From Gottschalkia acidurici 9a (GTDB taxonomy: Bacteria > Bacillota > Clostridia > Tissierellales > Gottschalkiaceae), in the NCBI RefSeq assembly GCF_000299355.1, contig NC_018664.1:1113115-1177114 (forward strand): a DNA stretch of 64,000 nt, given 5' to 3'. The position numbers and the translations under genes were made by a program. This document shows, piece after piece, positions 1 through 64,000 of this stretch; within the stretch, counting starts at the first letter, position 1; every line of letters starts with the position of its first letter. The notes beneath the pieces were generated by a model. That model was not told the DNA's origin, searched no databases, and saw nothing but the letters and a program-made list of their open reading frames with translations.

Positions 1-52
1 GAAGCTAAAAAATTTCACATCTTTTTTTGTATTAAAAAATCAATAAATGTCA

Positions 53-59
53 CATAATA
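53..59 (+). promoter_or_regulatory. candidate forespore sigma (F/G) -10 element upstream of spoVAC
   Basis: The heptamer CATAATA fits the -10 pattern of forespore sigma factors (CATwnTA). It lies 53 bases before the spoVAC start, where such a promoter is expected from the family's known regulation. No convincing -35 is visible at the right spacing, so this is tentative. The rest of the first 111 bases holds no gene; an AAAGGA ribosome binding site lies 8 bases before the spoVAC ATG. Confidence 0.25.
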
Positions 60-111
60 AAGTAAAACAAAAATACTTTGAGAAAAATAACTTTTAGAAA
101 GGATTGTTGAT

Positions 112-555
112 ATGGATAATCTTAATAATAGAGACTACCAGAGATATGTTGAAGAGAAGATGCCTAAGCCTAAGTATATGAAAAATATATTATGGGCATT
201 TGTGGTAGGAGGGTTAATTTGTACTATAGGTCAGGTTATAGTCAACTATTTAACAGCTCGTGGATTAAGTAAAGATGATGTTTCAACAGCAACATCCATA
301 ATAATGATATTTTTAGGAGCATTATTAACTGGAATTGGAGTGTATGACAAGATAGGAAAAAAAGCGGGAGCTGGATCAATCATACCTATAACTGGATTTT
401 CTAACTCTATAGTATCACCAGCGATGGAATACAAATGTGAAGGATATGTCTTAGGAGTTGCTGCTAAGATGTTTACAATAGCAGGTCCAGTACTAGTGTA
501 TGGATTTGGAAGCTCTATAATTGTAGGAATAATATATTTATTGGTAAATAAGTAA
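112..555 (+). CDS. spoVAC: Stage V sporulation protein AC (SpoVAC)
   Basis: Small integral membrane protein (147 aa) of the SpoVA complex, which moves Ca-dipicolinic acid across the inner forespore membrane during sporulation and releases it at germination. Hydrophobic segments lie near residues 25-45, 60-80, 105 and 120-145. The N-terminal NRDYQRYVEEKMPKP and the glycine-rich GKKAGAGSIIPITGF segment are typical of SpoVAC. In B. subtilis the homologue behaves as a mechanosensitive channel. It is the first of three tightly spaced genes (spoVAC-D-E), the reduced set found in many Clostridia. The ATG is preceded by AAAGGA. Membership is clear from sequence and context. Confidence 0.95.
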   Translation: MDNLNNRDYQRYVEEKMPKPKYMKNILWAFVVGGLICTIGQVIVNYLTARGLSKDDVSTATSIIMIFLGALLTGIGVYDKIGKKAGAGSIIPITGFSNSIVSPAMEYKCEGYVLGVAAKMFTIAGPVLVYGFGSSIIVGIIYLLVNK

Positions 556-572
556 AAAAGGAGGCAGCGATT

Positions 573-1589
573 TTGTCACAAAAAAAATTAGGTAAACAAA
601 CAATTCAATTACAAGATCCACCAGCCATATTATCTACTTATTCCATAGTAGGAGTTAAGGAAGGAGAAGGGCCTTTAAAAGATTATTTTGACATAATACT
701 AGAAGATGATCTATGGGGAGAAGAAAATTGGGAAAATAGCGAATCTAAAATTCAAAAGCAAGCTATAACAAGTTCTATTTCAGGTGCAAAAATAGTTCCT
801 GAAGATGTAGATTATTTGTTTGCAGGAGATTTACTAAATCAAATATCATCGTCATCATATTCGGCTAGAGATCTTCAAATACCTTTCTTTGGTTTATATG
901 GTGCTTGTTCTACAATGGCACAATCTTTAAGTCTAGGAGCTATGTCAATAGATGGAGGGTACGCAGAGTATGTTTCGTGTGCAACCTCTAGCCACTTTAG
1001 TACCGCTGAAAGACAATTCAGATATCCATTAGAGCATGGAAATCAACGTCCACCGACTTCACAATGGACAGTTACAGGATCAGGTGCTGCAGTACTAGGA
1101 AAAAGTGAAAAGGGTCCTTTTATAACACATGTAACAACAGGAAGAGTAATAGATCCAGGACTAATAGATGCAAACAATATGGGACCAGCTATGGCGCCAG
1201 CAGCAGCGGATACAATAATACAGCATTTTAAAGATACTGGGTTTAGACCAAAGGACTATGACTTAATAATAACTGGTGACTTAGGAGAGCTTGGAATGGA
1301 AATAGCTCAAGAGTTGATAGAAAAAGAAGGTTACGATATATCAGATAATTTTACAGATTGCGGAGTGAAAATTTTTGATAATGAAAGTCAGGAAACAGGT
1401 CTAGGAGGAAGTGGATGTGGATGTTCAGCTACTGTATTTGCCGGCTATATATTTAAGGAAATGAAAAGTAGAAACTTCAATAAAGTTTTATTAGTCTCTA
1501 CAGGAGCATTACATTCACCAGTAGTGATAAATCAGGGTGCAACTATACCTGGTATAGCACATGCTGTTACTTTGAGTAATACTAAATAG
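573..1589 (+). CDS. spoVAD: Stage V sporulation protein AD (SpoVAD)
   Basis: Peripheral, soluble subunit of the SpoVA channel (338 aa), with a thiolase-like fold. The B. subtilis homologue binds dipicolinic acid directly. Recognisable segments include PFFGLYGACSTMAQSL around residue 108, the GSGAAVLG segment near 170 and the glycine/cysteine-rich GLGGSGCGCSATVFAGY near 280. The start is TTG: AAGGAGG lies about 9 bases upstream, and the conserved N-terminus (KKLGKQTIQLQDPP) begins there. It starts 17 bases after spoVAC and ends 13 bases before spoVAE, so the three genes are almost certainly cotranscribed. Confidence 0.95.
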   Translation: MSQKKLGKQTIQLQDPPAILSTYSIVGVKEGEGPLKDYFDIILEDDLWGEENWENSESKIQKQAITSSISGAKIVPEDVDYLFAGDLLNQISSSSYSARDLQIPFFGLYGACSTMAQSLSLGAMSIDGGYAEYVSCATSSHFSTAERQFRYPLEHGNQRPPTSQWTVTGSGAAVLGKSEKGPFITHVTTGRVIDPGLIDANNMGPAMAPAAADTIIQHFKDTGFRPKDYDLIITGDLGELGMEIAQELIEKEGYDISDNFTDCGVKIFDNESQETGLGGSGCGCSATVFAGYIFKEMKSRNFNKVLLVSTGALHSPVVINQGATIPGIAHAVTLSNTK

Positions 1590-1602
1590 GAGGATTTTTA
1601 AT

Positions 1603-1959
1603 ATGGACTATGTTAGTGCATTTATTGTTGGTGGCTTAATATGTGTTATAGGACAGATATTAATGGACACTACGAAGTTAAACCCAGCACATATATTAGT
1701 TATATTTCTTACTTCAGGAGTTTTATTAGGAGCAATAGGTATCTATGAGCCTCTTACTAAAATTGGTGGTGCTGGAGCAACAGTACCTTTACCTGGGTTT
1801 GGTTATACACTAGCTAAAGGAGCAATAGAGGGTGCGAAAGAAAGTGGTATATTAGGAGCATTTACAGGAGGCATAAAAGCAGCTGCAGGAGGAGTTGCTG
1901 CTGCAACGTTTTTTGGTTACTTAATGTCTGTTATATTCAATCCTAAAACTAAAGAGTAA
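1603..1959 (+). CDS. spoVAE: Stage V sporulation protein AE (SpoVAE/SpoVAEB)
   Basis: Integral membrane protein of 118 aa with three to four hydrophobic helices. It is the third component of the minimal SpoVAC-D-E dipicolinate channel. The N-terminal AFIVGGLICVIGQILMD and the GGAGATVPLPGFGYTLAKG segments are the family signature and resemble SpoVAC, to which it is distantly related. The start is an ATG with AGGAGG 8 bases upstream. It is the last gene of the operon and is followed at once by a strong hairpin terminator. Confidence 0.95.
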   Translation: MDYVSAFIVGGLICVIGQILMDTTKLNPAHILVIFLTSGVLLGAIGIYEPLTKIGGAGATVPLPGFGYTLAKGAIEGAKESGILGAFTGGIKAAAGGVAAATFFGYLMSVIFNPKTKE

Positions 1960-1964
1960 AAAAT

Positions 1965-1999
1965 AAAAGAGACTACTTAAAGTAGTCTCTTTTATTTTT
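1965..1999. terminator. bidirectional terminator between spoVAE and the PBP gene
   Basis: A perfect 13-14 bp stem (AAAAGAGACTACTT pairing with its complement) is followed by TTTTATTTTTT on the plus strand and by an equivalent U-tract on the minus strand. It serves two convergent genes; the PBP stop codon begins at its edge. Confidence 0.9.
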
Positions 2000-4974
2000 T
2001 ATTGATTATTACCTTCTGGATTTCCGTTTCCATTACCATTCTGGTTATTATTGTTTTTATCTTTATTCGGATTTAGAATATTATCTAGTATGTTGTCTAT
2101 TTTATTTCCACCTTCACTACTCTCATCAGTGCTTATACCGTCAGTACTATCATCATTATCATCCTCAATATCATCCTCGTCAGGGTCTTTAATAGGTATA
2201 TATGAGTGATTACAATATTGTGTAGGAACTCTATAATTATAGTCTAGAGGTATAATCCCACCAGCTTTAGAAGGTATATATGGCGGATTTACTTTCATAA
2301 ATACTTTGTATCCAATTACGCTATCAGGGCAATTGCTTGAAGCGAGTTTTCCAGTAGTAACATCAACTTTTACACTTACATGAACATCACAATATTCTTT
2401 AGGTTCAGTACCTTTAGCAAAAATTTCTGTTTTAACTACATGTCTTGGATCACCTTTACAAAGTGATGTAGGTAATTTACCAGATATTGTACATACAGAT
2501 TGCTTAATTATACCATCTGGAGCCTGAAAAGATTTTGCAGGCACATTTTGATGTACTCTCTTCATAACATTAGACCATAATCCAGATGCAAGAGCACTAC
2601 CATTAGGTAATTTTATAGCTGGAGAGTCATTACCAATCCATACACTAGCAGTATACTGAGGAGTATATCCAACAAACCATGCATCAGTATAATCACTAGT
2701 AGTACCTGTTTTACCAGCTACTTGAACACCAGGTACTCTAGCTCTACCTCCTGTACCAGAAGTTACAACATCCTGAAGCATATCAGTCATTACATATGCT
2801 GTTTGAGGAGATACAACTTTAGTCTTGCTAGGCTTGTTTTCTAGTATAATATTTCCATATCTATCCTCTACTTTAGTATAAGCTATAGGCTTAATATAAG
2901 TACCTTCATTAGCTATAGCTGCAAACGCTCCAGTCATATCTAGGGGACTAATTCCTTTTGCCATACCACCTAGTCCAAGAGCAGAAAGATTTTCGTCATT
3001 CGTAGCTTTATTTTCTAATCTTGTAACAAAGCTATCCTTTCCATTTGCTTTAATTATGCCTAATTTTTGAAGATATTCTTTAGAAAGCTTAACCCCAATA
3101 TCATCTACAACCTTAACAGAAACCGCATTAGATGATATCTTAATAGCTTCTCTAACTGGAATTACTCCTTTATATCCACTATAAGAGTTTCTAGGTCCAG
3201 GTTTCCCCTCACTATATGCAGGTAAAGGTACATCATCTATAGGTGTAGCAGCTGTATATCCATTATCTAGAGCTGGTAGAAACGCAGCTAAAGGTTTTAT
3301 AGCAGATCCAGGCTGTCTAGGCGTTAAAGCTCTATTAAGAATTTTACTACCTTCAAAATTTCTACCACCAACAAGAGCTTTAATTTGACCGGTAGCGTGA
3401 TCCATTATAACTGTTGAAGATTGAGGTTGAACTACACCAGTATTATCAACAGGGAAATAATTTGAACTTATTATTAAATTTTTTCTTTCATCAATTCTAT
3501 AAAAGTCTTTAGATTTGTTTAAAAACGAAGATCTAATAACTAATTCTTTATTATCAACAACATAATAATCATCTTCGCTGAAATTCAGAGAACCTACGCC
3601 ATGGGTTACTAAAGTATTATTATCTATCGTATAAAAGTCATTTATATCTATAGTTTTAGGATATATATTCAACTTAGAACTATTTATACTTAGCCCTTTT
3701 TCACTCAAAGTATAGCTTCCATTCTCTATTACTAAGTCATTATTTTCGTTTAATATATTTGATTTCTTGTAAAATAATATATTCTTATATGAATCTAATA
3801 TATTACCATAACCATCTGAACTCCAAGAACTACCTCTTTTTCCCCCAAACACTACTTTAGAAAAGTTAGTATAAAGATCTTCAATATCGCGTTGTAAATT
3901 TACATCTACTGTAGAATATATTCTTAATCCACCAGTTAAAAGTTCTCTATGAGCTTCTTCTCTACTTATCTTAGTTTTTTCCACTAAGTCATCTACAACT
4001 TGTTCTTTTACATAATCAACGAAATAAGAAGAGATATCTGTAAACTTCTTCTTACCAGGCTTTATAGCTTCAATCATATTTTCATTTAAAGCTTCCTGAT
4101 ACTCAGATTCTGAAATATGTTCTAGTTCCTTCATTTTACCTAGAATAATTCTTTGACGCTTAACAGCTTTTTCATTAAAAATAGCTACATATTTTTCTCC
4201 TAAAATATCTATATTACCTACCACTGTACTATCCGGTGGAACATCTTGCGGTTTAACTGTTAGATATGGAGAAAGGTTATTAGGACTTTGAGTTATCCCA
4301 GCAATTAAAGCACTTTCTGCTATAGTTAAATCCTTAAGATCATCCTTAGAAAAATAAGTATGAGCTGCTTCTTTTACACCATATGCACCTTGACCTAAAT
4401 AAATTTTATTTAAATATGCTTCTAATATTTGTTCCTTACTAAGTTTTCTATCAAGTTGAATAGCTATATAAGCTTCTCTAATTTTTCTAGTAAGTTTTTT
4501 TTCATTTGACAAGTAAAGATTTCTTGCAAGTTGTTGAGTGATAGTACTTGCACCTCTAACCTTTGCACCAGCTTTTATATCTTCTACTAAGGCTGCAGCA
4601 ATACCTCTAATATCTATACCAAAGTGATCATAAAATCTTTCATCTTCTATAGAAATAAAAGCTTTTTGAAGATGATCAGGCATATTACTTATAGACTCAG
4701 CAGTTCTATTTTCTTCTGCTAAAACTTTCTCTATAACATTACCTTGTTGATCTAAAATAAATGAATTTTGATTTAGTAGGTCATCGATGTTTGAGACATC
4801 TATTTTAGGTGTATCCTTAATAGCGCCAAAAACTAATCCCCCTACAATGCCAGTTAGTATAAGTGTTGACATCAATACAACTATCATAAATATTTTGAAA
4901 AAACCTAATTTCTTGCCCTTAGGATTTTTTCGATTATTCCTACTCAAATCATCATTATTATTTTCTTGAGTCAT
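1999..4974 (-). CDS. Class A penicillin-binding protein (PBP1A/PonA type), bifunctional
   Basis: Bifunctional peptidoglycan synthase (991 aa): glycan polymerisation by an N-terminal GT51 domain, then peptide cross-linking by a transpeptidase. In order: basic cytoplasmic tail, one membrane anchor (about 24-50), GT51 with EDERFYDHFG (110-119) and GASTITQQLARN (141-152), and a long insert of about 150 residues rich in Asn, Ser and Tyr (about 370-520) before the transpeptidase. The active-site Ser is S557 in SAIK, with SSN at 614-616 and KTG from K755. After KTG come a Cys-containing C-terminal domain, an acidic stretch (DPDEDDIEDDNDD) and an Asn/Gly-rich tail. The length exceeds many PonA proteins because of the insert and tail; clostridial PBP1 proteins share this plan. 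Its 5' end faces yunB. Confidence 0.93.
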   Translation of the reverse strand: MTQENNNDDLSRNNRKNPKGKKLGFFKIFMIVVLMSTLILTGIVGGLVFGAIKDTPKIDVSNIDDLLNQNSFILDQQGNVIEKVLAEENRTAESISNMPDHLQKAFISIEDERFYDHFGIDIRGIAAALVEDIKAGAKVRGASTITQQLARNLYLSNEKKLTRKIREAYIAIQLDRKLSKEQILEAYLNKIYLGQGAYGVKEAAHTYFSKDDLKDLTIAESALIAGITQSPNNLSPYLTVKPQDVPPDSTVVGNIDILGEKYVAIFNEKAVKRQRIILGKMKELEHISESEYQEALNENMIEAIKPGKKKFTDISSYFVDYVKEQVVDDLVEKTKISREEAHRELLTGGLRIYSTVDVNLQRDIEDLYTNFSKVVFGGKRGSSWSSDGYGNILDSYKNILFYKKSNILNENNDLVIENGSYTLSEKGLSINSSKLNIYPKTIDINDFYTIDNNTLVTHGVGSLNFSEDDYYVVDNKELVIRSSFLNKSKDFYRIDERKNLIISSNYFPVDNTGVVQPQSSTVIMDHATGQIKALVGGRNFEGSKILNRALTPRQPGSAIKPLAAFLPALDNGYTAATPIDDVPLPAYSEGKPGPRNSYSGYKGVIPVREAIKISSNAVSVKVVDDIGVKLSKEYLQKLGIIKANGKDSFVTRLENKATNDENLSALGLGGMAKGISPLDMTGAFAAIANEGTYIKPIAYTKVEDRYGNIILENKPSKTKVVSPQTAYVMTDMLQDVVTSGTGGRARVPGVQVAGKTGTTSDYTDAWFVGYTPQYTASVWIGNDSPAIKLPNGSALASGLWSNVMKRVHQNVPAKSFQAPDGIIKQSVCTISGKLPTSLCKGDPRHVVKTEIFAKGTEPKEYCDVHVSVKVDVTTGKLASSNCPDSVIGYKVFMKVNPPYIPSKAGGIIPLDYNYRVPTQYCNHSYIPIKDPDEDDIEDDNDDSTDGISTDESSEGGNKIDNILDNILNPNKDKNNNNQNGNGNGNPEGNNQ

Positions 4975-5025
4975 AACAATCCTCCTTTAAAATGTGAAGG
5001 TAACATATTTAGAAATACATTCACA

Positions 5026-5035
5026 ATTATATCAC
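5026..5035 (-). promoter_or_regulatory. extended -10 promoter for the PBP gene
   Basis: On the minus strand the sequence reads TGATATAAT, an extended -10 (TGn plus TATAAT), about 50 bases before the PBP start. No strong -35 is visible, as is common for extended -10 promoters. Confidence 0.45.
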
Positions 5036-5100
5036 ATAAATATTTATTTGTTAAACAAGATATAGTTTTTAAATATTAATTAAACTTTCTTGTGAATGTG

Positions 5101-5108
5101 CATATATT
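5101..5108 (+). promoter_or_regulatory. candidate sigma-E -10 element upstream of yunB
   Basis: CATATATT fits the mother-cell sigma-E -10 pattern (CATAyAnT) and lies 22 bases before the yunB ATG. yunB is a known sigma-E target in B. subtilis. The AAGGAGG ribosome binding site at 5115 is very close, so the leader would be short. The -35 region is not convincing. Confidence 0.3.
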
Positions 5109-5130
5109 AATAACAAGGAGGTTTTAGAAA

Positions 5131-5781
5131 ATGAGATCAAGAAACAGAAGTAAAAAAATAAAAATTTATTTAATAATAGTTTTTACTGTTGTTTTAGGGA
5201 TATATGTATATAATATAATTAACAGGAATGTAAGACCTACTATATTAGCGATGTGTGAAATACAAGCAAAAAAAATAGCTACTCAAGCTATAAATGATGC
5301 TATTAAAAGTACGATAAAAGATAATGTAAAGTATAAAGACCTCATATTTGTTAAGCAAGATAACTCAGGAAAAATAACTATGATGCAAGCGAATACAGGA
5401 CTTATGAATGGGATAGCTTCTGATGTTGCCTTAGAAGTTCAAGAAAAAATAAGGCAAATACCAGGAGGGACAATAAAAATACCAATTGGAAATATATTGA
5501 ACAGTCAATTAATACCAGGTCCTAGAATTAAACTAGATCTTGAACCACACGGAAGTGTTACAGTAGATTTCGGTACTGAGTTTGTGGAATCGGGTATAAA
5601 TCAAACCATACATAGGGTATACTTAACTATAATTACAGATGTTAAGATTATTTTTCCATTAGTATCGGACACTGTAACAGTTAGTGCAAACATACCAATA
5701 GCTGAGACAGTTATAGTTGGAGACGTTCCAGAAAGTTATATCACAGTTCCAGAAGAAAATATTTTAAATATTATAAGATAA
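5131..5781 (+). CDS. yunB: Sporulation protein YunB
   Basis: Protein of 216 aa with an N-terminal basic segment and one membrane helix (about residues 10-27), then an extracytoplasmic domain. The segment ANTGLMNGIASDVALEVQEK and the pattern IPIGNILNSQLIPGPRIK are characteristic of YunB, a mother-cell sporulation protein needed for full spore formation in B. subtilis; its biochemical role is unknown. The ATG has AAGGAGG nine bases upstream. hflX follows 22 bases after the stop, suggesting one transcript. Confidence 0.9.
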   Translation: MRSRNRSKKIKIYLIIVFTVVLGIYVYNIINRNVRPTILAMCEIQAKKIATQAINDAIKSTIKDNVKYKDLIFVKQDNSGKITMMQANTGLMNGIASDVALEVQEKIRQIPGGTIKIPIGNILNSQLIPGPRIKLDLEPHGSVTVDFGTEFVESGINQTIHRVYLTIITDVKIIFPLVSDTVTVSANIPIAETVIVGDVPESYITVPEENILNIIR

Positions 5782-5803
5782 TAAAAAATGTAGAGGTGAT
5801 ACT

Positions 5804-7096
5804 ATGTACGAAATAGAAGATGATAAGCTAGAAAAGATTATAATAGTAGGAGTAGATAGAAACAAAAGAGGCGAGATAACTGTAGAAAGTTCAATGGATG
5901 AACTTGCAGAACTTGTGAAAGCTGCAGATGGAATAGTAGAAGGAAGAGTAGTTCAAAATAGAGAGCATATAGACTCTGCATATCATATAGGGAAGGGGAA
6001 AGCAGAGGAGATAGCTGTTGCTTGTGAAGAGCTAGATATAGATACAGTTGTATTTAATGATGAACTTTCAGGAGCTCAAATAAGAAACCTAGAGAATATA
6101 ATAGAAAGAAAAATTATAGATAGAACAAGTTTAATACTAGATATATTTGCTAAAAGAGCTACTAGTAAAGAAGGAAAGCTCCAAGTAGAACTTGCTCAAC
6201 TAAAATATAGATTACCTAGACTAATAGGATTTAGAAATTACTTATCTCGAACAGGTGGAGGAATAGGAACAAAAGGACCTGGAGAGCAAAAATTAGAGTT
6301 GGACAGAAGACATATACTAGGCAGAATAAATGATATACAAAGACAATTAAAAGAACTAGATAAAGTTAGAATGGTAAAGAGAAAGCAGAGAAGAAGCAAT
6401 GATATACCTATAGTAGCGCTTGTGGGATATACTAACGCTGGAAAGTCAACGCTATTAAATAGTCTAATAAGACTTGATGAAGATTATAAGGAAGAAAAAG
6501 AAGTTTTTGTAAAAGATATGCTGTTTGCAACTTTAGAAACTAATTTAAGAAAAGCAACTTTACCTAATGGACGTGATTTCTTAATAACAGACACAGTAGG
6601 ATTTGTAAGCAAATTACCTACACACTTGGTAGAAGCTTTTAAAGGAACCTTGGAGGAAGTTCAGTTTGCAGATTTATTACTTCATGTGGTAGATATAACT
6701 AATGAAGATCTAGAAATACAAATGGTTACTACAATGAAAATAATAAAAGATTTAGATGTAATAGATAAGCCTATAATAACTGTATTTAATAAGGTAGACG
6801 AAGGTAATATAGAAGATATAGCATATAAAGTACCAGAACCTAAGATATTTATATCAGCTAAGACTGGACATAACTTAGAACTATTATTAAAGATGATAGA
6901 AGATAATCTACCACAAAGTTATTATAATGTTGACCTACTTATTCCTTTTTCTAAAGGAGATTTACTTTCATATATATTTGATAATACCAAAGTAGAGAGT
7001 CAAGAGCATACAGCAGAGGGAACTTTAGTTACAGTTACCTTAGATCAAGCTGACTATAATAGATGTAAAGAGTATATAGTTGATAAAAATGAATAG
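5804..7096 (+). CDS. hflX: GTPase HflX
   Basis: Ribosome-associated GTPase of the Obg/HflX superfamily (430 aa); family members split or rescue 70S ribosomes under stress. The N-terminal HflX domain contains the IGKGKAEEI motif. A linker with the GGGIGTKGPGEQKLELDRR signature follows, then the G domain: G1 GYTNAGKS (about 207-214), switch region with DTVGF, G4 NKVD and G5 SAK. A C-terminal domain ends in a CKEYIVDKNE tail. The start ATG is preceded by AGAGGTG. Cotranscription with the sporulation gene yunB seems likely from spacing; a functional link is not shown by the sequence. Confidence 0.95.
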   Translation: MYEIEDDKLEKIIIVGVDRNKRGEITVESSMDELAELVKAADGIVEGRVVQNREHIDSAYHIGKGKAEEIAVACEELDIDTVVFNDELSGAQIRNLENIIERKIIDRTSLILDIFAKRATSKEGKLQVELAQLKYRLPRLIGFRNYLSRTGGGIGTKGPGEQKLELDRRHILGRINDIQRQLKELDKVRMVKRKQRRSNDIPIVALVGYTNAGKSTLLNSLIRLDEDYKEEKEVFVKDMLFATLETNLRKATLPNGRDFLITDTVGFVSKLPTHLVEAFKGTLEEVQFADLLLHVVDITNEDLEIQMVTTMKIIKDLDVIDKPIITVFNKVDEGNIEDIAYKVPEPKIFISAKTGHNLELLLKMIEDNLPQSYYNVDLLIPFSKGDLLSYIFDNTKVESQEHTAEGTLVTVTLDQADYNRCKEYIVDKNE

Positions 7097-7115
7097 AATA
7101 TTAAGTTAAAACATA

Positions 7116-7150
7116 AAACTCTCTATATGATTATAATTTATAGAGAGTTT
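7116..7150. terminator. hairpin between convergent hflX and DUF3189 gene
   Basis: A 12-bp perfect stem (AAACTCTCTATA with its complement) around an 11-base loop spans the stop codon of the minus-strand gene. The U-tracts on both sides are broken, so termination efficiency is uncertain. Confidence 0.6.
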
Positions 7151-7590
7151 AGTGTTTTCTTTACTATTTTAACCATCTCATGATAGTTTTTAACGACTCC
7201 TAAAGCAACTATAGGTCTACCAAATGATACCCAGTGTAGTCTTCTTGAAGAAAATCCACCAATCTTCATAAGAAGGTTAACGGAAGGCATGGTATCAACA
7301 AGTAATAAATCTTTCCTAAGTCCACCACCTAACTGAAATGCATCTTCTACAGCCGGAATTACTAACTCCGGAACAAACTGTCTGCTTAGAGTAAATACTT
7401 TATTATGATTTTCATCTATGCCTCTAAATATTATCTTACCTTGATCTTTTTTTTCTAAAGTATCAAAATAAGGTACATCTATAACTTCTTCTTTAGTAGG
7501 AGTTATATCAGGAGATAAAATGCCTAGATGAATAGCTGCAGCTATAGCTGAAGAATGAGTTCCACCAACACAATTATAAACTACATACAT
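7138..7590 (-). CDS. DUF3189 family protein
   Basis: Protein of 150 aa matching the DUF3189 pattern: the N-terminus MYVVYNCVGGTHSSAIAAAI has a short Gly-rich turn resembling a nucleotide-binding loop, and later segments are LGGGLRKDLLLVDTMPSVNLLMKIGGFSSR and GRPIVALGVVKNYHEMVKIV. The family is common in spore-forming Clostridia and Bacilli and has no known function. The predicted protein is soluble with alternating beta-alpha segments. The start ATG has a GAGGTGA site upstream on the minus strand. It is a single-gene unit between convergent hflX and divergent yigZ. Confidence 0.75.
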   Translation of the reverse strand: MYVVYNCVGGTHSSAIAAAIHLGILSPDITPTKEEVIDVPYFDTLEKKDQGKIIFRGIDENHNKVFTLSRQFVPELVIPAVEDAFQLGGGLRKDLLLVDTMPSVNLLMKIGGFSSRRLHWVSFGRPIVALGVVKNYHEMVKIVKKTLNSL

Positions 7591-7670
7591 AATCTCACCT
7601 CATAAAAAATACTAAATATATTTTGCTCTAAACAAAGCTAAATTATAACTTCTAAAAACTGAGAGTAATT

Positions 7671-7682
7671 TTATGATATAAT
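7671..7682 (+). promoter_or_regulatory. extended -10 promoter for yigZ
   Basis: TATGATATAAT contains TGA plus TATAAT, an extended -10 element 38 bases before the yigZ start. There is no clear -35. Confidence 0.45.
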
Positions 7683-7719
7683 TAAGTTAGTTTAACTATA
7701 ATTAACGAAGGTGATAAAT

Positions 7720-8367
7720 TTGAAAAGTACATATAAGACTATACATGAGTACGGAGAAGACGAAATTATAATAAGTAAGTCTAGATTTATAGGATATGCA
7801 AAACCTATTGAGAATGAAGATGAGGCAATATCATTTATAGAAGAAATAAAGAGTAAGCATAGAGATGCAACACACAATGTATATGCATATGTGGTTGGAG
7901 AAAATAGCAATATACAAAGATATAGCGATGATGGGGAGCCAAGTGGAACAGCAGGTATACCAGTTTTAGAAGTTATAAAAAAAGAGGATTTAAGAAATGT
8001 AGTGGTGGTAGTAACTAGATATTATGGTGGTACAAAACTAGGTGCTGGTGGACTAGTAAGAGCATATACTAAGGGCGCGAAGATAGGAATTGAAGCTGGA
8101 AATATAGTGGAGAAAGTACTCTTTAAAAAAATTAAAATAAGAATAGACTATACTCTTTATGGAAGAGCGGAAAATGAGCTGTTAAGACAAGAGTATATAA
8201 TAGAAGATGTAATATATGATGATGCGGTTAATATAGTAGTATTATGTGAAGCAAGTAACGTAGATAATCTTATGAGTTTGATGACAGAGATAACTAGCGC
8301 TAATATGACTCATGAAGAAGGAGACGAGGATTTTTATTCAGTTAAGGAAGGTAAGTTAATTAGATAA
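7720..8367 (+). CDS. YigZ/IMPACT family protein
   Basis: IMPACT (UPF0029) family protein of 215 aa; the family is linked to translation regulation and is structurally related to elongation factor domains. The N-terminal domain has SKSRFIGYAKPI, the conserved HRDATHNVYAYVVG and YSDDGEPSGTAGIPVLE, then VVVVTRYYGGTKLGAGGLVRAY. A smaller C-terminal domain follows. I chose the TTG at 7720 because the GAAGGTG site lies 6 bases before it; a GTG nine bases upstream overlaps that site. It is followed immediately by a terminator. Confidence 0.9.
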   Translation: MKSTYKTIHEYGEDEIIISKSRFIGYAKPIENEDEAISFIEEIKSKHRDATHNVYAYVVGENSNIQRYSDDGEPSGTAGIPVLEVIKKEDLRNVVVVVTRYYGGTKLGAGGLVRAYTKGAKIGIEAGNIVEKVLFKKIKIRIDYTLYGRAENELLRQEYIIEDVIYDDAVNIVVLCEASNVDNLMSLMTEITSANMTHEEGDEDFYSVKEGKLIR

Positions 8368-8370
8368 ATA

Positions 8371-8412
8371 AGAGCTTTCATACATAAATTTGTGTATGAA
8401 AGCTCTTTCTTT
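8371..8412. terminator. terminator between yigZ and MutS-like gene
   Basis: A perfect 14-bp stem (AGAGCTTTCATACA with its complement) and an 8-base loop, followed by TTTCTTT. It separates two convergent genes. Confidence 0.85.
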
Positions 8413-10063
8413 ACCAACTTCCTGTTAATTCATAGTTTTTTGCTGTTGCTTCTGCATTTTCTATAATATCATCGTTAAAACCTATAACACTTAACAATTT
8501 TATAGCATTTTTGGTCTGTGATTTTCCATGATATAGTTTGTAGTCAAAGGCTATATGATTATCTATAAATTCTTCTCTAAAATGATAGTTATTAAACTCG
8601 TTTTTTAATATACTAGCCAATTCAATGTCATGAGTTGCTGCAAAGCATAGAGCATTATTTTTACTTAAATATTCTAATATTTTAGAAGAAGCTGCTATTC
8701 TCTCTATAGTATTAGTTCCTCTTAGTACTTCATCAACAAAACACAATGTAGGTATATCATCATTTAAATTATCTATAATTCTTTTTATAGATTTAATTTC
8801 AACTATATAATAACTTTCACCTTTAAGAATATTATCAGATAAGGCCATAGAAGTCAGTGTTTTAAAGTAATTTGATTCATGCTTCCTAGATAAGCTAATA
8901 TTTATTGTTTGTGCTAATATAGAGTTTATAGCTACTGTTTTTAGAAAAGTAGACTTTCCAGAAGCGTTTGATCCAGTAATTAAAACAGAGTTTAAAGTAT
9001 CTATTGAATTTGAAACTGGATTATCTATTAGCGGATGATAAATGTCTTTTATATTTAAGTGAGGGTTAATAGAGTTAGATAGTTTAGGTATAGAATAATA
9101 ACTTAGACTATCTTTATAAGAAGCTATAGAAATAAGAGCATCTAATTCTCCTATGATACTATACACTTCTATGATCTCTTCTTTAAACTTAGATATAGCT
9201 TTAGATACTTTATTGTAATTTACAATTTCACTTAAAAGTAGAATTTTAATATATTGTGAAAGCTCATTTTGATTATTATAAGATACATTTAGCGTTGCAT
9301 TGTTTATGCTTTTAACTTTCTCGTATAAATTTGATAGTTTATCAGCATATTTTTTTATACGAGTATCCTTAATACTATAAATTTCTCTAGAACAATTTAT
9401 TAACTTAATTATGCTGTTTATAATTTTTAAATCATGTCCTATTTTACTCATAACTATATAATATACCATTGAGTTTACTATAAAAGCGAGAACTAATAGT
9501 TTGACACCTATAGTCCAATCATATGCAGTTACTATTAAAGCGAATATAGCAAATAGAGATAAAACTCTGTACAATATAGATTGCCAAAGAATATGCTTTT
9601 CTTTTGAAAAAACGTAATCAAGTATGCTGATAAGTCTGTCTTTACCAAGTTTTCTTAAAGATTTCTGTAAGTTAATTCTTAAATCCTCATCTTTAGAAAA
9701 CAAGTCGATGAAAATGCATCTATTTTTTAGTAAACTGTCATTAAAATCTGGTTTTCTAAGGATGTAATATAAGTAGTTTTCACCTACAAAAGAGCTTGTA
9801 TTATTAATTCTTTTAAAAACATCATCCATACCTATATCATTCCATGTTATATCATCTATATAAAAGTCATTGTTATTAAGTTTACTTTTAAAGTAACTAG
9901 ATATATATTTGAAGTCGTTATCCTTGTATTTAACATTGGGAGTTTTACCCCAGTTAGTAAGTAGTTCGTCATGTAGTTTTTTACGTTTTATACTTTGAAA
10001 CTTTTTATAAATAAGAAAAAAACTAAGGATAATAATAGATATAGATAAAATAACATAAATCAT
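8411..10063 (-). CDS. Membrane-anchored MutS-family ATPase
   Basis: Protein of 550 aa with the core and ATPase domains of MutS but no mismatch-recognition domain I. An N-terminal membrane helix (about residues 2-20) and a second hydrophobic pair (about 170-215) are present. The MutS core is helical (about 225-340). The ATPase has Walker A TGSNASGKSTF (GKS at 369-371), Walker B LCFVDE (Asp444, Glu445), the dimer motif RGTNTIERIAAS and the ATH signature. Families like this are widespread in Clostridia and Bacteroidetes with unknown function; the membrane anchor makes classical mismatch repair unlikely. I start at the internal ATG because GAAGGTGAT lies just upstream of it. It is not next to mutL. 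Confidence 0.8.
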   Translation of the reverse strand: MIYVILSISIIILSFFLIYKKFQSIKRKKLHDELLTNWGKTPNVKYKDNDFKYISSYFKSKLNNNDFYIDDITWNDIGMDDVFKRINNTSSFVGENYLYYILRKPDFNDSLLKNRCIFIDLFSKDEDLRINLQKSLRKLGKDRLISILDYVFSKEKHILWQSILYRVLSLFAIFALIVTAYDWTIGVKLLVLAFIVNSMVYYIVMSKIGHDLKIINSIIKLINCSREIYSIKDTRIKKYADKLSNLYEKVKSINNATLNVSYNNQNELSQYIKILLLSEIVNYNKVSKAISKFKEEIIEVYSIIGELDALISIASYKDSLSYYSIPKLSNSINPHLNIKDIYHPLIDNPVSNSIDTLNSVLITGSNASGKSTFLKTVAINSILAQTINISLSRKHESNYFKTLTSMALSDNILKGESYYIVEIKSIKRIIDNLNDDIPTLCFVDEVLRGTNTIERIAASSKILEYLSKNNALCFAATHDIELASILKNEFNNYHFREEFIDNHIAFDYKLYHGKSQTKNAIKLLSVIGFNDDIIENAEATAKNYELTGSW

Positions 10064-10187
10064 AATATCACCTTCCTTATCATAGTATAAAATCAATGAA
10101 AGTAAAAATTATGTAAAATAGTTTATTAGTAGTTAAAGACATTGTACCACAACTAACATTATGAACAAAGAAATATGTGAAAAGATA

Positions 10188-10541
10188 CTACTTTTTCACT
10201 TTACTAAACATTTCATAAAGTCCCATAAGTAATAAAAATCCACCGAACATTTTTCTAAGCAAGTTTCCAGACAAAAATACAGCAAGGGAAGACCCTATAA
10301 CAGCTCCAATAAGTCCAGTTATAATTATCGGTATAGCAACTTTAAATTTTATATTTTTATTAGCGAAATGAGTAATAAGAGCAACAATAGCTGTTGGAAT
10401 AAATACTATTAGATTTATTCCTTGAGCTTGCTTTTGACTTAAATTTGTAAAGAAAATTAGGGCAGGGATAAGAATAGTACCTCCACCAATACCCATTCCA
10501 CTAACTATTCCAGATATAAGACCAATAAAAAAGAGAATCAA
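10188..10541 (-). CDS. Half-size TauE/SafE (TSUP) membrane protein, second of pair
   Basis: A 117-aa membrane protein with about four helices corresponding to one repeat of the TauE/SafE family, which exports sulfite, sulfonates or other small anions. The conserved glycine motif is SGMGIGGGTILIPAL near the N-terminus; LRKMFGGFLLLMGLYEMF closes the repeat. Full-length family members have two such repeats in about 250 residues. Here the two halves are separate genes, this one starting with TTG one base after the stop of its partner, in a different frame. The pair probably assembles as a heterodimer (inference). The substrate cannot be told from sequence. Confidence 0.8.
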   Translation of the reverse strand: MILFFIGLISGIVSGMGIGGGTILIPALIFFTNLSQKQAQGINLIVFIPTAIVALITHFANKNIKFKVAIPIIITGLIGAVIGSSLAVFLSGNLLRKMFGGFLLLMGLYEMFSKVKK

Positions 10542-10542
10542 C

Positions 10543-10911
10543 TTAAAACACCATCCTTAGCCCAGCTATTATCATAAATAGCCCGAAGATTTTTCTAAGC
10601 ATACTTCTAGGAACCTTATTTAATAGCTTAGCACCGATATATCCGCCAATAATACCTCCAGAAGCTATAATAAGAGCCACTTTGAAGTCAATAATCCCAT
10701 TTCTAAAATAAATGAAAGTACTTATAATAGTTAAAGGTAAAATTATACTTATAGCAGTAGCGTGAGATTTATGGTCTTCAATGTGTAATAGAAAGACAAG
10801 GGCAGGAACTACTATAGTTCCACCACCAGATCCAAAAAGACCGTTTACAATACCAGTTATTAAACCAATAAAAAGAATTTTTAATTTATCACTAGACATA
10901 ATATTTGACAT
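10543..10911 (-). CDS. Half-size TauE/SafE (TSUP) membrane protein, first of pair
   Basis: A 122-aa membrane protein forming the other TauE/SafE repeat. The signature GLFGSGGGTIVVPALVFL lies near residue 25, and LRKIFGLFMIIAGLRMVF closes the repeat in the same pattern as in the neighbouring half gene. The ATG has AAAAGGTGA upstream. The stop codon is followed after one base by the TTG of the partner, implying translational coupling. The two proteins together equal one standard transporter. No regulator or metabolic gene nearby shows which anion is moved. Confidence 0.8.
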   Translation of the reverse strand: MSNIMSSDKLKILFIGLITGIVNGLFGSGGGTIVVPALVFLLHIEDHKSHATAISIILPLTIISTFIYFRNGIIDFKVALIIASGGIIGGYIGAKLLNKVPRSMLRKIFGLFMIIAGLRMVF

Positions 10912-11002
10912 AGAATCACCTTTTCATATGAAAAAATAGTTTTTAATTTGCTTTTATTTACTAGTAAAATCATTTTTCCCTAGAAAAATATTTATATACT
11001 AA

Positions 11003-11026
11003 AGTATTTTACATACACTAAATACT
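11003..11026. repeat. inverted repeat upstream of nadE
   Basis: AGTATTT and AAATACT form a perfect 7-bp inverted repeat with a 10-base centre, between the divergent TSUP pair and nadE. It could be an operator; it does not match a niacin-regulator site I recognise. Confidence 0.35.
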
Positions 11027-11062
11027 AGTGATAGTTTTTAATGTAGAAACATTACTAACAGA

Positions 11063-11071
11063 TGCTATAAT
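11063..11071 (+). promoter_or_regulatory. extended -10 promoter for nadE
   Basis: TGCTATAAT is a consensus extended -10 (TGn plus TATAAT), 73 bases before the nadE ATG. The -35 region is weak. Confidence 0.5.
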
Positions 11072-11143
11072 ATAATGGTGATATAATTAGAATATAAATA
11101 TTTATAACATTTTAAATAGATTAAAGTATTTGGAGGAATAACA

Positions 11144-11863
11144 ATGGAAAGTATAGAGAAAGTATGTGATGATCTAATAAACTGGTTAAAAGAAAAAGTG
11201 AATGATGCGGGTAGCAAAGGAGTAGTATTTGGCCTTAGTGGTGGTATAGACTCTGCAGTAGTGGCAGCCCTAGCTAAAAGAGCATTTCCAGATACATCAT
11301 TAGGTGTTATAATGCCTTGCCATAGCAATCCACAAGACGAAGAGCATGCAAGATTATTAGCAGATACACTGAACTTAAAAGTACTAAAGGTGGATTTAAC
11401 AGATACTTTTGATACTCTTACTAGTGAAGTGAAAGACAATGAATCTAATAAACTCGCAACTTCGAATATAAAGCCTAGACTTAGAATGACTACATTATAC
11501 TATTTTGCACAACTGAATAATTATTTAGTTGCAGGGCCAAGTAATAAGAGTGAATTTACAACTGGATACTTCACTAAACATGGCGACAGCGCAGTAGATA
11601 TATTTCCAATAGCTGATTTTGTGAAAGAGGAAATATTTGAACTGGCTAAGTACTTAGGTGTAAATAGTGAAATTATAAATAAAGCACCATCAGCAGGACT
11701 TTGGGAAAATCAAACTGATGAAGATGAGATGGGATTTGGATACAAGGACTTAGATCATTATATTAAAACTGGAGAAGGTAAAAAAGAGATAGTAGAAAAG
11801 ATAGACAGAATGAACAAGATAAGTGAACATAAAAGAAAATTCCCACCAATGTTCACAAGATAG
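11144..11863 (+). CDS. nadE: NAD synthetase, ammonia-dependent
   Basis: Catalyses the last step of NAD synthesis: ATP-dependent amidation of deamido-NAD. The 239-aa length and lack of a nitrilase domain mark it as the ammonia-dependent form. The PP-loop motif SGGIDS is at residues 32-37; other family segments are AGPSNKSEFTTGYFTKHGDSAVDI, binding deamido-NAD and ATP, and PSAGLWENQTDEDEMG near residue 185. It has its own promoter and a TGGAGG site. It is followed by yebC 88 bases later, possibly on the same transcript. Confidence 0.95.
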   Translation: MESIEKVCDDLINWLKEKVNDAGSKGVVFGLSGGIDSAVVAALAKRAFPDTSLGVIMPCHSNPQDEEHARLLADTLNLKVLKVDLTDTFDTLTSEVKDNESNKLATSNIKPRLRMTTLYYFAQLNNYLVAGPSNKSEFTTGYFTKHGDSAVDIFPIADFVKEEIFELAKYLGVNSEIINKAPSAGLWENQTDEDEMGFGYKDLDHYIKTGEGKKEIVEKIDRMNKISEHKRKFPPMFTR

Positions 11864-11951
11864 TAAAAAATACTTATTTTTAGAAATCAACTAGAAGACG
11901 ACATAGCTTTATGTTAAAATATAAATTGTAAATTGCAAGGAGGGAAAAATC

Positions 11952-12695
11952 GTGGCAGGACATTCAAAGTGGAATAATATAAAGAATAAAAAAGGTAAAA
12001 TGGATGCACAAAGGGGTAAAATGTTTACAAAATTAGGTAGATATATAACGGTAGCAGCTAGAGAAGGTGGAGATGATCCTGAGTACAATGCTGCACTTAA
12101 GAGTGCAATAGAGAAAGCTAAAGCAGAAAATATGCCTAATGATAATATAGAAAGAGCTATAAAAAAGGGTACGGGTGATTTAGAAGGTGCTAACTACGAA
12201 GAAATTACTTATGAAGGATACGGACCATCAGGAGTTGCAGTTTTCGTAGACTGCTTAACTGATAATAGAAATCGTACAGCATCAGATGTAAGACACGCTT
12301 TTGATAAATTTGGTGGAAACTTAGGCTCAACAGGTTGTGTTGGCTGGATGTTTGATAGAAAAGGATTATTAGTTATAGAAAAAAGTGATGATATTGATGA
12401 AGAAGAATTAATGATGCAGTCTATAGAAGCAGGAGCAGAAGATTTCAGTCCTGAAGATGATGTTTATGAAATATTAACTAGTGTAGAGGATTTTTCAGCT
12501 GTAAGAGATGCTTTACAAGAAGCAGGATATAAATTTTCTTCAGCGGATCTTGAGTATATTCCTCAGAATACTAGTGCCTTAGAAGATGAAAAAGATATTA
12601 AAAACATGATAAAAATGTTAGAAATGCTTGAGGACAATGATGATGTTCAAAAGGTATCACATAACTGGGAGATACCAGACGATTTAGATATATAG
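11952..12695 (+). CDS. yebC: YebC/PmpR-type transcriptional/translational regulator
   Basis: YebC/PmpR family protein of 247 aa. Members are described as DNA-binding regulators and, more recently, as factors helping ribosomes through difficult sequences; which applies here is open. The N-terminus [20 protein letters not shown] is the family hallmark, followed by [16 protein letters not shown], the [19 protein letters not shown] block and an acidic C-terminal half. The start is GTG with an AGGAGGG site 6 bases upstream. It is a single open frame of normal length, followed by the first of three related hairpin elements. Confidence 0.93.
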
Positions 12696-12782
12696 TCTAA
12701 TTAGCATCTATACTAATTGTTTCAAGAACTGTGGAGTTTGTAAAGGTTAATTTTAAGAGTTTATATATAGCTTATTGTATTA

Positions 12783-12840
12783 AGCACCTTTGAGTTTCAA
12801 TTTGTATGTATTCTACAGATGAAATTCAGAGGTGTTTTTG
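12783..12840 (+). repeat. terminator-like repeat element, copy A
   Basis: Copy A of a family of three. The left arm CACCTTTGAGTTTCA pairs along all 15 bases with TGAAATTCAGAGGTG (two G-U pairs), leaving a loop of about 20 bases that begins ATTTGTA, and TTTTTG follows. It works structurally as a terminator after yebC. Related copies lie at 14889 and 16995 in the same orientation. The surrounding 392-base gap otherwise holds a perfect palindrome at 12923 and the arsR promoter, and no gene that I can see. Confidence 0.7.
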
Positions 12841-12922
12841 TGTTGCTAGAATATTTATTTATAAATACAATTATACTAAACGATCTGATTAATTTTGGTA
12901 ATTTTGATTTTGAGCTGTGACG

Positions 12923-12950
12923 AAGTTATTTTAAATATTTAAAATAACTT
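12923..12950. repeat. perfect 28-bp palindrome
   Basis: AAGTTATTTTAAAT is followed directly by its exact reverse complement. There is no spacer and no U-tract after it, so it is not a typical terminator. It lies between the yebC terminator and the arsR promoter and could be a protein-binding site or a cruciform-forming sequence. Confidence 0.6.
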
Positions 12951-13023
12951 TAAGATAAATCATAAAACATATAGATACTATTCAATGTTATGGAGTTTTA
13001 GGTGTTAAAAAACAATAATTATA

Positions 13024-13052
13024 TTGACTATACATAGATAACTATCTATATT
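13024..13052 (+). promoter_or_regulatory. arsR promoter with overlapping operator-like inverted repeat
   Basis: TTGACT and TATATT are 17 bases apart, a good sigma-A promoter. Between them, running into the -10, lies ATAGATAACTATCTAT, a perfect 6-bp inverted repeat. A further ATAACTATTTAT lies just downstream. This arrangement is typical of ArsR-family autoregulation, where repressor binding blocks RNA polymerase. The assignment is inferred from position and symmetry. Confidence 0.6.
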
Positions 13053-13087
13053 ATAATTATAAATAACTATTTATATACGGAGGAGAT

Positions 13088-13411
13088 ATGAAAAATAAAT
13101 ACGATATAAATTCAAAAATATTTAAAGCCTTAAGTGATCCTAACAGGCTTAGAATTATCGATATGCTTTCATGTGGTGAAAGATGTGCATGTGAACTACT
13201 AGAATTTTTTGAATTTACTCAGCCTACGCTATCTCATCATATGAAAGTATTAATTGACTGTGGCTTGGTTAAAAGTAGGAAGGAAGGAACATGGAATTAT
13301 TATGCATTAGATAGTGTTAATGCAAATAGATTGGTATTGTTTCTGATGAACACTATAACTGATACTGAGAATTGTATATTTAAAGAAAAGAAATCTTTTT
13401 GTAAAGATTGA
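13088..13411 (+). CDS. ArsR/SmtB-family metalloregulator
   Basis: Winged-helix repressor of 107 aa. The helix-turn-helix is FTQPTLSHHMKVLIDCGLV (about residues 46-64), and it is preceded by ERCACELL, which carries the C-x-C pair at the position of the arsenic-sensing motif (ELCVCDL type). A Cys-containing tail (NCIFKEKKSFCKD) could also contribute ligands. It lies directly downstream of a promoter with an operator-like inverted repeat, so autoregulation is likely. The next gene, 97 bases on, is a MATE exporter, which may be its target. The C-x-C motif suggests As(III)/Sb(III) or a soft metal; no ars pump gene is present. Confidence 0.85.
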   Translation: MKNKYDINSKIFKALSDPNRLRIIDMLSCGERCACELLEFFEFTQPTLSHHMKVLIDCGLVKSRKEGTWNYYALDSVNANRLVLFLMNTITDTENCIFKEKKSFCKD

Positions 13412-13463
13412 AATTAATTATTTAAACAGTAATCTCTATGAGTGAAATGATTATTTTTAACTC

Positions 13464-13475
13464 CAACATATGTTG
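13464..13475. repeat. 12-bp palindrome before the MATE gene
   Basis: CAACATATGTTG is perfectly symmetrical and is itself flanked by CTCC and GGAG, extending a possible hairpin just upstream of the MATE ribosome binding site. It could affect translation of the exporter or bind a regulator; no further support. Confidence 0.3.
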
Positions 13476-13507
13476 TTTTGTAGGAGTTTATGAGTGAGGG
13501 TAATAAT

Positions 13508-14833
13508 ATGCAGAAAGTAGATTTAACAAAAGGAAAAGTCTCGAGGGTGATATTTGCACTGACTATTCCATTAGTGACGAGTTCATTATTGCAATTTATG
13601 TATAACTTTATTGACATGATATGGGTAGGAGGTCTTGGAAGTAATGCAGTTGCAAGTGTAGGTAGTTCAAGCTTATATGTCAACATTGGATATGCAATTA
13701 GTACAATGGTTGTTGTCGGAGCTGGAGTTAAGGTATCACATGCTGTGGGAAGTAAGGATGATGAAGGAACTAATAGATATATAAATACAGCATTTATATT
13801 AAATCTTTTTGTAGGTATTATTTTTTCAACTATTATATTAATATTCGGTAAAACTTTTATTAATTTCTTGGGAATAGAGAACTTAAATGTTGAAAAAGAT
13901 TCATTATCTTACCTTTTAATTAGTGGATCAGCTATGATAATAGTATTTTTTAATACATTATATATAAGAATTTTCTCAAGCTTTGGAAATAACAAAGTAT
14001 CTCTTATAATAAGTTCTATAGGGCTTATTATAAATATCATACTGGATCCTATATTTATATATACTTTAAATCTTGGCGTAAATGGTGCTGCTATAGCAAC
14101 AGTTATTGCAAATACTATAGTTTTAATAATGTCTATAAGAGTTTCTAAGAAGCTATATGAATTAAACTTTAGAAAGTATTTTGATTTCAATATGCTTAAA
14201 GAAATTATTTCATTAGGATTACCTAGTTCAATTCAAAGAGTTATTTTTACTATAATTAACATATTAATAGCTAAGATAATAGCAATTTATGGTGCAGATG
14301 CTTTAGCTGCACAAAAAATAGGACTTCAAATAGAATCTATAACGTTTATTATAATTGGAGGATTCAATGGTGCTACAGCAAGTTTTATTGGTCAAAATTA
14401 TGGGGCTAAAAGGTTAGATAGAATAAGCAAAGGTTACAATATATCTATTCTCATGGGAGTCATATACACCTCTATTATAACTGTAATTCTTTTGACTATC
14501 CCAGAGTTATTAGCAAGTATATTTGTAAAAGAGCAAGAGACCATAAGAATTACATCTGATTATTTAAGGATAATCGGAATATCACAGATATTTGCTGCAG
14601 TTGAGATGATAACAAATGGAACATTTATAGGACTTGGAGCGACAAGGTATGCGGCATTAATAAGTATCAGTCTGACAATTATAAGACTTCCATTAGCACT
14701 AATACTTTCTAAACTAGTAGGAGTTAATGGAATATGGTGGAGTATAGCTATATCAAGCATTTTAAAAGGTATAATAAGCTATAGTGTATATAAATTTGTA
14801 CTGTGGAGAAAGTTGAAAAATAAGTTTACTTAG
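13508..14833 (+). CDS. MATE-family multidrug/organic cation exporter
   Basis: Twelve-helix membrane transporter (441 aa) of the MATE family, exchanging Na+ or H+ for drugs or metabolites. The N-terminus carries the LTIPLVTSSLLQFMYNFIDM motif with VGGLGSNAVASVG, the usual start of bacterial MATE proteins (DinF/VmrA-like branch). The second half repeats the pattern with LGLPSSIQRVIFTIINILI and GFNGATASFIGQNYGAKR. I chose the ATG with GAGGG 7 bases upstream; an ATG 18 bases earlier has a site only 3 bases away. It follows an ArsR repressor gene and ends in repeat copy B. Confidence 0.88.
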   Translation: MQKVDLTKGKVSRVIFALTIPLVTSSLLQFMYNFIDMIWVGGLGSNAVASVGSSSLYVNIGYAISTMVVVGAGVKVSHAVGSKDDEGTNRYINTAFILNLFVGIIFSTIILIFGKTFINFLGIENLNVEKDSLSYLLISGSAMIIVFFNTLYIRIFSSFGNNKVSLIISSIGLIINIILDPIFIYTLNLGVNGAAIATVIANTIVLIMSIRVSKKLYELNFRKYFDFNMLKEIISLGLPSSIQRVIFTIINILIAKIIAIYGADALAAQKIGLQIESITFIIIGGFNGATASFIGQNYGAKRLDRISKGYNISILMGVIYTSIITVILLTIPELLASIFVKEQETIRITSDYLRIIGISQIFAAVEMITNGTFIGLGATRYAALISISLTIIRLPLALILSKLVGVNGIWWSIAISSILKGIISYSVYKFVLWRKLKNKFT

Positions 14834-14888
14834 TAATTGAAAAGGGAACTATAGATAATTTAAAAAGACTATAAGATTTAATGATTAA

Positions 14889-14947
14889 AAACGCCTTTGA
14901 GCTTTAATTTGTACACAACTCATGAATAAAGCCAAGGGTGTTTTTAT
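14889..14947 (+). repeat. terminator-like repeat element, copy B
   Basis: Copy B: the left arm ACGCCTTTGAGCTTTA pairs with TAAAGCCAAGGGTGT (one bulged A, two G-U pairs). The loop begins ATTTGTA as in copy A, and TTTTTAT follows. Several arm bases differ from copy A on both sides in a compensating way (for example G-C and C-G pairs replacing G-U and U-A), so pairing has been preserved. It terminates the MATE gene. Confidence 0.7.
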
Positions 14948-15085
14948 GTTATATAAATTTAACACTTGAGTGTAAAGTTATAGGAGTTTATTTAACAAGA
15001 TACAAATGATCGATGCTCAATGCTTTTACTATGCATATAATTTTTTTATAGATTTATGATTAATATAGAATTATATGTAAATACA

Positions 15086-15115
15086 TGATATAATAGGGTG
15101 AAATATCAACCCTAA
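15086..15115 (+). promoter_or_regulatory. extended -10 promoter plus 5' hairpin before flotillin
   Basis: TGATATAAT (TGn plus TATAAT) at 15086-15094 is a good extended -10. TAGGGT and ACCCTA, immediately downstream at the expected transcript start, form a small hairpin. The leader would be about 290 bases long, unusually long for this window. It contains one short open frame (15212) and no riboswitch class that I recognise. Confidence 0.45.
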
Positions 15116-15211
15116 AAGAGAAGGACTACTTAGAAGTTTAGATATAGAGCAAGATTATGATAAAAAGAGTAGAAAGTCTTAGATAGTTAATTTAACTAGG
15201 AGGATAATTGG

Positions 15212-15289
15212 ATGTTTTGTCAATGTAATATAATGAACACAAGGTTTATATACAATGACTTGAAAGAAAAATATCCAGATAGATTATAA
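15212..15289 (+). CDS. possible 25-residue peptide in the flotillin leader
   Basis: A 25-codon frame starts with ATG and has an AGGAGG site 9 bases upstream, as good as those of real genes here. The product begins MFCQCNIM and ends KEKYPDRL, soluble with two cysteines. It matches nothing I recognise. It could be a leader peptide, a small protein or the remnant of a gene. It is listed because of the ribosome binding site; the remainder of the 557-base gap between the MATE and flotillin genes holds repeat copy B and the promoter. Confidence 0.3.
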   Translation: MFCQCNIMNTRFIYNDLKEKYPDRL

Positions 15290-15390
15290 GAAAGAAATGA
15301 AAAGAAACTGAGAGGTTTAGAGTTCTAATAAAAAAATATTATAATAATAATTAGATATAAATAAAATATTACATAAAGGGGGAGAGAAAC

Positions 15391-16878
15391 ATGCCTGAAA
15401 TACTATTGAAATTTGGAGTACCTATAGTCGTAGCACTAGTAATTATACTATCATTTTGGAAAAAGGTACCTGCTGACAAGGCTATGGTAATAACAGGTCT
15501 TAAAAAGAGAATGTTATCTGGTAAAGGAGGTTTAATGTTACCAATACTAGAAACCTCATGTACTATATCACTAGAAGACATCTCTATGAAAACTAATGTA
15601 AGTGATGCGCCATCTAAACAAGGTATCTTTGTAAATATAGAAGGTACTGCAGTAGTGAAAGTCAAAAATGAAGAAGAAAGTGTATTTAATGCAGTTGAAA
15701 GATTTCACAATGGTGGAGCTTCAAAGACAGTAGATGTAATTAAAAGTATAGTAGATCAAATAATAGAGGGTCAATTAAGAGGAATAGTTTCTACTATGAC
15801 TGTAGAAGAATTAAATGCTGATAGAGCAGGACTAGAAACAAAATTAGAAAATGCTATAGTTAAAGAATTAGGCACAATGGGACTAATATTATCAAGTTTT
15901 AGTATTCTTAGAATATCTACTCAAGGTGGATATTTAGAAAATAAAGCAAAACCACAAATCGCACAAGCACAAGCTGATGCAGACATAGCTGAGGCAGATA
16001 GACAAAGAGATACTCAAATAAAAACAGCAGAGGCACAGAGAGAAGGACAGAGGGCAAAACTTGAAGCTGAAACAGCAATAGCAGAGTCAGAAAGAGATAA
16101 GCAAATAAAAATAGAAGCATATAGAGCAGAAAGAGAGCAAGCAAAGGCAACTGCTGATATAGCTTATGAAATTCAGGATATTCAGAATAAGGCTAAACAA
16201 GCAGAAGAGCAAGCAAAATTAGAAGAAAAGAAAGCTGTTATAAAAGAAAAGCAGTTGGTAGTAGAAGTTCAGAAACCTGCTGAAGCAAGTAAAAAAGCAT
16301 CAGAGGTAAATGCAGAAGCAGCTAAAATACAAGCTATAAAACAAGCAGAGGCAGAAGCGGAAGCATTGAAACTTAAAGCTCAGGCAGAGGCAGAAGCGAG
16401 AAAAATATCTGCACAGGCAGAAGCAGAAGCTATAAAACTAAGAGGACAGGCAGAAGCAGAAGCGATTAGATCAAAAGGATTAGCAGAAGCAGAAGCAAAG
16501 GATAAATTAGCAGAGGCTATGGCTAAGTACGGTGAGGCTGCTGTAACAGAACTTATTATAGCAAAGCTACCGGAAATAATGGAGCAAGTTGCTAAGCCAT
16601 TAGAAAAAATAGATAAGATTACTATCATAGATAATGGTAATGACGGAGCAGGAGGAGCAAGTAAGGTAGCTAAAATAGTTTCTGAGGTTGCTACTAGTGG
16701 TTTTGAAACGTTAAAGCAACTAACAGGTGTGGATGTTACAGAGGTACTTAAGTCAGTGGCAGATAGAAATGATAAAGTTGACGACAAAGTTAGTAAGAAA
16801 ATAGATTTTCCTAGTAAGGAAGGGTTTGCTGAAGACTTAGTAAGTGCAACTCGTGAAGATACGGATATAGAGGAATAG
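15391..16878 (+). CDS. floT: Flotillin (SPFH domain, YuaG/FloT type)
   Basis: Membrane-microdomain scaffold protein of 495 aa. An N-terminal membrane segment (about residues 7-23) is followed by the SPFH/band 7 domain (PADKAMVITG, through about residue 190). A long coiled-coil rich in Ala, Glu, Gln and Lys follows, with repeated EAEA motifs (AQAEAEA and variants, about 180-375), then a region ending in TELIIAKLPEIMEQVAKPL, as in flotillins, and a variable acidic tail. B. subtilis FloT organises fluid membrane regions and affects envelope enzymes and sporulation. The usual NfeD-type partner gene is not adjacent here. It has its own promoter and a GGGGGAG site. Confidence 0.92.
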   Translation: MPEILLKFGVPIVVALVIILSFWKKVPADKAMVITGLKKRMLSGKGGLMLPILETSCTISLEDISMKTNVSDAPSKQGIFVNIEGTAVVKVKNEEESVFNAVERFHNGGASKTVDVIKSIVDQIIEGQLRGIVSTMTVEELNADRAGLETKLENAIVKELGTMGLILSSFSILRISTQGGYLENKAKPQIAQAQADADIAEADRQRDTQIKTAEAQREGQRAKLEAETAIAESERDKQIKIEAYRAEREQAKATADIAYEIQDIQNKAKQAEEQAKLEEKKAVIKEKQLVVEVQKPAEASKKASEVNAEAAKIQAIKQAEAEAEALKLKAQAEAEARKISAQAEAEAIKLRGQAEAEAIRSKGLAEAEAKDKLAEAMAKYGEAAVTELIIAKLPEIMEQVAKPLEKIDKITIIDNGNDGAGGASKVAKIVSEVATSGFETLKQLTGVDVTEVLKSVADRNDKVDDKVSKKIDFPSKEGFAEDLVSATREDTDIEE

Positions 16879-16994
16879 TTGAATAATAGGTAAAATTAAT
16901 TTATACATTTGGTTGCTGAATTAGTGTTCAAGTTAGATATAAGTTATAATCTTTAAACAATGAATTTATTACATAGTTTAAGTTATAGCATATA

Positions 16995-17052
16995 TTACCT
17001 CTGATTTTCAATTTATGTTTAGTTTTCATAGATAGAAATTCGGGGGTATTTT
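16995..17052 (+). repeat. terminator-like repeat element, copy C
   Basis: Copy C: the left arm TACCTCTGATTTTC pairs with GAAATTCGGGGGTA (one mismatch and two G-U pairs), and TTTTTTATG follows. It shares the order and loop start of copies A and B but has diverged most. It terminates the flotillin gene. The rest of the 320-base gap, up to the AGGAGGG site of the polyferredoxin gene, shows no further gene. Confidence 0.65.
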
Positions 17053-17198
17053 TTATGCTTAATATACTTTAGCTAAAGTTATTTGTAGAGAATATTGTCT
17101 AATTAATGCGAAAATGGGTAGCGCTAAAACGGTATAGTATGTATAATAGAACTGAGATGCAATATGCGAGAATTAGTATAACGTAGGAGGGTAATGAA

Positions 17199-17930
17199 AT
17201 GACAATGCAAAAAACTAAAGTACCTAAAAAAAGATTAATTGCAAGAGTTAAATGCAAAGGGACAAGCTGTAATGTTAGTGAAAAGGTTATCTTAGAAGGA
17301 GTAACAGACTGTAGTGCTGCAGCTGAAATGATGGTAGATGGTGAAAGCAAATCATGTTCTTATGGATGTCTTGGATATGGATCTTGTAAAGAAGTCTGTC
17401 CATTTGATGCTATAGAAATAGTAGACGGAGTAGCTAATATAAACAAAGATAAATGCAAAGGATGTAGAAAGTGTGTTAAAGTCTGTCCAAAAGAAGTAAT
17501 AGTTATGGTTCCTATTGATCAAGAAGTTGTAGTTGACTGTAACAACAAAGAAATGGGTAAACCAGTAAAAGAAAAATGTAAAGTTGGATGTATCGGCTGT
17601 AAGATATGTGTCAAAGCATGTCCATTCTGGGCTATGGAATTCGATAACAACTTAGCATATATAAACTATGACAAATGTACAAATTGTAAAATCTGTGCAG
17701 AAAAATGTCCTACGAAAGCTATAACTGCTAAACTTGAAGGGAAGAAGGTAGCAGAAATTTCTGAGGAGAAATGTATAGGTTGTACAATATGTGAAAGGGT
17801 CTGTCCAGTAGTTGCTATTGAAGGCTATAGAGAAGAGACACATAGAGTTAAAACAGAACTATGCGTAGGATGTAGCTATTGTTCGAAAATGTGCCCAATG
17901 GGTGCAATAGAGATGAAAAGTAAAGCCTAA
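17199..17930 (+). CDS. Soluble RnfB-like polyferredoxin
   Basis: A 243-aa iron-sulfur protein with 29 cysteines. Residues 15-72 match the ferredoxin part of RnfB: VTDCSAAAEMM, then CSYGCLGYGSCKEVCPFDAI. Classical 4Fe-4S motifs follow: C86/89/92/96, C131/134/137/141, C160/163/166/170, C192/195/198/202 and C222/225/228/232. This makes about six clusters, an electron wire. The membrane helix and first cluster domain of true RnfB are absent and no other rnf genes are near, so it is not a subunit of a local Rnf complex. It probably passes low-potential electrons between cytoplasmic enzymes (inference). Partners are unknown. Confidence 0.85.
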   Translation: MTMQKTKVPKKRLIARVKCKGTSCNVSEKVILEGVTDCSAAAEMMVDGESKSCSYGCLGYGSCKEVCPFDAIEIVDGVANINKDKCKGCRKCVKVCPKEVIVMVPIDQEVVVDCNNKEMGKPVKEKCKVGCIGCKICVKACPFWAMEFDNNLAYINYDKCTNCKICAEKCPTKAITAKLEGKKVAEISEEKCIGCTICERVCPVVAIEGYREETHRVKTELCVGCSYCSKMCPMGAIEMKSKA

Positions 17931-17953
17931 GCTCAAGCTTAGGTTTTACTTTT
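17922..17953. terminator. terminator between polyferredoxin and modC-like genes
   Basis: CCTAAGCT and AGCTTAGG (with an extra G-U and A-U pairs outside) form a hairpin over the polyferredoxin stop codon, followed by TTTTACTTTTA. It serves convergent genes. Confidence 0.7.
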
Positions 17954-17959
17954 ATATTT

Positions 17960-18994
17960 TTAAGTTAGAATATTAATAGCTGATTTATCAAATCCTACCC
18001 AGACTTCATCATTTCTACAGAAATTTAAATTGTTATAATTATCATTTAAGCAAACTATGCAAATATCTATTCCTATATCTACATAAACTTTAAGGTAAAA
18101 AGGATTAGCTATAATTTCTTTTATATATCCTTTAAACACATTATCTCTATTTTCTATAATATTTTTAGAAATACTTATATCATTTGGGAATACCGTTATA
18201 TGACAGTTTATACTCTTACTATAATTGATTTGTAAAGATAAGTCATTACTTAAGTAAGCTATGTTATCTTTAATATCACAAGGAAATATATTTTCAAGCC
18301 CAATAAAATTAGAGACCTTTAGTGAACTAGGTTTGAAAAATATTTCTTCAGGAGTACCTATTTGAATAAACTCTCCAGAAAACAAGACTCCTATCCTATC
18401 GGCTAGATAGAGAGCTTCTCTAAAATCATGAGTCACATGAATACTAGTAGTACCTAAATTCTTGTGAATTTCTTTTAACTCATACATTAGTTCCTCTTTA
18501 GTATTAGGATCTAGAGCACTCATAGGCTCGTCTAATAGAAGTATATTGGGTTTTATAGCAATAGCTCTTGCAAATGCAATTCTTTGCTTTTCTCCACCAC
18601 TTAAAGTTGATATATCCTTTTCTAAAAGATGAGATATCTTTAATGTTTTACTTATACTTTCTAAAAAGCTGAGCCTATATTCTTTAGAAAACTTTCTAGA
18701 ATTTAATCCATATACTATATTTTCTTTTGCAGAAAGATGAGGAAAAAGACCATAGTCCTGATAAACAAATCCTACAGATCTATCTTCAGGTAAAACATTG
18801 TTAATCAAAGTATCATTAAAATATATAGATCCGCTATCAGGAACGTACATACCAGCTATAGTTTCGAGTATTACAGTTTTTCCTGTACCTGTTGGCCCTA
18901 ATATTACAAAGTATTCACCATCTTTAAGACTTATATTTACGTTTTTTAACTTAAAGTCTCCAAGTGATTTATTAACATTTTCTAATCTAATCAT
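17960..18994 (-). CDS. Molybdate/tungstate ABC transporter ATP-binding protein (ModC/WtpC type)
   Basis: ATPase subunit (344 aa) of an oxyanion importer. Walker A GPTGTGKT (about residues 33-40), Q-loop VYQDYGLFPH, signature LSGGEKQRIAFARA, Walker B ILLLDEP and the switch His in HVTHD are all present. The C-terminal third (about 245-344) resembles a TOBE-type regulatory or oxyanion-binding domain. It is the third gene of a minus-strand operon after a ModA-like binding protein and a ModB-like permease, with short gaps (18 and 13 bases). Molybdate and tungstate cannot be told apart from sequence. Confidence 0.88.
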   Translation of the reverse strand: MIRLENVNKSLGDFKLKNVNISLKDGEYFVILGPTGTGKTVILETIAGMYVPDSGSIYFNDTLINNVLPEDRSVGFVYQDYGLFPHLSAKENIVYGLNSRKFSKEYRLSFLESISKTLKISHLLEKDISTLSGGEKQRIAFARAIAIKPNILLLDEPMSALDPNTKEELMYELKEIHKNLGTTSIHVTHDFREALYLADRIGVLFSGEFIQIGTPEEIFFKPSSLKVSNFIGLENIFPCDIKDNIAYLSNDLSLQINYSKSINCHITVFPNDISISKNIIENRDNVFKGYIKEIIANPFYLKVYVDIGIDICIVCLNDNYNNLNFCRNDEVWVGFDKSAINILT

Positions 18995-19012
18995 AAATAA
19001 TTCACAACCTAA

Positions 19013-19810
19013 TTAAAATTTAGAATCTTCAAATCTGCTAAAGATAAGTAATGATATAGAGGATATAACTATAAGAACTATAGCAGATGTTAAGGCTTTA
19101 TCTAAAGAACCTACAGAAACATTTAGATAAATTGTTACTGGGAGAGTCTCAGTTTTCATTCTTGTAGCTCCTGCAAGTAGAAGTACTGTACCAAACTCAC
19201 CCATAGCTTTTGACCATGTAATCACTGTGCTTGCAAATAACCCTTTCTTAGATAGAGGCAAAGTTATTTTAAAAAAAGTTTTAAGCTTACTATATCCTAA
19301 AGTTCTAGATACAAACTCTAACTTAGGATCGATATTTTCGATAGTAGCTTTTAAAATTCTTATCATATAGGGTGTATTAATAAAAAAGTGAGCTACTATT
19401 ATTCCTTTAACTGAGAAAACAGGACTAATATCATATTTGTCTAAAAAATTTCTTATATTATCTAAACTGAAAAACAAAAGTAAAGCCAACCCTGAAGCTA
19501 GGGGTGGCAAAGACATAGGTATTTGCATTATGGACATAACTAAACTTTTAAAAGGAAATTCATATCTAGCAAGTGCATAAGATATAGGTAATGCAAATGC
19601 CATACATATAAGAGTAGATATAGTAGAGGTCACTAAACTAAGTCTTATAGCAAATAATATTTCTTCATCATATACATTAGCAAAAAAATTAGGTAATCCT
19701 TCTCTAAATAAATTTATAATTACTAATGAAATAAATGAAAAAAATAAAAACATAAATAAAAAAATCATGAGTGTAAAAAATAGGTTCTTATACTTTAGAT
19801 TGCTTTTCAT
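19013..19810 (-). CDS. Molybdate/tungstate ABC transporter permease (ModB/WtpB type)
   Basis: Permease subunit of 265 aa with six predicted membrane helices. The binding-protein-dependent transport motif appears as RTLGYSKLKTFFKITLPLSKKG (EAA loop, about residues 165-190), followed by ITWSKAMGEFGTVLLLAG, the usual ModB/CysT-type segment. It forms the membrane path for the oxyanion importer with the neighbouring ATPase and lipoprotein. The ATG follows the upstream gene by 13 bases. Confidence 0.9.
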   Translation of the reverse strand: MKSNLKYKNLFFTLMIFLFMFLFFSFISLVIINLFREGLPNFFANVYDEEILFAIRLSLVTSTISTLICMAFALPISYALARYEFPFKSLVMSIMQIPMSLPPLASGLALLLFFSLDNIRNFLDKYDISPVFSVKGIIVAHFFINTPYMIRILKATIENIDPKLEFVSRTLGYSKLKTFFKITLPLSKKGLFASTVITWSKAMGEFGTVLLLAGATRMKTETLPVTIYLNVSVGSLDKALTSAIVLIVISSISLLIFSRFEDSKF

Positions 19811-19823
19811 AATATCAAAACCA

Positions 19824-20669
19824 TTACTTATCGTCTGCTATTTTCATCTTATGCTTTTTAAGAATTTCTTTACCTTCATTTGCAACAAAGTTTACAAAGT
19901 CCTCAGCAGCTTGTGAGTCTTTGGCGCTTTTTAAAGAAGTTATTGAAGCTAACTTAATTAAATTTTGATCTTCAGGTATAGATATAAAGTCTATTTTGTC
20001 TTCTGATTGAAGAGCATTACTTTCCCATATGATAGCAGCATCACCATTCTTTTCACCTAAGTGTAGAACAGTTTCATTTATAGTTGGAAAAGTTGAAACT
20101 ATGTTTTTCTTGAACTCATCATCTAAGCCAAGTTTTTCGAAAAATTTAACAGATATTTTCCCAATAGGTGCATTTCTTAAGTCCCCCGATAGTACCTTTA
20201 CTCCTGGTTGGGCTAAATCTTTTAGTTCTTTTATTCCTTTAGGATTTCCTTTTGGTACTGCTATAACGGGAATGTTATAAGCTAGATTATGTCTTTCATT
20301 AACTAATCCTTTTTCATTAGCAGAAGTGTAATCTTCATCTGAAGCTAACACTATAGCATCACCTTTTTTAGAAGTTTCAGCTTGAGCTATAAGTTGTCCA
20401 GTATGAGCGTATGTAGTTTCTATCTTTACACCAGTTTTTGCTTCATACTCCTTAGCTAAATCTTCCATAGGAGCCTTTAAACCACCTGCACAATAAACCA
20501 TTAAAGACTCAGTTTTTTTAGTATTTTCCTTGTTTTCATTTTCGCTACTTTCTACAGGGTTTTTATCTGTTTCATTAGATTTCTTATCCCCACATCCTAC
20601 TAGAAATAATGATAAAACTAAAGCAAGTGTAAAAGTTTTAAATACATTGCTTCTTTTAAATAGATTCAT
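19824..20669 (-). CDS. Molybdate/tungstate-binding lipoprotein (ModA/WtpA type)
   Basis: Extracellular substrate-binding lipoprotein (281 aa). The signal peptide ends in the lipobox LVGC with the lipidated Cys at residue 26, followed by an Asn/Glu/Lys linker. The binding domain starts at LMVYCAGGLKAPMEDLAKEY, matching the ModA opening (the AAASL position is CAGGL here), with GDAIVLASDEDY, LAYNIPVIAVPKGNP and GDAAIIWESNA as further family blocks. It is the first gene of the importer operon, with a clear sigma-A promoter upstream. It may feed molybdenum to the Mo-hydroxylase encoded about 27 kb away. Confidence 0.9.
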   Translation of the reverse strand: MNLFKRSNVFKTFTLALVLSLFLVGCGDKKSNETDKNPVESSENENKENTKKTESLMVYCAGGLKAPMEDLAKEYEAKTGVKIETTYAHTGQLIAQAETSKKGDAIVLASDEDYTSANEKGLVNERHNLAYNIPVIAVPKGNPKGIKELKDLAQPGVKVLSGDLRNAPIGKISVKFFEKLGLDDEFKKNIVSTFPTINETVLHLGEKNGDAAIIWESNALQSEDKIDFISIPEDQNLIKLASITSLKSAKDSQAAEDFVNFVANEGKEILKKHKMKIADDK

Positions 20670-20708
20670 AAAATCACTCCTTGTTTTAATAATCGAAATA
20701 CAATAAAA

Positions 20709-20737
20709 AGTATAACCAAGAGGGCTTTTAAAGTCAA
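20709..20737 (-). promoter_or_regulatory. sigma-A promoter of the molybdate/tungstate operon
   Basis: On the minus strand TTGACT (20737-20732) and TATACT (20714-20709) are exactly 17 bases apart, 40 bases before the binding-protein start. No Moco riboswitch or ModE-type site was recognised in the short leader. Confidence 0.75.
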
Positions 20738-20848
20738 TAAAAAATAAAATTATAAAATTATAAATTTATTGATTTTAAAATATGAAAAAATATTGTATAA
20801 TGATATTCGTGTGATTTTACTTTTACTGATTATAGGGAGGTAACTCAA

Positions 20849-21022
20849 ATGAGTAAAGAAGATTTAACTTCTCAAAAAAGGGATGTACATAATGAAAAAC
20901 ATAAAGAAGTAAAAGAAATAAGAGAAAAAAAGACACACAAGAACATCCAAATATCAAGACTACCTGATGAAATACTTGCGCAAGCTATAAAAACTGTGCT
21001 AAGAAAAAATAAATTAAATTAA
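20849..21022 (+). CDS. Small basic protein, possibly ribbon-helix-helix-like
   Basis: A 57-aa frame with GGGAGG eight bases before its ATG. It is highly charged (many Lys, Glu and His) with an N-terminal helix-forming stretch of about 30 residues, then NIQISRLPDEILAQAIKTVL, whose beta-strand plus helix pattern recalls ribbon-helix-helix DNA-binding proteins or antitoxins. That resemblance is by pattern only. A TATAAT at 20796 could be its -10. It is divergent from the oxyanion transporter and followed 66 bases later by another orphan gene. No toxin is evident. Confidence 0.6.
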   Translation: MSKEDLTSQKRDVHNEKHKEVKEIREKKTHKNIQISRLPDEILAQAIKTVLRKNKLN

Positions 21023-21088
21023 AATTATTTAAATCTAGGTTATAAATGCCATTTATATGGTAAGACTTCTAAGTAAGGGGGCGAATAT

Positions 21089-21814
21089 ATGAGTTCAGCA
21101 GCTAAAACTAGAGATATATATCAGGGCTTAACGGATAAATTTTTATATAATGATGATTTAAATTCTATATATATGCTTTTAGCACTCTATGATATAGAGG
21201 AGAATATAAGTAATGTATGCCCTATATATACATGTTCGAGAGATATAAGATATAGAATAAAAAATATTATAAAAGATAGAGAAGATGCAGAAGTGATATC
21301 ACAAAACTTAAGCATTATAATTAACGAAGATATAAATAAATTAGAACTATGCTTCTACTTAGAAGGATATAAAAATGGATTTAATAGCCCAAAGTACATA
21401 AATCTTTTAGAGGACAAGTCTTTAAATCTTATGAATATAGAAGATATTTATGAAAGACAATATCTCTTTCACTTCAATATAAAAAATGAAAGTATAAGGG
21501 AATTTAAATATAATTGTTTCAGAAATATAGAAAAAGAGAAATCAACATACCTAGACGAGCTTATAAGTACGTTTGCTAATAAAGTAATAAAAAAGAAAAT
21601 ATCCAATCTAGGAAATTATGTTGAAAGACAATTAAAAATAAATTTTGATATGTATAATTTTAGTATAGGAGAAGTAGACTATAGTTTGTCTGAAAAAGAA
21701 GTATACAAGCTATATAAATTAATACTTAGAGTACTAAAAAAACATTTAAAGAAGACTTATAAAGAAGCATTTTGGATTGCGATTAACGACAGAGTATTGA
21801 TGAGATATTCCTAA
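21089..21814 (+). CDS. Hypothetical protein, unrecognised
   Basis: A 241-aa protein that I do not recognise. It has an ATG with a GGGGGCG site 6 bases upstream and codon use like its neighbours, so it is a real gene. It is predicted to be mostly alpha-helical and soluble, with a Cys pair (CPIYTC) near residue 45, basic C-terminal helices (LRVLKKHLKKTYKEAFW) and no signal peptide or membrane segment. It lies between a small basic protein and a BofC-like gene; spacing to the latter (85 bases) allows cotranscription. A sporulation role would be a guess from context only. Confidence 0.65.
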   Translation: MSSAAKTRDIYQGLTDKFLYNDDLNSIYMLLALYDIEENISNVCPIYTCSRDIRYRIKNIIKDREDAEVISQNLSIIINEDINKLELCFYLEGYKNGFNSPKYINLLEDKSLNLMNIEDIYERQYLFHFNIKNESIREFKYNCFRNIEKEKSTYLDELISTFANKVIKKKISNLGNYVERQLKINFDMYNFSIGEVDYSLSEKEVYKLYKLILRVLKKHLKKTYKEAFWIAINDRVLMRYS

Positions 21815-21899
21815 TATAAATACCTACACTATGTAAAAATACATGTATAAACTGATAAGTTCTGGAAAGAATATTCAGTATAGTGTAGGAGGGATGAAA

Positions 21900-22520
21900 A
21901 TGTTTAAGAAAAACCCCATAATGTTTCCCATATTATTATGCATAGCTTTAATAGTATTTGGAGTAGTTGGAGGATACATACTAGGCATAGATGGCTCTGA
22001 CCAAAAAATGAGAAAAGAATCAAAAATAAAAAATAATGCAATAAACTATAATGATGAGAACAATAATGATAGAAATAAAGTAAAAACAAGTTTAGTGGAT
22101 GGTAATGCTATAGTTGTGTCTACGAATATTATATATAAAGTTAAATATAAAGAGTGCGGTCATGAAGTCGTAAAAAATGAAAAACCTGGTGACGATATGA
22201 TAGGTTTAAATAGAAAAGAATTTGAAAAGTATGTTGAAGATAACTTCATTGACTGGCAGATATCATCATTTTCGAGAGAAGAAATAACGTTAATGAGTGA
22301 AAAAAGTACTCTTTGTCCAAATCACTTTGTAGTAGGAGAAATGAATGGAAAAATAGTTATATTTAAAATCAATGAAGATGGTGAACGAGTTGTACATAAG
22401 ATATTTAAAGATACAACAATATCTACACTAAGAGAAGAAAATAGAGAAAAAATTAAAAAAGGAATAGTTGTAGATACCGAAGAAGATGCAATTCAGATAC
22501 TAGAAAACTTTATTACTTAA
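21900..22520 (+). CDS. BofC C-terminal-domain-like sporulation protein
   Basis: A 206-aa protein with one N-terminal membrane helix (about residues 8-27), an Asn/Asp/Lys linker and an extracytoplasmic domain. The C-terminal part (SEKSTLCPNHFVVGEMNGKI through GIVVDTEEDAIQILENF) follows the pattern of the BofC C-terminal domain; in B. subtilis BofC restrains SpoIVB signalling to pro-sigma-K. As in B. subtilis, the gene sits just upstream of ruv genes, which supports the call. Cysteines in KYKECGHE and STLCPN are unusual. I chose the second of two close ATGs (GTAGGAGGGATGAAAATG), 7 bases from the site. Confidence 0.6.
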   Translation: MFKKNPIMFPILLCIALIVFGVVGGYILGIDGSDQKMRKESKIKNNAINYNDENNNDRNKVKTSLVDGNAIVVSTNIIYKVKYKECGHEVVKNEKPGDDMIGLNRKEFEKYVEDNFIDWQISSFSREEITLMSEKSTLCPNHFVVGEMNGKIVIFKINEDGERVVHKIFKDTTISTLREENREKIKKGIVVDTEEDAIQILENFIT

Positions 22521-22539
22521 AAATAAGATAAAAATATTT

Positions 22540-22581
22540 AAAAGTTGACAATATAGCGAGAAAAAGTTGTCAACTTTTTTT
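22540..22581 (+). terminator. terminator after the BofC-like gene
   Basis: AAAAGTTGACAA pairs perfectly with TTGTCAACTTTT around a 15-base loop, followed by further Ts. It separates the BofC-like gene from ruvC. Confidence 0.9.
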
Positions 22582-22741
22582 ATTAAATATTAAATAAATA
22601 GATGTAAGTAAAGCTGTAAAATGTTAGAATAGTATTGTACTAAAAAAATGCTTGTTAATAAAGGGTTTATATAATAATATATCGAATATATGTTTGTATT
22701 ATGTTTTAAATAAATTTATACATATTATTAGGAGTGATTCA

Positions 22742-23236
22742 ATGATTATATTTGGTATAGACCCTGGAATAGCTATAGTGGGATACGGTGTAGTAGAGTA
22801 TAAAGGAAATAAATTCAAAGTAATAGACTATGGGGCTATAACTACAGAACCAAAAAATACATTTCCTGAAAGGCTTAAGATGGTATATGATGAACTTACT
22901 TTTCTATTAGATAAATACAATCCAGATTCAGTAGCTATAGAAGAATTATTTTTTAATAAAAATGCTAAAACAGCTATAAGTGTAGGACAAGCTAGAGGTG
23001 TACAACTTTTAGCAGCTATAAATAAAGGATTGCCAATATATGAATACACTCCATTACAGGTGAAGCAAGGAGTAGTAGGATACGGTAGAGCTGAGAAAAG
23101 GCAAGTCCAAGAAATGGTAAAGCTCATCCTAGGACTAAGCAAAGTGCCTAAACCTGATGATGTTGCAGATGCACTAGCAGTAGCTATATGTCACGCACAT
23201 TCAGGAAACTTTAAAAATATGTTTAAAGTAAGGTAA
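22742..23236 (+). CDS. ruvC: Holliday junction resolvase RuvC
   Basis: Endonuclease (164 aa) that cleaves Holliday junctions with RuvAB. The catalytic acidic residues lie in GIDPG near the N-terminus, in the IEELFF block (about residue 68) and in the C-terminal [15 protein letters not shown] block (KDAADALAIAICH type). The frame is open further upstream, but the ATG at FGIDPG has TTAGGAGTG 8 bases before it and fits the family N-terminus. ruvA follows after 15 bases; ruvC-ruvA-ruvB form one unit. Confidence 0.96.
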
Positions 23237-23251
23237 TGGAGGGGTGTAGAA

Positions 23252-23854
23252 TTGTTTGAGTATATTAAAGGTAATATAATAGAAGTAGGTATAGATTACT
23301 TGGTATTAGAAAATAACGGAATAGGATATAGGGTAAACACATCTAAGGCTTCTGCAATAGATATAGGACAAGATTATCAAGATAAAACTATATATACACA
23401 TTTAAATGTTAGGGAAGATGATATAAGCTTATACGGATTTACTTCTAAAGACGAAATAGATATGTTTAGGCTTCTCCAGACTGTATCTAAGATAGGACCT
23501 AAAGTTGCACTAGGGGTACTTTCTACTATGACTACATTAGATATAAAATTAGCTATAGTAAATGATGATGCAGTATCGTTATCAAAATCTCCAGGAGTAG
23601 GAAAGAAAACAGCGGAAAGAATAATTTTAGAATTAAAAGATAAAATTCATATAGATAAAAACATTAGTGCACAAAATAAACTTCCTCTAGAAATGAGCTT
23701 TAACTCGGATAACTCAGAAGATGAAGTGACTGAAGCACTAATGTCACTAGGATATACAAAAAGTGAAGTGCTTGGTGCACTCTCTAAAGTGAATGACTTT
23801 GAAAAGAGTACAGAAGAACTGATTAAACTTACTTTAAGAGAGTTGTCAAAATAG
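23252..23854 (+). CDS. ruvA: Holliday junction branch migration protein RuvA
   Basis: Tetrameric junction-binding protein (200 aa) that loads the RuvB motor. It has an N-terminal OB fold (MFEYIKGNIIEVGIDYLVLE), helix-hairpin-helix motifs (VSKIGPKVALGVLS and KSPGVGKKTAERIILELKD) and a C-terminal UBA-like domain (EDEVTEALMSLGYTKSEV) that contacts RuvB. The start is TTG with GGAGGGG upstream; an ATG is absent nearby and the N-terminus matches the family there. Confidence 0.96.
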   Translation: MFEYIKGNIIEVGIDYLVLENNGIGYRVNTSKASAIDIGQDYQDKTIYTHLNVREDDISLYGFTSKDEIDMFRLLQTVSKIGPKVALGVLSTMTTLDIKLAIVNDDAVSLSKSPGVGKKTAERIILELKDKIHIDKNISAQNKLPLEMSFNSDNSEDEVTEALMSLGYTKSEVLGALSKVNDFEKSTEELIKLTLRELSK

Positions 23855-23872
23855 TAGAAAGGGTAGAGAAAA

Positions 23873-24886
23873 ATGGAGGATATGGACAACAGGATAGTTA
23901 ATGGACAGGCAAGATATGAGGATCTAGATATAGAAACCTCTCTAAGACCTAAAAGTATAAATGAATATATAGGTCAAGATAAAGTAAAAGAAAAGCTAGA
24001 TATATTTATAAAAGCTGCAAGGGGAAGAGATGAAGCGTTAGATCATGTATTACTATATGGACCTCCTGGACTTGGAAAAACTACACTTGCTAGTATAATT
24101 TCTAATGAAATGGGATCAGATATAAGAATAACCTCAGGTCCAGCTATAGAAAGACCAGGTGACCTAGCGGCAATACTTACAAATTTAGCTGAGAATGATG
24201 TTTTGTTTATAGATGAGATACATAGATTAAACAGAAGTGTAGAGGAAATACTGTATCCTGCTATGGAAGACTATTCGCTAGATATTATTATAGGAAAAGG
24301 ACCTAGCGCTAGATCAATTAGACTAGACTTATCAAAGTTTACTCTTATAGGAGCTACTACTAGAGCTGGACTTCTAACATCTCCACTAAGAGATAGATTT
24401 GGTGTAATGTGTAGATTAGAAATGTATGATGAAGATAGTTTAAAAGAAATAGTCTTAAGATCAGCAAAAATACTAGGGGTTGAGCTGGAAGAAGAAGGTG
24501 CACTAGAGATAGCAAAAAGATCTAGAGGGACTCCTCGTATAGCAAATAGATTTTTAAAAAGAGTAAGAGACTATGCTCAGGTAGTGGAAGATGGAGTAAT
24601 AACTAAAGAAGTAGCTAAAAATGCATTAAATCTTTTAGAAGTAGATGAACTTGGTTTAGATAGTACGGATAGAAAAGTAATAATGACTATAATAAATAAA
24701 TTTGGTGGAGGACCTGTAGGATTAGATACTTTAGCAGCATCTACAGGAGAAGAAAGAACTACTATAGAGGATGTTTACGAGCCATATTTATTACAATTGG
24801 GTTTTTTAAGTAGAACTCCAAGGGGAAGAGTAGCAACTAAACATTGCTATGATTATTTTAAAATTCCGTTTGAAGAGGAAAAATAG
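23873..24886 (+). CDS. ruvB: Holliday junction DNA helicase RuvB
   Basis: AAA+ motor (337 aa) driving branch migration. The opening segment [19 protein letters not shown], Walker [12 protein letters not shown] (about 65), Walker [10 protein letters not shown], sensor 1 GATTRAG and the arginine finger in SPLRDRFG are intact, followed by the winged-helix domain ([17 protein letters not shown]). It lies 18 bases after ruvA. Length and motifs are normal. Confidence 0.97.
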
Positions 24887-24900
24887 GGGGAGAAATAATT

Positions 24901-26562
24901 ATGCGTTATAGAAAAGGCATGTCTTTACTAATAGCACTTTCGCTTATATTGTTAAATGTATTAATTCCAGTTGAGATTAAAGCATATGGGGAAAATTATG
25001 ACTCAAAGTATATAAAAGTAGGGTTAACAAGTGAATTATCATCAAAATCTACTATAAATTTAAGTGGAAATAGTTTTTCAGTAGTAAAAGGAGATAATAG
25101 CTTTAGAGAATTACTAGAAATAAACACTGGAAAGATAGTTGCAAAATCAAAGAACTTTGGCTATCATATACAATTATCTGATAATTATTATAGCTATGAT
25201 TCTGCTTTAAGCAAAGCAAATGAACTTAAAAACTTAGGAATAGATGCTAGTGTAGCTTATGATAATGGCTTTAGAGTGTGGATAGGAGAATTTTCAGATG
25301 AGTCATCTGCTAGTACATTTATGAATAGCATAGTAGGGTTAACCTCAGATTATATGGAAGTTAGTAAAAATGACTCTATAGTATCAATTGAAGAAACTAA
25401 TGGAAGAAAGATTATATCATTTGATAAAAATCAAAATATATGTATAAAGTCTACAGACAATATTATCAGTGTAGAAAGCAAAAAATATAGAGACTACATA
25501 ACTTTTGTAAATAATAACGGTAAATTAATAACTATAAATTATATAGAGTTAGGAAGTTATTTAAAAGGAGTAGTGCCTAGGGAAATGTCAGGTAGCTGGG
25601 AGTTAGAGGCACTAAAAGCTCAGGCTGTTTCTGCTAGAAACTTTACTTTACTTAGTTTAAATAAACATAAAGACTTAGGTTTCGACATTTGTGATACTAC
25701 ACATTGTCAAGTATATGGAGGATATAATGTAGAACATCCTAATAGTAATAGAGCAGTTGATGAAACAAGAGATAAAGTATTAAAATATAATGGAGAAATA
25801 GCAAGTACTTTCTACTACTCTTGTAGCGGTGGTTATACAGCTAATAATGAAGATGTTTGGAGTGGAACACCGATACCATATTTAAGAGCTAAAGAGGATA
25901 TCTTTTCTACAAATACACCTCACTCGAACTGGTTATATACTATAACTAAACAAGATGCTAGTCAAGCACTAAGATCTAATGGATTTGATGTAGGTGAGAT
26001 TATATCTATAGAAACGAGAAGAGATTCTCATGGAGTAAGAGTTGTAGACTTTATAGTAACTGGAACAAAAGGATCTAAAACTGTTTCAAAAGAAAAAGTT
26101 AGAGCAATATTTGGATATAACAATGTTAAAAGTACAAACTATGTAATAGACGATAGTGGAAGTACAACACCAGTGGATCCTGGTCAAACTGTAGATCCAT
26201 CTAGTAATGGAGAAATATATATATTATCACAAGGTAGTGTATATCCCACAAAAAGTAATATAGATAATCTAAGCTTAATTTCAAGATATACTACTGAAAA
26301 AATAAATTCAAATTCAATGAATATAGTAGTTTCAGACGGAAAAAGTTATAATACTATAGCATATAATACGAATAATAATAGTAGCAATAGTGGAACAACA
26401 AATAATAGTACAAGTATAGTAGGAGATAAGATAACTTTTAACGGAAAAGGATGGGGTCATGGAATAGGAATGAGCCAATATGGAGCATTAAATATGGCTA
26501 AAGCAGGATATTTATATACTGATATATTAGAATTTTACTATACAGGAGCAAAAGTTGAGTAG
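24901..26562 (+). CDS. SpoIID/LytB-domain protein with SPOR-like domain
   Basis: Exported protein (553 aa) with an N-terminal signal peptide (about 1-29). A SPOR-like peptidoglycan-binding domain (about 86-152, GYHIQLSDNYYSYDSA ... VWIGEF) comes first. A SpoIID/LytB domain then has the conserved catalytic-type Glu (E228 in VVPREM), EALKAQAVSARNF, the CDTTHCQVYGG block and FYYSCSGGYT. After a Ser/Asn-rich insertion the C-terminal GKGWGHGIGMSQYGA block completes it. B. subtilis SpoIID is a lytic transglycosylase in engulfment, but this gene sits in the ruvB-queA gap as in other Clostridia, so it is probably a paralogue with a cell-wall role. Confidence 0.85.
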   Translation: MRYRKGMSLLIALSLILLNVLIPVEIKAYGENYDSKYIKVGLTSELSSKSTINLSGNSFSVVKGDNSFRELLEINTGKIVAKSKNFGYHIQLSDNYYSYDSALSKANELKNLGIDASVAYDNGFRVWIGEFSDESSASTFMNSIVGLTSDYMEVSKNDSIVSIEETNGRKIISFDKNQNICIKSTDNIISVESKKYRDYITFVNNNGKLITINYIELGSYLKGVVPREMSGSWELEALKAQAVSARNFTLLSLNKHKDLGFDICDTTHCQVYGGYNVEHPNSNRAVDETRDKVLKYNGEIASTFYYSCSGGYTANNEDVWSGTPIPYLRAKEDIFSTNTPHSNWLYTITKQDASQALRSNGFDVGEIISIETRRDSHGVRVVDFIVTGTKGSKTVSKEKVRAIFGYNNVKSTNYVIDDSGSTTPVDPGQTVDPSSNGEIYILSQGSVYPTKSNIDNLSLISRYTTEKINSNSMNIVVSDGKSYNTIAYNTNNNSSNSGTTNNSTSIVGDKITFNGKGWGHGIGMSQYGALNMAKAGYLYTDILEFYYTGAKVE

Positions 26563-26575
26563 AGGAAGGTAAATT

Positions 26576-27601
26576 ATGAACACACATGATTTTTATTTTG
26601 ACTTACCAGAAGAGCTAATAGCACAATATCCACTAAAAAACAGAGAAAAGTCTAAATTACTATTTTTAGAAAAAAAAACAGGAAAAATAGAGCATAAGAT
26701 ATTTGAAGATATCATAGATTATTTAGAGAAAGGTGACTGTATTATACTAAATAATACTAGAGTAATACCTGCTAGATTATTCGGAAAAAGAGAAGACACT
26801 GGAGCTAATATAGAATTTTTACTCTTAAAAAGAATTGAAGGCGATACTTGGGAAACACTAGTAAAGCCAGGGAAGAAAGCCAGAATAGGAACAAAAGTAG
26901 TATTTGGAAATGGTGAGTTAAGAGGAGAAATAATAGATATAGCTGAGGATGGAACTAGAATAATAAAGTTTATATATGAAGGGATTTTCCAGGAAATATT
27001 AGATATACTAGGAGAAATGCCACTTCCACCATATATTACTCAAAAATTAGAAGACAGAGAAAGATATCAAACTGTATATTCTAAAAAGGAAGGTTCAGCA
27101 GCAGCACCTACAGCAGGGCTTCATTTTACACAAGAACTTCTTGACAAGATAGATGCAAAAGGTGTTAATATAGGATATGTAACACTTCATGTTGGTTTAG
27201 GAACATTCAGACCAGTTAAAGTTGAGAATATACATGATCATAGTATGCATTCAGAGTACTTTGAGATAGAAGAAAGCGTTGCTAAGTTGGTTAATGACAC
27301 TAAGAAAAAAGGAAAAAAGGTTATAGCCGTAGGAACCACTTCTATAAGAACTTTAGAATCTAGTGTAGATGAAAATAGCATGGTCAAATCTGGAAGTGGA
27401 TGGACAGATATATTTATTTATCCTGGGTATGAGTTTAAAGTAGTAGATAGGCTTATTACAAATTTTCATTTACCAGAATCTACACTTATAATGCTAGTAA
27501 GTGCATTAGCTAGTAGAGAAAATACTCTGAGAGCTTATGAAGAAGCAGTAAAATTGAAATATAGGTTTTTTAGCTTTGGAGATGCTATGTTCATATATTA
27601 G
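26576..27601 (+). CDS. queA: S-adenosylmethionine:tRNA ribosyltransferase-isomerase QueA
   Basis: Transfers and isomerises the ribosyl group of S-adenosylmethionine onto preQ1 in tRNA to form epoxyqueuosine (341 aa). Family blocks: [15 protein letters not shown] at the N-terminus, [11 protein letters not shown] (about 60), PLPPYI near 145, [12 protein letters not shown] (about 175), [13 protein letters not shown] and [12 protein letters not shown] near the end. It precedes tgt, which inserts preQ1, with one membrane-protein gene between them; a queG-like gene for the last step lies near 41.2 kb. Confidence 0.97.
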
Positions 27602-27620
27602 AAAAAAGGATGTGATAGAG

Positions 27621-28052
27621 TTGACGAGAATGAAACGCCACTTTTTAACACTTACTTATTTTCTTGAAATAGTGATAAGTATACTTATAGCGGTACAAGT
27701 ATTATTAGGAACATTTGAACTTTTGAGAGGGATATATATAGAATATATAATAAAGGTTAACCAACCAGTAACATATATCCAGTTTGAGGCATTTTTAGGC
27801 CAAGCGTTACTTTTAGTAGTTGGATTAGAGCTAATAATAATGCTTGTAACACACACTCCAGGGAGTGTTATAGAAGCACTACTATATGCCATAGCAAGAA
27901 AAATGCTATTAATACCTAAAACGAGCAATTCTATGGTTCAGATTGTACTTGGAGTAATAGCAATTGCGGGATTGTTTATAATAAAAAATCATTTAATACC
28001 GAAAGATCAGAGTATAGCACATAAAGATCAAAGTGTAACACAAGATGAATAG
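27621..28052 (+). CDS. Small membrane protein between queA and tgt, unknown function
   Basis: Protein of about 143 aa with four predicted membrane helices (roughly residues 8-28, 45-70, 75-100 and 105-125 from the chosen start) and a hydrophilic tail with the repeat KDQSIAHKDQSV. The pattern GLELIIMLVTH ... LLYAIARKMLL recalls PsiE-like small membrane proteins, but similarity is too weak for a name. The TTG at 27621 (10 bases after AAAGGA) is preferred; ATG at 27630 is an alternative. The open frame extends back into queA without a good start there. Its place in the que operon is conserved only by inference. Confidence 0.65.
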   Translation: MTRMKRHFLTLTYFLEIVISILIAVQVLLGTFELLRGIYIEYIIKVNQPVTYIQFEAFLGQALLLVVGLELIIMLVTHTPGSVIEALLYAIARKMLLIPKTSNSMVQIVLGVIAIAGLFIIKNHLIPKDQSIAHKDQSVTQDE

Positions 28053-28060
28053 GTAGTTGA

Positions 28061-29230
<1,170 letters not shown>

Positions 29231-29244
29231 AAGGAGAGATTTAA

Positions 29245-29562
29245 ATGAATGGAAATGGATTAATAGCAGCATTTGCACCTATGGTACTATTTATCGGTAT
29301 TTTTTATTTCATAATCATAAGACCTCAAAAAAGGCAAGAAAGAGAAGTTACTAGTATGAGAAATAGCCTTAAAGTGGGCGATGAAATAGTTACAATAGGT
29401 GGTATAATAGGAAGAGTAGTGAAAGTAAAAGATAAAGAAATATCTATAGAAGTAGGAGCAGATAAAACTAGATTCAACATGGAGATATGGTCAGTAAGAG
29501 AGGTTAAAAAGCCTTCGAATGAATCTCAAAGTAAAAAAGAAGATAAATCTAAAGAAGAATAA
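29245..29562 (+). CDS. yajC: Preprotein translocase subunit YajC
   Basis: Accessory Sec component (105 aa) with one N-terminal membrane helix (PMVLFIGIFYFIIIRPQKRQ) and the family block LKVGDEIVTIGGIIGRVVKV, ending in a charged Lys/Glu tail. tgt-yajC is a very common gene order. It starts 14 bases after tgt and ends at a strong terminator. Confidence 0.95.
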   Translation: MNGNGLIAAFAPMVLFIGIFYFIIIRPQKRQEREVTSMRNSLKVGDEIVTIGGIIGRVVKVKDKEISIEVGADKTRFNMEIWSVREVKKPSNESQSKKEDKSKEE

Positions 29563-29566
29563 ATAT

Positions 29567-29592
29567 AAAACCCCCTTAAATTAGGGGGTTTT
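29567..29592 (+). terminator. terminator after yajC
   Basis: AAAACCCCCT and AGGGGGTTTT form a GC-rich stem with a 6-base loop followed by TTTTG. It ends the ruvC-yajC transcription unit. Confidence 0.93.
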
Positions 29593-29618
29593 GTATTGAT
29601 ATTAGAAAGAGGAATAAA

Positions 29619-30572
29619 ATGAAGGAAAAAAACTTTTATAATGTATACTCAGAATATTTAAAAGAAAAGTATAAGGAAAAAGTATATAAGCTACCATTAA
29701 ATCTTCCAGGAACATGCCCTAATAGAGATGGATGTGTGGGAACAGGAGGGTGCATATTTTGTGGAGAAGAAGGTGGAAGTTTTGAAAATCTTTCAAATAA
29801 CCTATCTATAGGTGAACAGATAAATAGTAATATGGATTATATAAAGAAAAGATATAAAGCAAAAAAATTTATAGCGTATTTTCAAAATTTCACCAATACT
29901 TATCATCCAATAGATAAGTTTAAAGAATATATAGAAGAGTCTGTAGTGGAGGATGTGGTTGAGATATCTATATCCACCAGACCAGACTGTATATCAGATG
30001 CATACTTGGAATGTTTAAAAGAAATATCAGAAAAGTATAGAGTAAATATAAGTATAGAATTGGGACTTCAAACTGTTAATTATCATACATTAGAAAAAAT
30101 AAACAGAGGACATACATTAGCAGAGTTTATTGATAGCTCATTAAGAATAAAAAAGTTTGGATTTGAAATTTGTACCCACTTAATATTAAACCTTCCATGG
30201 GATGATACGATAGATGTTATAGAAAGTGCTAAAATAATATCTTCACTTGGTATAAATCAAATAAAGCTTCATTCACTTTATATAGTTGAAGGTACTAAGA
30301 TATCTGATCTGTATAAAAGAAATGAATTTGAAATGATTTCAAAAGAAGAATATATAGAAAGAGTTATAACTTTTCTAGAGTATCTTGAAAAAAATATAGT
30401 AATTCAAAGACTAATAGGAAGAGCACCAGAAGAAAATACTCTTTTTGTAAACTGGAACACTAGCTGGTGGAAAATAAAAGATGAGATATTAGAAAAAATG
30501 GAAAAAGAAAATAGATACCAAGGTAAAAAATTTAACTATTTAAATGGCAAAGCATTGAAGAAGTTTAAATAA
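29619..30572 (+). CDS. Radical SAM protein, TIGR01212/YhcC family
   Basis: Radical SAM enzyme (317 aa) of the YhcC type. The cluster-binding Cys residues lie in CPNRDGCVGTGGCIFC (about residues 31-46), with an expanded spacing characteristic of this family. SAM-binding segments such as FQNFTNTYHPID, IELGLQT and HLILNLPWDD follow. The substrate is not established for the family in general. trmB starts 5 bases after the stop, so they are translationally coupled. Confidence 0.85.
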   Translation: MKEKNFYNVYSEYLKEKYKEKVYKLPLNLPGTCPNRDGCVGTGGCIFCGEEGGSFENLSNNLSIGEQINSNMDYIKKRYKAKKFIAYFQNFTNTYHPIDKFKEYIEESVVEDVVEISISTRPDCISDAYLECLKEISEKYRVNISIELGLQTVNYHTLEKINRGHTLAEFIDSSLRIKKFGFEICTHLILNLPWDDTIDVIESAKIISSLGINQIKLHSLYIVEGTKISDLYKRNEFEMISKEEYIERVITFLEYLEKNIVIQRLIGRAPEENTLFVNWNTSWWKIKDEILEKMEKENRYQGKKFNYLNGKALKKFK

Positions 30573-30577
30573 AGGAG

Positions 30578-31201
30578 ATGAAGTATGAGACGAAGAAAAA
30601 ACCAGGATCAAAAGAAAAATTATTAGGATATAAGGAGTTAGTTATAACTAATCCACAAGAGAATAAAGGAAAATGGAAAGAATATTTAGGCACTGAAAAG
30701 ATACACATAGAGCTTGGAACGGGAAGGGGTAAGTTTATAAATTCTCTTGCGGAACAAAATGGAGAGATATTTCATATAGGTATAGAGATTAAGGAAGAAG
30801 TTCTTTTAAATGCAGTAGAAAAGGCACACAATAACAGTTTGAAAAATTTAAAATTTATGTGGACAGATATTAACAATATTGACGAAATATTTGATACAAA
30901 TGAAATTGACAGAATATATATAAACTTTTGTGATCCTTGGCCTAAAACTAGACATTCAAGAAGAAGATTAACTCATAGAAGTTTTTTAGAAAAATATAAA
31001 GAGATACTAAAAAGTGATGGAGAAATTCATTTTAAGACAGACAATGAAGAGTTGTTCGAATTTAGCTTAAATGAGATAAGTGATTCAAATCTAAAGTTAA
31101 AGGATATATACTTAGATCTATACAGGGATAAGGAAATTGAAACTACTAAAACAGAATATGAAGAGAAGTTCATTGACCTAGGTAAAAAATATTTAGTTTA
31201 A
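30578..31201 (+). CDS. trmB: tRNA (guanine-N7-)-methyltransferase TrmB; start region irregular
   Basis: Methylates G46 of tRNA (about 207 aa). The SAM site is IHIELGTGRGKFI, with NFCDPWPKTRHSRRRLTH and HFKTDNEELFEFS as further blocks. The start is odd: the in-frame ATG touches its AGGAG site with no spacer, while an ATG 7 bases after the site (30585) begins MRRRK, the family's usual N-terminus, but in a frame that ends after 13 codons. One extra A in the A6 run at 30596-30601 would join MRRRKKPGSKEK to the rest. So either a base is missing there or translation uses the odd start or a -1 shift (A AAA AAC). Confidence 0.85.
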   Translation: MKYETKKKPGSKEKLLGYKELVITNPQENKGKWKEYLGTEKIHIELGTGRGKFINSLAEQNGEIFHIGIEIKEEVLLNAVEKAHNNSLKNLKFMWTDINNIDEIFDTNEIDRIYINFCDPWPKTRHSRRRLTHRSFLEKYKEILKSDGEIHFKTDNEELFEFSLNEISDSNLKLKDIYLDLYRDKEIETTKTEYEEKFIDLGKKYLV

Positions 31202-31220
31202 AAGCTTTAAATTATTTTTA

Positions 31221-31249
31221 TTGAAAAAGTTTTTATAAAAATGTATTAT
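31221..31249 (+). promoter_or_regulatory. sigma-A promoter for the RsmF-like gene
   Basis: TTGAAA and TATTAT with a 17-base spacer, 60 bases before the next start. It suggests a new transcription unit after trmB. Confidence 0.6.
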
Positions 31250-31308
31250 ATTTAAGGAATTTAAAACAATACTAAATATATAAAACTCTAAAAACTAGGC
31301 GGTGTACG

Positions 31309-32685
31309 ATGAAGTTACCAGATTTATTTTTAAGTAGAATGGAGAATTTACTACAGGATGAATACAAATCTTTTTTAGAAACATACCAACAAAATCATCT
31401 TAAAGGATTAAGAATAAATACACTCAAGATATCTGTGGAAGATTATTTATCTATGTCTCCATTTAAATTAGAACAAGTTCCGTGGATAAAAGAAGGATTT
31501 TATATAGAAGAAGATGAGCTTAGACCTGGAAAGCACCCTCATTACCATTGTGGACTTTATTACTTGCAAGAACCAAGTGCTATGATACCAGTAGAAGTAC
31601 TAGATGTTAAACCTAATGATAAAGTTCTAGATATTAGTGCTGCACCAGGAGGAAAAAGTACTCAGATAGCTTCAAAATTAAATGGAACTGGTTTGTTAGT
31701 TGCAAACGATATTAGTCCTAAAAGGATCAAGGCACTATATAAAAATATAGAACTGTGTGGTATAAAAAATGCTATAATAACGAATGAAAGCCCTGAAAAA
31801 CTTTCTAATAAATTTAACTCTTACTTTGATAAAATACTTGTAGATGCACCTTGTTCTGGTGAAGGTATGTTTAGGAGAGATCCTAAATCTACTAAAAGTT
31901 GGAGTGATTTTTCAATAGAAAAATGCTGCGGATTACAAAAAGAGATATTGGAATTTGTGGCTAATATGCTTAAACCAGGTGGAAGGCTAGTTTATTCAAC
32001 TTGTACTTTTTCACCAGAAGAGAATGAAGGAACTATAGAATGGTTTTTAAATAAGTTTCCTGAATTTGAAGTAGAAGAAATAAAAAATATACAAGAATTA
32101 GAGAGTGGAAGACCAGAGTGGATAGACGCAAGACAAGATTTGGTTAAAGCTAGAAGACTATGGCCACACAAGACAAAAGGGGAAGGACACTTTATAGTTT
32201 GCTTGACTAAAAAAGAAGGATGTCCGAAAGAAGGAACTGATACTAAGTTTAAGTATGAAAACAACGAAATAGAAGAGTATTTAAAGTTTATAAATGAAAA
32301 CTTCTATATGGAAAAACTAGATAAAAGATATACTATAAATGTTCATAGGAAGCAAGATAAAGTATATATGATACCAGATGAGGCTCCTGATACATCAGGT
32401 ATAAAAGTTGTAAATATAGGTGTATACTTAGGAAAGATAGTGAAGACAAGATTTGAACCAAGTGAAGCATTTGCTATGAGTATAAAAAAAGATGAGTTTA
32501 AAAATACCATAAGCTTTGACGTTAATAGTATAGAGGCAAAGAAATATTTAAAAGGCGAAACTATAATTATTGATGGCGAAAAAGGTTGGAAATTAATATG
32601 TATAGATAATTTCCCCGTTGGATGGGCGAAATTGGTAGATGGAGTGTTGAAAAATAATTATTGTCAAGAATGGAGAATGAATTAA
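31309..32685 (+). CDS. rRNA cytosine-C5 methyltransferase, RsmB/RsmF (NOP) family
   Basis: SAM-dependent m5C RNA methyltransferase (458 aa). After an N-terminal segment (RMENLLQDEYKSFL), the Rossmann core has LDISAAPGGKSTQ, NDISPKR, VDAPCSGEGMFRRDP (first Cys) and STCTFSPEENEGT (catalytic Cys). A C-terminal region of about 150 residues (SIEAKKYLKGETI ... GWAKLVDG) resembles the RNA-binding extension of RsmF/YebU types. It probably modifies 16S rRNA; the exact site is not given by sequence. It shares a unit with the pseudouridine synthase that follows. Confidence 0.88.
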   Translation: MKLPDLFLSRMENLLQDEYKSFLETYQQNHLKGLRINTLKISVEDYLSMSPFKLEQVPWIKEGFYIEEDELRPGKHPHYHCGLYYLQEPSAMIPVEVLDVKPNDKVLDISAAPGGKSTQIASKLNGTGLLVANDISPKRIKALYKNIELCGIKNAIITNESPEKLSNKFNSYFDKILVDAPCSGEGMFRRDPKSTKSWSDFSIEKCCGLQKEILEFVANMLKPGGRLVYSTCTFSPEENEGTIEWFLNKFPEFEVEEIKNIQELESGRPEWIDARQDLVKARRLWPHKTKGEGHFIVCLTKKEGCPKEGTDTKFKYENNEIEEYLKFINENFYMEKLDKRYTINVHRKQDKVYMIPDEAPDTSGIKVVNIGVYLGKIVKTRFEPSEAFAMSIKKDEFKNTISFDVNSIEAKKYLKGETIIIDGEKGWKLICIDNFPVGWAKLVDGVLKNNYCQEWRMN

Positions 32686-32701
32686 AAATAAGGAGAACAT
32701 T

Positions 32702-33430
32702 ATGGAAAAAAAAGAACGACTAGATAAGGTATTATCTAATATGGGATATGGAAGTAGAAAAGATGTGAAAGAACTGTGTAGAAAGGGTCTAGTTAAAATA
32801 GATGGAGAAGTAATAAAAGATAGATCTTATAAATTCAACCCATTTAAAAGTAAAATAGAATTAGAAGATGAAGAAGTAATTTATAGAGAGTATATATATT
32901 TAATGATGAACAAACCTCAAGATGTAATTTCAGCTACTTATGATAATAGAAGTGAAACTGTAATAGATATAATAGATGATGAATATAAAATATTTGATCC
33001 ATTTCCCGTGGGAAGGTTAGATAAAGATACTGAAGGCTTGCTTTTGATTTCAAATGATGGAAAGTTGGCACATCAATTACTATCTCCTAAAAAACACGTG
33101 GAGAAAACTTACTATGCGGAAATACAAGGTGTCGTAACTGAAGAAGATGGGCGAAAATTCAGTGAAGGTGTATATATCGAGGATGATTATAAAACTCTTC
33201 CAGCAAAGCTCGAAATAATAGAGTCAGATCAAATATCAAAGATAAACTTGACTATTGTAGAAGGAAAATTTCATCAAGTAAAAAGAATGTTTGAAGCAGT
33301 AGAAAAAAAGGTAATATATCTACAGAGAATAAGTATGGGGACATTAAAGTTAGATGAAGATTTAGAACTGGGAGAGTATAGAGAACTAACTGAAAGTGAA
33401 TTAAATGAATTAAAAGAATCAGTGAAGTAA
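32702..33430 (+). CDS. Pseudouridine synthase, RsuA/RluB family
   Basis: RNA pseudouridine synthase (242 aa) with an N-terminal S4 RNA-binding domain (ERLDKVLSNMGYGSRKDVKELCRKG) and a catalytic domain with the Asp-containing motif PVGRLDKDTEGLLLISNDG (about residues 101-119) and EGKFHQVKRMF. The length and single S4 domain fit RsuA (16S U516) better than longer RluB proteins. The ATG has AAGGAGA upstream, 16 bases after the methyltransferase stop. Confidence 0.88.
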   Translation: MEKKERLDKVLSNMGYGSRKDVKELCRKGLVKIDGEVIKDRSYKFNPFKSKIELEDEEVIYREYIYLMMNKPQDVISATYDNRSETVIDIIDDEYKIFDPFPVGRLDKDTEGLLLISNDGKLAHQLLSPKKHVEKTYYAEIQGVVTEEDGRKFSEGVYIEDDYKTLPAKLEIIESDQISKINLTIVEGKFHQVKRMFEAVEKKVIYLQRISMGTLKLDEDLELGEYRELTESELNELKESVK

Positions 33431-33439
33431 TATAAAAGT

Positions 33440-33468
33440 TTGATATTAGAAAACACATGCTATATAAT
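33440..33468 (+). promoter_or_regulatory. sigma-A promoter for pssA
   Basis: TTGATA and TATAAT with a 17-base spacer, about 48 bases before the pssA ATG. Confidence 0.75.
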
Positions 33469-33515
33469 GGTATCGAACGGATTTATAAAAAGTTAGATTA
33501 TGCGAGGTAAAAAAT

Positions 33516-34031
33516 ATGGAGATCAAGAGAAACATACCAAATTTATTCACACTATCAAATCTTTCATTAGGAGTACTAGCTATAATTCATATGTTTAGTG
33601 AGGATTATTATATGGCAGCTCTTCTAATACTAATAGCTGGATTTTTAGATAGATTTGATGGATTATTAGCAAGAAAGCTTAAGGCTACTAGTAGTATAGG
33701 AAAAGAGCTAGATTCATTATGTGACCTTATATCTTTTGGAATAGCTCCTGCTATACTTATATGGAACATAAAACTCATTGACTTAGGTAGCATAGGGAGT
33801 ATAATAACTATACTTTTTGCAGTTAGTGGAGCTTATAGACTGGCTAGATATAATGTTACGGAGTTTCAAGGAGTGTATGTGGGAATACCTATTACTATAG
33901 CAGGAGGATTAATTGCTATTATTTCTTTATATACTATGAGATATAGCATGAATACTTACGTTTCTGCATTTATAACATTATTTTTAGCATATTCGATGAT
34001 AAGTACAAAGATAAGACTTAAAAAGAGATAG
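33516..34031 (+). CDS. pssA: CDP-diacylglycerol-serine O-phosphatidyltransferase
   Basis: Makes phosphatidylserine from CDP-diacylglycerol and serine (171 aa), the entry to phosphatidylethanolamine. The CDP-alcohol phosphatidyltransferase motif is DGLLARKLKATSSIGKELDSLCD with its three key Asp residues. About five membrane helices follow. The N-terminus IKRNIPNLFTLSNLSLGV is typical of PssA rather than PgsA. No psd gene is adjacent in this window. Confidence 0.9.
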   Translation: MEIKRNIPNLFTLSNLSLGVLAIIHMFSEDYYMAALLILIAGFLDRFDGLLARKLKATSSIGKELDSLCDLISFGIAPAILIWNIKLIDLGSIGSIITILFAVSGAYRLARYNVTEFQGVYVGIPITIAGGLIAIISLYTMRYSMNTYVSAFITLFLAYSMISTKIRLKKR

Positions 34032-34084
34032 TGTTGAAAGATTTGAATTTTTGGAAAAATTAAGAGTAGATAGGATGTTTTATT

Positions 34085-34636
34085 TTGGAAGAAATCAAAA
34101 CTGAAAGTATTTTTGAATCATTTTTTAAATATAGAGATTCACTAATAATTCAATATGAAAATGGTGAGATAAGCAAAAGAGAGCTTTTGCAAGAGAACTT
34201 TAATTCTGTTCAGAGAATGAATATAGAACCTTTCGCTTATGTAAACAGCTATGAAAAGGGAATGTATAACTATCAATATTATAATGTACTAGCAAAGTAT
34301 TATAATATGTTAGCAGGAGAAATAAAAGAAAATTATAAGCTTGTAAGAAAATATAATGAATATAGAGAAAAGATTAATCAATATTATGCGAAAAAAGATC
34401 AATCTACTTTGCAATTATTAAAATTTTTAAAATTTGAAAATATGGAGGCTTACTTCATAAAAGTGGAGTCTAGATATCTAAATAATAAACTTTATGAAAT
34501 AGTCTTAAAAGATTATGAGTATGCTATATTTCATTCTAAAAGCAGATGGTTACTAAGAGTATTAAGAGAAGAAAGAGTATTTATAGAAAAGAAAAGAAAG
34601 TCTAAAATTGATGAATATATAAATGAAAAATATTAA
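34085..34636 (+). CDS. Conserved-looking hypothetical protein, helical
   Basis: A 183-aa protein that I do not recognise with confidence. It is very rich in Tyr, Lys, Glu and Asn, all helix, no Cys, no membrane segment, with the dense aromatic stretch NSYEKGMYNYQYYNVLAKYYN in the middle and a basic C-terminus. The start is TTG, with AGGATG upstream. It follows pssA by 53 bases and is closed by a strong terminator. Similar proteins occur in Peptostreptococcaceae as I recall, without assigned function. Confidence 0.65.
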   Translation: MEEIKTESIFESFFKYRDSLIIQYENGEISKRELLQENFNSVQRMNIEPFAYVNSYEKGMYNYQYYNVLAKYYNMLAGEIKENYKLVRKYNEYREKINQYYAKKDQSTLQLLKFLKFENMEAYFIKVESRYLNNKLYEIVLKDYEYAIFHSKSRWLLRVLREERVFIEKKRKSKIDEYINEKY

Positions 34637-34646
34637 AATTATAAAA

Positions 34647-34677
34647 AATAAAAGTGACTGAATAAGTCACTTTTATT
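34647..34677. terminator. bidirectional terminator
   Basis: AATAAAAGTGACT pairs perfectly with AGTCACTTTTATT around a 5-base loop. It ends the pssA unit and, on the other strand, the MltG-like gene, whose restored-frame stop codon lies within it. Confidence 0.88.
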
Positions 34678-35124
34678 GTCTAGCTATAATTCTTATAATG
34701 TCCTCTATAGAACTACTTTTGTCAATTTCATATTCTCCAGATCTTAACTTAGTGTCTAGTCCTAGTTCCTGAGATTTTTTTAAAAACTCATACTTGTCCG
34801 ATATTAACCCATGATCTAAAAGTATAGTGGCTATAGTTGGAGGAAGAGAGCCTTCAGGAATAGATACATTTACTATACCTTTTTTACTGTTTTTTCCTTT
34901 TCTATTAAGTCATTTGTTGAAGCATCTTTCTTATTAGTAGAAGACACATTACTGCTTTGACTAGTAGCTGTATTAGTTGATGAAGAACCATCATTATTTT
35001 TAGCAAATAATAGATCGAGTCTCCAAGCAATTATACCAGATACTACGACTACGATGATAAGTACTAAAATATAGTCTGTTGCATCATAAAACAAATCTTT
35101 TACTCTCTCAACTACTTTATTCAA
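34673..35124 (-). pseudogene. MltG/YceG-like (LysM-like domain) membrane protein, frameshifted or -1 shifted
   Basis: The zero frame gives 83 aa: one membrane helix (about 17-37), a Ser/Thr/Asn linker and a stop at 34873. Immediately beyond, in the -1 frame, about 67 more codons read GIVNVSIPEG, then IATILLDHGLISDKYEF and RSGEYEID, a clear match to the LysM-like subdomain of MltG, ending in the shared terminator. The join lies in A AAA AAG (T6 at 34880-34885 on the plus strand); one extra A restores a protein of 150 aa. The heptamer is a classical -1 slippery site with AGGA about 9 bases upstream, so programmed shifting is possible, but a base loss or sequencing error is as likely. The catalytic MltG domain is absent either way. 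Confidence 0.7.
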
Positions 35125-35238
35125 AAAATCACCTCATAAGAAATACATAATAAATAAATGATATCATATATTGAGTGATTTTTTCAACAAAGTAAGGGTA
35201 AAATATATAAAAAAATATAACTTAGAAGGTGGAAAGTT

Positions 35239-36210
35239 TTGAAAGAAATAATAATAGACAAAAATGAACATAATCAAAGAGTTGATAGATTTTTAAAGAA
35301 ATACTTTTCAAATGCTAATATGGGATTTATATATAAAATGTTAAGAAAAAAGCGAATAAAATTAAATAACGCTAAAGTTAATCCTGAAGATATTATAAAT
35401 GAAGGTGATAAAATACAATTATATCTTTCAGATGAAACTATAGATAAATTTATTAAAGATGAAAAAGAGATAAAATCTGATCACAATTTAAATATAGTTT
35501 ATGAGGATGATAATATAGTTCTTATAAATAAACCAAAAGGAATACTTTCTCATGCTGTAGACGGAAACTATAAAGAAAAAAATATTGTAGATCAGCTTGT
35601 ATCATATCTTTATAGTAAAGGAGACTATAATCCAAGACTAGAAAAAACATTTACTCCATCTATATGTAATAGGTTAGATAGAAATACTAGTGGTATTATA
35701 ATAGGAGCTAAAAACTATAATACTCTTCAATGTATAAATAGAGCTATAAAAAGTGGAGATGTAAAAAAGTATTATAAATGCATAGTAAAGGGTAAAATCA
35801 AAGATAGTAAAAGTTTAAGAGGATTTTTAGTTAAAAATGAAAATAATAATAAAGTTACTATACTTCAAGATAATAAGGATAACTCTAAAGAAATAATTAC
35901 AGATATAAAAGTATTAAAGAACAGTGAAGATTATTCATTACTAGAGATAGATCTAATAACAGGAAGAACACACCAGATAAGGGCTCATCTTTCTTCCATA
36001 AATCATCCTATAATAGGAGATTTAAAATATGGAGATTCTAGAGTGAATAAATTTTTTAGGGAAAAGTATGAGTTAGACAATCAATATTTACATGCATATA
36101 AAATACTATTTAATGGATTAGACGAGTCACTATCATACTTAAATAAAAAAGAGTTTATTTGTGATATAGATAAGAAGTTAAATAATATAGAGAAAAGTTT
36201 ATTTCTTTAG
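35239..36210 (+). CDS. Pseudouridine synthase, RluA/RluD family
   Basis: Large-subunit-type pseudouridine synthase (323 aa). An S4 domain (HNQRVDRFLKKYFSNA ... GDKIQLYL) is followed by the catalytic domain with NKPKGILSH, the Asp motif CNRLDRNTSGIIIGAK, and LITGRTHQIRAHLSSINHPIIGD. The asparagine in CNRLDRNT replaces the usual HRLDR/VHRLD pattern but is common in low-GC Gram-positives. The start is TTG, with AGGTGG 6 bases upstream. The RNA target cannot be told from sequence. Confidence 0.88.
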   Translation: MKEIIIDKNEHNQRVDRFLKKYFSNANMGFIYKMLRKKRIKLNNAKVNPEDIINEGDKIQLYLSDETIDKFIKDEKEIKSDHNLNIVYEDDNIVLINKPKGILSHAVDGNYKEKNIVDQLVSYLYSKGDYNPRLEKTFTPSICNRLDRNTSGIIIGAKNYNTLQCINRAIKSGDVKKYYKCIVKGKIKDSKSLRGFLVKNENNNKVTILQDNKDNSKEIITDIKVLKNSEDYSLLEIDLITGRTHQIRAHLSSINHPIIGDLKYGDSRVNKFFREKYELDNQYLHAYKILFNGLDESLSYLNKKEFICDIDKKLNNIEKSLFL

Positions 36211-36271
36211 TTTAAAATAAAAAAACTACATAACCTAAGTATGAGAAAAAACATACTAGGAGGTAGAAAAA

Positions 36272-36706
36272 ATGAAAATTAAAGATATAATGACTCATAA
36301 TGTTTCTACAATTAGCTCAAGTTCTAGCATACAGGATGCTGCAAGAGAAATGAAAGAGCTAGATGTTGGTGTAATACCAGTTATGTGCAGCAAAACTAAG
36401 CAAAATGTAGGATTATTAACTGATAGAGATATAATAGTAAGAGCTATATCAGAAGGAAAAAGCTTAAGCTCTTCTGTAAAAGATATAATGTCTGCAAACC
36501 CTATAACTGTATCTCCAGATACAGAGGTTTCAGAAGCAGCAAAGTTAATGTCACAAAATCAAATAAGAAGACTTCCTGTAGTTGAAAAAGGAAAGTTAGT
36601 AGGAATAGTATCTTTAGGAGACCTAGCTGTAGATAATAAGTGTTCACATAAAGCAGGAAGTGCCCTGTCAAGCATATCTGAGTCTACACCATTTACAACT
36701 TACTAG
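36272..36706 (+). CDS. Tandem CBS-domain protein
   Basis: Soluble protein of 144 aa made of two CBS domains (KIKDIMTHNVSTI, GLLTDRDIIVRAI; KDIMSANPITV, IRRLPVVEKGKLVGIVSLGDL). Such stand-alone pairs bind adenine nucleotides and act as energy or stress sensors in other systems. The ATG has AGGAGG upstream. It lies alone between the RluD-like gene and a strong terminator, so no partner is suggested. Confidence 0.9.
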   Translation: MKIKDIMTHNVSTISSSSSIQDAAREMKELDVGVIPVMCSKTKQNVGLLTDRDIIVRAISEGKSLSSSVKDIMSANPITVSPDTEVSEAAKLMSQNQIRRLPVVEKGKLVGIVSLGDLAVDNKCSHKAGSALSSISESTPFTTY

Positions 36707-36711
36707 GTTAA

Positions 36712-36762
36712 AATAAATATTGAAGATAGTGAATAAGAAGGTCTCTATCTTCAATATTTATT
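36712..36762 (+). terminator. strong hairpin after the CBS-domain gene
   Basis: AATAAATATTGAAGATAG pairs over 18 bp with its exact complement around a 15-base loop. Following Ts are few, but the stem ends in ATTTATT. Confidence 0.75.
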
Positions 36763-36859
36763 AAATATCCATATTACAATTTAATTAAAATGGTTGCAAA
36801 TAGAAAAAATAAGATATAATATTAATAAATACATAAAAATTATTGTGAGGAGTGATTTT

Positions 36860-37471
36860 ATGAAAAATAAAATTTGGACCTTAGTATTAGCATTAATTTT
36901 AATATTCTCTCTTGCAGGATGCGATAGTGGAGAAAAAACTGATACTTCGAAAGAAGGACAAGTAAGTCAAGTTGAAAAAGAGAAAGATACGGATGAAGGC
37001 AAAGAAGAAGAAAAAGTAAATAATGGTCAATCTAAAGAAGAAGAAAAAGAAGAAAAAACAGTTAAAGTTTATTTCTCTGATAATCAGGCTACAAAATTAG
37101 TAGAAAAAGAAATTAAAGTAACTTTAGATAAAGATAAGCCTTTAGAAGAAGTAGTAATAGAAAAATTAAAAGACGATTCAAAAGATCCTGAATTGTTCAA
37201 TGCTGTAAATGAAAAAATTAAAATTAAAAGTGTTACAGTAAAAGATAAAACAGCTAATGTAGATATATCTAGTGAAAATTTAAGTGGAGGTTCAACAGAG
37301 GAAGTTTTCTTAATTGATTCGATAGTCTCTTCACTAACTAGCTTAGATAACATAGAAAAAGTACAATTCTTAGTAGATGGTAAAAAAGTAGATACTTTAA
37401 TGGGACATATGGAAGTAGCAGAACCTTTCACTAAGAAAGATGTAACAACTAATATAATTAAAGCTCAATAG
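36860..37471 (+). CDS. GerMN-domain lipoprotein
   Basis: Lipoprotein of 203 aa: signal peptide ending in the lipobox LAGC (Cys near residue 21), a long Lys/Glu/Asp linker, and one GerMN domain (VKVYFSDNQATKLVEKEIKV ... VQFLVDGKKVDTLMGHM). GerM in B. subtilis has two such domains and acts in engulfment and germination; single-domain lipoproteins are usual in Clostridia. I chose the ATG with GTGAGGAGTG 7 bases upstream; the longer frame before it has no good site. Confidence 0.88.
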   Translation: MKNKIWTLVLALILIFSLAGCDSGEKTDTSKEGQVSQVEKEKDTDEGKEEEKVNNGQSKEEEKEEKTVKVYFSDNQATKLVEKEIKVTLDKDKPLEEVVIEKLKDDSKDPELFNAVNEKIKIKSVTVKDKTANVDISSENLSGGSTEEVFLIDSIVSSLTSLDNIEKVQFLVDGKKVDTLMGHMEVAEPFTKKDVTTNIIKAQ

Positions 37472-37472
37472 A

Positions 37473-37521
37473 AAAAGCCTACTAAATATCACTATAGCAT
37501 AGTAATATTTAGTAGGCTTTT
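37473..37521. terminator. bidirectional terminator between GerMN and rodA-like genes
   Basis: AAAAGCCTACTAAATAT pairs with its exact complement over 17 bp around a 15-base loop, followed by TTTTAATGTTTT. It serves convergent genes. Confidence 0.9.
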
Positions 37522-37530
37522 AATGTTTTA

Positions 37531-38649
37531 TTAGAAACTAAGACCATCTCTTTTTATACTCACATTTAGAGCTAATCCTATAGCTATAAGGTTGGTTAGT
37601 TGAAAAGTCCCACCATAACTCATAAAAGGAAGGGGAATTCCTGTTATAGGAGTAAGCCCCATGGTCATTCCTATATTTTGAAATATATGAATGAACATCA
37701 TAGAAAAAATACCTGTTACAATAAGAGTTCCAAATGTATCTCTTGAGTGTCTGGCTATGTCAACAAGCCTATACATCATTATAAAATATAATATTAAAAG
37801 AAAAAGAGCACCAATGAGACCTAACTCTTCTCCAACAACTGCAAATATAAAGTCCGTCTGTTTTTCTGGTAAAAAACCAAATTGAGTTTGGCTTCCGTTA
37901 TATAATCCCATACCAAAAATTTTACCAGATCCAACCGCTATTTTAGATTGCAAAGCTTGATATCCTGAATCCATAGAGTCTCTGGATGGATCTAAAAAGT
38001 TAAAAAGCCTATCTCTCTGATATTCACCTAAAGATAGCCATACGAAAGGCAAGCTTAATATACCTGCTAGAGCTGCATATAGAATGTATCTTAGATCTAG
38101 ACCTGCAACAAATATCATAACTCCAATAAAAAACACATAAACCATAGCAGTACCAAAGTCAGGTTGCTTTAGTATAAGAGCTATAGGAACAAACGAGAAT
38201 AACAATATTTTACCTAATGTAAAAAGCTCATTTATCTTACTTTGATTTTGTTCAATAAACTTTGCTATACATATTATAACTCCAATCTTAGCAACTTCTG
38301 CAGGTTGGAAACCAATTGGTCCTACTCTAATCCAGCTTCTTGCTCCCCACTCCTCAGTACCAGTTCCAAATAAAAATACTGATAATAACAATAAATTACA
38401 AGCTACATAGATGAACAAATAAAGTTTACCAAGAACCTCATAATTCATTTTCATTAGAAATAAGATAATTAATACACCTAGCGCAGTAGAAACGGCCTGA
38501 GTTTTCACATAAGAATGGGTGTCAATGCCTGCGGGAGATGATTTAGCTGCACTGGATATAATTAAAATTCCGTACAAACTCAATATTATTACTGTAAAGA
38601 ATAAAACAAAATCAAATTTTTTCAAAAAACGTCTTTTATTACTCGACAT
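37531..38649 (-). CDS. rodA: Rod shape-determining protein RodA (SEDS family)
   Basis: SEDS-family glycan polymerase (372 aa) with ten predicted membrane helices. SEDS blocks are WIRVGPIGFQPAEVAKIGVI (about residues 105-124), QPDFGTAMVY, the FIFAVVGEELGLIGA block containing the conserved E-E pair (about 270), and PLPFMSYGGTFQLTNLIAIG near the C-terminus. The length fits RodA better than FtsW or SpoVE. It would pair with a class B PBP, which is not in the window. Confidence 0.88.
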   Translation of the reverse strand: MSSNKRRFLKKFDFVLFFTVIILSLYGILIISSAAKSSPAGIDTHSYVKTQAVSTALGVLIILFLMKMNYEVLGKLYLFIYVACNLLLLSVFLFGTGTEEWGARSWIRVGPIGFQPAEVAKIGVIICIAKFIEQNQSKINELFTLGKILLFSFVPIALILKQPDFGTAMVYVFFIGVMIFVAGLDLRYILYAALAGILSLPFVWLSLGEYQRDRLFNFLDPSRDSMDSGYQALQSKIAVGSGKIFGMGLYNGSQTQFGFLPEKQTDFIFAVVGEELGLIGALFLLILYFIMMYRLVDIARHSRDTFGTLIVTGIFSMMFIHIFQNIGMTMGLTPITGIPLPFMSYGGTFQLTNLIAIGLALNVSIKRDGLSF

Positions 38650-38661
38650 ATATATATCCTC

Positions 38662-38755
38662 ACTTCACTTAATTATAATATATAAAATTATAACATAAGA
38701 TAGAGCTAGGATAAAGTGAAACTCCATTATGATAGAATATTTATTTAAGTGAAGT
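38662..38755. repeat. long-range inverted repeat around the rodA promoter
   Basis: ACTTCACTTAA (38662-38672) and TTAAGTGAAGT (38745-38755) are exact complements 72 bases apart. Between them, on the minus strand, TGTTATAAT (38687-38695) is an extended -10 for rodA. The arms flank the promoter, as for a regulator that loops DNA, but this is only a positional inference. Confidence 0.4.
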
Positions 38756-38838
38756 AATAAATCTAACGGCTATTAAAATCTTCAATACATAATAATAAAA
38801 TAGTAAATACTAGAATAATATATCGAATAAAGTAAAAA

Positions 38839-40209
38839 TCAAACTAATTGGAATTCTTTAAGATGTTTATACTCTCTTTCTAGTTCTTTTTTATTTTCAG
38901 TAATGTGCTTTAATGTCTTTATAAAACTATTTACTTCTTTTTTCGTATTGTACATTCCGAAGCTAACTCTAACTAATCCAGGCACCTTATGAAGTCTACC
39001 AAACAGAATATCTCTTTGTAGTTCTGATATTTGTGAAGGAGTAAGTTTAAGTAAACTATGAACATAAGGGTGGGCACAAAAACATCCATTTCTGACTCCT
39101 ATACCCCCCTCAGAAGATAATAGATTGGCAAGGAAAGAATGATGAAAGCCTTTAAGGTTGAAAGGTATAACAGCTACCATACTATCTCTAACCTTTTTAT
39201 TTTTAGACGAATATAAATCCAGTCCATTTATGGACTCTAGACTTTTAAACATATGATTGAGAAGTTCTTTTTCATGGTTTTTTATATTATTTAGACCGAC
39301 CTCTTTTAAAATCTTAATACTTTCAGCTAGTGCTACTGCTCCAATAACATTAGGTGTTCCAGCTTCATCTTTTTCAGGTGGATCAGACCAATATACACTA
39401 TTTCGAGATACTGCAAGTACGTTTCCACCACCTACATATTCAGGATCTCCTTTTTCAAATGTAGACTTTGGACCTATTAGAACACCAGTACCAAAAGGGG
39501 CATACATCTTATGAGAAGAGAAGGCTAAATAGTCTATAAAATCATCACTCTTAGATCCAGACATATTTATTTTTCTGTGAGGAATTAACTGGGCTGCATC
39601 TACAAGAATTTCAGCGCCATACTTATGAGCTAAGCTAGAAATATAATGGATATCGTTTATGTACCCAGTAACATTAGAGCACCCTGTTACACTTACTAAC
39701 TTTACACGACCTCTATATGCTTTTAACTTTAGTTCTAAATCATCTAAGTTTAGTGTCCCATCATCTAGCAAATCTACAGTAACTACATTTGCTTTGTTTC
39801 TCCAAGGTAAGTCATTTGAATGATGTTCCATTTCAGTTATTATAACTATATCATTAGGAGAAAGATTTAATCTGTATGAAAGCTTATTTATAGACTCAGT
39901 AGTATTTTTAGTGAATATAATTGTATTTTTACTTTTATCGCAATTAACAAAGTCAGCTACTATTTCACGAGATTCTTCATATGCATCGGTAGATAACAAG
40001 GATTTATAACCAGTTCCTCTGTGTATACTAGAGTATACTTCTAAAAATTCATTAACTTTATCTAAAACTGGTGAAAGAGAGGGTGTACTTGCTGCATTAT
40101 CAAAATTAATGTATATACTCTTTTTGCCGTTTCCAAGAGGAACCTTTGTATCTACTCCAACTATGTGATTTCGAATATTATTAATGCTATGCTTATTTTT
40201 GAAAAACAC
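38839..40209 (-). CDS. Class V aminotransferase, cysteine desulfurase-like
   Basis: PLP enzyme (456 aa) of the NifS/SufS/CsdA group. Blocks include INFDNAASTPSLSPVLD at the N-terminus, HHSNDLPWR, VDAAQLIPHRKI, the PLP lysine in SSHKMYAPFGTG (Lys about 233) and the C-terminal RNGCFCAHPYVHSLL, carrying a Cys at the desulfurase active-site position. It has a C-terminal extension. Whether it makes persulfide or acts on another substrate is open; no SufU, IscU or ThiI gene is adjacent. It is alone on the minus strand. Confidence 0.8.
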   Translation of the reverse strand: MFFKNKHSINNIRNHIVGVDTKVPLGNGKKSIYINFDNAASTPSLSPVLDKVNEFLEVYSSIHRGTGYKSLLSTDAYEESREIVADFVNCDKSKNTIIFTKNTTESINKLSYRLNLSPNDIVIITEMEHHSNDLPWRNKANVVTVDLLDDGTLNLDDLELKLKAYRGRVKLVSVTGCSNVTGYINDIHYISSLAHKYGAEILVDAAQLIPHRKINMSGSKSDDFIDYLAFSSHKMYAPFGTGVLIGPKSTFEKGDPEYVGGGNVLAVSRNSVYWSDPPEKDEAGTPNVIGAVALAESIKILKEVGLNNIKNHEKELLNHMFKSLESINGLDLYSSKNKKVRDSMVAVIPFNLKGFHHSFLANLLSSEGGIGVRNGCFCAHPYVHSLLKLTPSQISELQRDILFGRLHKVPGLVRVSFGMYNTKKEVNSFIKTLKHITENKKELEREYKHLKEFQLV

Positions 40210-40359
40210 TTAAATCCCCCCAGTATAAAAAGGCTCTATAAAAGCGAACATATAAAACATAGTATGACATGACTTTGACTATTGATACAAAACTTTACTG
40301 AATAATATGATAAAATGGTATCAAAATAATAAAAATATTAAAGATGAGGAGAATTAATC

Positions 40360-41187
40360 ATGTACTTGGGTTGTCATTTAACTATATCTAAAGGTTTTCT
40401 TAGTGCAGGAGAAGTTGCTAAAAGTATAGGAGCTAATACGTTTCAATTCTTCACAAGAAATCCTAGAGGCGGCAAGGCAAAAGAACTAGACAGAAGTGAT
40501 ATAAACAACTTAGAGTTATTTATGAAAGAAAATGATTTCGGAAAATTACTAGCTCATGCGCCATATACACTTAATATGGCATCATATAAAGAGAATGTAT
40601 GGGATTTTGCAAAAATAATTTTTAAAGACGATTTGAAAAGGTTAGAAGAAATACCTTGTTCATTATATAATTTTCACCCGGGAAGTCATACAGGGAAAGG
40701 AGTAGAGTATGGTATAGAAAGAATAACAACCATATTAAATGAAGTAATAACAGGAAATGAAAGTACTATGGTACTTTTAGAGACTATGTCCGGAAAAGGA
40801 ACGGAAATAGGAAGTAATTTTGAAGAACTTAAAAGAATAATAGATAAGGTTAAATATTCAGAAATTATGGGAGTATGTTTAGATACTTGCCATTTATATT
40901 CAGCAGGATACGATATAGTAAATGATTTAGATGGAGTTTTAGAAGAGTTTGATAAAGTCATAGGAATAGAGAAGATAAAAGCAATTCATCTAAATGATAG
41001 TATGACAGAATTTAACTCTAAAAAAGATAGACATGCGAAAATAGGAGAAGGAACTATAGGACTTGAAGCTATTAAAAATATAATAAATCATCCGCAACTA
41101 AAAGAGATACCATTTTTATTAGAAACTCCAAATGAAGTAGAAGGACATAAAGAAGAAATAGAAATACTAAGAAATATTAGATTATAA
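40360..41187 (+). CDS. nfo: Endonuclease IV
   Basis: Apurinic/apyrimidinic endonuclease (275 aa) of base-excision repair. Metal-binding blocks are [10 protein letters not shown] (His), [11 protein letters not shown] (His), LLETMSG (Glu), [15 protein letters not shown] (Asp and His), IHLNDSMTE (His) and ETPNE at the end, all in the expected order. The ATG has GAGGAG upstream. It forms a tight run with queG, DUF503 and nth. Confidence 0.95.
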
Positions 41188-41199
41188 GGAAGAGCTAAT

Positions 41200-42294
41200 A
41201 TGAACATAAAAAAATATATTATAGATAAGTGTAAAGAGGTAGGTATAGACATAATAGGATTTACAAACTCCAATGAATTTACAGAACTAAGTGAATTTTT
41301 GAAAAATAGAAAAGAAAAGAACTATGAGACTGAATTTGAAGAAAAAGATATAGAAAAAAGAATATCTCCTAGAAAGATAATGGGGGAAGGAGAAACAATT
41401 ATAGTAATAGGAGTAAGCTATGATAAGAGCGGTGTTATGTATGAAGGAATATCTAAATCTTCAGTAGGTACAGATTATCATATAGTTTTAAATGAGAAAA
41501 TGAATAAACTGATTGATGAAATAAAGAAAGTCCAAAAAGACTTCAAGTATTTTTCAGGTGTAGATACTACACCTCTGATAGATAGATATTTAGCTAAAAA
41601 GTCAGGAATAGGGTGGTTTGGACGAAACTGCTCTATTATAAATGATGAATATGGATCTTTTATTTTTATCGGATATATAATTACTAATTTAAAGTTAGAA
41701 GAAGATAGAGAAGTAGAATCTAAATGTAAAGACTGTGATTTATGTATAAGATCATGTCCTGTAGGTGCAATCAAACCAAATTATGAATTAAATGCTAAGC
41801 GTTGCATATCATATTTAACTCAAACTAAAGAAACAATTCCCTATGAATTAAGAGATAAGATGGAAAATAAAATATACGGATGTGATACTTGTCAGTTAGT
41901 TTGTCCTAAAAATAAAGATATAATAGAAAAAAGAACCTCTCAATGGGAAGGAGCATATAAGAATATAGATTTAGAGGAACTGTTTAAAATGACTAACAAA
42001 GAATTTACAGAAAAATATGGACATATGGCATTTAGTTGGAGAGGTAAAAATATAATTAAAAGAAATATTATAATAAAAATGGGTAACTTAAAGAATAAGG
42101 ATTATATGAAATTACTTAAGGTTGCATTAAAAGATAATAGTCCTATGATAAGAAAATATTCTGCATGGTCTATATTAAAAATAGACTTTAATAGTGGACT
42201 AAATATATTGGAAGAACATATTAAGAATGAAAAAGATGGGGACGTAATATCAGAAATAAATAATCTTATAGACTATTTTAAAAATTTGGGGTGA
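41200..42294 (+). CDS. queG: Epoxyqueuosine reductase QueG
   Basis: Reduces epoxyqueuosine to queuosine in tRNA (364 aa) using cobalamin and two 4Fe-4S clusters. Segments: the cobalamin-domain block DTTPLIDRYLAKKSGIGWFGRN, the clusters CKDCDLCIRSCP with CISYLTQ and CDTCQLVCPKN, and C-terminal HEAT-like helices. It completes the pathway served by queA and tgt in this window. It sits between nfo and DUF503; the stop overlaps the next gene's region. Confidence 0.93.
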   Translation: MNIKKYIIDKCKEVGIDIIGFTNSNEFTELSEFLKNRKEKNYETEFEEKDIEKRISPRKIMGEGETIIVIGVSYDKSGVMYEGISKSSVGTDYHIVLNEKMNKLIDEIKKVQKDFKYFSGVDTTPLIDRYLAKKSGIGWFGRNCSIINDEYGSFIFIGYIITNLKLEEDREVESKCKDCDLCIRSCPVGAIKPNYELNAKRCISYLTQTKETIPYELRDKMENKIYGCDTCQLVCPKNKDIIEKRTSQWEGAYKNIDLEELFKMTNKEFTEKYGHMAFSWRGKNIIKRNIIIKMGNLKNKDYMKLLKVALKDNSPMIRKYSAWSILKIDFNSGLNILEEHIKNEKDGDVISEINNLIDYFKNLG

Positions 42295-42299
42295 TTATA

Positions 42300-42581
42300 G
42301 TGATTATAGGATCATGTACGGTTGAGCTTATGATATATGAAGCTAATTCTTTAAAAGACAAAAGGCATGTAATAAAAAGTCTTATAGGAAAGCTACAGTC
42401 TAGATTTAACATATCTGTAGCAGAAGTAGGACTAAACGATGTATGGAGAAGCTCAATAATAGGATTTGCATGTGTAACAAATAATACTAGTCATGCTAAT
42501 AAAATAATTTCCAATGTTATAAAATTTATTGGGGGAGATACTAGGGTTGAGATGACAAATCATGAGATAGAAATACTTTAA
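42300..42581 (+). CDS. DUF503 family protein
   Basis: A 93-aa protein of the DUF503 (YlxP-like) family; B. subtilis YlxP sits in the nusA-infB operon near rbfA and is thought to relate to ribosomes, without proof. The hallmark EANSLKDKRHVIKSLIGKLQSRFNISVAEV is present. I start at the GTG 8 bases after GGGG, since an earlier GTG overlaps that site. It follows queG by 5 bases. Confidence 0.85.
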   Translation: MIIGSCTVELMIYEANSLKDKRHVIKSLIGKLQSRFNISVAEVGLNDVWRSSIIGFACVTNNTSHANKIISNVIKFIGGDTRVEMTNHEIEIL

Positions 42582-42604
42582 TTACCAAAAGGAGATATGA
42601 TACG

Positions 42605-43246
42605 ATGAAAACACTAAAAAAACAAGAGATAAGAGAAGTTATAGATGAACTAGAAAAGCTATATCCTAATGCTGAATGTGAATTAAACTTTACAACACCA
42701 TTTGAATTATTAGTAGCTACCATATTATCGGCTCAATGTACAGATAAAAGAGTTAATATAGTTACTGAGAAACTATTCAAAGACTACAATACTCCAGAAG
42801 ATTTTCTAAAATTAAAAGAAGGTGAATTGGAGCTATTAATAAAAAGTACTGGATTCTATAGAAATAAAAGCAAGAGCATATTAGGTACTAGTAGAATACT
42901 AGTTGATAAATATAATTCGCAAGTACCAGACACTAGGGAAGAGCTTATGAAGCTACCAGGAGTAGGAAGAAAGACAGCTAATGTTGTTATGAGTAATGCT
43001 TTTGGAAAGGAAGCAATAGCTGTAGATACTCATGTATTTAGAGTATCTAATAGAATAGGTCTTGCTAATAGTTCAAATGTAGATAAAACAGAAGAGGATT
43101 TAATGAAAAATATTCCTGAGAATGAATGGTCAAAAGCACATCATTTACTAATTTTTCATGGACGAAGAATATGTAAAGCTAGAAACCCACAGTGTGAATT
43201 ATGTCCATTAAGAGGTGTTTGTTTTTATTACAAAAAAACAGTATAA
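42605..43246 (+). CDS. nth: Endonuclease III
   Basis: Bifunctional DNA glycosylase/AP lyase (213 aa) for oxidised pyrimidines. It has the helix-hairpin-helix LPGVGRKTANVV with the catalytic Lys, the catalytic Asp in VDTHVFRVSNR, and the 4Fe-4S motif C-x6-C-x2-C-x5-C (CKARNPQCELCPLRGVC). The ATG has AAGGAGA upstream. With nfo three genes earlier it gives two base-excision repair enzymes in one run. Confidence 0.96.
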   Translation: MKTLKKQEIREVIDELEKLYPNAECELNFTTPFELLVATILSAQCTDKRVNIVTEKLFKDYNTPEDFLKLKEGELELLIKSTGFYRNKSKSILGTSRILVDKYNSQVPDTREELMKLPGVGRKTANVVMSNAFGKEAIAVDTHVFRVSNRIGLANSSNVDKTEEDLMKNIPENEWSKAHHLLIFHGRRICKARNPQCELCPLRGVCFYYKKTV

Positions 43247-43322
43247 TATAAACATAAAGACAAAAAACTACTTTTTAAAATAAAAACATACACTTATTGT
43301 TTTCAGGAAAGAGGTGGGAGTA

Positions 43323-45323
43323 ATGAAAGACTCTTTAAATAATGATGAAGATGTAGTATTTTCCTTAGATATAGGAACTAGGACGGTAATAGGAATTGTA
43401 GGAATATATAAAGAAGATAAGTTAAATATCATAGCTAGTAGTATTTTAGAACATGAAAAAAGAGCCATGCATGATGGACAAATACATGATATAAATAGTG
43501 TTGTAAAAGTAGCTAACAAAGTGAAAGAAGATTTAGAATCGCAGATAGGATTTAACTTAAAAGAAGTTTCTATAGCTGCTGCCGGAAGAGCTTTAGAAAC
43601 CAATAGAGCTAAGGTTAAAAGGGACATAGACTTCACTAGAGAAATAAATAATGAAATTATAAAAAGTACAGAATTAGAAGCAGTGCAAAAAGCTCAGGAT
43701 GATCTAAAAAATAAGCTTAAATTAGAAAATAGTAAGTATTATTGTGTAGGATATACTGCAGTAAGCTATTTTTTAGATGATATATTAATTGAAAATTTAG
43801 AAGGACATAAAGGAGATAACATAACTGTAGAGATTATAGCTACCTTTTTACCACATACAGTAATAGATAGTCTTACTACAGTTGTCGATAGATTGGGTCT
43901 AGAAGTTACGAATATGACATTAGAGCCAATAGCAGCATTAAATGTAGCTGTTAAGAAAAACTTAAGACTTTTAAATATAGCATTAATAGATGTTGGAGCA
44001 GGAACTTCAGATATAGCCATAACTAAGGATGGTACAGTAAATGCTTATGCAATGGTATCAACTGCAGGAGATGAAATAACAGAAAAATTAGTAACTAAAT
44101 ATCTGTTAGACTATGATGTCGCTGAAGATTTAAAAGTCAATTTAAATACACCTAAAACTCATGAATTTCAAGATATAGTAGGGACTATTCACAGATTAAC
44201 TACTGAAGAAATCTTAGATAGAATTGATGAATCTATAAGACAATTAGCAAAAGAGATATCGAGTAAAGTAATAGAGTTAAATGAAAGATCACCTAGTGTA
44301 GTATTTCTAATAGGTGGAGGTAGTCAAACTCCAAGACTAAGTAAATACATATCAGAGGAATTGGACATGCCCGAAGATAGAGTGGTTATTAAAGATACAA
44401 ACTTAATTGAGAATATAACTGGAATTAACGACCATATAAAGGGTCCTGATGCTATAACACCAATAGGAATAGCTATGATATCAGCAGAAAATAGCTATAG
44501 AGATTTTATGGAAATCACTATAAATGGAGAAAAAGTAAAGTTATTTAACACTGAAAATTCAAGAATTACAGATGCATTATTAATAGTTAACTATAATCCT
44601 AGAAAACTTATAGCAAAAAGAGGAGAAGATTTAAAATATTATTTGAACGGTGTAGAGAAAAACATAATAGGACAAGTTGGGGATCCTGCTAAAGTATATG
44701 TAAATAATAAACTAACAGATTTAGAACATAAATTGAAGCATAAAGATATAATAATATTAGATGAGGCAACATCAGGAAAATCAGGAAGGGCAAATATTTA
44801 TGACATAGTAGATATAAATAAAAAGATCTACTTAAATGGAAAGCCCCATGATTTAGTTTTAAGTTTATCACTAAATGGAGAAAGAGTAAGTGAAAATCAC
44901 GAACTAAAGAATGAAGATAAGATAGACGTTTCAGAGGTTAAGACACTTTATGAACTTTTTGATTACTTAGATTTAGATATAAATCATTTTAAGTGTTATA
45001 AAGATAAAAAAGAGATCCATGGAGATTATATCTTAAATAAAGGTGATATGATAACTTATAGTAATTCAGAGCCAAATAAAGAATACAATAATAAGGATGA
45101 ATCAAATAAGGCTAGTAAAGTTATAAATCTGAACATAAATGGTGAATCGAAGTCAATAAATTATGATAAGGATTGTTTTAAGTTTATAGATATATTTAAC
45201 TATATAGATTTTGATATGAATAAAGCTAAAGGAAATTTAATACTTGAGGTAAATGGAGGCAAAGCACAATATCAACAAAAATTAAAAGATGGAGATATTA
45301 TAAAAGTGTGTTGGCAAAATTAA
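43323..45323 (+). CDS. FtsA-like cell division ATPase with repetitive C-terminal extension
   Basis: Actin-fold ATPase (666 aa) of the FtsA/PilM group. The core (about 1-385) has VVFSLDIGTRTVIGIVG, the FtsA SHS2-type insert, LLNIALIDVGAGTSDIAIT and VFLIGGGSQTPRLSKYI. Ordinary FtsA is about 420 aa; here about 270 residues follow with recurrent pairs: an NGE/NGK start (about 397, 501, 602) and an end like LKHKDIIIL, LKNEDKIDV, LNKGDMITY and LKDGDIIKV. These resemble small beta-grasp (ThiS/ubiquitin-like) modules. The membrane-targeting tail of FtsA is absent. No ftsZ is adjacent. A shorter GTG start three codons upstream overlaps the ribosome binding site. Confidence 0.8.
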   Translation: MKDSLNNDEDVVFSLDIGTRTVIGIVGIYKEDKLNIIASSILEHEKRAMHDGQIHDINSVVKVANKVKEDLESQIGFNLKEVSIAAAGRALETNRAKVKRDIDFTREINNEIIKSTELEAVQKAQDDLKNKLKLENSKYYCVGYTAVSYFLDDILIENLEGHKGDNITVEIIATFLPHTVIDSLTTVVDRLGLEVTNMTLEPIAALNVAVKKNLRLLNIALIDVGAGTSDIAITKDGTVNAYAMVSTAGDEITEKLVTKYLLDYDVAEDLKVNLNTPKTHEFQDIVGTIHRLTTEEILDRIDESIRQLAKEISSKVIELNERSPSVVFLIGGGSQTPRLSKYISEELDMPEDRVVIKDTNLIENITGINDHIKGPDAITPIGIAMISAENSYRDFMEITINGEKVKLFNTENSRITDALLIVNYNPRKLIAKRGEDLKYYLNGVEKNIIGQVGDPAKVYVNNKLTDLEHKLKHKDIIILDEATSGKSGRANIYDIVDINKKIYLNGKPHDLVLSLSLNGERVSENHELKNEDKIDVSEVKTLYELFDYLDLDINHFKCYKDKKEIHGDYILNKGDMITYSNSEPNKEYNNKDESNKASKVINLNINGESKSINYDKDCFKFIDIFNYIDFDMNKAKGNLILEVNGGKAQYQQKLKDGDIIKVCWQN

Positions 45324-45426
45324 CATAATTAAAGTATTTTTATAATTTATCTAAGAGCTTAGAATTCAGTTGAATTATAAGCTCTTAAGTAAGTTAAGCC
45401 TTAATAAATGTAAGGAGGTCATATAT

Positions 45427-46515
45427 ATGAGTAATGGTGCTAAAATTGCTTTAATAAGTGTTTTTATTATATTAATAGTTGCTGTGGGAGGCTTTTCTTA
45501 CAATATACTGAATAACAATACCATATATAATGGAGTCAGTATAGATGATCTTGAAGTAGGTGGATTTCAAAAAGAGGAAGCAAAAGATTACCTGGAAAGC
45601 ATTTTAAAAGATGGACTAGAGAATAGAAAAATGACTCTAGGCAATGGGAATTATACTAAAGAAGTAAAATATAAAGATTTAGGTATAGACCATGAGTATC
45701 AGAAATCAGTCGAAGAAGCTTATCAAATAGGCCGAAGAGGAAATATATTAGCTCGAATGAAAGAAATTTTTACAGTAAGCTTAAATGGAAAGAATATTGA
45801 GTTGAAAATAAAAAAAGATGATAATAAAATTATAAGCTTAGTCGAAACAGTAAACAGTGAAATATCATCAGAAAAAAAAGATGCCACAATAAAGTACTCG
45901 GAAGGCAGATTTATAGTAACAGATGAGGTTATAGGAATTGCAGTAGATAAGAAAAAGTTAACAAAGAATATAAATGATAGCATAATGGTTGGAGAATTTA
46001 TAGAAATTCCTATAACAGAAGACAAACCAAAAATGACAAAAGAATTACTTAGCCTAATAAGTAGTGAGATAGGTTCATATTCTACTAGTTTTGGTCTGGA
46101 AGACTCAAATCGAGTGCACAATGTGCAACTTTCTGCTAAATCAATAGATGGGAGAGTAGTTCTACCAGGAGAAGTTTTTTCGTTTAATGAAACAACAGGA
46201 CCTAGAAGTAAGAGTGCTGGTTATAAAGAGGCAACTGTAATAATGAATGGAGAATTTGTTCCAGGTGAAGGTGGAGGGGTATGTCAAGTGTCAAGTACAC
46301 TTTACAATACTTTGTTGAATTCAAAGATGGATATAGTAGAAAGACACCCACATACTTTGCCAGTGGGATATGTTCCAGAAGAAAGAGATGCTACAGTTGC
46401 ATATGGATACTTAGATTTAAAATTTAGAAATAGCTCTGAAGCCCCAATATATATAAAAGCAGATGTAATTGGAAATCAACTTATAATAAAACTATTTGGT
46501 AAAAATAAGGCATAG
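45427..46515 (+). CDS. VanW-family protein with peptidoglycan-binding-4-like domain
   Basis: Membrane-anchored extracellular protein (362 aa): one N-terminal helix (about 5-25), a region like the putative peptidoglycan-binding domain 4 (YNGVSIDDLEVGGF onward), then a VanW domain with FSFNETTGPRSKSAGYKEA, GEGGGVCQVSSTLYN and ERHPHTLPVGYVPEERDAT. VanW accompanies some glycopeptide-resistance clusters but is common in normal clostridial genomes; no van ligase genes are present here, so resistance should not be inferred. The ATG has AAGGAGG upstream; a longer TTG frame lacks a site. Confidence 0.87.
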   Translation: MSNGAKIALISVFIILIVAVGGFSYNILNNNTIYNGVSIDDLEVGGFQKEEAKDYLESILKDGLENRKMTLGNGNYTKEVKYKDLGIDHEYQKSVEEAYQIGRRGNILARMKEIFTVSLNGKNIELKIKKDDNKIISLVETVNSEISSEKKDATIKYSEGRFIVTDEVIGIAVDKKKLTKNINDSIMVGEFIEIPITEDKPKMTKELLSLISSEIGSYSTSFGLEDSNRVHNVQLSAKSIDGRVVLPGEVFSFNETTGPRSKSAGYKEATVIMNGEFVPGEGGGVCQVSSTLYNTLLNSKMDIVERHPHTLPVGYVPEERDATVAYGYLDLKFRNSSEAPIYIKADVIGNQLIIKLFGKNKA

Positions 46516-46555
46516 ATAAGCTTGTATTGGGAACAACTATAGGAGGCATATTACT

Positions 46556-47221
46556 TTGGAAGAAATGATATATAGTAAAAAACTAACATGCCCAGTATGT
46601 GGAAACAAATTTACGAGCATGAAATCGATGGATTCTAAGCTTAGAGTGGAAAGAATTGACTCGGATTTTTTAACTCATTATAGAGGAGAAACTATTCCTT
46701 TAAAATATAGTGTATTTGTTTGTCCTAAGTGTGGCTATTCAGCTGTAGAAAATAGCTTTGATAATATGAATACTAGAAAAAAGCAAATAATAAAAGATGA
46801 AATAACTAAAAAGTGGGTAGAGAAAGACTATACAAAAGAAAGAACTATGCAAGATGCTATAATGTGCTATAAATTGGCACTATACTGTGGTGAAGTACTT
46901 CAATTAAAAAAAGTAGAGTTAGCAAGTATATGCTTAAAAATAGCATGGCTTTATAGGATAAATAATGATGAAAATGAAAAAAGATTTCTTAAGCTTTCAG
47001 TGGAGCTTTACGAAAAGTCGTACAGTGAAGAGGAAAGTAACATGGACGAATTGACGTTAATATATTTAATAGGAAATCTATATATGAGAATTGGTGATAT
47101 AGATCAAGCTACTAACTGGATGGGCAAAGTAATATCTAATCCGTATATAAAAAGTAATCCTAAGATTGAAAAACTATCTAGGGAGCAGTGGGGAATTATA
47201 AAAGAAAATAGAAATAACTAA
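46556..47221 (+). CDS. DUF2225 family protein
   Basis: A 221-aa protein with two CxxC pairs (CPVCGNKF near residue 12 and CPKCGYSA near 58), which probably bind zinc, followed by helical, TPR-like segments (TLIYLIGNLYMRIGDIDQATNWMGKV). This is the DUF2225 plan; no function is known. The start is TTG, with AGGAGGC upstream. It lies 40 bases after the VanW gene and is the last gene before the Mo-hydroxylase promoter. Confidence 0.82.
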   Translation: MEEMIYSKKLTCPVCGNKFTSMKSMDSKLRVERIDSDFLTHYRGETIPLKYSVFVCPKCGYSAVENSFDNMNTRKKQIIKDEITKKWVEKDYTKERTMQDAIMCYKLALYCGEVLQLKKVELASICLKIAWLYRINNDENEKRFLKLSVELYEKSYSEEESNMDELTLIYLIGNLYMRIGDIDQATNWMGKVISNPYIKSNPKIEKLSREQWGIIKENRNN

Positions 47222-47272
47222 TGACGAATTTTATAATAAAAGCTAAAAAAATGTTCCATTTTGTTTTTTAAT

Positions 47273-47299
47273 TTGAATTTATTAAATTTATGGTATAAT
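47273..47299 (+). promoter_or_regulatory. promoter of the Mo-hydroxylase operon
   Basis: TATAAT at 47294 is preceded by TGG, giving an extended -10, and by TTGAAT 15 bases upstream. The predicted transcript would have a leader of about 180 bases. Confidence 0.65.
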
Positions 47300-47331
47300 A
47301 TAAATTAGTGATATAGAATTTATATATAGAA

Positions 47332-47410
47332 TATAGATTTTATATCACTATAATCTATAACTGCTCTTAAATTTTTAGATTATTTCAATCTATGATTCAA
47401 ACAGAATCTA
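47332..47410 (+). promoter_or_regulatory. repeat-rich leader of the Mo-hydroxylase operon
   Basis: TAGATT occurs at 47334 and 47376, and AATCTA at 47352, 47387 and 47405. TATAGATT pairs with AATCTATA (8 bp, 12-base loop) and TAGATT pairs with AATCTA (47376-47392, 5-base loop), but other pairings between the copies are equally possible, so alternative RNA structures or multiple operator half-sites are implied. No purine riboswitch core is present. Confidence 0.45.
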
Positions 47411-47480
47411 AATTAAATTATTAGTTTAAATTTTGTTTAATTAATAAATACTTTATAATAAACAAGGGGTGACTAAATCA

Positions 47481-48278
47481 ATGATAACTTTTGGAGACTA
47501 TATAAAACCCAAAAGCATAGAAGAAGCATACGAAATCATAAGTACTAAGAAGCCTGCCAGAGTAATGGGTGGTGGAATGTATATGAAAATGGGAACTAGA
47601 AGAATAGGACTTCTGGTTGACCTATGTGATGCAGGATTAAGTTATATTAACGAAACTGAAGATAGCGTTGAGATAGGTGCAATGACTACTTTCAGAGAAA
47701 TGGAAACAAGTGAAATTTTAAACAGATGCTTTGATGAGCACATACAAGACTCTATAAGAGACGTTATAGGGGTACAGTTTAGAAACATAGTAACAATAGG
47801 TGGTACAGTTTATATAAAACATGGATTCTCTGACCTTATACTTCCGTTATTAGCACTAGATGCAAGAGTGGTGTTCTTTAACGGAGGAGAAATATCTTTA
47901 GAAGACTATCTAAAAGAAGAAGGCATGAGAAGAGATATATTAGAAAAAATAATAATACCAAAAAGAGAAGTAAAAGCTTCATACCAATCATTAAGAATAT
48001 CTAAAGGTGACTATGCAGTATTATTAGTTTCAGCATTAAAAGATAAAGATGGATACAGAATAACAGTAGGAGCAAGACCACAAAAAGCAGCTTTAGCATA
48101 TGATGCTATGAAGCTTTTAAATGAATCAGGTGCAACTGAGGAAAACATTATCAGAGCTGGTGAGATAGCTTCTGAAGAGCTTACTTTCGGAACTAATACT
48201 AGAGGTTCTAAAGAATATAGAAAAGAAATATGTAAAGTATTAGTAAAAAGAGCTTTAAAGGAGGTTGAATCATGCTAG
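47481..48278 (+). CDS. Molybdenum hydroxylase FAD-binding subunit (xanthine dehydrogenase type)
   Basis: Electron-accepting FAD subunit (265 aa) of a heterotrimeric Mo-hydroxylase. Family blocks are YIKPKSIEEAYEII, ARVMGGGMYMKMG (FAD pyrophosphate loop), DLCDAGLSYI, IEIGAMTTFREM-like sequence near residue 70 and VQFRNIVTIGGTVYI. I chose the ATG with AAGGGGTGA upstream; a GTG four codons earlier overlaps that site. The stop overlaps the next gene's ATG by seven bases, so the subunits are translationally coupled. Confidence 0.9.
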   Translation: MITFGDYIKPKSIEEAYEIISTKKPARVMGGGMYMKMGTRRIGLLVDLCDAGLSYINETEDSVEIGAMTTFREMETSEILNRCFDEHIQDSIRDVIGVQFRNIVTIGGTVYIKHGFSDLILPLLALDARVVFFNGGEISLEDYLKEEGMRRDILEKIIIPKREVKASYQSLRISKGDYAVLLVSALKDKDGYRITVGARPQKAALAYDAMKLLNESGATEENIIRAGEIASEELTFGTNTRGSKEYRKEICKVLVKRALKEVESC

Positions 48279-48724
48279 TAAAATTAAATATAAATGGAAC
48301 AAATAAAGAAGTAAATATAAAACCTCATGATTATTTATTAGAAGTATTAAGAGAACTAGGATATTTAGGTGTAAAAAGAGGATGTGAAACAGGTAACTGT
48401 GGAGTATGTACAATTCTTGTAGATGATCGTCCTATACTTTCATGTGGATATTTAGCTGCTAGAGCGGAAGGACATAAAATAACTACAATAGAAGGTGTAC
48501 AGGATAGAGCCAAAGCTATAGGACAATGTATAGTAGACGAAGGTGCTGACCAATGTGGATACTGTACTCCAGGATTAGTAATGGCAACAATAGGACTAGA
48601 AAATGAGAACCCAAATCCTACAGAAGATGAAATAAGACACTATTTAACAAACAACCTTTGCAGATGTACAGGATATGCTGGACATATGAGAGGACTTAAA
48701 AAATATTTTAAGGTGGTGGACTAA
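48272..48724 (+). CDS. Molybdenum hydroxylase [2Fe-2S] subunit
   Basis: Iron-sulfur subunit (150 aa) with two [2Fe-2S] clusters: plant-type C38/C43/C46/C58 (GCETGNCGVC) and the second C95/C98/C130/C132 (CGYC and CRCTGY). It passes electrons from the Mo centre to the FAD subunit. It overlaps the FAD gene by seven bases and abuts the large-subunit ATG directly (stop followed by start with no gap). Confidence 0.95.
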   Translation: MLVKLNINGTNKEVNIKPHDYLLEVLRELGYLGVKRGCETGNCGVCTILVDDRPILSCGYLAARAEGHKITTIEGVQDRAKAIGQCIVDEGADQCGYCTPGLVMATIGLENENPNPTEDEIRHYLTNNLCRCTGYAGHMRGLKKYFKVVD

Positions 48725-51124
48725 ATGAAATCATCTGATATGTACAGAGAAGAAATTGAAAAATTTGAATCAGTTAGAAAATCAATTAACAAAATAGATG
48801 GAATAAACTTAGTTACAGGGAAACCAGTATATACTTCTGACCTTGCTCCAAAAGATTGTCTTGTAGTAAAGATACTAAGAAGTCCCCATGCGTTTGCTAA
48901 AATTAAAAATATAAATACATCTATAGCCATGAAAGTTCCTGGCGTTGAATGTGTACTAACTTGGAAAGATGTTCCGAGAATAGCTTTTACGAGAGCTGGG
49001 CAATCGTTCCCAGAGCCGTCAACTTATGATAAATATATACTTGATGAGTATGTAAGATATATCGGAGATGAAGTTGCTATAGTTGCAGCTGCAGATGAAG
49101 AATCAGCAATGAAAGCAATGAAGGCAATAAAGGTAGACTATGAAGTTTTAGAGCCAGTTTTAGATCCAGAAACAGCTGTAGGTCACCCATCTATAATACA
49201 TCCAGATACTGAAAATTATCATGCGAATATTCCTAATGGTGTAGACTTTTCACAAAATATAGCTGCTACAGCTCACTATGAATATGGTGATATTGATGAT
49301 GTTCTAAGTAAATGTGAAGTAATAGTAGAAGATGAAGTAAGAATGCAAGCACAAGCACATGCTATGATGGAACCATATAAGACATTTACGTATATGGATA
49401 TGCATAATAGACTTGTTATCGTATCATCGACACAAATACCTTTCCATATTAGAAGAACAGTGGGAAGAGCAATAGATATGCCTGCTAGCAAAATAAGAGT
49501 AATCAAGCCTCGTATAGGTGGAGGTTTCGGTGGAAAACAAACTGGTGCAAGTGAATACTATCCAGCTATAGTTACAAAGATAACAGGGAAGCCAGCCATA
49601 CTAGAATATGATAGAGTAGAAACGTTTAACAATGCTACTTCAAGACACAATATGAAGGTTGGAGTAAAAATAGGAGCGGACAAAGACGGTACAATAAAAG
49701 GTGTTAAGCTATGGGCGCTTTCAGATCAAGGTGCTTATGGTGAGCATACTACTACAACAGTAGGACCTGTATGTTCAAAAGTTTTAACTATGTACAATAA
49801 ATGTGAAGCCGTACACTTTGATGGACTAGTAGTTTATACTAACAAACCAACAGCGGGAGCTTTTAGAGGATTTGGTGTTACTCAAGGGGTTTATGCTGTT
49901 GAAACAGGTATGAATAAATTAGCCCATACACTAGGAATGGATCCAACTGAATTAAGAAACAAAAATATGGCAAGAGAAGGCGAAGATTGTATTCTATTTA
50001 ACTTAACAACTTTAGGTGAGCATGATACTCCAGTTCAAAAGATATTAAGTTGTGGCTTACATGATATGGTAGCTAAAGGTAAAGAATTAATAGGATGGGA
50101 TGAAAAATATCCTGGAAAACAAGTTGGACCAAATAAATTCCGTGGAATGGGAATGTGTATAGCACAACAAGGATCTGGTATTCCTAAAGTTGACTCTGCT
50201 ACTGCTGAAATTAGATTCCAAGATCAAGGATTCTTTACTCTTTTAACAGGAGCAACTGATATAGGTACGGGAAGTGATACTATATTAAAGCAAATAGCTG
50301 CAGATGCTATAGGTATTCACGAGGATAGAATAGAGGTAATTTCATCAGATACGGATTTAACTCCATTTGACGTTGGAGCGTACGCTTCAAGTACAACTTA
50401 TGTTTCAGGAAATGCTATAAAAATGGCAGGAGAAAACCTAAGAAAGAATCTTTTTGAAAAAGTAGCTGAATACTTTAATGTATCAGTAGATGAATTAGAT
50501 TTTGATGGAGATGCATTCTCTACTAAAGATGGTTCACAAACAGTTACTCTAGAAGAGTTTGGAACTAAAATAACATATGCTGGATTCAACCAAATAATTA
50601 CTGGTACAGGTAACTGGGTACCTCAAAGAGCAGCTCCTCCATACATGGCAGGATTTGCAGAAGTAGAAGTAGACACAGAGACTGGTGAAGTTGATGTATT
50701 GAACTTTGTTGGTATGTTTGACTGTGGTACTCCAATAAATCCTAAATTAGCGAAAATACAAGCTGAGGGTGGTATAGTTCAAGGTATAGGTCTTGCACTA
50801 TGCGAAGATGTAAAATACGACTCACGTGGTAGACAAATGTCTGATACTTTAATGGAGTATAAGATTCCAAGTAGAGACGATATGAAAACGAATATAATAG
50901 TTGACTTTGTTGAAACTTATGATCCAACAGGACCTTATGGAGCTAAGTCAATAGGAGAGGTTGTTATAAACTGCTCTGTACCATCTATACTTGATGCTAT
51001 ATACAATGCTACAGGTGCATGGATGTCAGATGTTGAATTACCAATGACTCCTGAAAAAGTTCTTATGAAGATAAATGAAGCAAAAAGAGGAGAACAAAAG
51101 AACGCTCCAGAATCAGCTAAGTAA
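48725..51124 (+). CDS. Molybdenum hydroxylase large (molybdopterin-binding) subunit
   Basis: Catalytic subunit (799 aa) binding molybdopterin cofactor. Motifs: the ATDIGTGSDTILKQIA loop, IGGGFGGKQ (about 264-272), AGAFRGFGVTQGVYA and the base-catalyst Glu in GAKSIGE (E745). The sequence fits the xanthine dehydrogenase/aldehyde oxidase family; the purine, nicotinate or aldehyde substrate cannot be read from it. No coxI/XdhC maturation or selenium-labile cofactor genes lie nearby. The start ATG abuts the iron-sulfur gene. A molybdate/tungstate importer is encoded about 27 kb upstream. A strong terminator follows. Confidence 0.92.
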   Translation: MKSSDMYREEIEKFESVRKSINKIDGINLVTGKPVYTSDLAPKDCLVVKILRSPHAFAKIKNINTSIAMKVPGVECVLTWKDVPRIAFTRAGQSFPEPSTYDKYILDEYVRYIGDEVAIVAAADEESAMKAMKAIKVDYEVLEPVLDPETAVGHPSIIHPDTENYHANIPNGVDFSQNIAATAHYEYGDIDDVLSKCEVIVEDEVRMQAQAHAMMEPYKTFTYMDMHNRLVIVSSTQIPFHIRRTVGRAIDMPASKIRVIKPRIGGGFGGKQTGASEYYPAIVTKITGKPAILEYDRVETFNNATSRHNMKVGVKIGADKDGTIKGVKLWALSDQGAYGEHTTTTVGPVCSKVLTMYNKCEAVHFDGLVVYTNKPTAGAFRGFGVTQGVYAVETGMNKLAHTLGMDPTELRNKNMAREGEDCILFNLTTLGEHDTPVQKILSCGLHDMVAKGKELIGWDEKYPGKQVGPNKFRGMGMCIAQQGSGIPKVDSATAEIRFQDQGFFTLLTGATDIGTGSDTILKQIAADAIGIHEDRIEVISSDTDLTPFDVGAYASSTTYVSGNAIKMAGENLRKNLFEKVAEYFNVSVDELDFDGDAFSTKDGSQTVTLEEFGTKITYAGFNQIITGTGNWVPQRAAPPYMAGFAEVEVDTETGEVDVLNFVGMFDCGTPINPKLAKIQAEGGIVQGIGLALCEDVKYDSRGRQMSDTLMEYKIPSRDDMKTNIIVDFVETYDPTGPYGAKSIGEVVINCSVPSILDAIYNATGAWMSDVELPMTPEKVLMKINEAKRGEQKNAPESAK

Positions 51125-51135
51125 TATATAAGTAT

Positions 51136-51178
51136 AAAAGAAAGATGTAAATAAAATTATATTTACATCTTTTCTTTT
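51136..51178 (+). terminator. terminator of the Mo-hydroxylase operon
   Basis: AAAGATGTAAAT and ATTTACATCTTT form a perfect 12-bp stem followed by TTCTTTTATTTTTT. Confidence 0.88.
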
Positions 51179-51319
51179 ATTTTTTGTAAAAATGATTCAT
51201 ATACTATAATTAGTGTAAAAAACTATTCTCTAAATAAGAGACCATAAGTATGTGTTAAGAACACTAAAATATATGATGCTAACATATACTTATATAAAAA
51301 ACTAAAGGTGGTGAAAAAA

Positions 51320-52630
51320 ATGATGATTTTTAAAAAAATAAGATCTAAAAAGAGAAGAAATCCTATAATTTTTCTTCATGGAATATTTGGATCTATAGGA
51401 GATAGCATAATACCTGGTACTGGCGATTTAGACTTTGGGATAGCAGAATTTGCATATAGACCAATAATAAATACGCTTAATGAAATGGGCTATGAGGAAG
51501 GTAAAAATTTATTTATAGCATACTATGATTGGACTAAAAGCAATGTATACTCTGCGAAGAATTACTTAATACCTACTATACAAAAAGCAAAAGAAGTAAC
51601 AGGGTGTCGTAAAGTTGATATAATAAGTCATAGCATGGGAGGAATAGTTGGTAGAGCTTATGCACAAAGTAACCTATATCAGAATGATATAGATAAATTT
51701 ATAATGATAGGAACACCAAATGCAGGTGCCATAGGAGCATATTATTTCTGGAGTGGTGGGGAAATTCCATATGAAAAAATAGAGAACAACATACTTTATA
51801 AGATAATTAAGAAAGGATTCTTATGGAGCTTTCAAATTAAATACAAAGAAAAAATGAATATGGATCTCATAAGAAAAAAATTCCCATCAGTACAGGAGCT
51901 ATTACCTAATTATGATTATGGAAATTATTTATTACTAAATGATAGCGAAGAAAGAGAATATATACCCATAGAAAATATGCAAGTCAGAAATACACTTCTT
52001 AATGAACTTAATAAAAATAGCGGTATACTAAAGAAACGCAGAATAAAAGTATACTTGATAATAGGAACAAATATAGAGACGAATAAAGAAATAACTGTAA
52101 GAGCGTATAGCAAAAATACAGGTCAGTGGGAAGATGGTAGACCAGTGGATAATATAAAAACAAAATTAGGAGATGGAACAGTTATATGTGATAGCTCTGC
52201 TGTAATAGAAGGAAGATCAATATATATAGATAGCAATCATACAGATATACTAGCTGATAGCAAATACGCATTATCTTCAATTTTACAAATTCCTATTCCA
52301 CAAAAGATAAGCACAAGTAGGCGTAAGGTTTATAAAAAAATACATAGTATATTAGCTAATGATGTAAAAGACATAAAGATAAACATAGATGGTAAAGAAA
52401 AAAGCATAAGTAGTTGTAGAGACTATAAATCAAATGAAGTGATAATAAAAAAACTGTTTGAAGATACATATTGGATTGTGATTAAGAGTGAGGAAGAAAA
52501 TAAAATTAAAATTAACATATCTTCATTATCTTGTGAAGGTAATATTTTAATATATACTGGAGATATAAATTCTGGAATTATAAAGACAAAGAATATACAG
52601 GTGAAAGATAACTTAAGTTTGTCAATTTAA
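51320..52630 (+). CDS. Lipase/LCAT-like alpha/beta hydrolase
   Basis: Protein of 436 aa with an alpha/beta-hydrolase N-terminal half: NPIIFLHGIFGS (oxyanion region), the nucleophile elbow SHSMGGIVGRAYAQS (Ser near 107) and IGTPNAGAIGAYYF, as in LCAT-like and PGAP1-like lipases. The catalytic His probably lies in NHTDILADSKYAL. The last ~120 residues form a separate beta-rich Lys-rich region of unknown nature. No signal peptide is visible, so the protein is probably cytoplasmic. I use the ATG after AAAGGTGG rather than the GTG within it. The substrate is unknown. Confidence 0.72.
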   Translation: MMIFKKIRSKKRRNPIIFLHGIFGSIGDSIIPGTGDLDFGIAEFAYRPIINTLNEMGYEEGKNLFIAYYDWTKSNVYSAKNYLIPTIQKAKEVTGCRKVDIISHSMGGIVGRAYAQSNLYQNDIDKFIMIGTPNAGAIGAYYFWSGGEIPYEKIENNILYKIIKKGFLWSFQIKYKEKMNMDLIRKKFPSVQELLPNYDYGNYLLLNDSEEREYIPIENMQVRNTLLNELNKNSGILKKRRIKVYLIIGTNIETNKEITVRAYSKNTGQWEDGRPVDNIKTKLGDGTVICDSSAVIEGRSIYIDSNHTDILADSKYALSSILQIPIPQKISTSRRKVYKKIHSILANDVKDIKINIDGKEKSISSCRDYKSNEVIIKKLFEDTYWIVIKSEEENKIKINISSLSCEGNILIYTGDINSGIIKTKNIQVKDNLSLSI

Positions 52631-52703
52631 AAAACTTATAATAAAATAATTATGACTATAATTCAATATCAATCATGCTTATAAATACAAATACTTTCTT
52701 ATG

Positions 52704-52743
52704 TAATAATAGACTTTAAGATTATTCTTAGAGTCTATTATTA
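52704..52743 (+). terminator. hairpin after the lipase-like gene
   Basis: TAATAATAGACT and AGTCTATTATTA form a 12-bp stem with a central part (TTTAAG / CTTAGA) also largely paired. The U-tract is broken (TTATTTAT). Confidence 0.6.
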
Positions 52744-52834
52744 TTTATAGAAAAAAACAACTTATAAATGCAAATAAAATGTATAATTATATAAGACTAA
52801 TTAATGATTAAAAGTATCTAAGGAGGATGAAATT

Positions 52835-53305
52835 ATGACAGTAAATATTGTACTATATCAACCAGAAATACCACAGAACACAGGAAACATAGCTAGAAGT
52901 TGTGCAGCTACAGGAGCTTCTCTTCATCTTATAAAACCTCTAGGCTTTTCAATAGATGATAAGCACCTAAAAAGAGCAGGACTAGACTATTGGAGCTTAT
53001 TAGATTTACATGTGTATGAAAATATAGATGAGTTCTTTGAAAAAAACTCTAGTGGAAGTTTTTACTTTTCTACGACTAAAGGCGTTAAGAATTATTCTGA
53101 TTTTGCATTTGAAGAGAATTCATTTATAATTTTTGGAAAGGAAACAGCTGGATTACCAAAAGAAATATTAGAAAAATATAGAGAAAAAACTATGCGAATT
53201 CCTATGGTTAATGTCGAAAAAGCAAGATCTTTAAACCTGTCAAATTCAGTAGCTATAGTCCTATATGAGGCACTTAGACAACAAGGCTTCTTAAATCTTA
53301 TATAA
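52835..53305 (+). CDS. trmL: tRNA (cytidine/uridine-34 2'-O)-methyltransferase TrmL
   Basis: SPOUT-family methyltransferase (156 aa). It has the N-terminal LYQPEIPQNTGNIARSCAA, the LHLIKPLGF segment and the trefoil knot FGKETAGLPKEIL, RIPM and ARSLNLSNSVAIVLYEALRQ. It modifies the wobble base ribose of leucine tRNAs. The ATG has AAGGAGGA upstream. It is a single-gene unit. Confidence 0.94.
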   Translation: MTVNIVLYQPEIPQNTGNIARSCAATGASLHLIKPLGFSIDDKHLKRAGLDYWSLLDLHVYENIDEFFEKNSSGSFYFSTTKGVKNYSDFAFEENSFIIFGKETAGLPKEILEKYREKTMRIPMVNVEKARSLNLSNSVAIVLYEALRQQGFLNLI

Positions 53306-53414
53306 AATTAGTTAACAAAGTTAACATAGATTTAACAAAACTTTTACCTAAATATATTATTATTTTAATGGTACAAGCCATATAAAATAATAATATAAAA
53401 TTAGGAGGGTATAA

Positions 53415-55019
53415 ATGGAAATAGCATTCGGTGTTATCGGTGGTCTTGGAATGTTTCTATATGGAATGAATATTATGGGAACGGGACTACAAAAAGCAGC
53501 AGGAGAGAAACTAAAAAGACTTATAGAAATATTAACTAATAATAGATTCATGGGGGTACTAGTTGGTGCACTTGTGACAATGGTAATTCAAAGTAGTAGT
53601 GCAACTACAGTAATGGTAGTTGGTTTTGTCAATGCAGGCATAATGACATTGACCCAAGCTGTAGGAGTTATAATGGGAGCTAATGTAGGTACAACAGTTA
53701 CAGCTCAGCTTATAGCATTTAATTTTTCTCAAATTGCTCCAGTAGCTATAGGTATAGGGGTTGCAATCCTTTTATTCTCATCAAACAAGAAACATAAAGA
53801 ATTTGCAGAAATATTAATTGGTTTTGGTATTCTTTTTGTAGGAATGGACTTAATGTCAAGCTCTCTTAAGCCTTTAAGTAAATCAGAAACTTTTAGAGGT
53901 TTACTAATGAGCCTTAACAATCCTTTTATAGGAATACTAGTAGGATTTGGATTAACTACTATGTTACAAAGTAGTAGTGCATCTATAGGGTTATTATTAG
54001 CGTTAGCTATGGAAGGTTTTATAAATATAGATATGGCTTTACCAATACTATTTGGAGATAATATTGGAACTACTACTACGGCTTTAATATCAAGTATAGG
54101 GGCTAATAAAACTGCGAAAAAAGCTGCATTTATTCACTTCCTATTTAACGTAACAGGAACTATACTCTTTATGATAGTACTTAGAAAGCCTATACAAAGC
54201 ATAGTTTATAGCTTTTCACCATCAGATGTACAAAGACAAATTGCAAATGCACATACACTATTTAACTTAACAAATGTAATTATACAATTCCCATTTGCAG
54301 GTTTACTAGTTAAAGCGGCTGAAAGAGTAATAAAAGGTGATAAAGAAGATGAAAATCAATTATTAAAATATATAGACAGCAGAATTATAGAAACTCCTTC
54401 AGTAGCACTAGGTCAAGTTTCTAAGGAAGTTTTAAGAATGAGTAAAATGGCTGAAGATAACTTAAAAACAGCATCAGAAGCATTTTATAGTAAAGATGAT
54501 AAGCTAATAAACAAGGTATTTGATGGAGAGAAAAAAGTAAATGAACTAGAGCAAGGAATAACAGAATATTTAGTTCAACTTTCAAACGCACCGCTAACAG
54601 ATGAACAACATAATATGGTTACAACTTTATTCCATGCTATAAACGATATTGAACGTATTTCAGATCACTCAGAAAATGTAGCTGAACTTACACAATACAG
54701 AATAGATGATGATCTTTGGTTTACAGACGACGCTATTGCGGAACTTCATATAATGTTTGATAGGGTTCATGAACTTTATCAGAATGCTATTCTAGCATTT
54801 AAAACAGCTGATGCAGATATAGCTAGAAAAGTTATAATAGAAGAAGATGAAATAGATATTATGGAGAAAAAATATAGAATAAATCATATAGAAAGACTTA
54901 ACGGTAAAAGTTGTAGATTAGGTTCAGGAATAGTATATCTAGACATAATAAGCAACTTAGAAAGAGTAGCAGATCATTCAGCAAATATAGCACAGTATGT
55001 ACTAGATGCGGTAGAATAA
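53415..55019 (+). CDS. Na/Pi cotransporter family protein with PhoU-like domain
   Basis: Protein of 534 aa: an N-terminal Na+/phosphate cotransporter (NptA) domain with two QSSSA motifs (QSSSATTVMVVG near 57 and QSSSASIGLLLAL near 185) in an inverted repeat of about eight helices, then a C-terminal PhoU-like four-helix region (about 330-530). In E. coli and others YjbB-type proteins export phosphate. No pst or phoBR genes are adjacent. A TTAACA-rich region lies upstream, with no clear Pho box. A strong terminator follows. Confidence 0.9.
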   Translation: MEIAFGVIGGLGMFLYGMNIMGTGLQKAAGEKLKRLIEILTNNRFMGVLVGALVTMVIQSSSATTVMVVGFVNAGIMTLTQAVGVIMGANVGTTVTAQLIAFNFSQIAPVAIGIGVAILLFSSNKKHKEFAEILIGFGILFVGMDLMSSSLKPLSKSETFRGLLMSLNNPFIGILVGFGLTTMLQSSSASIGLLLALAMEGFINIDMALPILFGDNIGTTTTALISSIGANKTAKKAAFIHFLFNVTGTILFMIVLRKPIQSIVYSFSPSDVQRQIANAHTLFNLTNVIIQFPFAGLLVKAAERVIKGDKEDENQLLKYIDSRIIETPSVALGQVSKEVLRMSKMAEDNLKTASEAFYSKDDKLINKVFDGEKKVNELEQGITEYLVQLSNAPLTDEQHNMVTTLFHAINDIERISDHSENVAELTQYRIDDDLWFTDDAIAELHIMFDRVHELYQNAILAFKTADADIARKVIIEEDEIDIMEKKYRINHIERLNGKSCRLGSGIVYLDIISNLERVADHSANIAQYVLDAVE

Positions 55020-55035
55020 TTTAATATATATAGTG

Positions 55036-55077
55036 AAAAAACAGAATGAGTTATTGAAACTACATTCTGTTTTTTTA
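55036..55077 (+). terminator. terminator after the Na/Pi cotransporter gene
   Basis: AAAAACAGAATG pairs with CATTCTGTTTTT around a 14-base loop, followed by more Ts. Confidence 0.9.
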
Positions 55078-55208
55078 TATATAATCATTGAATAGAAATA
55101 TAAAAGGAGGGTAAAACATATAGTAATTATGTAATTAGAGTTATTACTCTATAGGAACTGTAATACTTATATAACAATGAATGAAATGGAGAAAAGGAGC
55201 GATAAAGA

Positions 55209-56153
55209 ATGAATGATATATATGATTTAATCATAATAGGATCAGGACCGGCTGGTCTTTCTGCTGGATTATATTCAGGTAGAGCAAAATTAAGAGCATT
55301 AATAATAGAAAAAGAAAAGCCAGGAGGACAGATAGCTTCAACAAATGAGGTTGCAAACTATCCAGGCTCTATTAAAGATGCGACAGGTCCATCTTTAATA
55401 GAAAGAATGGTAGAACAATCAGATCAATTTGGTACAGAAAGAGTAACAGATGAAGTAAGAGAAGTTAATTTAAAGGATAAGATAAAGGTAGTAAAGAGCG
55501 ATAAAGGAGAATATAAATCAAAATCAGTTATAATAGCAACTGGAGCTAAACCTAAATTATTAGGATGCCCTGGTGAGAAAGACTTTATAGGAAGAGGAGT
55601 TTCATATTGTTCTACTTGTGACGGGGACTTTTTTACTGGTCTAGATGTATATGTTGTAGGAGGAGGAGACTCTGCTGTTCAAGAAGCTCTTCACTTAACT
55701 AAGTTTGCAAAAAAAGTTACTATAATTCACAGAAGAAGTGAGTTGAAAGCTGCGAAATCTTTACAAGATAGAGCATTCAAAAATGAAAAGATAGATTATA
55801 TATGGGACTCAGAGGTTAAAGAAATAAAAGGAGAAGGAATAGTAAATTCGCTAGTATTGGAGAATTTAAAAACTGGAGAAAAGAGAGAAATTATAGCAGA
55901 TGATGAATTTGGAACTTTCGGAGTGTTTATATTCGTGGGATATGATCCACAGACAGAAGTATTCAAAGATCAGATAGAATTAGATAGAGGATATATAAAG
56001 ACAGACGAATATATGAAAACTAGTCTTCTAGGAGTATTTGCAGCAGGAGATTGTAGAAATACACCTCTAAGACAGGTTATAACAGCTTCAGCAGATGGTG
56101 CCATAGCATCTATTTATGCAGAGAAGTATATACATGATGAATTTGAGAGTTAA
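55209..56153 (+). CDS. trxB: Thioredoxin reductase
   Basis: FAD/NAD(P)H disulfide reductase (314 aa). FAD loop GSGPAGLSAGLYSGRA near the N-terminus, redox motif CSTC (C134 and C137), second dinucleotide loop GGGDSAVQEALHL and the C-terminal GVFAAGDCRNTPLRQVITASADGA. The NADPH-contact motif reads HRRSELKA, with Lys in place of the usual second Arg of HRRxxxR, so cofactor preference is uncertain. No thioredoxin gene is adjacent. The ATG follows AAAAGGAGCG. Confidence 0.92.
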   Translation: MNDIYDLIIIGSGPAGLSAGLYSGRAKLRALIIEKEKPGGQIASTNEVANYPGSIKDATGPSLIERMVEQSDQFGTERVTDEVREVNLKDKIKVVKSDKGEYKSKSVIIATGAKPKLLGCPGEKDFIGRGVSYCSTCDGDFFTGLDVYVVGGGDSAVQEALHLTKFAKKVTIIHRRSELKAAKSLQDRAFKNEKIDYIWDSEVKEIKGEGIVNSLVLENLKTGEKREIIADDEFGTFGVFIFVGYDPQTEVFKDQIELDRGYIKTDEYMKTSLLGVFAAGDCRNTPLRQVITASADGAIASIYAEKYIHDEFES

Positions 56154-56216
56154 TTATAAGCTATATTTCATAAAAGTAATATCATTACTATAAGTAGAGA
56201 TACAATATCTTTAGTA

Positions 56217-56346
56217 TTGACAGCTCTATTCATATGACTTTATTAAGAATGAAAAAACTTATGTAAAGAATGGTAACTGAGAAAGATATAATGTATTGAC
56301 AAAAAAGCTTAGATTTATTTTATAAATAAATCTAAGTTTTTTTTAT
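56217..56346 (+). ncRNA. possible small RNA with its own promoter between trxB and gap
   Basis: TTGACA (56217) and TATTAA (56241) are 18 bases apart, giving a predicted transcript start near 56253. A strong terminator at 56301-56344 would end a transcript of about 90-95 bases. The only ATG frame inside ends after a few codons. Alternatively, this is just the trxB 3' region and terminator. The -10 match is weak, so this is speculative. Confidence 0.25.
56301..56344 (+). terminator. terminator upstream of the gap promoter
   Basis: CTTAGATTTATTT and AATAAATCTAAG form a stem of about 12 bp flanked by A6 and T8 runs that also pair. It insulates the gap gene from trxB. Confidence 0.9.
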
Positions 56347-56353
56347 CAAAACC

Positions 56354-56382
56354 TTGAAGTTTACAAGTGATTAGACTATACT
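56354..56382 (+). promoter_or_regulatory. sigma-A promoter of the glycolytic cluster
   Basis: TTGAAG and TATACT are exactly 17 bases apart. The leader to the gap ATG would be about 190 bases and includes the inverted repeat at 56462. Confidence 0.6.
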
Positions 56383-56461
56383 TAAATATGATAGTTTGCC
56401 CTAAAAAATGAAAGAGCGTATAACGAAATGAATATATTGAGAAAATAATACATATTAATTA

Positions 56462-56492
56462 TTTTACAATATATAGAATGGATATTGTAAAA
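56462..56492. repeat. perfect 11-bp inverted repeat in the gap leader
   Basis: TTTTACAATAT and ATATTGTAAAA are exact complements with a 9-base centre. Glycolytic gap operons are often controlled by CggR, but no cggR gene is present in the window; this repeat could be an operator for an unlinked regulator or an RNA stabiliser. The remainder of the 422-base gap is covered by the small-RNA candidate, terminator and promoter. Confidence 0.5.
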
Positions 56493-56575
56493 AAGGGTAT
56501 AAACACTTAAAGACATGTTTTTTTAGAGACAGACAACTATAAAAATAAACTATAAAATTAGAGGAGGAATTTTTA

Positions 56576-57595
56576 ATGGCTGTAAAAATTGGAATTAGTG
56601 GTTTTGGTAGAATAGGAAGAGATATATTAAGAGCTTATTTTGAAAGTGGTGCTACAGACGTAGAAATAGTAGCAATAAATAATGGATCAGGTAGTGCAAA
56701 AGATTTAGCACACTTATTTAAATATGACTCATTATACGGAAGATTTGATGGAGACATTGAAGTAGTGTCTGACGATAAAATCAAAATAAATGGAAAAGAA
56801 TTAGCAGTAATAAGAGAAAGAAGTCCAGAAAATATACCTTGGAAGCAATTAGGAGTAGAAATAGTTATAGATGCTACAGGAGCATTCAGAGATAAAGCAG
56901 GATTAGAAAGACACCTACAAGGTGGAGCTAAGAAAGTTATATTAACAGCACCAGCTAAAGGTGACGATGTTAAAACTATAGTTATGGGAGTTAATGAGAA
57001 CGAATATAATAAAGATGAACATAATATAGTTTCAAATGCATCATGTACTACAAACTGTTTAGCTCCATTTACTAAAATAATTTTAGAAAAGTTTGGAGTT
57101 AAAAAAGGTCTTATGACTACAGTTCACGCGTATACAAATGACCAAAACGTATTAGATAATGCTCACTCAGACCCTAGAAGAGCAAGAGCAGCAGCAGAGT
57201 CAATAATACCTACAACAACAGGAGCTGCTAAAGCAGTTGCATTAGTTATACCAGAGTTAAAAGGAAAATTAAATGGATTTGCAATGAGAGTACCTACTCC
57301 TACAGTTTCAGTAGTAGATGTTGTATTTGAAGTAGAAAAAGCTACTACAGCTGAAGAAGTAAACGCAGCTCTTAAAGAAGCCGCTGAAGGTGAATTAAAA
57401 GGAATATTAGGATTTTCAGATGAGCCATTAGTATCAATAGACTATAAAAAAGATCCTCATTCATCAATAGTAGACGGACTATCAACTATGGTAATAGATA
57501 ACATGGTTAAAGTAGTATCATGGTATGATAACGAGTGGGGATACTCATCAAGAGTATTAGACCTTGCAAGATACATCACTAGTAAAGGAATCTAA
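56576..57595 (+). CDS. gap: Glyceraldehyde-3-phosphate dehydrogenase, phosphorylating
   Basis: Oxidises glyceraldehyde-3-phosphate to 1,3-bisphosphoglycerate (339 aa). The catalytic Cys lies in SNASCTTNCLAP (about residue 154), with the HAYTNDQ, IIPTTTGAAKAV and WYDNEWGYS blocks intact. Two differences from the family are notable: the dinucleotide loop is GISGFGRIG (Asn to Ser at the third position), and AINNGS has Asn36 where NAD-specific enzymes carry Asp (E. coli AIND). The start has GAGGAGG upstream. It heads gap-pgk-tpi-gpmI-eno; pgk follows after 138 bases containing a hairpin. Confidence 0.95.
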   Translation: MAVKIGISGFGRIGRDILRAYFESGATDVEIVAINNGSGSAKDLAHLFKYDSLYGRFDGDIEVVSDDKIKINGKELAVIRERSPENIPWKQLGVEIVIDATGAFRDKAGLERHLQGGAKKVILTAPAKGDDVKTIVMGVNENEYNKDEHNIVSNASCTTNCLAPFTKIILEKFGVKKGLMTTVHAYTNDQNVLDNAHSDPRRARAAAESIIPTTTGAAKAVALVIPELKGKLNGFAMRVPTPTVSVVDVVFEVEKATTAEEVNAALKEAAEGELKGILGFSDEPLVSIDYKKDPHSSIVDGLSTMVIDNMVKVVSWYDNEWGYSSRVLDLARYITSKGI

Positions 57596-57653
57596 TTTAT
57601 AAGTTATAATAGATTTAAAAAGTGATTAAAAAAGTAAAAGAAATTAAATTTAC

Positions 57654-57692
57654 AAAGAGCGGTTTAATAGTATTACTATTAAACCTTCTCTT
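57654..57692 (+). promoter_or_regulatory. intercistronic hairpin between gap and pgk
   Basis: GGTTTAATAG pairs exactly with CTATTAAACC around a 5-base loop, and AAGAG/CTCTT can extend it across an internal loop. No U-tract follows, so it is more likely an RNA stabiliser, processing site or partial terminator setting the gap-to-pgk ratio than a full terminator. Confidence 0.5.
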
Positions 57693-57733
57693 ATGTATAA
57701 GGACAAACACAAAATCTAGGGGGTTATGTTTAT

Positions 57734-58927
57734 ATGCTTAATAAAAAGAGTATAGAAGATTTAGATATAAAGGGAAAAAGAGTTTTAGTAAGATGTGACT
57801 TTAATGTTCCTATGAATGATAAGGGCGAAATTACTGATGACATAAGAATAGCCAGTGCACTTCCTACTATTAAATACATAATAGAGAACGGTGGAAAAGC
57901 AGTAGTTATGTCTCACTTTGGAAGACCAAAGGGAGAACCTAATTCTAAATACAGCTTAAAACCAGTAGCAGAAAGACTTTCAAAGTTAATAGAAAAAGAA
58001 GTAGTTTTTGCAGATGATGATACTGTAGTAGGAGAAAAAACTAAAGAAATAGTTTCAAATATGAAAGATGGAGACATAGTATTACTTCAAAATACTAGAT
58101 ATAGAAAAGAAGAAGAAAAAAACGGAGACGATTTTGCAAAAGAATTAGCTTCTTTAGGAGATGTATATGTAAATGACGCTTTCGGTACTGCACATAGGGC
58201 TCATGCTTCTAACGTAGGAGTAAGTAAATATCTTCCTTCATCAGTTGGATATCTAGTGAAAAAAGAAATAGATATAATGGGTAAAGCTATGTTAGATCCA
58301 GAAAAACCATTTGTAGCTATTTTAGGTGGAGCAAAAGTTTCAGATAAAATAGGCGTAATAGAAAATCTTCTAGAAAAAGTAGACAGTATAATAGTTGGTG
58401 GAGGAATGGTCTTTACTTTCTTTAAAGCTCAAGGTTTAGAAATCGGAAAATCTCTTTTAGAAGAAGATAAAATAGACTTAGCTAAAGAATTAATTGAAAA
58501 AGCAAAAGCAAAAAATGTAGATCTTTTACTACCAGTAGATATAGTAGTAGGTAAAGAATTCAAAAATGATACGGAATTTAAGACTGTTGACATAGATGGT
58601 ATACCAGATGATTATATGGGACTAGATATAGGAGAAAAAAGTATCGAATTATTTTCAAAAACTATAAAAGAAGCTAAGACAGTATTATGGAATGGACCTA
58701 TGGGTGTATTTGAGATGTCTAACTTTGCTAAAGGAACAGAAGGAATAGCTAAAGCTATGGCAGAATCAGAAGGAGTAACTATAGTAGGTGGAGGAGATAG
58801 TGCTGCTGCAGTAGAACAAACAGGTTTAGATAAGCAAATGACACATATATCTACTGGTGGAGGAGCATCACTAGAGTTCTTTGAAGGTAAGGTACTACCA
58901 GGAATAGAAGATATCGACGAAAAGTAA
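57734..58927 (+). CDS. pgk: Phosphoglycerate kinase
   Basis: Transfers phosphate from 1,3-bisphosphoglycerate to ADP (397 aa). Substrate-binding segments [14 protein letters not shown] and MSHFGRP lie in the N-terminal lobe. The C-terminal lobe has the [16 protein letters not shown] block, the WNGPMGVFE motif and [11 protein letters not shown]. The length and motifs are normal. It is followed by tpi after 12 bases. Confidence 0.97.
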
Positions 58928-58939
58928 GGAGGAATTACA

Positions 58940-59686
58940 TTGAGAAAGCCTTTTATCGCAGGTAACTGGAAGATGCACAAGACAATAAATGAGTCTGTAG
59001 AATTAGTTAGAGAAATAAAAGCTAAAATAAAAGACTCTGATGTTGAAGTAGCAGTTTGTGTTCCATTTACTTCTTTAAATGAAGTGAAAAAAGAAATACA
59101 AGAGACAAATATAAAGCTTGGTGCTCAAAATATGCATTGGGAAGAAAGTGGTGCATTTACAGGAGAAGTATCAGGAGCTATGTTAAAGGAAATAGGTGTA
59201 GACTATGTTATTCTAGGCCACTCTGAAAGAAGACAGTATTTCGGAGAAACAGATGAAACAGTAAATAAGAAAATAAAAAAAGCGCTAGAATATAATATAA
59301 ATCCTATATTCTGTGTAGGAGAGACACTAGAACAAAGAGAATCTGGCATTGATAGAGAAATAATTAAAGGCCAAGTAATAAAAGGATTAGAAGATATATC
59401 TAGTGAAGATTTAGAAAGAATAGTTATAGCTTATGAGCCAATATGGGCTATAGGAACAGGAAAAACAGCGTCTAAGGAAGATGCAAATAGTATGATTTCA
59501 TTCATTAGAGAAACATTAAAAGAAAAATATGACTCAGAAGTTTCTCAAAAAGTTAGAATACAATATGGTGGAAGTGTTAAGCCAGACAATGTAAGTGAAA
59601 TAATGAGTCAATCAGATATAGATGGTGCATTAGTAGGTGGAGCTAGCTTAAAGTCTGATGATTTCTTAGCACTTGTTCAGTTTTAA
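58940..59686 (+). CDS. tpiA: Triosephosphate isomerase
   Basis: Interconverts dihydroxyacetone phosphate and glyceraldehyde-3-phosphate (248 aa). N-terminal FIAGNWKMHKT with the catalytic Lys, catalytic His in LGHSERR (about 95), catalytic Glu and flexible loop in AYEPIWAIGTGKTA (about 170), and YGGSVKPDN are present. The start is TTG with AAGGAGGA upstream, in keeping with several genes here. Confidence 0.97.
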   Translation: MRKPFIAGNWKMHKTINESVELVREIKAKIKDSDVEVAVCVPFTSLNEVKKEIQETNIKLGAQNMHWEESGAFTGEVSGAMLKEIGVDYVILGHSERRQYFGETDETVNKKIKKALEYNINPIFCVGETLEQRESGIDREIIKGQVIKGLEDISSEDLERIVIAYEPIWAIGTGKTASKEDANSMISFIRETLKEKYDSEVSQKVRIQYGGSVKPDNVSEIMSQSDIDGALVGGASLKSDDFLALVQF

Positions 59687-59699
59687 AGGAGATGTAAAT

Positions 59700-61232
59700 A
59701 TGACTAGAAAACTGGTAACTCTCGTAATACTTGATGGTTGGGGTATCGGAAAAGATTATGAAGGAAATGCTATCTTAAGAGCTAAAGCTGATAATTATAG
59801 AATGATCTCAGAGAAATATCCTAATACAAGGTTAGAAGCTAGTGGTTTTGCAGTAGGACTTCCATCGGGACAGATGGGAAATTCTGAAGTAGGTCACTTA
59901 AATATAGGTGCAGGAAGAGTGGTTTATCAAGAACTTACTAGAATAACTAAAAGTATACAGGAAAAAGAGTTTTTTGAAAAAGTAGAGTTTTTACAAGCTA
60001 TAGAAAATTGTAAAAATAATAAATCGAAGCTACATCTTATGGGATTACTTTCAGATGGTGGGGTTCATAGTCATAATAGTCATTTATATGCACTGCTAGA
60101 GCTTGCAAAACAACAGGGATTAAAAGAAGTCTATGTTCACTGTTTCTTAGATGGAAGAGACACACCACCACAAAGTGCTAAGATTTATCTTGAGAACTTA
60201 GAAAAAAAGATAAAAGATATAGGAGTAGGTAAGATAGCTACGATATCAGGTAGATATTACTCTATGGATAGAGACAAAAGATGGGATAGAGTAGAAAAAG
60301 CCTATAATGCATTAATACTAGGAGAAGGACAAAAAGCTAGTAGTAGTCAAGAGTGTATAGAGAAGTCTTATGCTGAAAATACAACGGATGAGTTTGTTAT
60401 TCCTACTGTAATAGTAGATGATAATAAACCAGTTGCTACTATAGATGATAACGACTCTGTTATATTCTTTAACTTTAGACCAGATAGAGCTAGAGAAATA
60501 ACTAGAGCAATCGTAGATCAAAGTTTTGATGGGTTTGAAAGAAAGAAGGAAGTAAAAACTCACTTTGTATGTATGACTATGTATGATGTAAGCATAGAAA
60601 ATGTAGAGGTTGCTTATAAACCTGAGAGCTATGAAAACACATTGGGAGAATATGTGAGTTCTCTTGGACTAAAACAACTTAGAATAGCAGAAACTGAAAA
60701 GTATGCACATGTTACTTTCTTCTTTAATGGTGGGGTAGAGGAACCTAATGCTCAGGAAGATAGGGTACTAATACCATCGCCTAAAGTTGCAACTTATGAC
60801 TTAAAGCCGGAAATGAGTGCTTTTGAAGTAAAAGATGAGGTCATAAAAAGGATTAAAAGCAAAGAATATGACTTGATAATTATAAACTTTGCTAACTCTG
60901 ATATGGTAGGTCATACGGGAGATTTAGAAGCTGCCATAAAAGCAATAGAGGCAGTAGATATATGCCTGGGTGAGGTTGTAAAAGAAGTAATAAATGTAGA
61001 CGGAAAACTGTTAATAACTGCAGACCATGGTAATGCAGAAGAGATGGTAGACGTTGATACTGGTGGAAACTTTACAGCGCACACAACTAACAAAGTACCA
61101 TGTATAATAGTTGGTGAAGGAGATATTAAGTTAAGAGAAGGAAATTTAGCAGATATAGCTCCTACTCTATTAGATATGATGGGAGAACAAGCTCCTAGTG
61201 AAATGACAGGTAGCTCATTAATTATTAGATAA
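59700..61232 (+). CDS. gpmI: 2,3-bisphosphoglycerate-independent phosphoglycerate mutase
   Basis: Mn-dependent phosphoglycerate mutase (510 aa) of the alkaline phosphatase superfamily; Clostridia use this pH-sensitive form for spores and growth. The nucleophile Ser62 lies in QMGNSEVGHLNIGAGR, the substrate region is HCFLDGRDTPP, and metal ligands lie in FANSDMVGHTGD and TADHGNAEEM. The ATG with AAAGGAGATG upstream is preferred to an earlier in-frame start. Spacing to tpi is 13 bases. Confidence 0.97.
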   Translation: MTRKLVTLVILDGWGIGKDYEGNAILRAKADNYRMISEKYPNTRLEASGFAVGLPSGQMGNSEVGHLNIGAGRVVYQELTRITKSIQEKEFFEKVEFLQAIENCKNNKSKLHLMGLLSDGGVHSHNSHLYALLELAKQQGLKEVYVHCFLDGRDTPPQSAKIYLENLEKKIKDIGVGKIATISGRYYSMDRDKRWDRVEKAYNALILGEGQKASSSQECIEKSYAENTTDEFVIPTVIVDDNKPVATIDDNDSVIFFNFRPDRAREITRAIVDQSFDGFERKKEVKTHFVCMTMYDVSIENVEVAYKPESYENTLGEYVSSLGLKQLRIAETEKYAHVTFFFNGGVEEPNAQEDRVLIPSPKVATYDLKPEMSAFEVKDEVIKRIKSKEYDLIIINFANSDMVGHTGDLEAAIKAIEAVDICLGEVVKEVINVDGKLLITADHGNAEEMVDVDTGGNFTAHTTNKVPCIIVGEGDIKLREGNLADIAPTLLDMMGEQAPSEMTGSSLIIR

Positions 61233-61258
61233 GAAGTATAGGTAAAAACAGGAGGTAG

Positions 61259-62551
<1,293 letters not shown>

Positions 62552-62552
62552 T

Positions 62553-62581
62553 TTGATTTTTAGAACTCTCTATGATAAAAT
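62553..62581 (+). promoter_or_regulatory. sigma-A promoter for secG
   Basis: TTGATT and TAAAAT with a 17-base spacer, plus TGA directly before the -10 (extended). It begins just after the eno stop codon, 33 bases before secG. Confidence 0.6.
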
Positions 62582-62613
62582 AGTCTTGTTTATTAATATC
62601 AGGAGGTGGGTAT

Positions 62614-62850
62614 ATGTCTACCCTATTTACGGTACTTATACTGTTATCAAGCATAATTGTTATAGCATGTGTTTGCGCCCAACAAAGTAAAAGTGGAGGG
62701 CTATCAGGAGCTATATCAGGTGGAGCTTCAGAAAGTGCTTGGTCTCAAGGTAAGGGAAGAAGTTATGAAGCATTATTAGATAAAGCAATAATATTCGGTG
62801 GAGTAATAGTATTAATATCATCGGTAGCATTATCAGCTTTACAAAAGTAG
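62614..62850 (+). CDS. secG: Preprotein translocase subunit SecG
   Basis: Small Sec translocon component (78 aa) with two membrane helices (about 4-22 and 57-75) and the Gly/Ser-rich linker QQSKSGGLSGAISGGASESAW typical of SecG. The ATG has AGGAGGTGG upstream. eno-secG is a common order in Firmicutes; smpB/rnr, often next, are not present. Confidence 0.92.
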   Translation: MSTLFTVLILLSSIIVIACVCAQQSKSGGLSGAISGGASESAWSQGKGRSYEALLDKAIIFGGVIVLISSVALSALQK

Positions 62851-62863
62851 TATGAATAGAAAT

Positions 62864-62899
62864 ACCTCTTTGTCAAAATTATGATGAAGAGGTTTCTTT
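62864..62899 (+). terminator. first hairpin after secG
   Basis: ACCTCTT and AAGAGGT pair around a 16-base loop, followed by TTCTTTATTT. Moderate terminator. Confidence 0.6.
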
Positions 62900-62913
62900 A
62901 TTTAAACAGGATG

Positions 62914-62946
62914 AAAAAACGACTCTTAAATAGAGTCGTTTTTAAA
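62914..62946 (+). terminator. second hairpin after secG
   Basis: AAAAACGACTC and GAGTCGTTTTT form a perfect 11-bp stem with a 7-base loop. Together with the previous hairpin it gives a tandem terminator isolating the glycolytic/secG unit. Confidence 0.85.
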
Positions 62947-63100
62947 ATTTCAACAATCACAAATCTCATAAATATATAATATATTAAGATATAGAAAACT
63001 AAACAACTAGTGAACAAAATTAAGTTATGGTATAAAATAAGATACTTTGATATAATCATATAGGAATAAGAATTATAAAATATTTGTGGGGAGATTTTTT

Positions 63101-63862
63101 ATGAAAATAAATATAGATGGGCTAGATATAAACTATATATGCGAGGGTGAAGGAAAAAACGTAGTAATACTTCATGGATGGGGAGCAAATATTCAAACTA
63201 TGTTATGTATACATAATCATTTAAAAGATAGATTTAGGGTTCATACACTAGATCTTCCTGGTTTTGGTGAAAGTGACGAACCGAAAGACGTATGGGGAAC
63301 ATATGAGTATGCCGATATAGTTAAAAAATTTATAGATAAGCTAGGTATGGAAGAAGTTATTCTGATTGGACATTCACATGGCGGAAGAGTCTCCATAATA
63401 CTAAGTAGTACTTACCCTGAGCTAGTTAAGAAGATGATATTAATAGATAGTGCTGGAATTATACCAAAAAGAACATTAAAATATTATACAAAAGTTTACA
63501 CATTTAAATCATTGAGAACAGTATATAATACTTTGTTTTTCTGGATAGATAAGGAGAAGAGACTAGAAAAATTCTATAAAAAGTTTGGTTCAACAGACTA
63601 TCAAGCGGCGCAAGGTGTTATGAGAAAAGTTTTGGTGAAAGTAGTAAATCAAAATTTAAGACCACTGTTAAAAGATATAAAGGCTTCAACACTTTTAGTT
63701 TGGGGAAGAGAAGATATGGACACTCCTGTTTATATGGGAGAAATAATGGAGAAGGAAATTAAAGGCAGTGGACTAGTGGTATTAGAGAATGCAGGACACT
63801 ACTCGTACTTAGATCAGTTCCATAGATTTAAACTAGTAATAGATAGTTTTTTAAAAGATTAA
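63101..63862 (+). CDS. Alpha/beta hydrolase
   Basis: Soluble hydrolase (253 aa). VVILHGWGAN (oxyanion HG), the nucleophile elbow IGHSHGGRVSI (Ser about 96), LVWGREDMDTPVY with the acid residue and ENAGHYSYLDQ with the catalytic His complete the triad. The substrate is unknown. The next gene starts 17 bases on and may be a membrane-linked Mur-ligase-type protein; the pair occurs together in Clostridia as I recall. The ATG with GGGGAG upstream is preferred to an earlier in-frame start. Confidence 0.85.
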   Translation: MKINIDGLDINYICEGEGKNVVILHGWGANIQTMLCIHNHLKDRFRVHTLDLPGFGESDEPKDVWGTYEYADIVKKFIDKLGMEEVILIGHSHGGRVSIILSSTYPELVKKMILIDSAGIIPKRTLKYYTKVYTFKSLRTVYNTLFFWIDKEKRLEKFYKKFGSTDYQAAQGVMRKVLVKVVNQNLRPLLKDIKASTLLVWGREDMDTPVYMGEIMEKEIKGSGLVVLENAGHYSYLDQFHRFKLVIDSFLKD

Positions 63863-63879
63863 ATTAAGGAGTGAAGATA

Positions 63880-64000
63880 ATGGAAAGTCTTTTTATACCT
63901 ATGGTAATTTTAACTACTGTAGTGTGGGGAGTTGCTATTTACTTTAGAAGTAGATTTCTCCTACATATGATGCAGTTAGAAGGATATAAAAATAGTAATT
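63880..64000 (+). CDS. start of a membrane protein, possibly N-terminus of a Mur-ligase-type protein (partial)
   Basis: The frame starts with ATG after AAGGAGTG and runs off the window after 40 codons. The visible part is one membrane helix (FIPMVILTTVVWGVAIYF) and a basic turn, then LLHMMQLEGYKNSN. A helix followed by an LQ-x-E-GY motif is seen at the N-terminus of membrane-linked MurF-like proteins in Clostridia, so that is the best guess. Nothing of a ligase domain is in view. Confidence 0.6.
   Translation, partial: MESLFIPMVILTTVVWGVAIYFRSRFLLHMMQLEGYKNSN

Follow-up and report, generated by a model that had tools for sequence, protein, structure and literature searches.

Three hairpins of similar sequence stand in the same orientation behind yebC, a MATE transporter gene and a flotillin-like gene of Gottschalkia acidurici 9a. 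This locus raises the question of whether they are ordinary terminators, and how they came to resemble each other. The initial annotation favoured either a dispersed mini-element doubling as terminator or a regulated RNA element with a conserved loop. The whole stretch analysed, referred to below as the window, comprises 64,000 nucleotides (NC_018664.1, positions 1,113,115 to 1,177,114), and its relevant features are as follows.

11952..12695, + strand: yebC (TACO1/YebC), 86 bases from stop to E1
12782..12839, + strand: E1, predicted hairpin terminator behind yebC, T5 at 12835-12839
13088..13411, + strand: ArsR-family regulator, first gene between E1 and E2
13490..14833, + strand: MATE transporter, 55 bases from stop to E2
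14889..14945, + strand: E2, predicted hairpin terminator behind arsR-MATE, T5 at 14941-14945
15391..16878, + strand: SPFH/flotillin-like protein, 117 bases from stop to E3
16996..17054, + strand: E3, predicted hairpin terminator behind the flotillin-like gene, hairpin at 16996-17048, T6 at 17049-17054
17199..17930, + strand: multi-4Fe-4S ferredoxin-like protein, next gene after E3

Anatomy of the three elements

All three elements announced in the initial annotation were present as strong hairpins in one orientation, followed by T5, T5 and T6, respectively, and the gene coordinates, all on the + strand, bore out their placement after yebC, the MATE gene and flotillin. Folding yielded minimum free energies of -27.5, -22.9 and -21.1 kcal/mol for E1, E2 and E3, with z-scores of -7.02, -5.95 and -6.04 (0 of 200 shuffles as good for each element). 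Like intrinsic terminators, each displayed a stable hairpin with a T-run directly after it on the coding strand, 55 to 117 bases behind a stop codon and in gene orientation. Termination at E1-E3 is predicted from this anatomy, and the A-run on the 5' side of E2 could make that element bidirectional. A simple terminator consensus scan, restricted to loops of 3-8 bases and perfect stems, did not list them.

The sequence common to the three elements, YRCCTYTGANYTTYAATTT, formed the 5' arm. A 17-base left-arm pattern derived from the three copies themselves, CCTYTGANYTTYAATTT, matched exactly at 12787, 14894 and 16998; these spacings of 2107 and 2104 bp agree with the separation of ~2.1 kb initially reported. 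The shared start was confirmed as well, although the layout first given as (C/T)-CC-T-x-TGA has to be corrected to YRCCTYTGA, a purine preceding CC. AATTT, taken earlier for the beginning of the loop, was placed by folding at the base of the upper stem, and the apical loops differed (about TGTATTC, ACACAACTC and TTTAGTTTT).

The three-row alignment contained 16 stem pairs, four of which changed on both sides, four on one side and five never, while three departed by unpaired cells only; one further pair appears to be misaligned by a MAFFT gap in E2. The compensating stem changes noticed earlier were retained in part: the double changes were in mild excess (15 of 500 shuffles reached the observed 4/16, with three sequences only), but further pair types were not, 344 of 500 shuffles reaching the observed number. 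Such covariation is expected from selection for stable stems in related terminators, and no special RNA function is necessary to account for it.

Search for further copies

The pattern CCTYTGANYTTYAATTT had three exact matches in the 3.1-Mb genome, corresponding to E1-E3 and to nothing else in the window (mean of 0.00 matches in 100 dinucleotide shuffles of the window). A covariance model of the three copies scored them at 65-73 bits among the 150 of 1608 genomic candidates that were scored; the best other place among these reached 19.4 bits once the echoes of E1 and E2 on the reverse strand (32.9 and 25.7 bits) are set aside. Within the window, the same model gave weak extra matches, the best of which (7108-7160, 23.7 bits) was an AT-rich hairpin that lacks the common core. 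Of the 10 matches that a structural pattern returned over the genome, three were E1-E3 and one was E1 in reverse, while the other six were copies of a single sequence that we take to be 16S rRNA. When 201 bases around E1 served as a BLAST query, E2 and E3 were both missing from the matches at E 10, so that their similarity lies below the reach of BLAST.

No fourth copy was thus found by pattern, structural-pattern or covariance searches of the genome (150 of 1608 candidates scored in the latter), and the dispersed mini-element initially suggested, for which many copies spread over the genome would be expected, is not supported because these searches gave only E1-E3. Nor did the arm occur in the hundreds or more of copies that characterize a short uptake-sequence motif. 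E1-E3 could still be remnants of an old mobile element, MITE- or REP-like, which settled downstream of genes and acted there as a terminator, and the genome does hold short palindromic repeat families resembling terminators. Against this reading stand the missing fourth copy, the confinement of all three copies to 4.3 kb and the absence of any link, at score 22, between the E group and other families in an 824-kb sample; it was judged improbable. Of the two observations that the initial annotation held against its own proposal when combined, only the lack of further copies was encountered, since covariation was in mild excess.

Similarity to other terminator-like hairpins

Leave-one-out HMMs, with the remaining two copies as training set, were run on 464 kb. 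Each copy emerged as the best new match on the + strand, with E-values of 7.8e-4 (E1), 0.034 (E2) and 2.8 (E3); recovery of E3 was weak, as it was outscored by two echoes of the training copies on the reverse strand. In a first catalogue of 213 unique terminator-like hairpins, compared by composition-aware alignment (22,578 pairs), E1-E3 (26.5) ranked 2, E1-E2 (24.95) ranked 3 and E2-E3 ranked 2222. Plain scoring of 280 hairpins gave these pairs ranks 2, 6 and 3556 of 38,980. Twenty pair-shuffled null sets contained a mean of 0.2 pairs scoring at least 25. Their best scores ranged from 20.6 to 28.6, exceeding E1-E3 in one set (28.6) and coming up to E1-E2 in at least five (25.0 to 28.6), so that similarity without proximity is borderline.

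The sample was enlarged to 322 terminator-like hairpins from 824 kb, or 27 % of the genome (51,681 pairs). E2 and E3 each found their best partner in E1; E1-E3, E1-E2 and E2-E3 ranked 38, 45 and 5185, behind pairs from other repeat families. The similarity of E2 to E3 is unremarkable by itself. At score 22, the three elements formed an isolated group. The earlier claim that they are related as well as terminator-like is supported. The possibility, raised at the outset, that similar sequences stand at all terminators of the species proved false in the hairpin sample.

Other families of terminator-like hairpins were noticed in the genome. One dispersed palindromic family has the core AGGGTAGRYTATAG, whose half-sites displayed 33 matches at up to one mismatch versus nine for the reversed control; an 18-kb segment (1.368-1.386 Mb) holds five of its hairpins, set between unrelated-looking genes. 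Two MITE-like groups are mostly found at 1.54-1.575 Mb. A dispersed CTCTTTTCTA group is represented at 647901, 806599 and 2507881 and, by a weaker relative, at 2096493. Other terminators start with AAACACC and end with GGTGTTT. The hairpin of an IS-like element recurs unchanged at 36191 and 1573501, where the surrounding sequence is also identical over about 1.3 kb; it resembled E3 by eye but was rejected as a relative, its pairs with E3 ranking 1617th and 1622nd of the 51,681.

Proximity, spacing and flanks

For a shuffle of positions, 24 of the 322 hairpins belonging to other families were left out and 298 kept. Six pairs among these scored at least 24.9, and the two that lay within 5 kb were both E pairs. 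Two such close pairs were reached in 35 of 20,000 shuffles. The threshold, placed so that both E pairs would pass it, was chosen after seeing the data, as was the omission. That three such similar hairpins should be neighbours by chance is therefore unlikely, with the reservation that the threshold is post hoc. A general similarity of nearby terminators was considered and dismissed for the first sample, in which near pairs, E pairs left out, averaged 6.84 (n 1299) versus 6.78 for far pairs (n 36,153). The enlarged sample contained eight pairs scoring at least 24 within 5 kb versus 0.33 expected, five of them in the other repeat groups A and C, two being E pairs and one a short-stem pair at 1193174/1194817. 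Locally clustered similarity thus exists in this genome, mostly by way of other repeat families.

The likeness might also have arisen by convergence, three independent strong terminators obeying the same AT-rich grammar of an A-run, a CC-rich stem base, an AATT-rich upper stem and a T-run. Null hairpins occasionally reached such pair scores (26.5 was surpassed in one set of 20), E2-E3 was inconspicuous on its own, the flanks of the elements are unrelated, and the AAACACC and GGTGTTT ends of other terminators would agree with this. However, two of the best pairs outside other families are neighbours sharing E1, with the above shuffle frequency and its post hoc threshold, and the 17-base arm was exact only at E1-E3 in 3.1 Mb, albeit with a pattern derived from the copies. 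Convergence was therefore held to be unlikely, and local copying was considered the most likely source of the similarity.

The unit that would have been copied is small. Neither 80 bp upstream nor 85 bp downstream of the elements displayed homology (fractions of 0.25-0.81 of the null pairs equalled or surpassed them), and no duplicated block is consequently visible. The near-equal spacing suggested an ancient tandem duplication of a 2.1-kb unit, which was rejected: the genes differ and there was no identity in register, interval 12840-14885 giving 0.269-0.321 at offsets 2098-2113 and a mean of 0.292 (sd 0.014) at control offsets 1500-2699. As flanks and intervals are unrelated, the shared unit consists of the hairpin and its T-run, about 60-65 bp.

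Distribution in related genomes

Forty relatives were listed, among which a genome of the same genus was absent. Matches of YebC suggest a position near Tissierellales; those named included Anaerosalibacter and Caloranaerobacter (both 73 %) and Tissierella (70-72 %), very near genomes being possibly left out. A search of genome contigs with the flotillin protein yielded no relative. The E element was not found behind yebC in the three family members G001-G003: an unrelated hairpin occupied this place in G002, and no hairpin of the E type was seen by eye within 200 bases in G001 and G003. As an empty-site comparison, this indicated that family members carry a different sequence behind yebC, in three genomes of which none is of the same genus.

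With the covariance model, nothing above 26.8 bits was found in 30 loci of relatives. Six genomes, G001-G003 among them, gave only weak matches of at most 24.1 bits, 150 candidates having been scored per genome. The search was also applied to 120 genomes of the order, 47 candidates being scored in each genome listed. Matches with an E-value of 0.01 or below occurred in nine of the 119 others and reached up to 41.4 bits. In none of these nine did the top-scoring locus carry CCTYTGA, and they were taken as chance hairpins. One hairpin of G003 (23.0 bits) shares CACCTCTGAGTTTT and adjoins a gene on the other strand, presumably rpoD-like as named from its translation; it has no T-run on that strand and was also taken as a probable chance likeness. 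No convincing relative of E1-E3 was therefore encountered among the 120 genomes, at 47 scored candidates in each listed.

A gene cassette inserted at the terminator next to yebC was likewise unsupported, as the ferredoxin homologue lies on the same contig as yebC but about 102 kb (G001) and 213 kb (G002) away; this arrangement was not seen within 200 bases behind yebC among the loci listed.

These comparisons bear on a regulated RNA element common to the three units, for instance a protein-binding hairpin or a 3' UTR-derived sRNA. The 5' arm is well conserved, and three nearby units could, speculatively, be co-regulated. Nevertheless, the loops of the three copies are not conserved, and the Pfam assignments of yebC, arsR-MATE and the flotillin unit suggest no common function. 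Rfam 15 gave 0 matches in the window; the sole hits otherwise, to two miRNA models, fell far short of the gathering scores (E 1.7 and 5.5). Because the loops differ, no Rfam family matches and no convincing relative was obtained from the 120 genomes of the order, this reading is not supported; that the element was not found behind yebC in G001-G003 also speaks against it, and it was regarded as very improbable.

Proposed origin

Our preferred reading, to which we assign a probability of roughly 70 %, is that E1-E3 are intrinsic (Rho-independent) terminators of the yebC, arsR-MATE and flotillin transcripts, and siblings by local copying. The nascent RNA would fold into a long hairpin and the U-run would release the polymerase. 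Similarity together with proximity suggests that the copying of an ancestral terminator, some 60-65 bp long, took place inside the 4.3-kb stretch, conceivably through small duplication, template switching or gene conversion. The copies would then have drifted, with loops and flanks diverging and the stems being maintained, under selection for pairing, by compensating and G-U changes. Palindromes provoke template switching, which would fit the copying of a 60-bp hairpin without flanks.

More generally, terminators might be copied locally as units of about 60 bp without flanks and so arm neighbouring transcription units, with E1-E3 as a fossil of this process and the AGGGTAG palindromes at 1.368-1.386 Mb as a second case; this extension is tentative and rather doubtful. 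If local copying is true, the origin of new terminators can be studied here in a small and testable case. In practice, E1-E3 can be annotated as ordinary intrinsic terminators: the initial observation is correct, their predicted function is ordinary and they represent a modest evolutionary curiosity.

Comparison with known systems

In the parts of the literature on terminator stem-loops and repeat families considered here, no description of small local groups of sibling terminators was found, although their absence in print is not claimed. Sequence-related hairpins are known from Neisseria and Pasteurellaceae, where, in the portions of Kingsford et al. 2007 (PMC1852404) consulted, terminators are built from DNA uptake sequences. 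These resemble E1-E3 but stand at many genes, their motifs generally occurring 1,000 times or more per genome, in contrast to the three copies of the E group, which are all local. The families REP, ERIC, Efa and Ype are, according to the excerpts used, also short intergenic palindromes, some near gene ends, but they are repeated throughout their genomes, which the E group is not (PMC1590033, PMC2267715, PMC12306157). A further likeness is offered by low-GC Firmicutes, for which the pertinent part of PMC1590033 reports that stable, AT-rich stem-loops occur a short way past stop codons, where they are followed by a T-run and very often preceded by a complementary A-run on the 5' side. E1-E3 share with these the stem-loop behind the stop and the T-run; whereas that account describes a stem-loop type and, separately, repeated families, E1-E3 are neighbours which have their sequence in common.

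Multi-4Fe-4S protein

The multi-4Fe-4S protein (window 17199-17930) comprised 243 aa, less than the open frame of any of its eight best relatives, these frames extending over 274-332 aa as counted from stop to stop; the protein may therefore lack a stretch at one end.

Other hairpin families

Sampling of terminator-like hairpins for comparison with the three sibling terminators of the window uncovered several further groups in the source genome (G000:C2).

Hairpin and repeat groups (G000:C2 coordinates)
1368409-1386307; also 1198745, 1589535, 1590578 and other places: AGGGTAGRYTATAG ... CTATARYCTACCCT palindromes (inspected loci L171, L213-L232)
647901 (+), 806599 (-), 2507881 (+); weaker member 2096493 (+): CTCTTTTCTA terminator group
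1183361, 1193174, 1194817: AAACACCT...AGGTGTTT short terminator hairpins
about 1538777-1574522 (most copies); single copies near 1.46 Mb: AAACACCGTATTATT and GGACACTTTAGACAAAA MITE-like groups

The palindromic family, whose repeat of ~36 bp forms terminator-like hairpins, was found between genes of unrelated appearance and included an 18-kb cluster of five copies. Half-site matches numbered 33 genome-wide, against nine with the reversed control. The related terminator hairpins of the CTCTTTTCTA group were likewise dispersed, close to genes which looked unrelated, positions 647880 and 2507881 displaying 80% identity over 74 bp. The three short terminators sharing AAACACCT...AGGTGTTT were all located inside 12 kb; they may simply follow a common grammar or form a further local group.

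Hairpins at three inspected loci from elsewhere in the order (L243, L244 and L154, in other genomes) had a 3' arm consisting of a G-rich, ribosome-binding-site-like stretch, a few bases upstream of ATG.

The AAACACCGTATTATT and GGACACTTTAGACAAAA groups were MITE-like, with a spacing of ~90 bp between repeats in places. A sequence of ~1.3 kb, identical between two places of the genome (L163, near 36191; L231, near 1573501), corresponded to an IS-like element, whose subterminal hairpin (AAATACCTCTAATTG...) lay directly 5' of a possible start codon.
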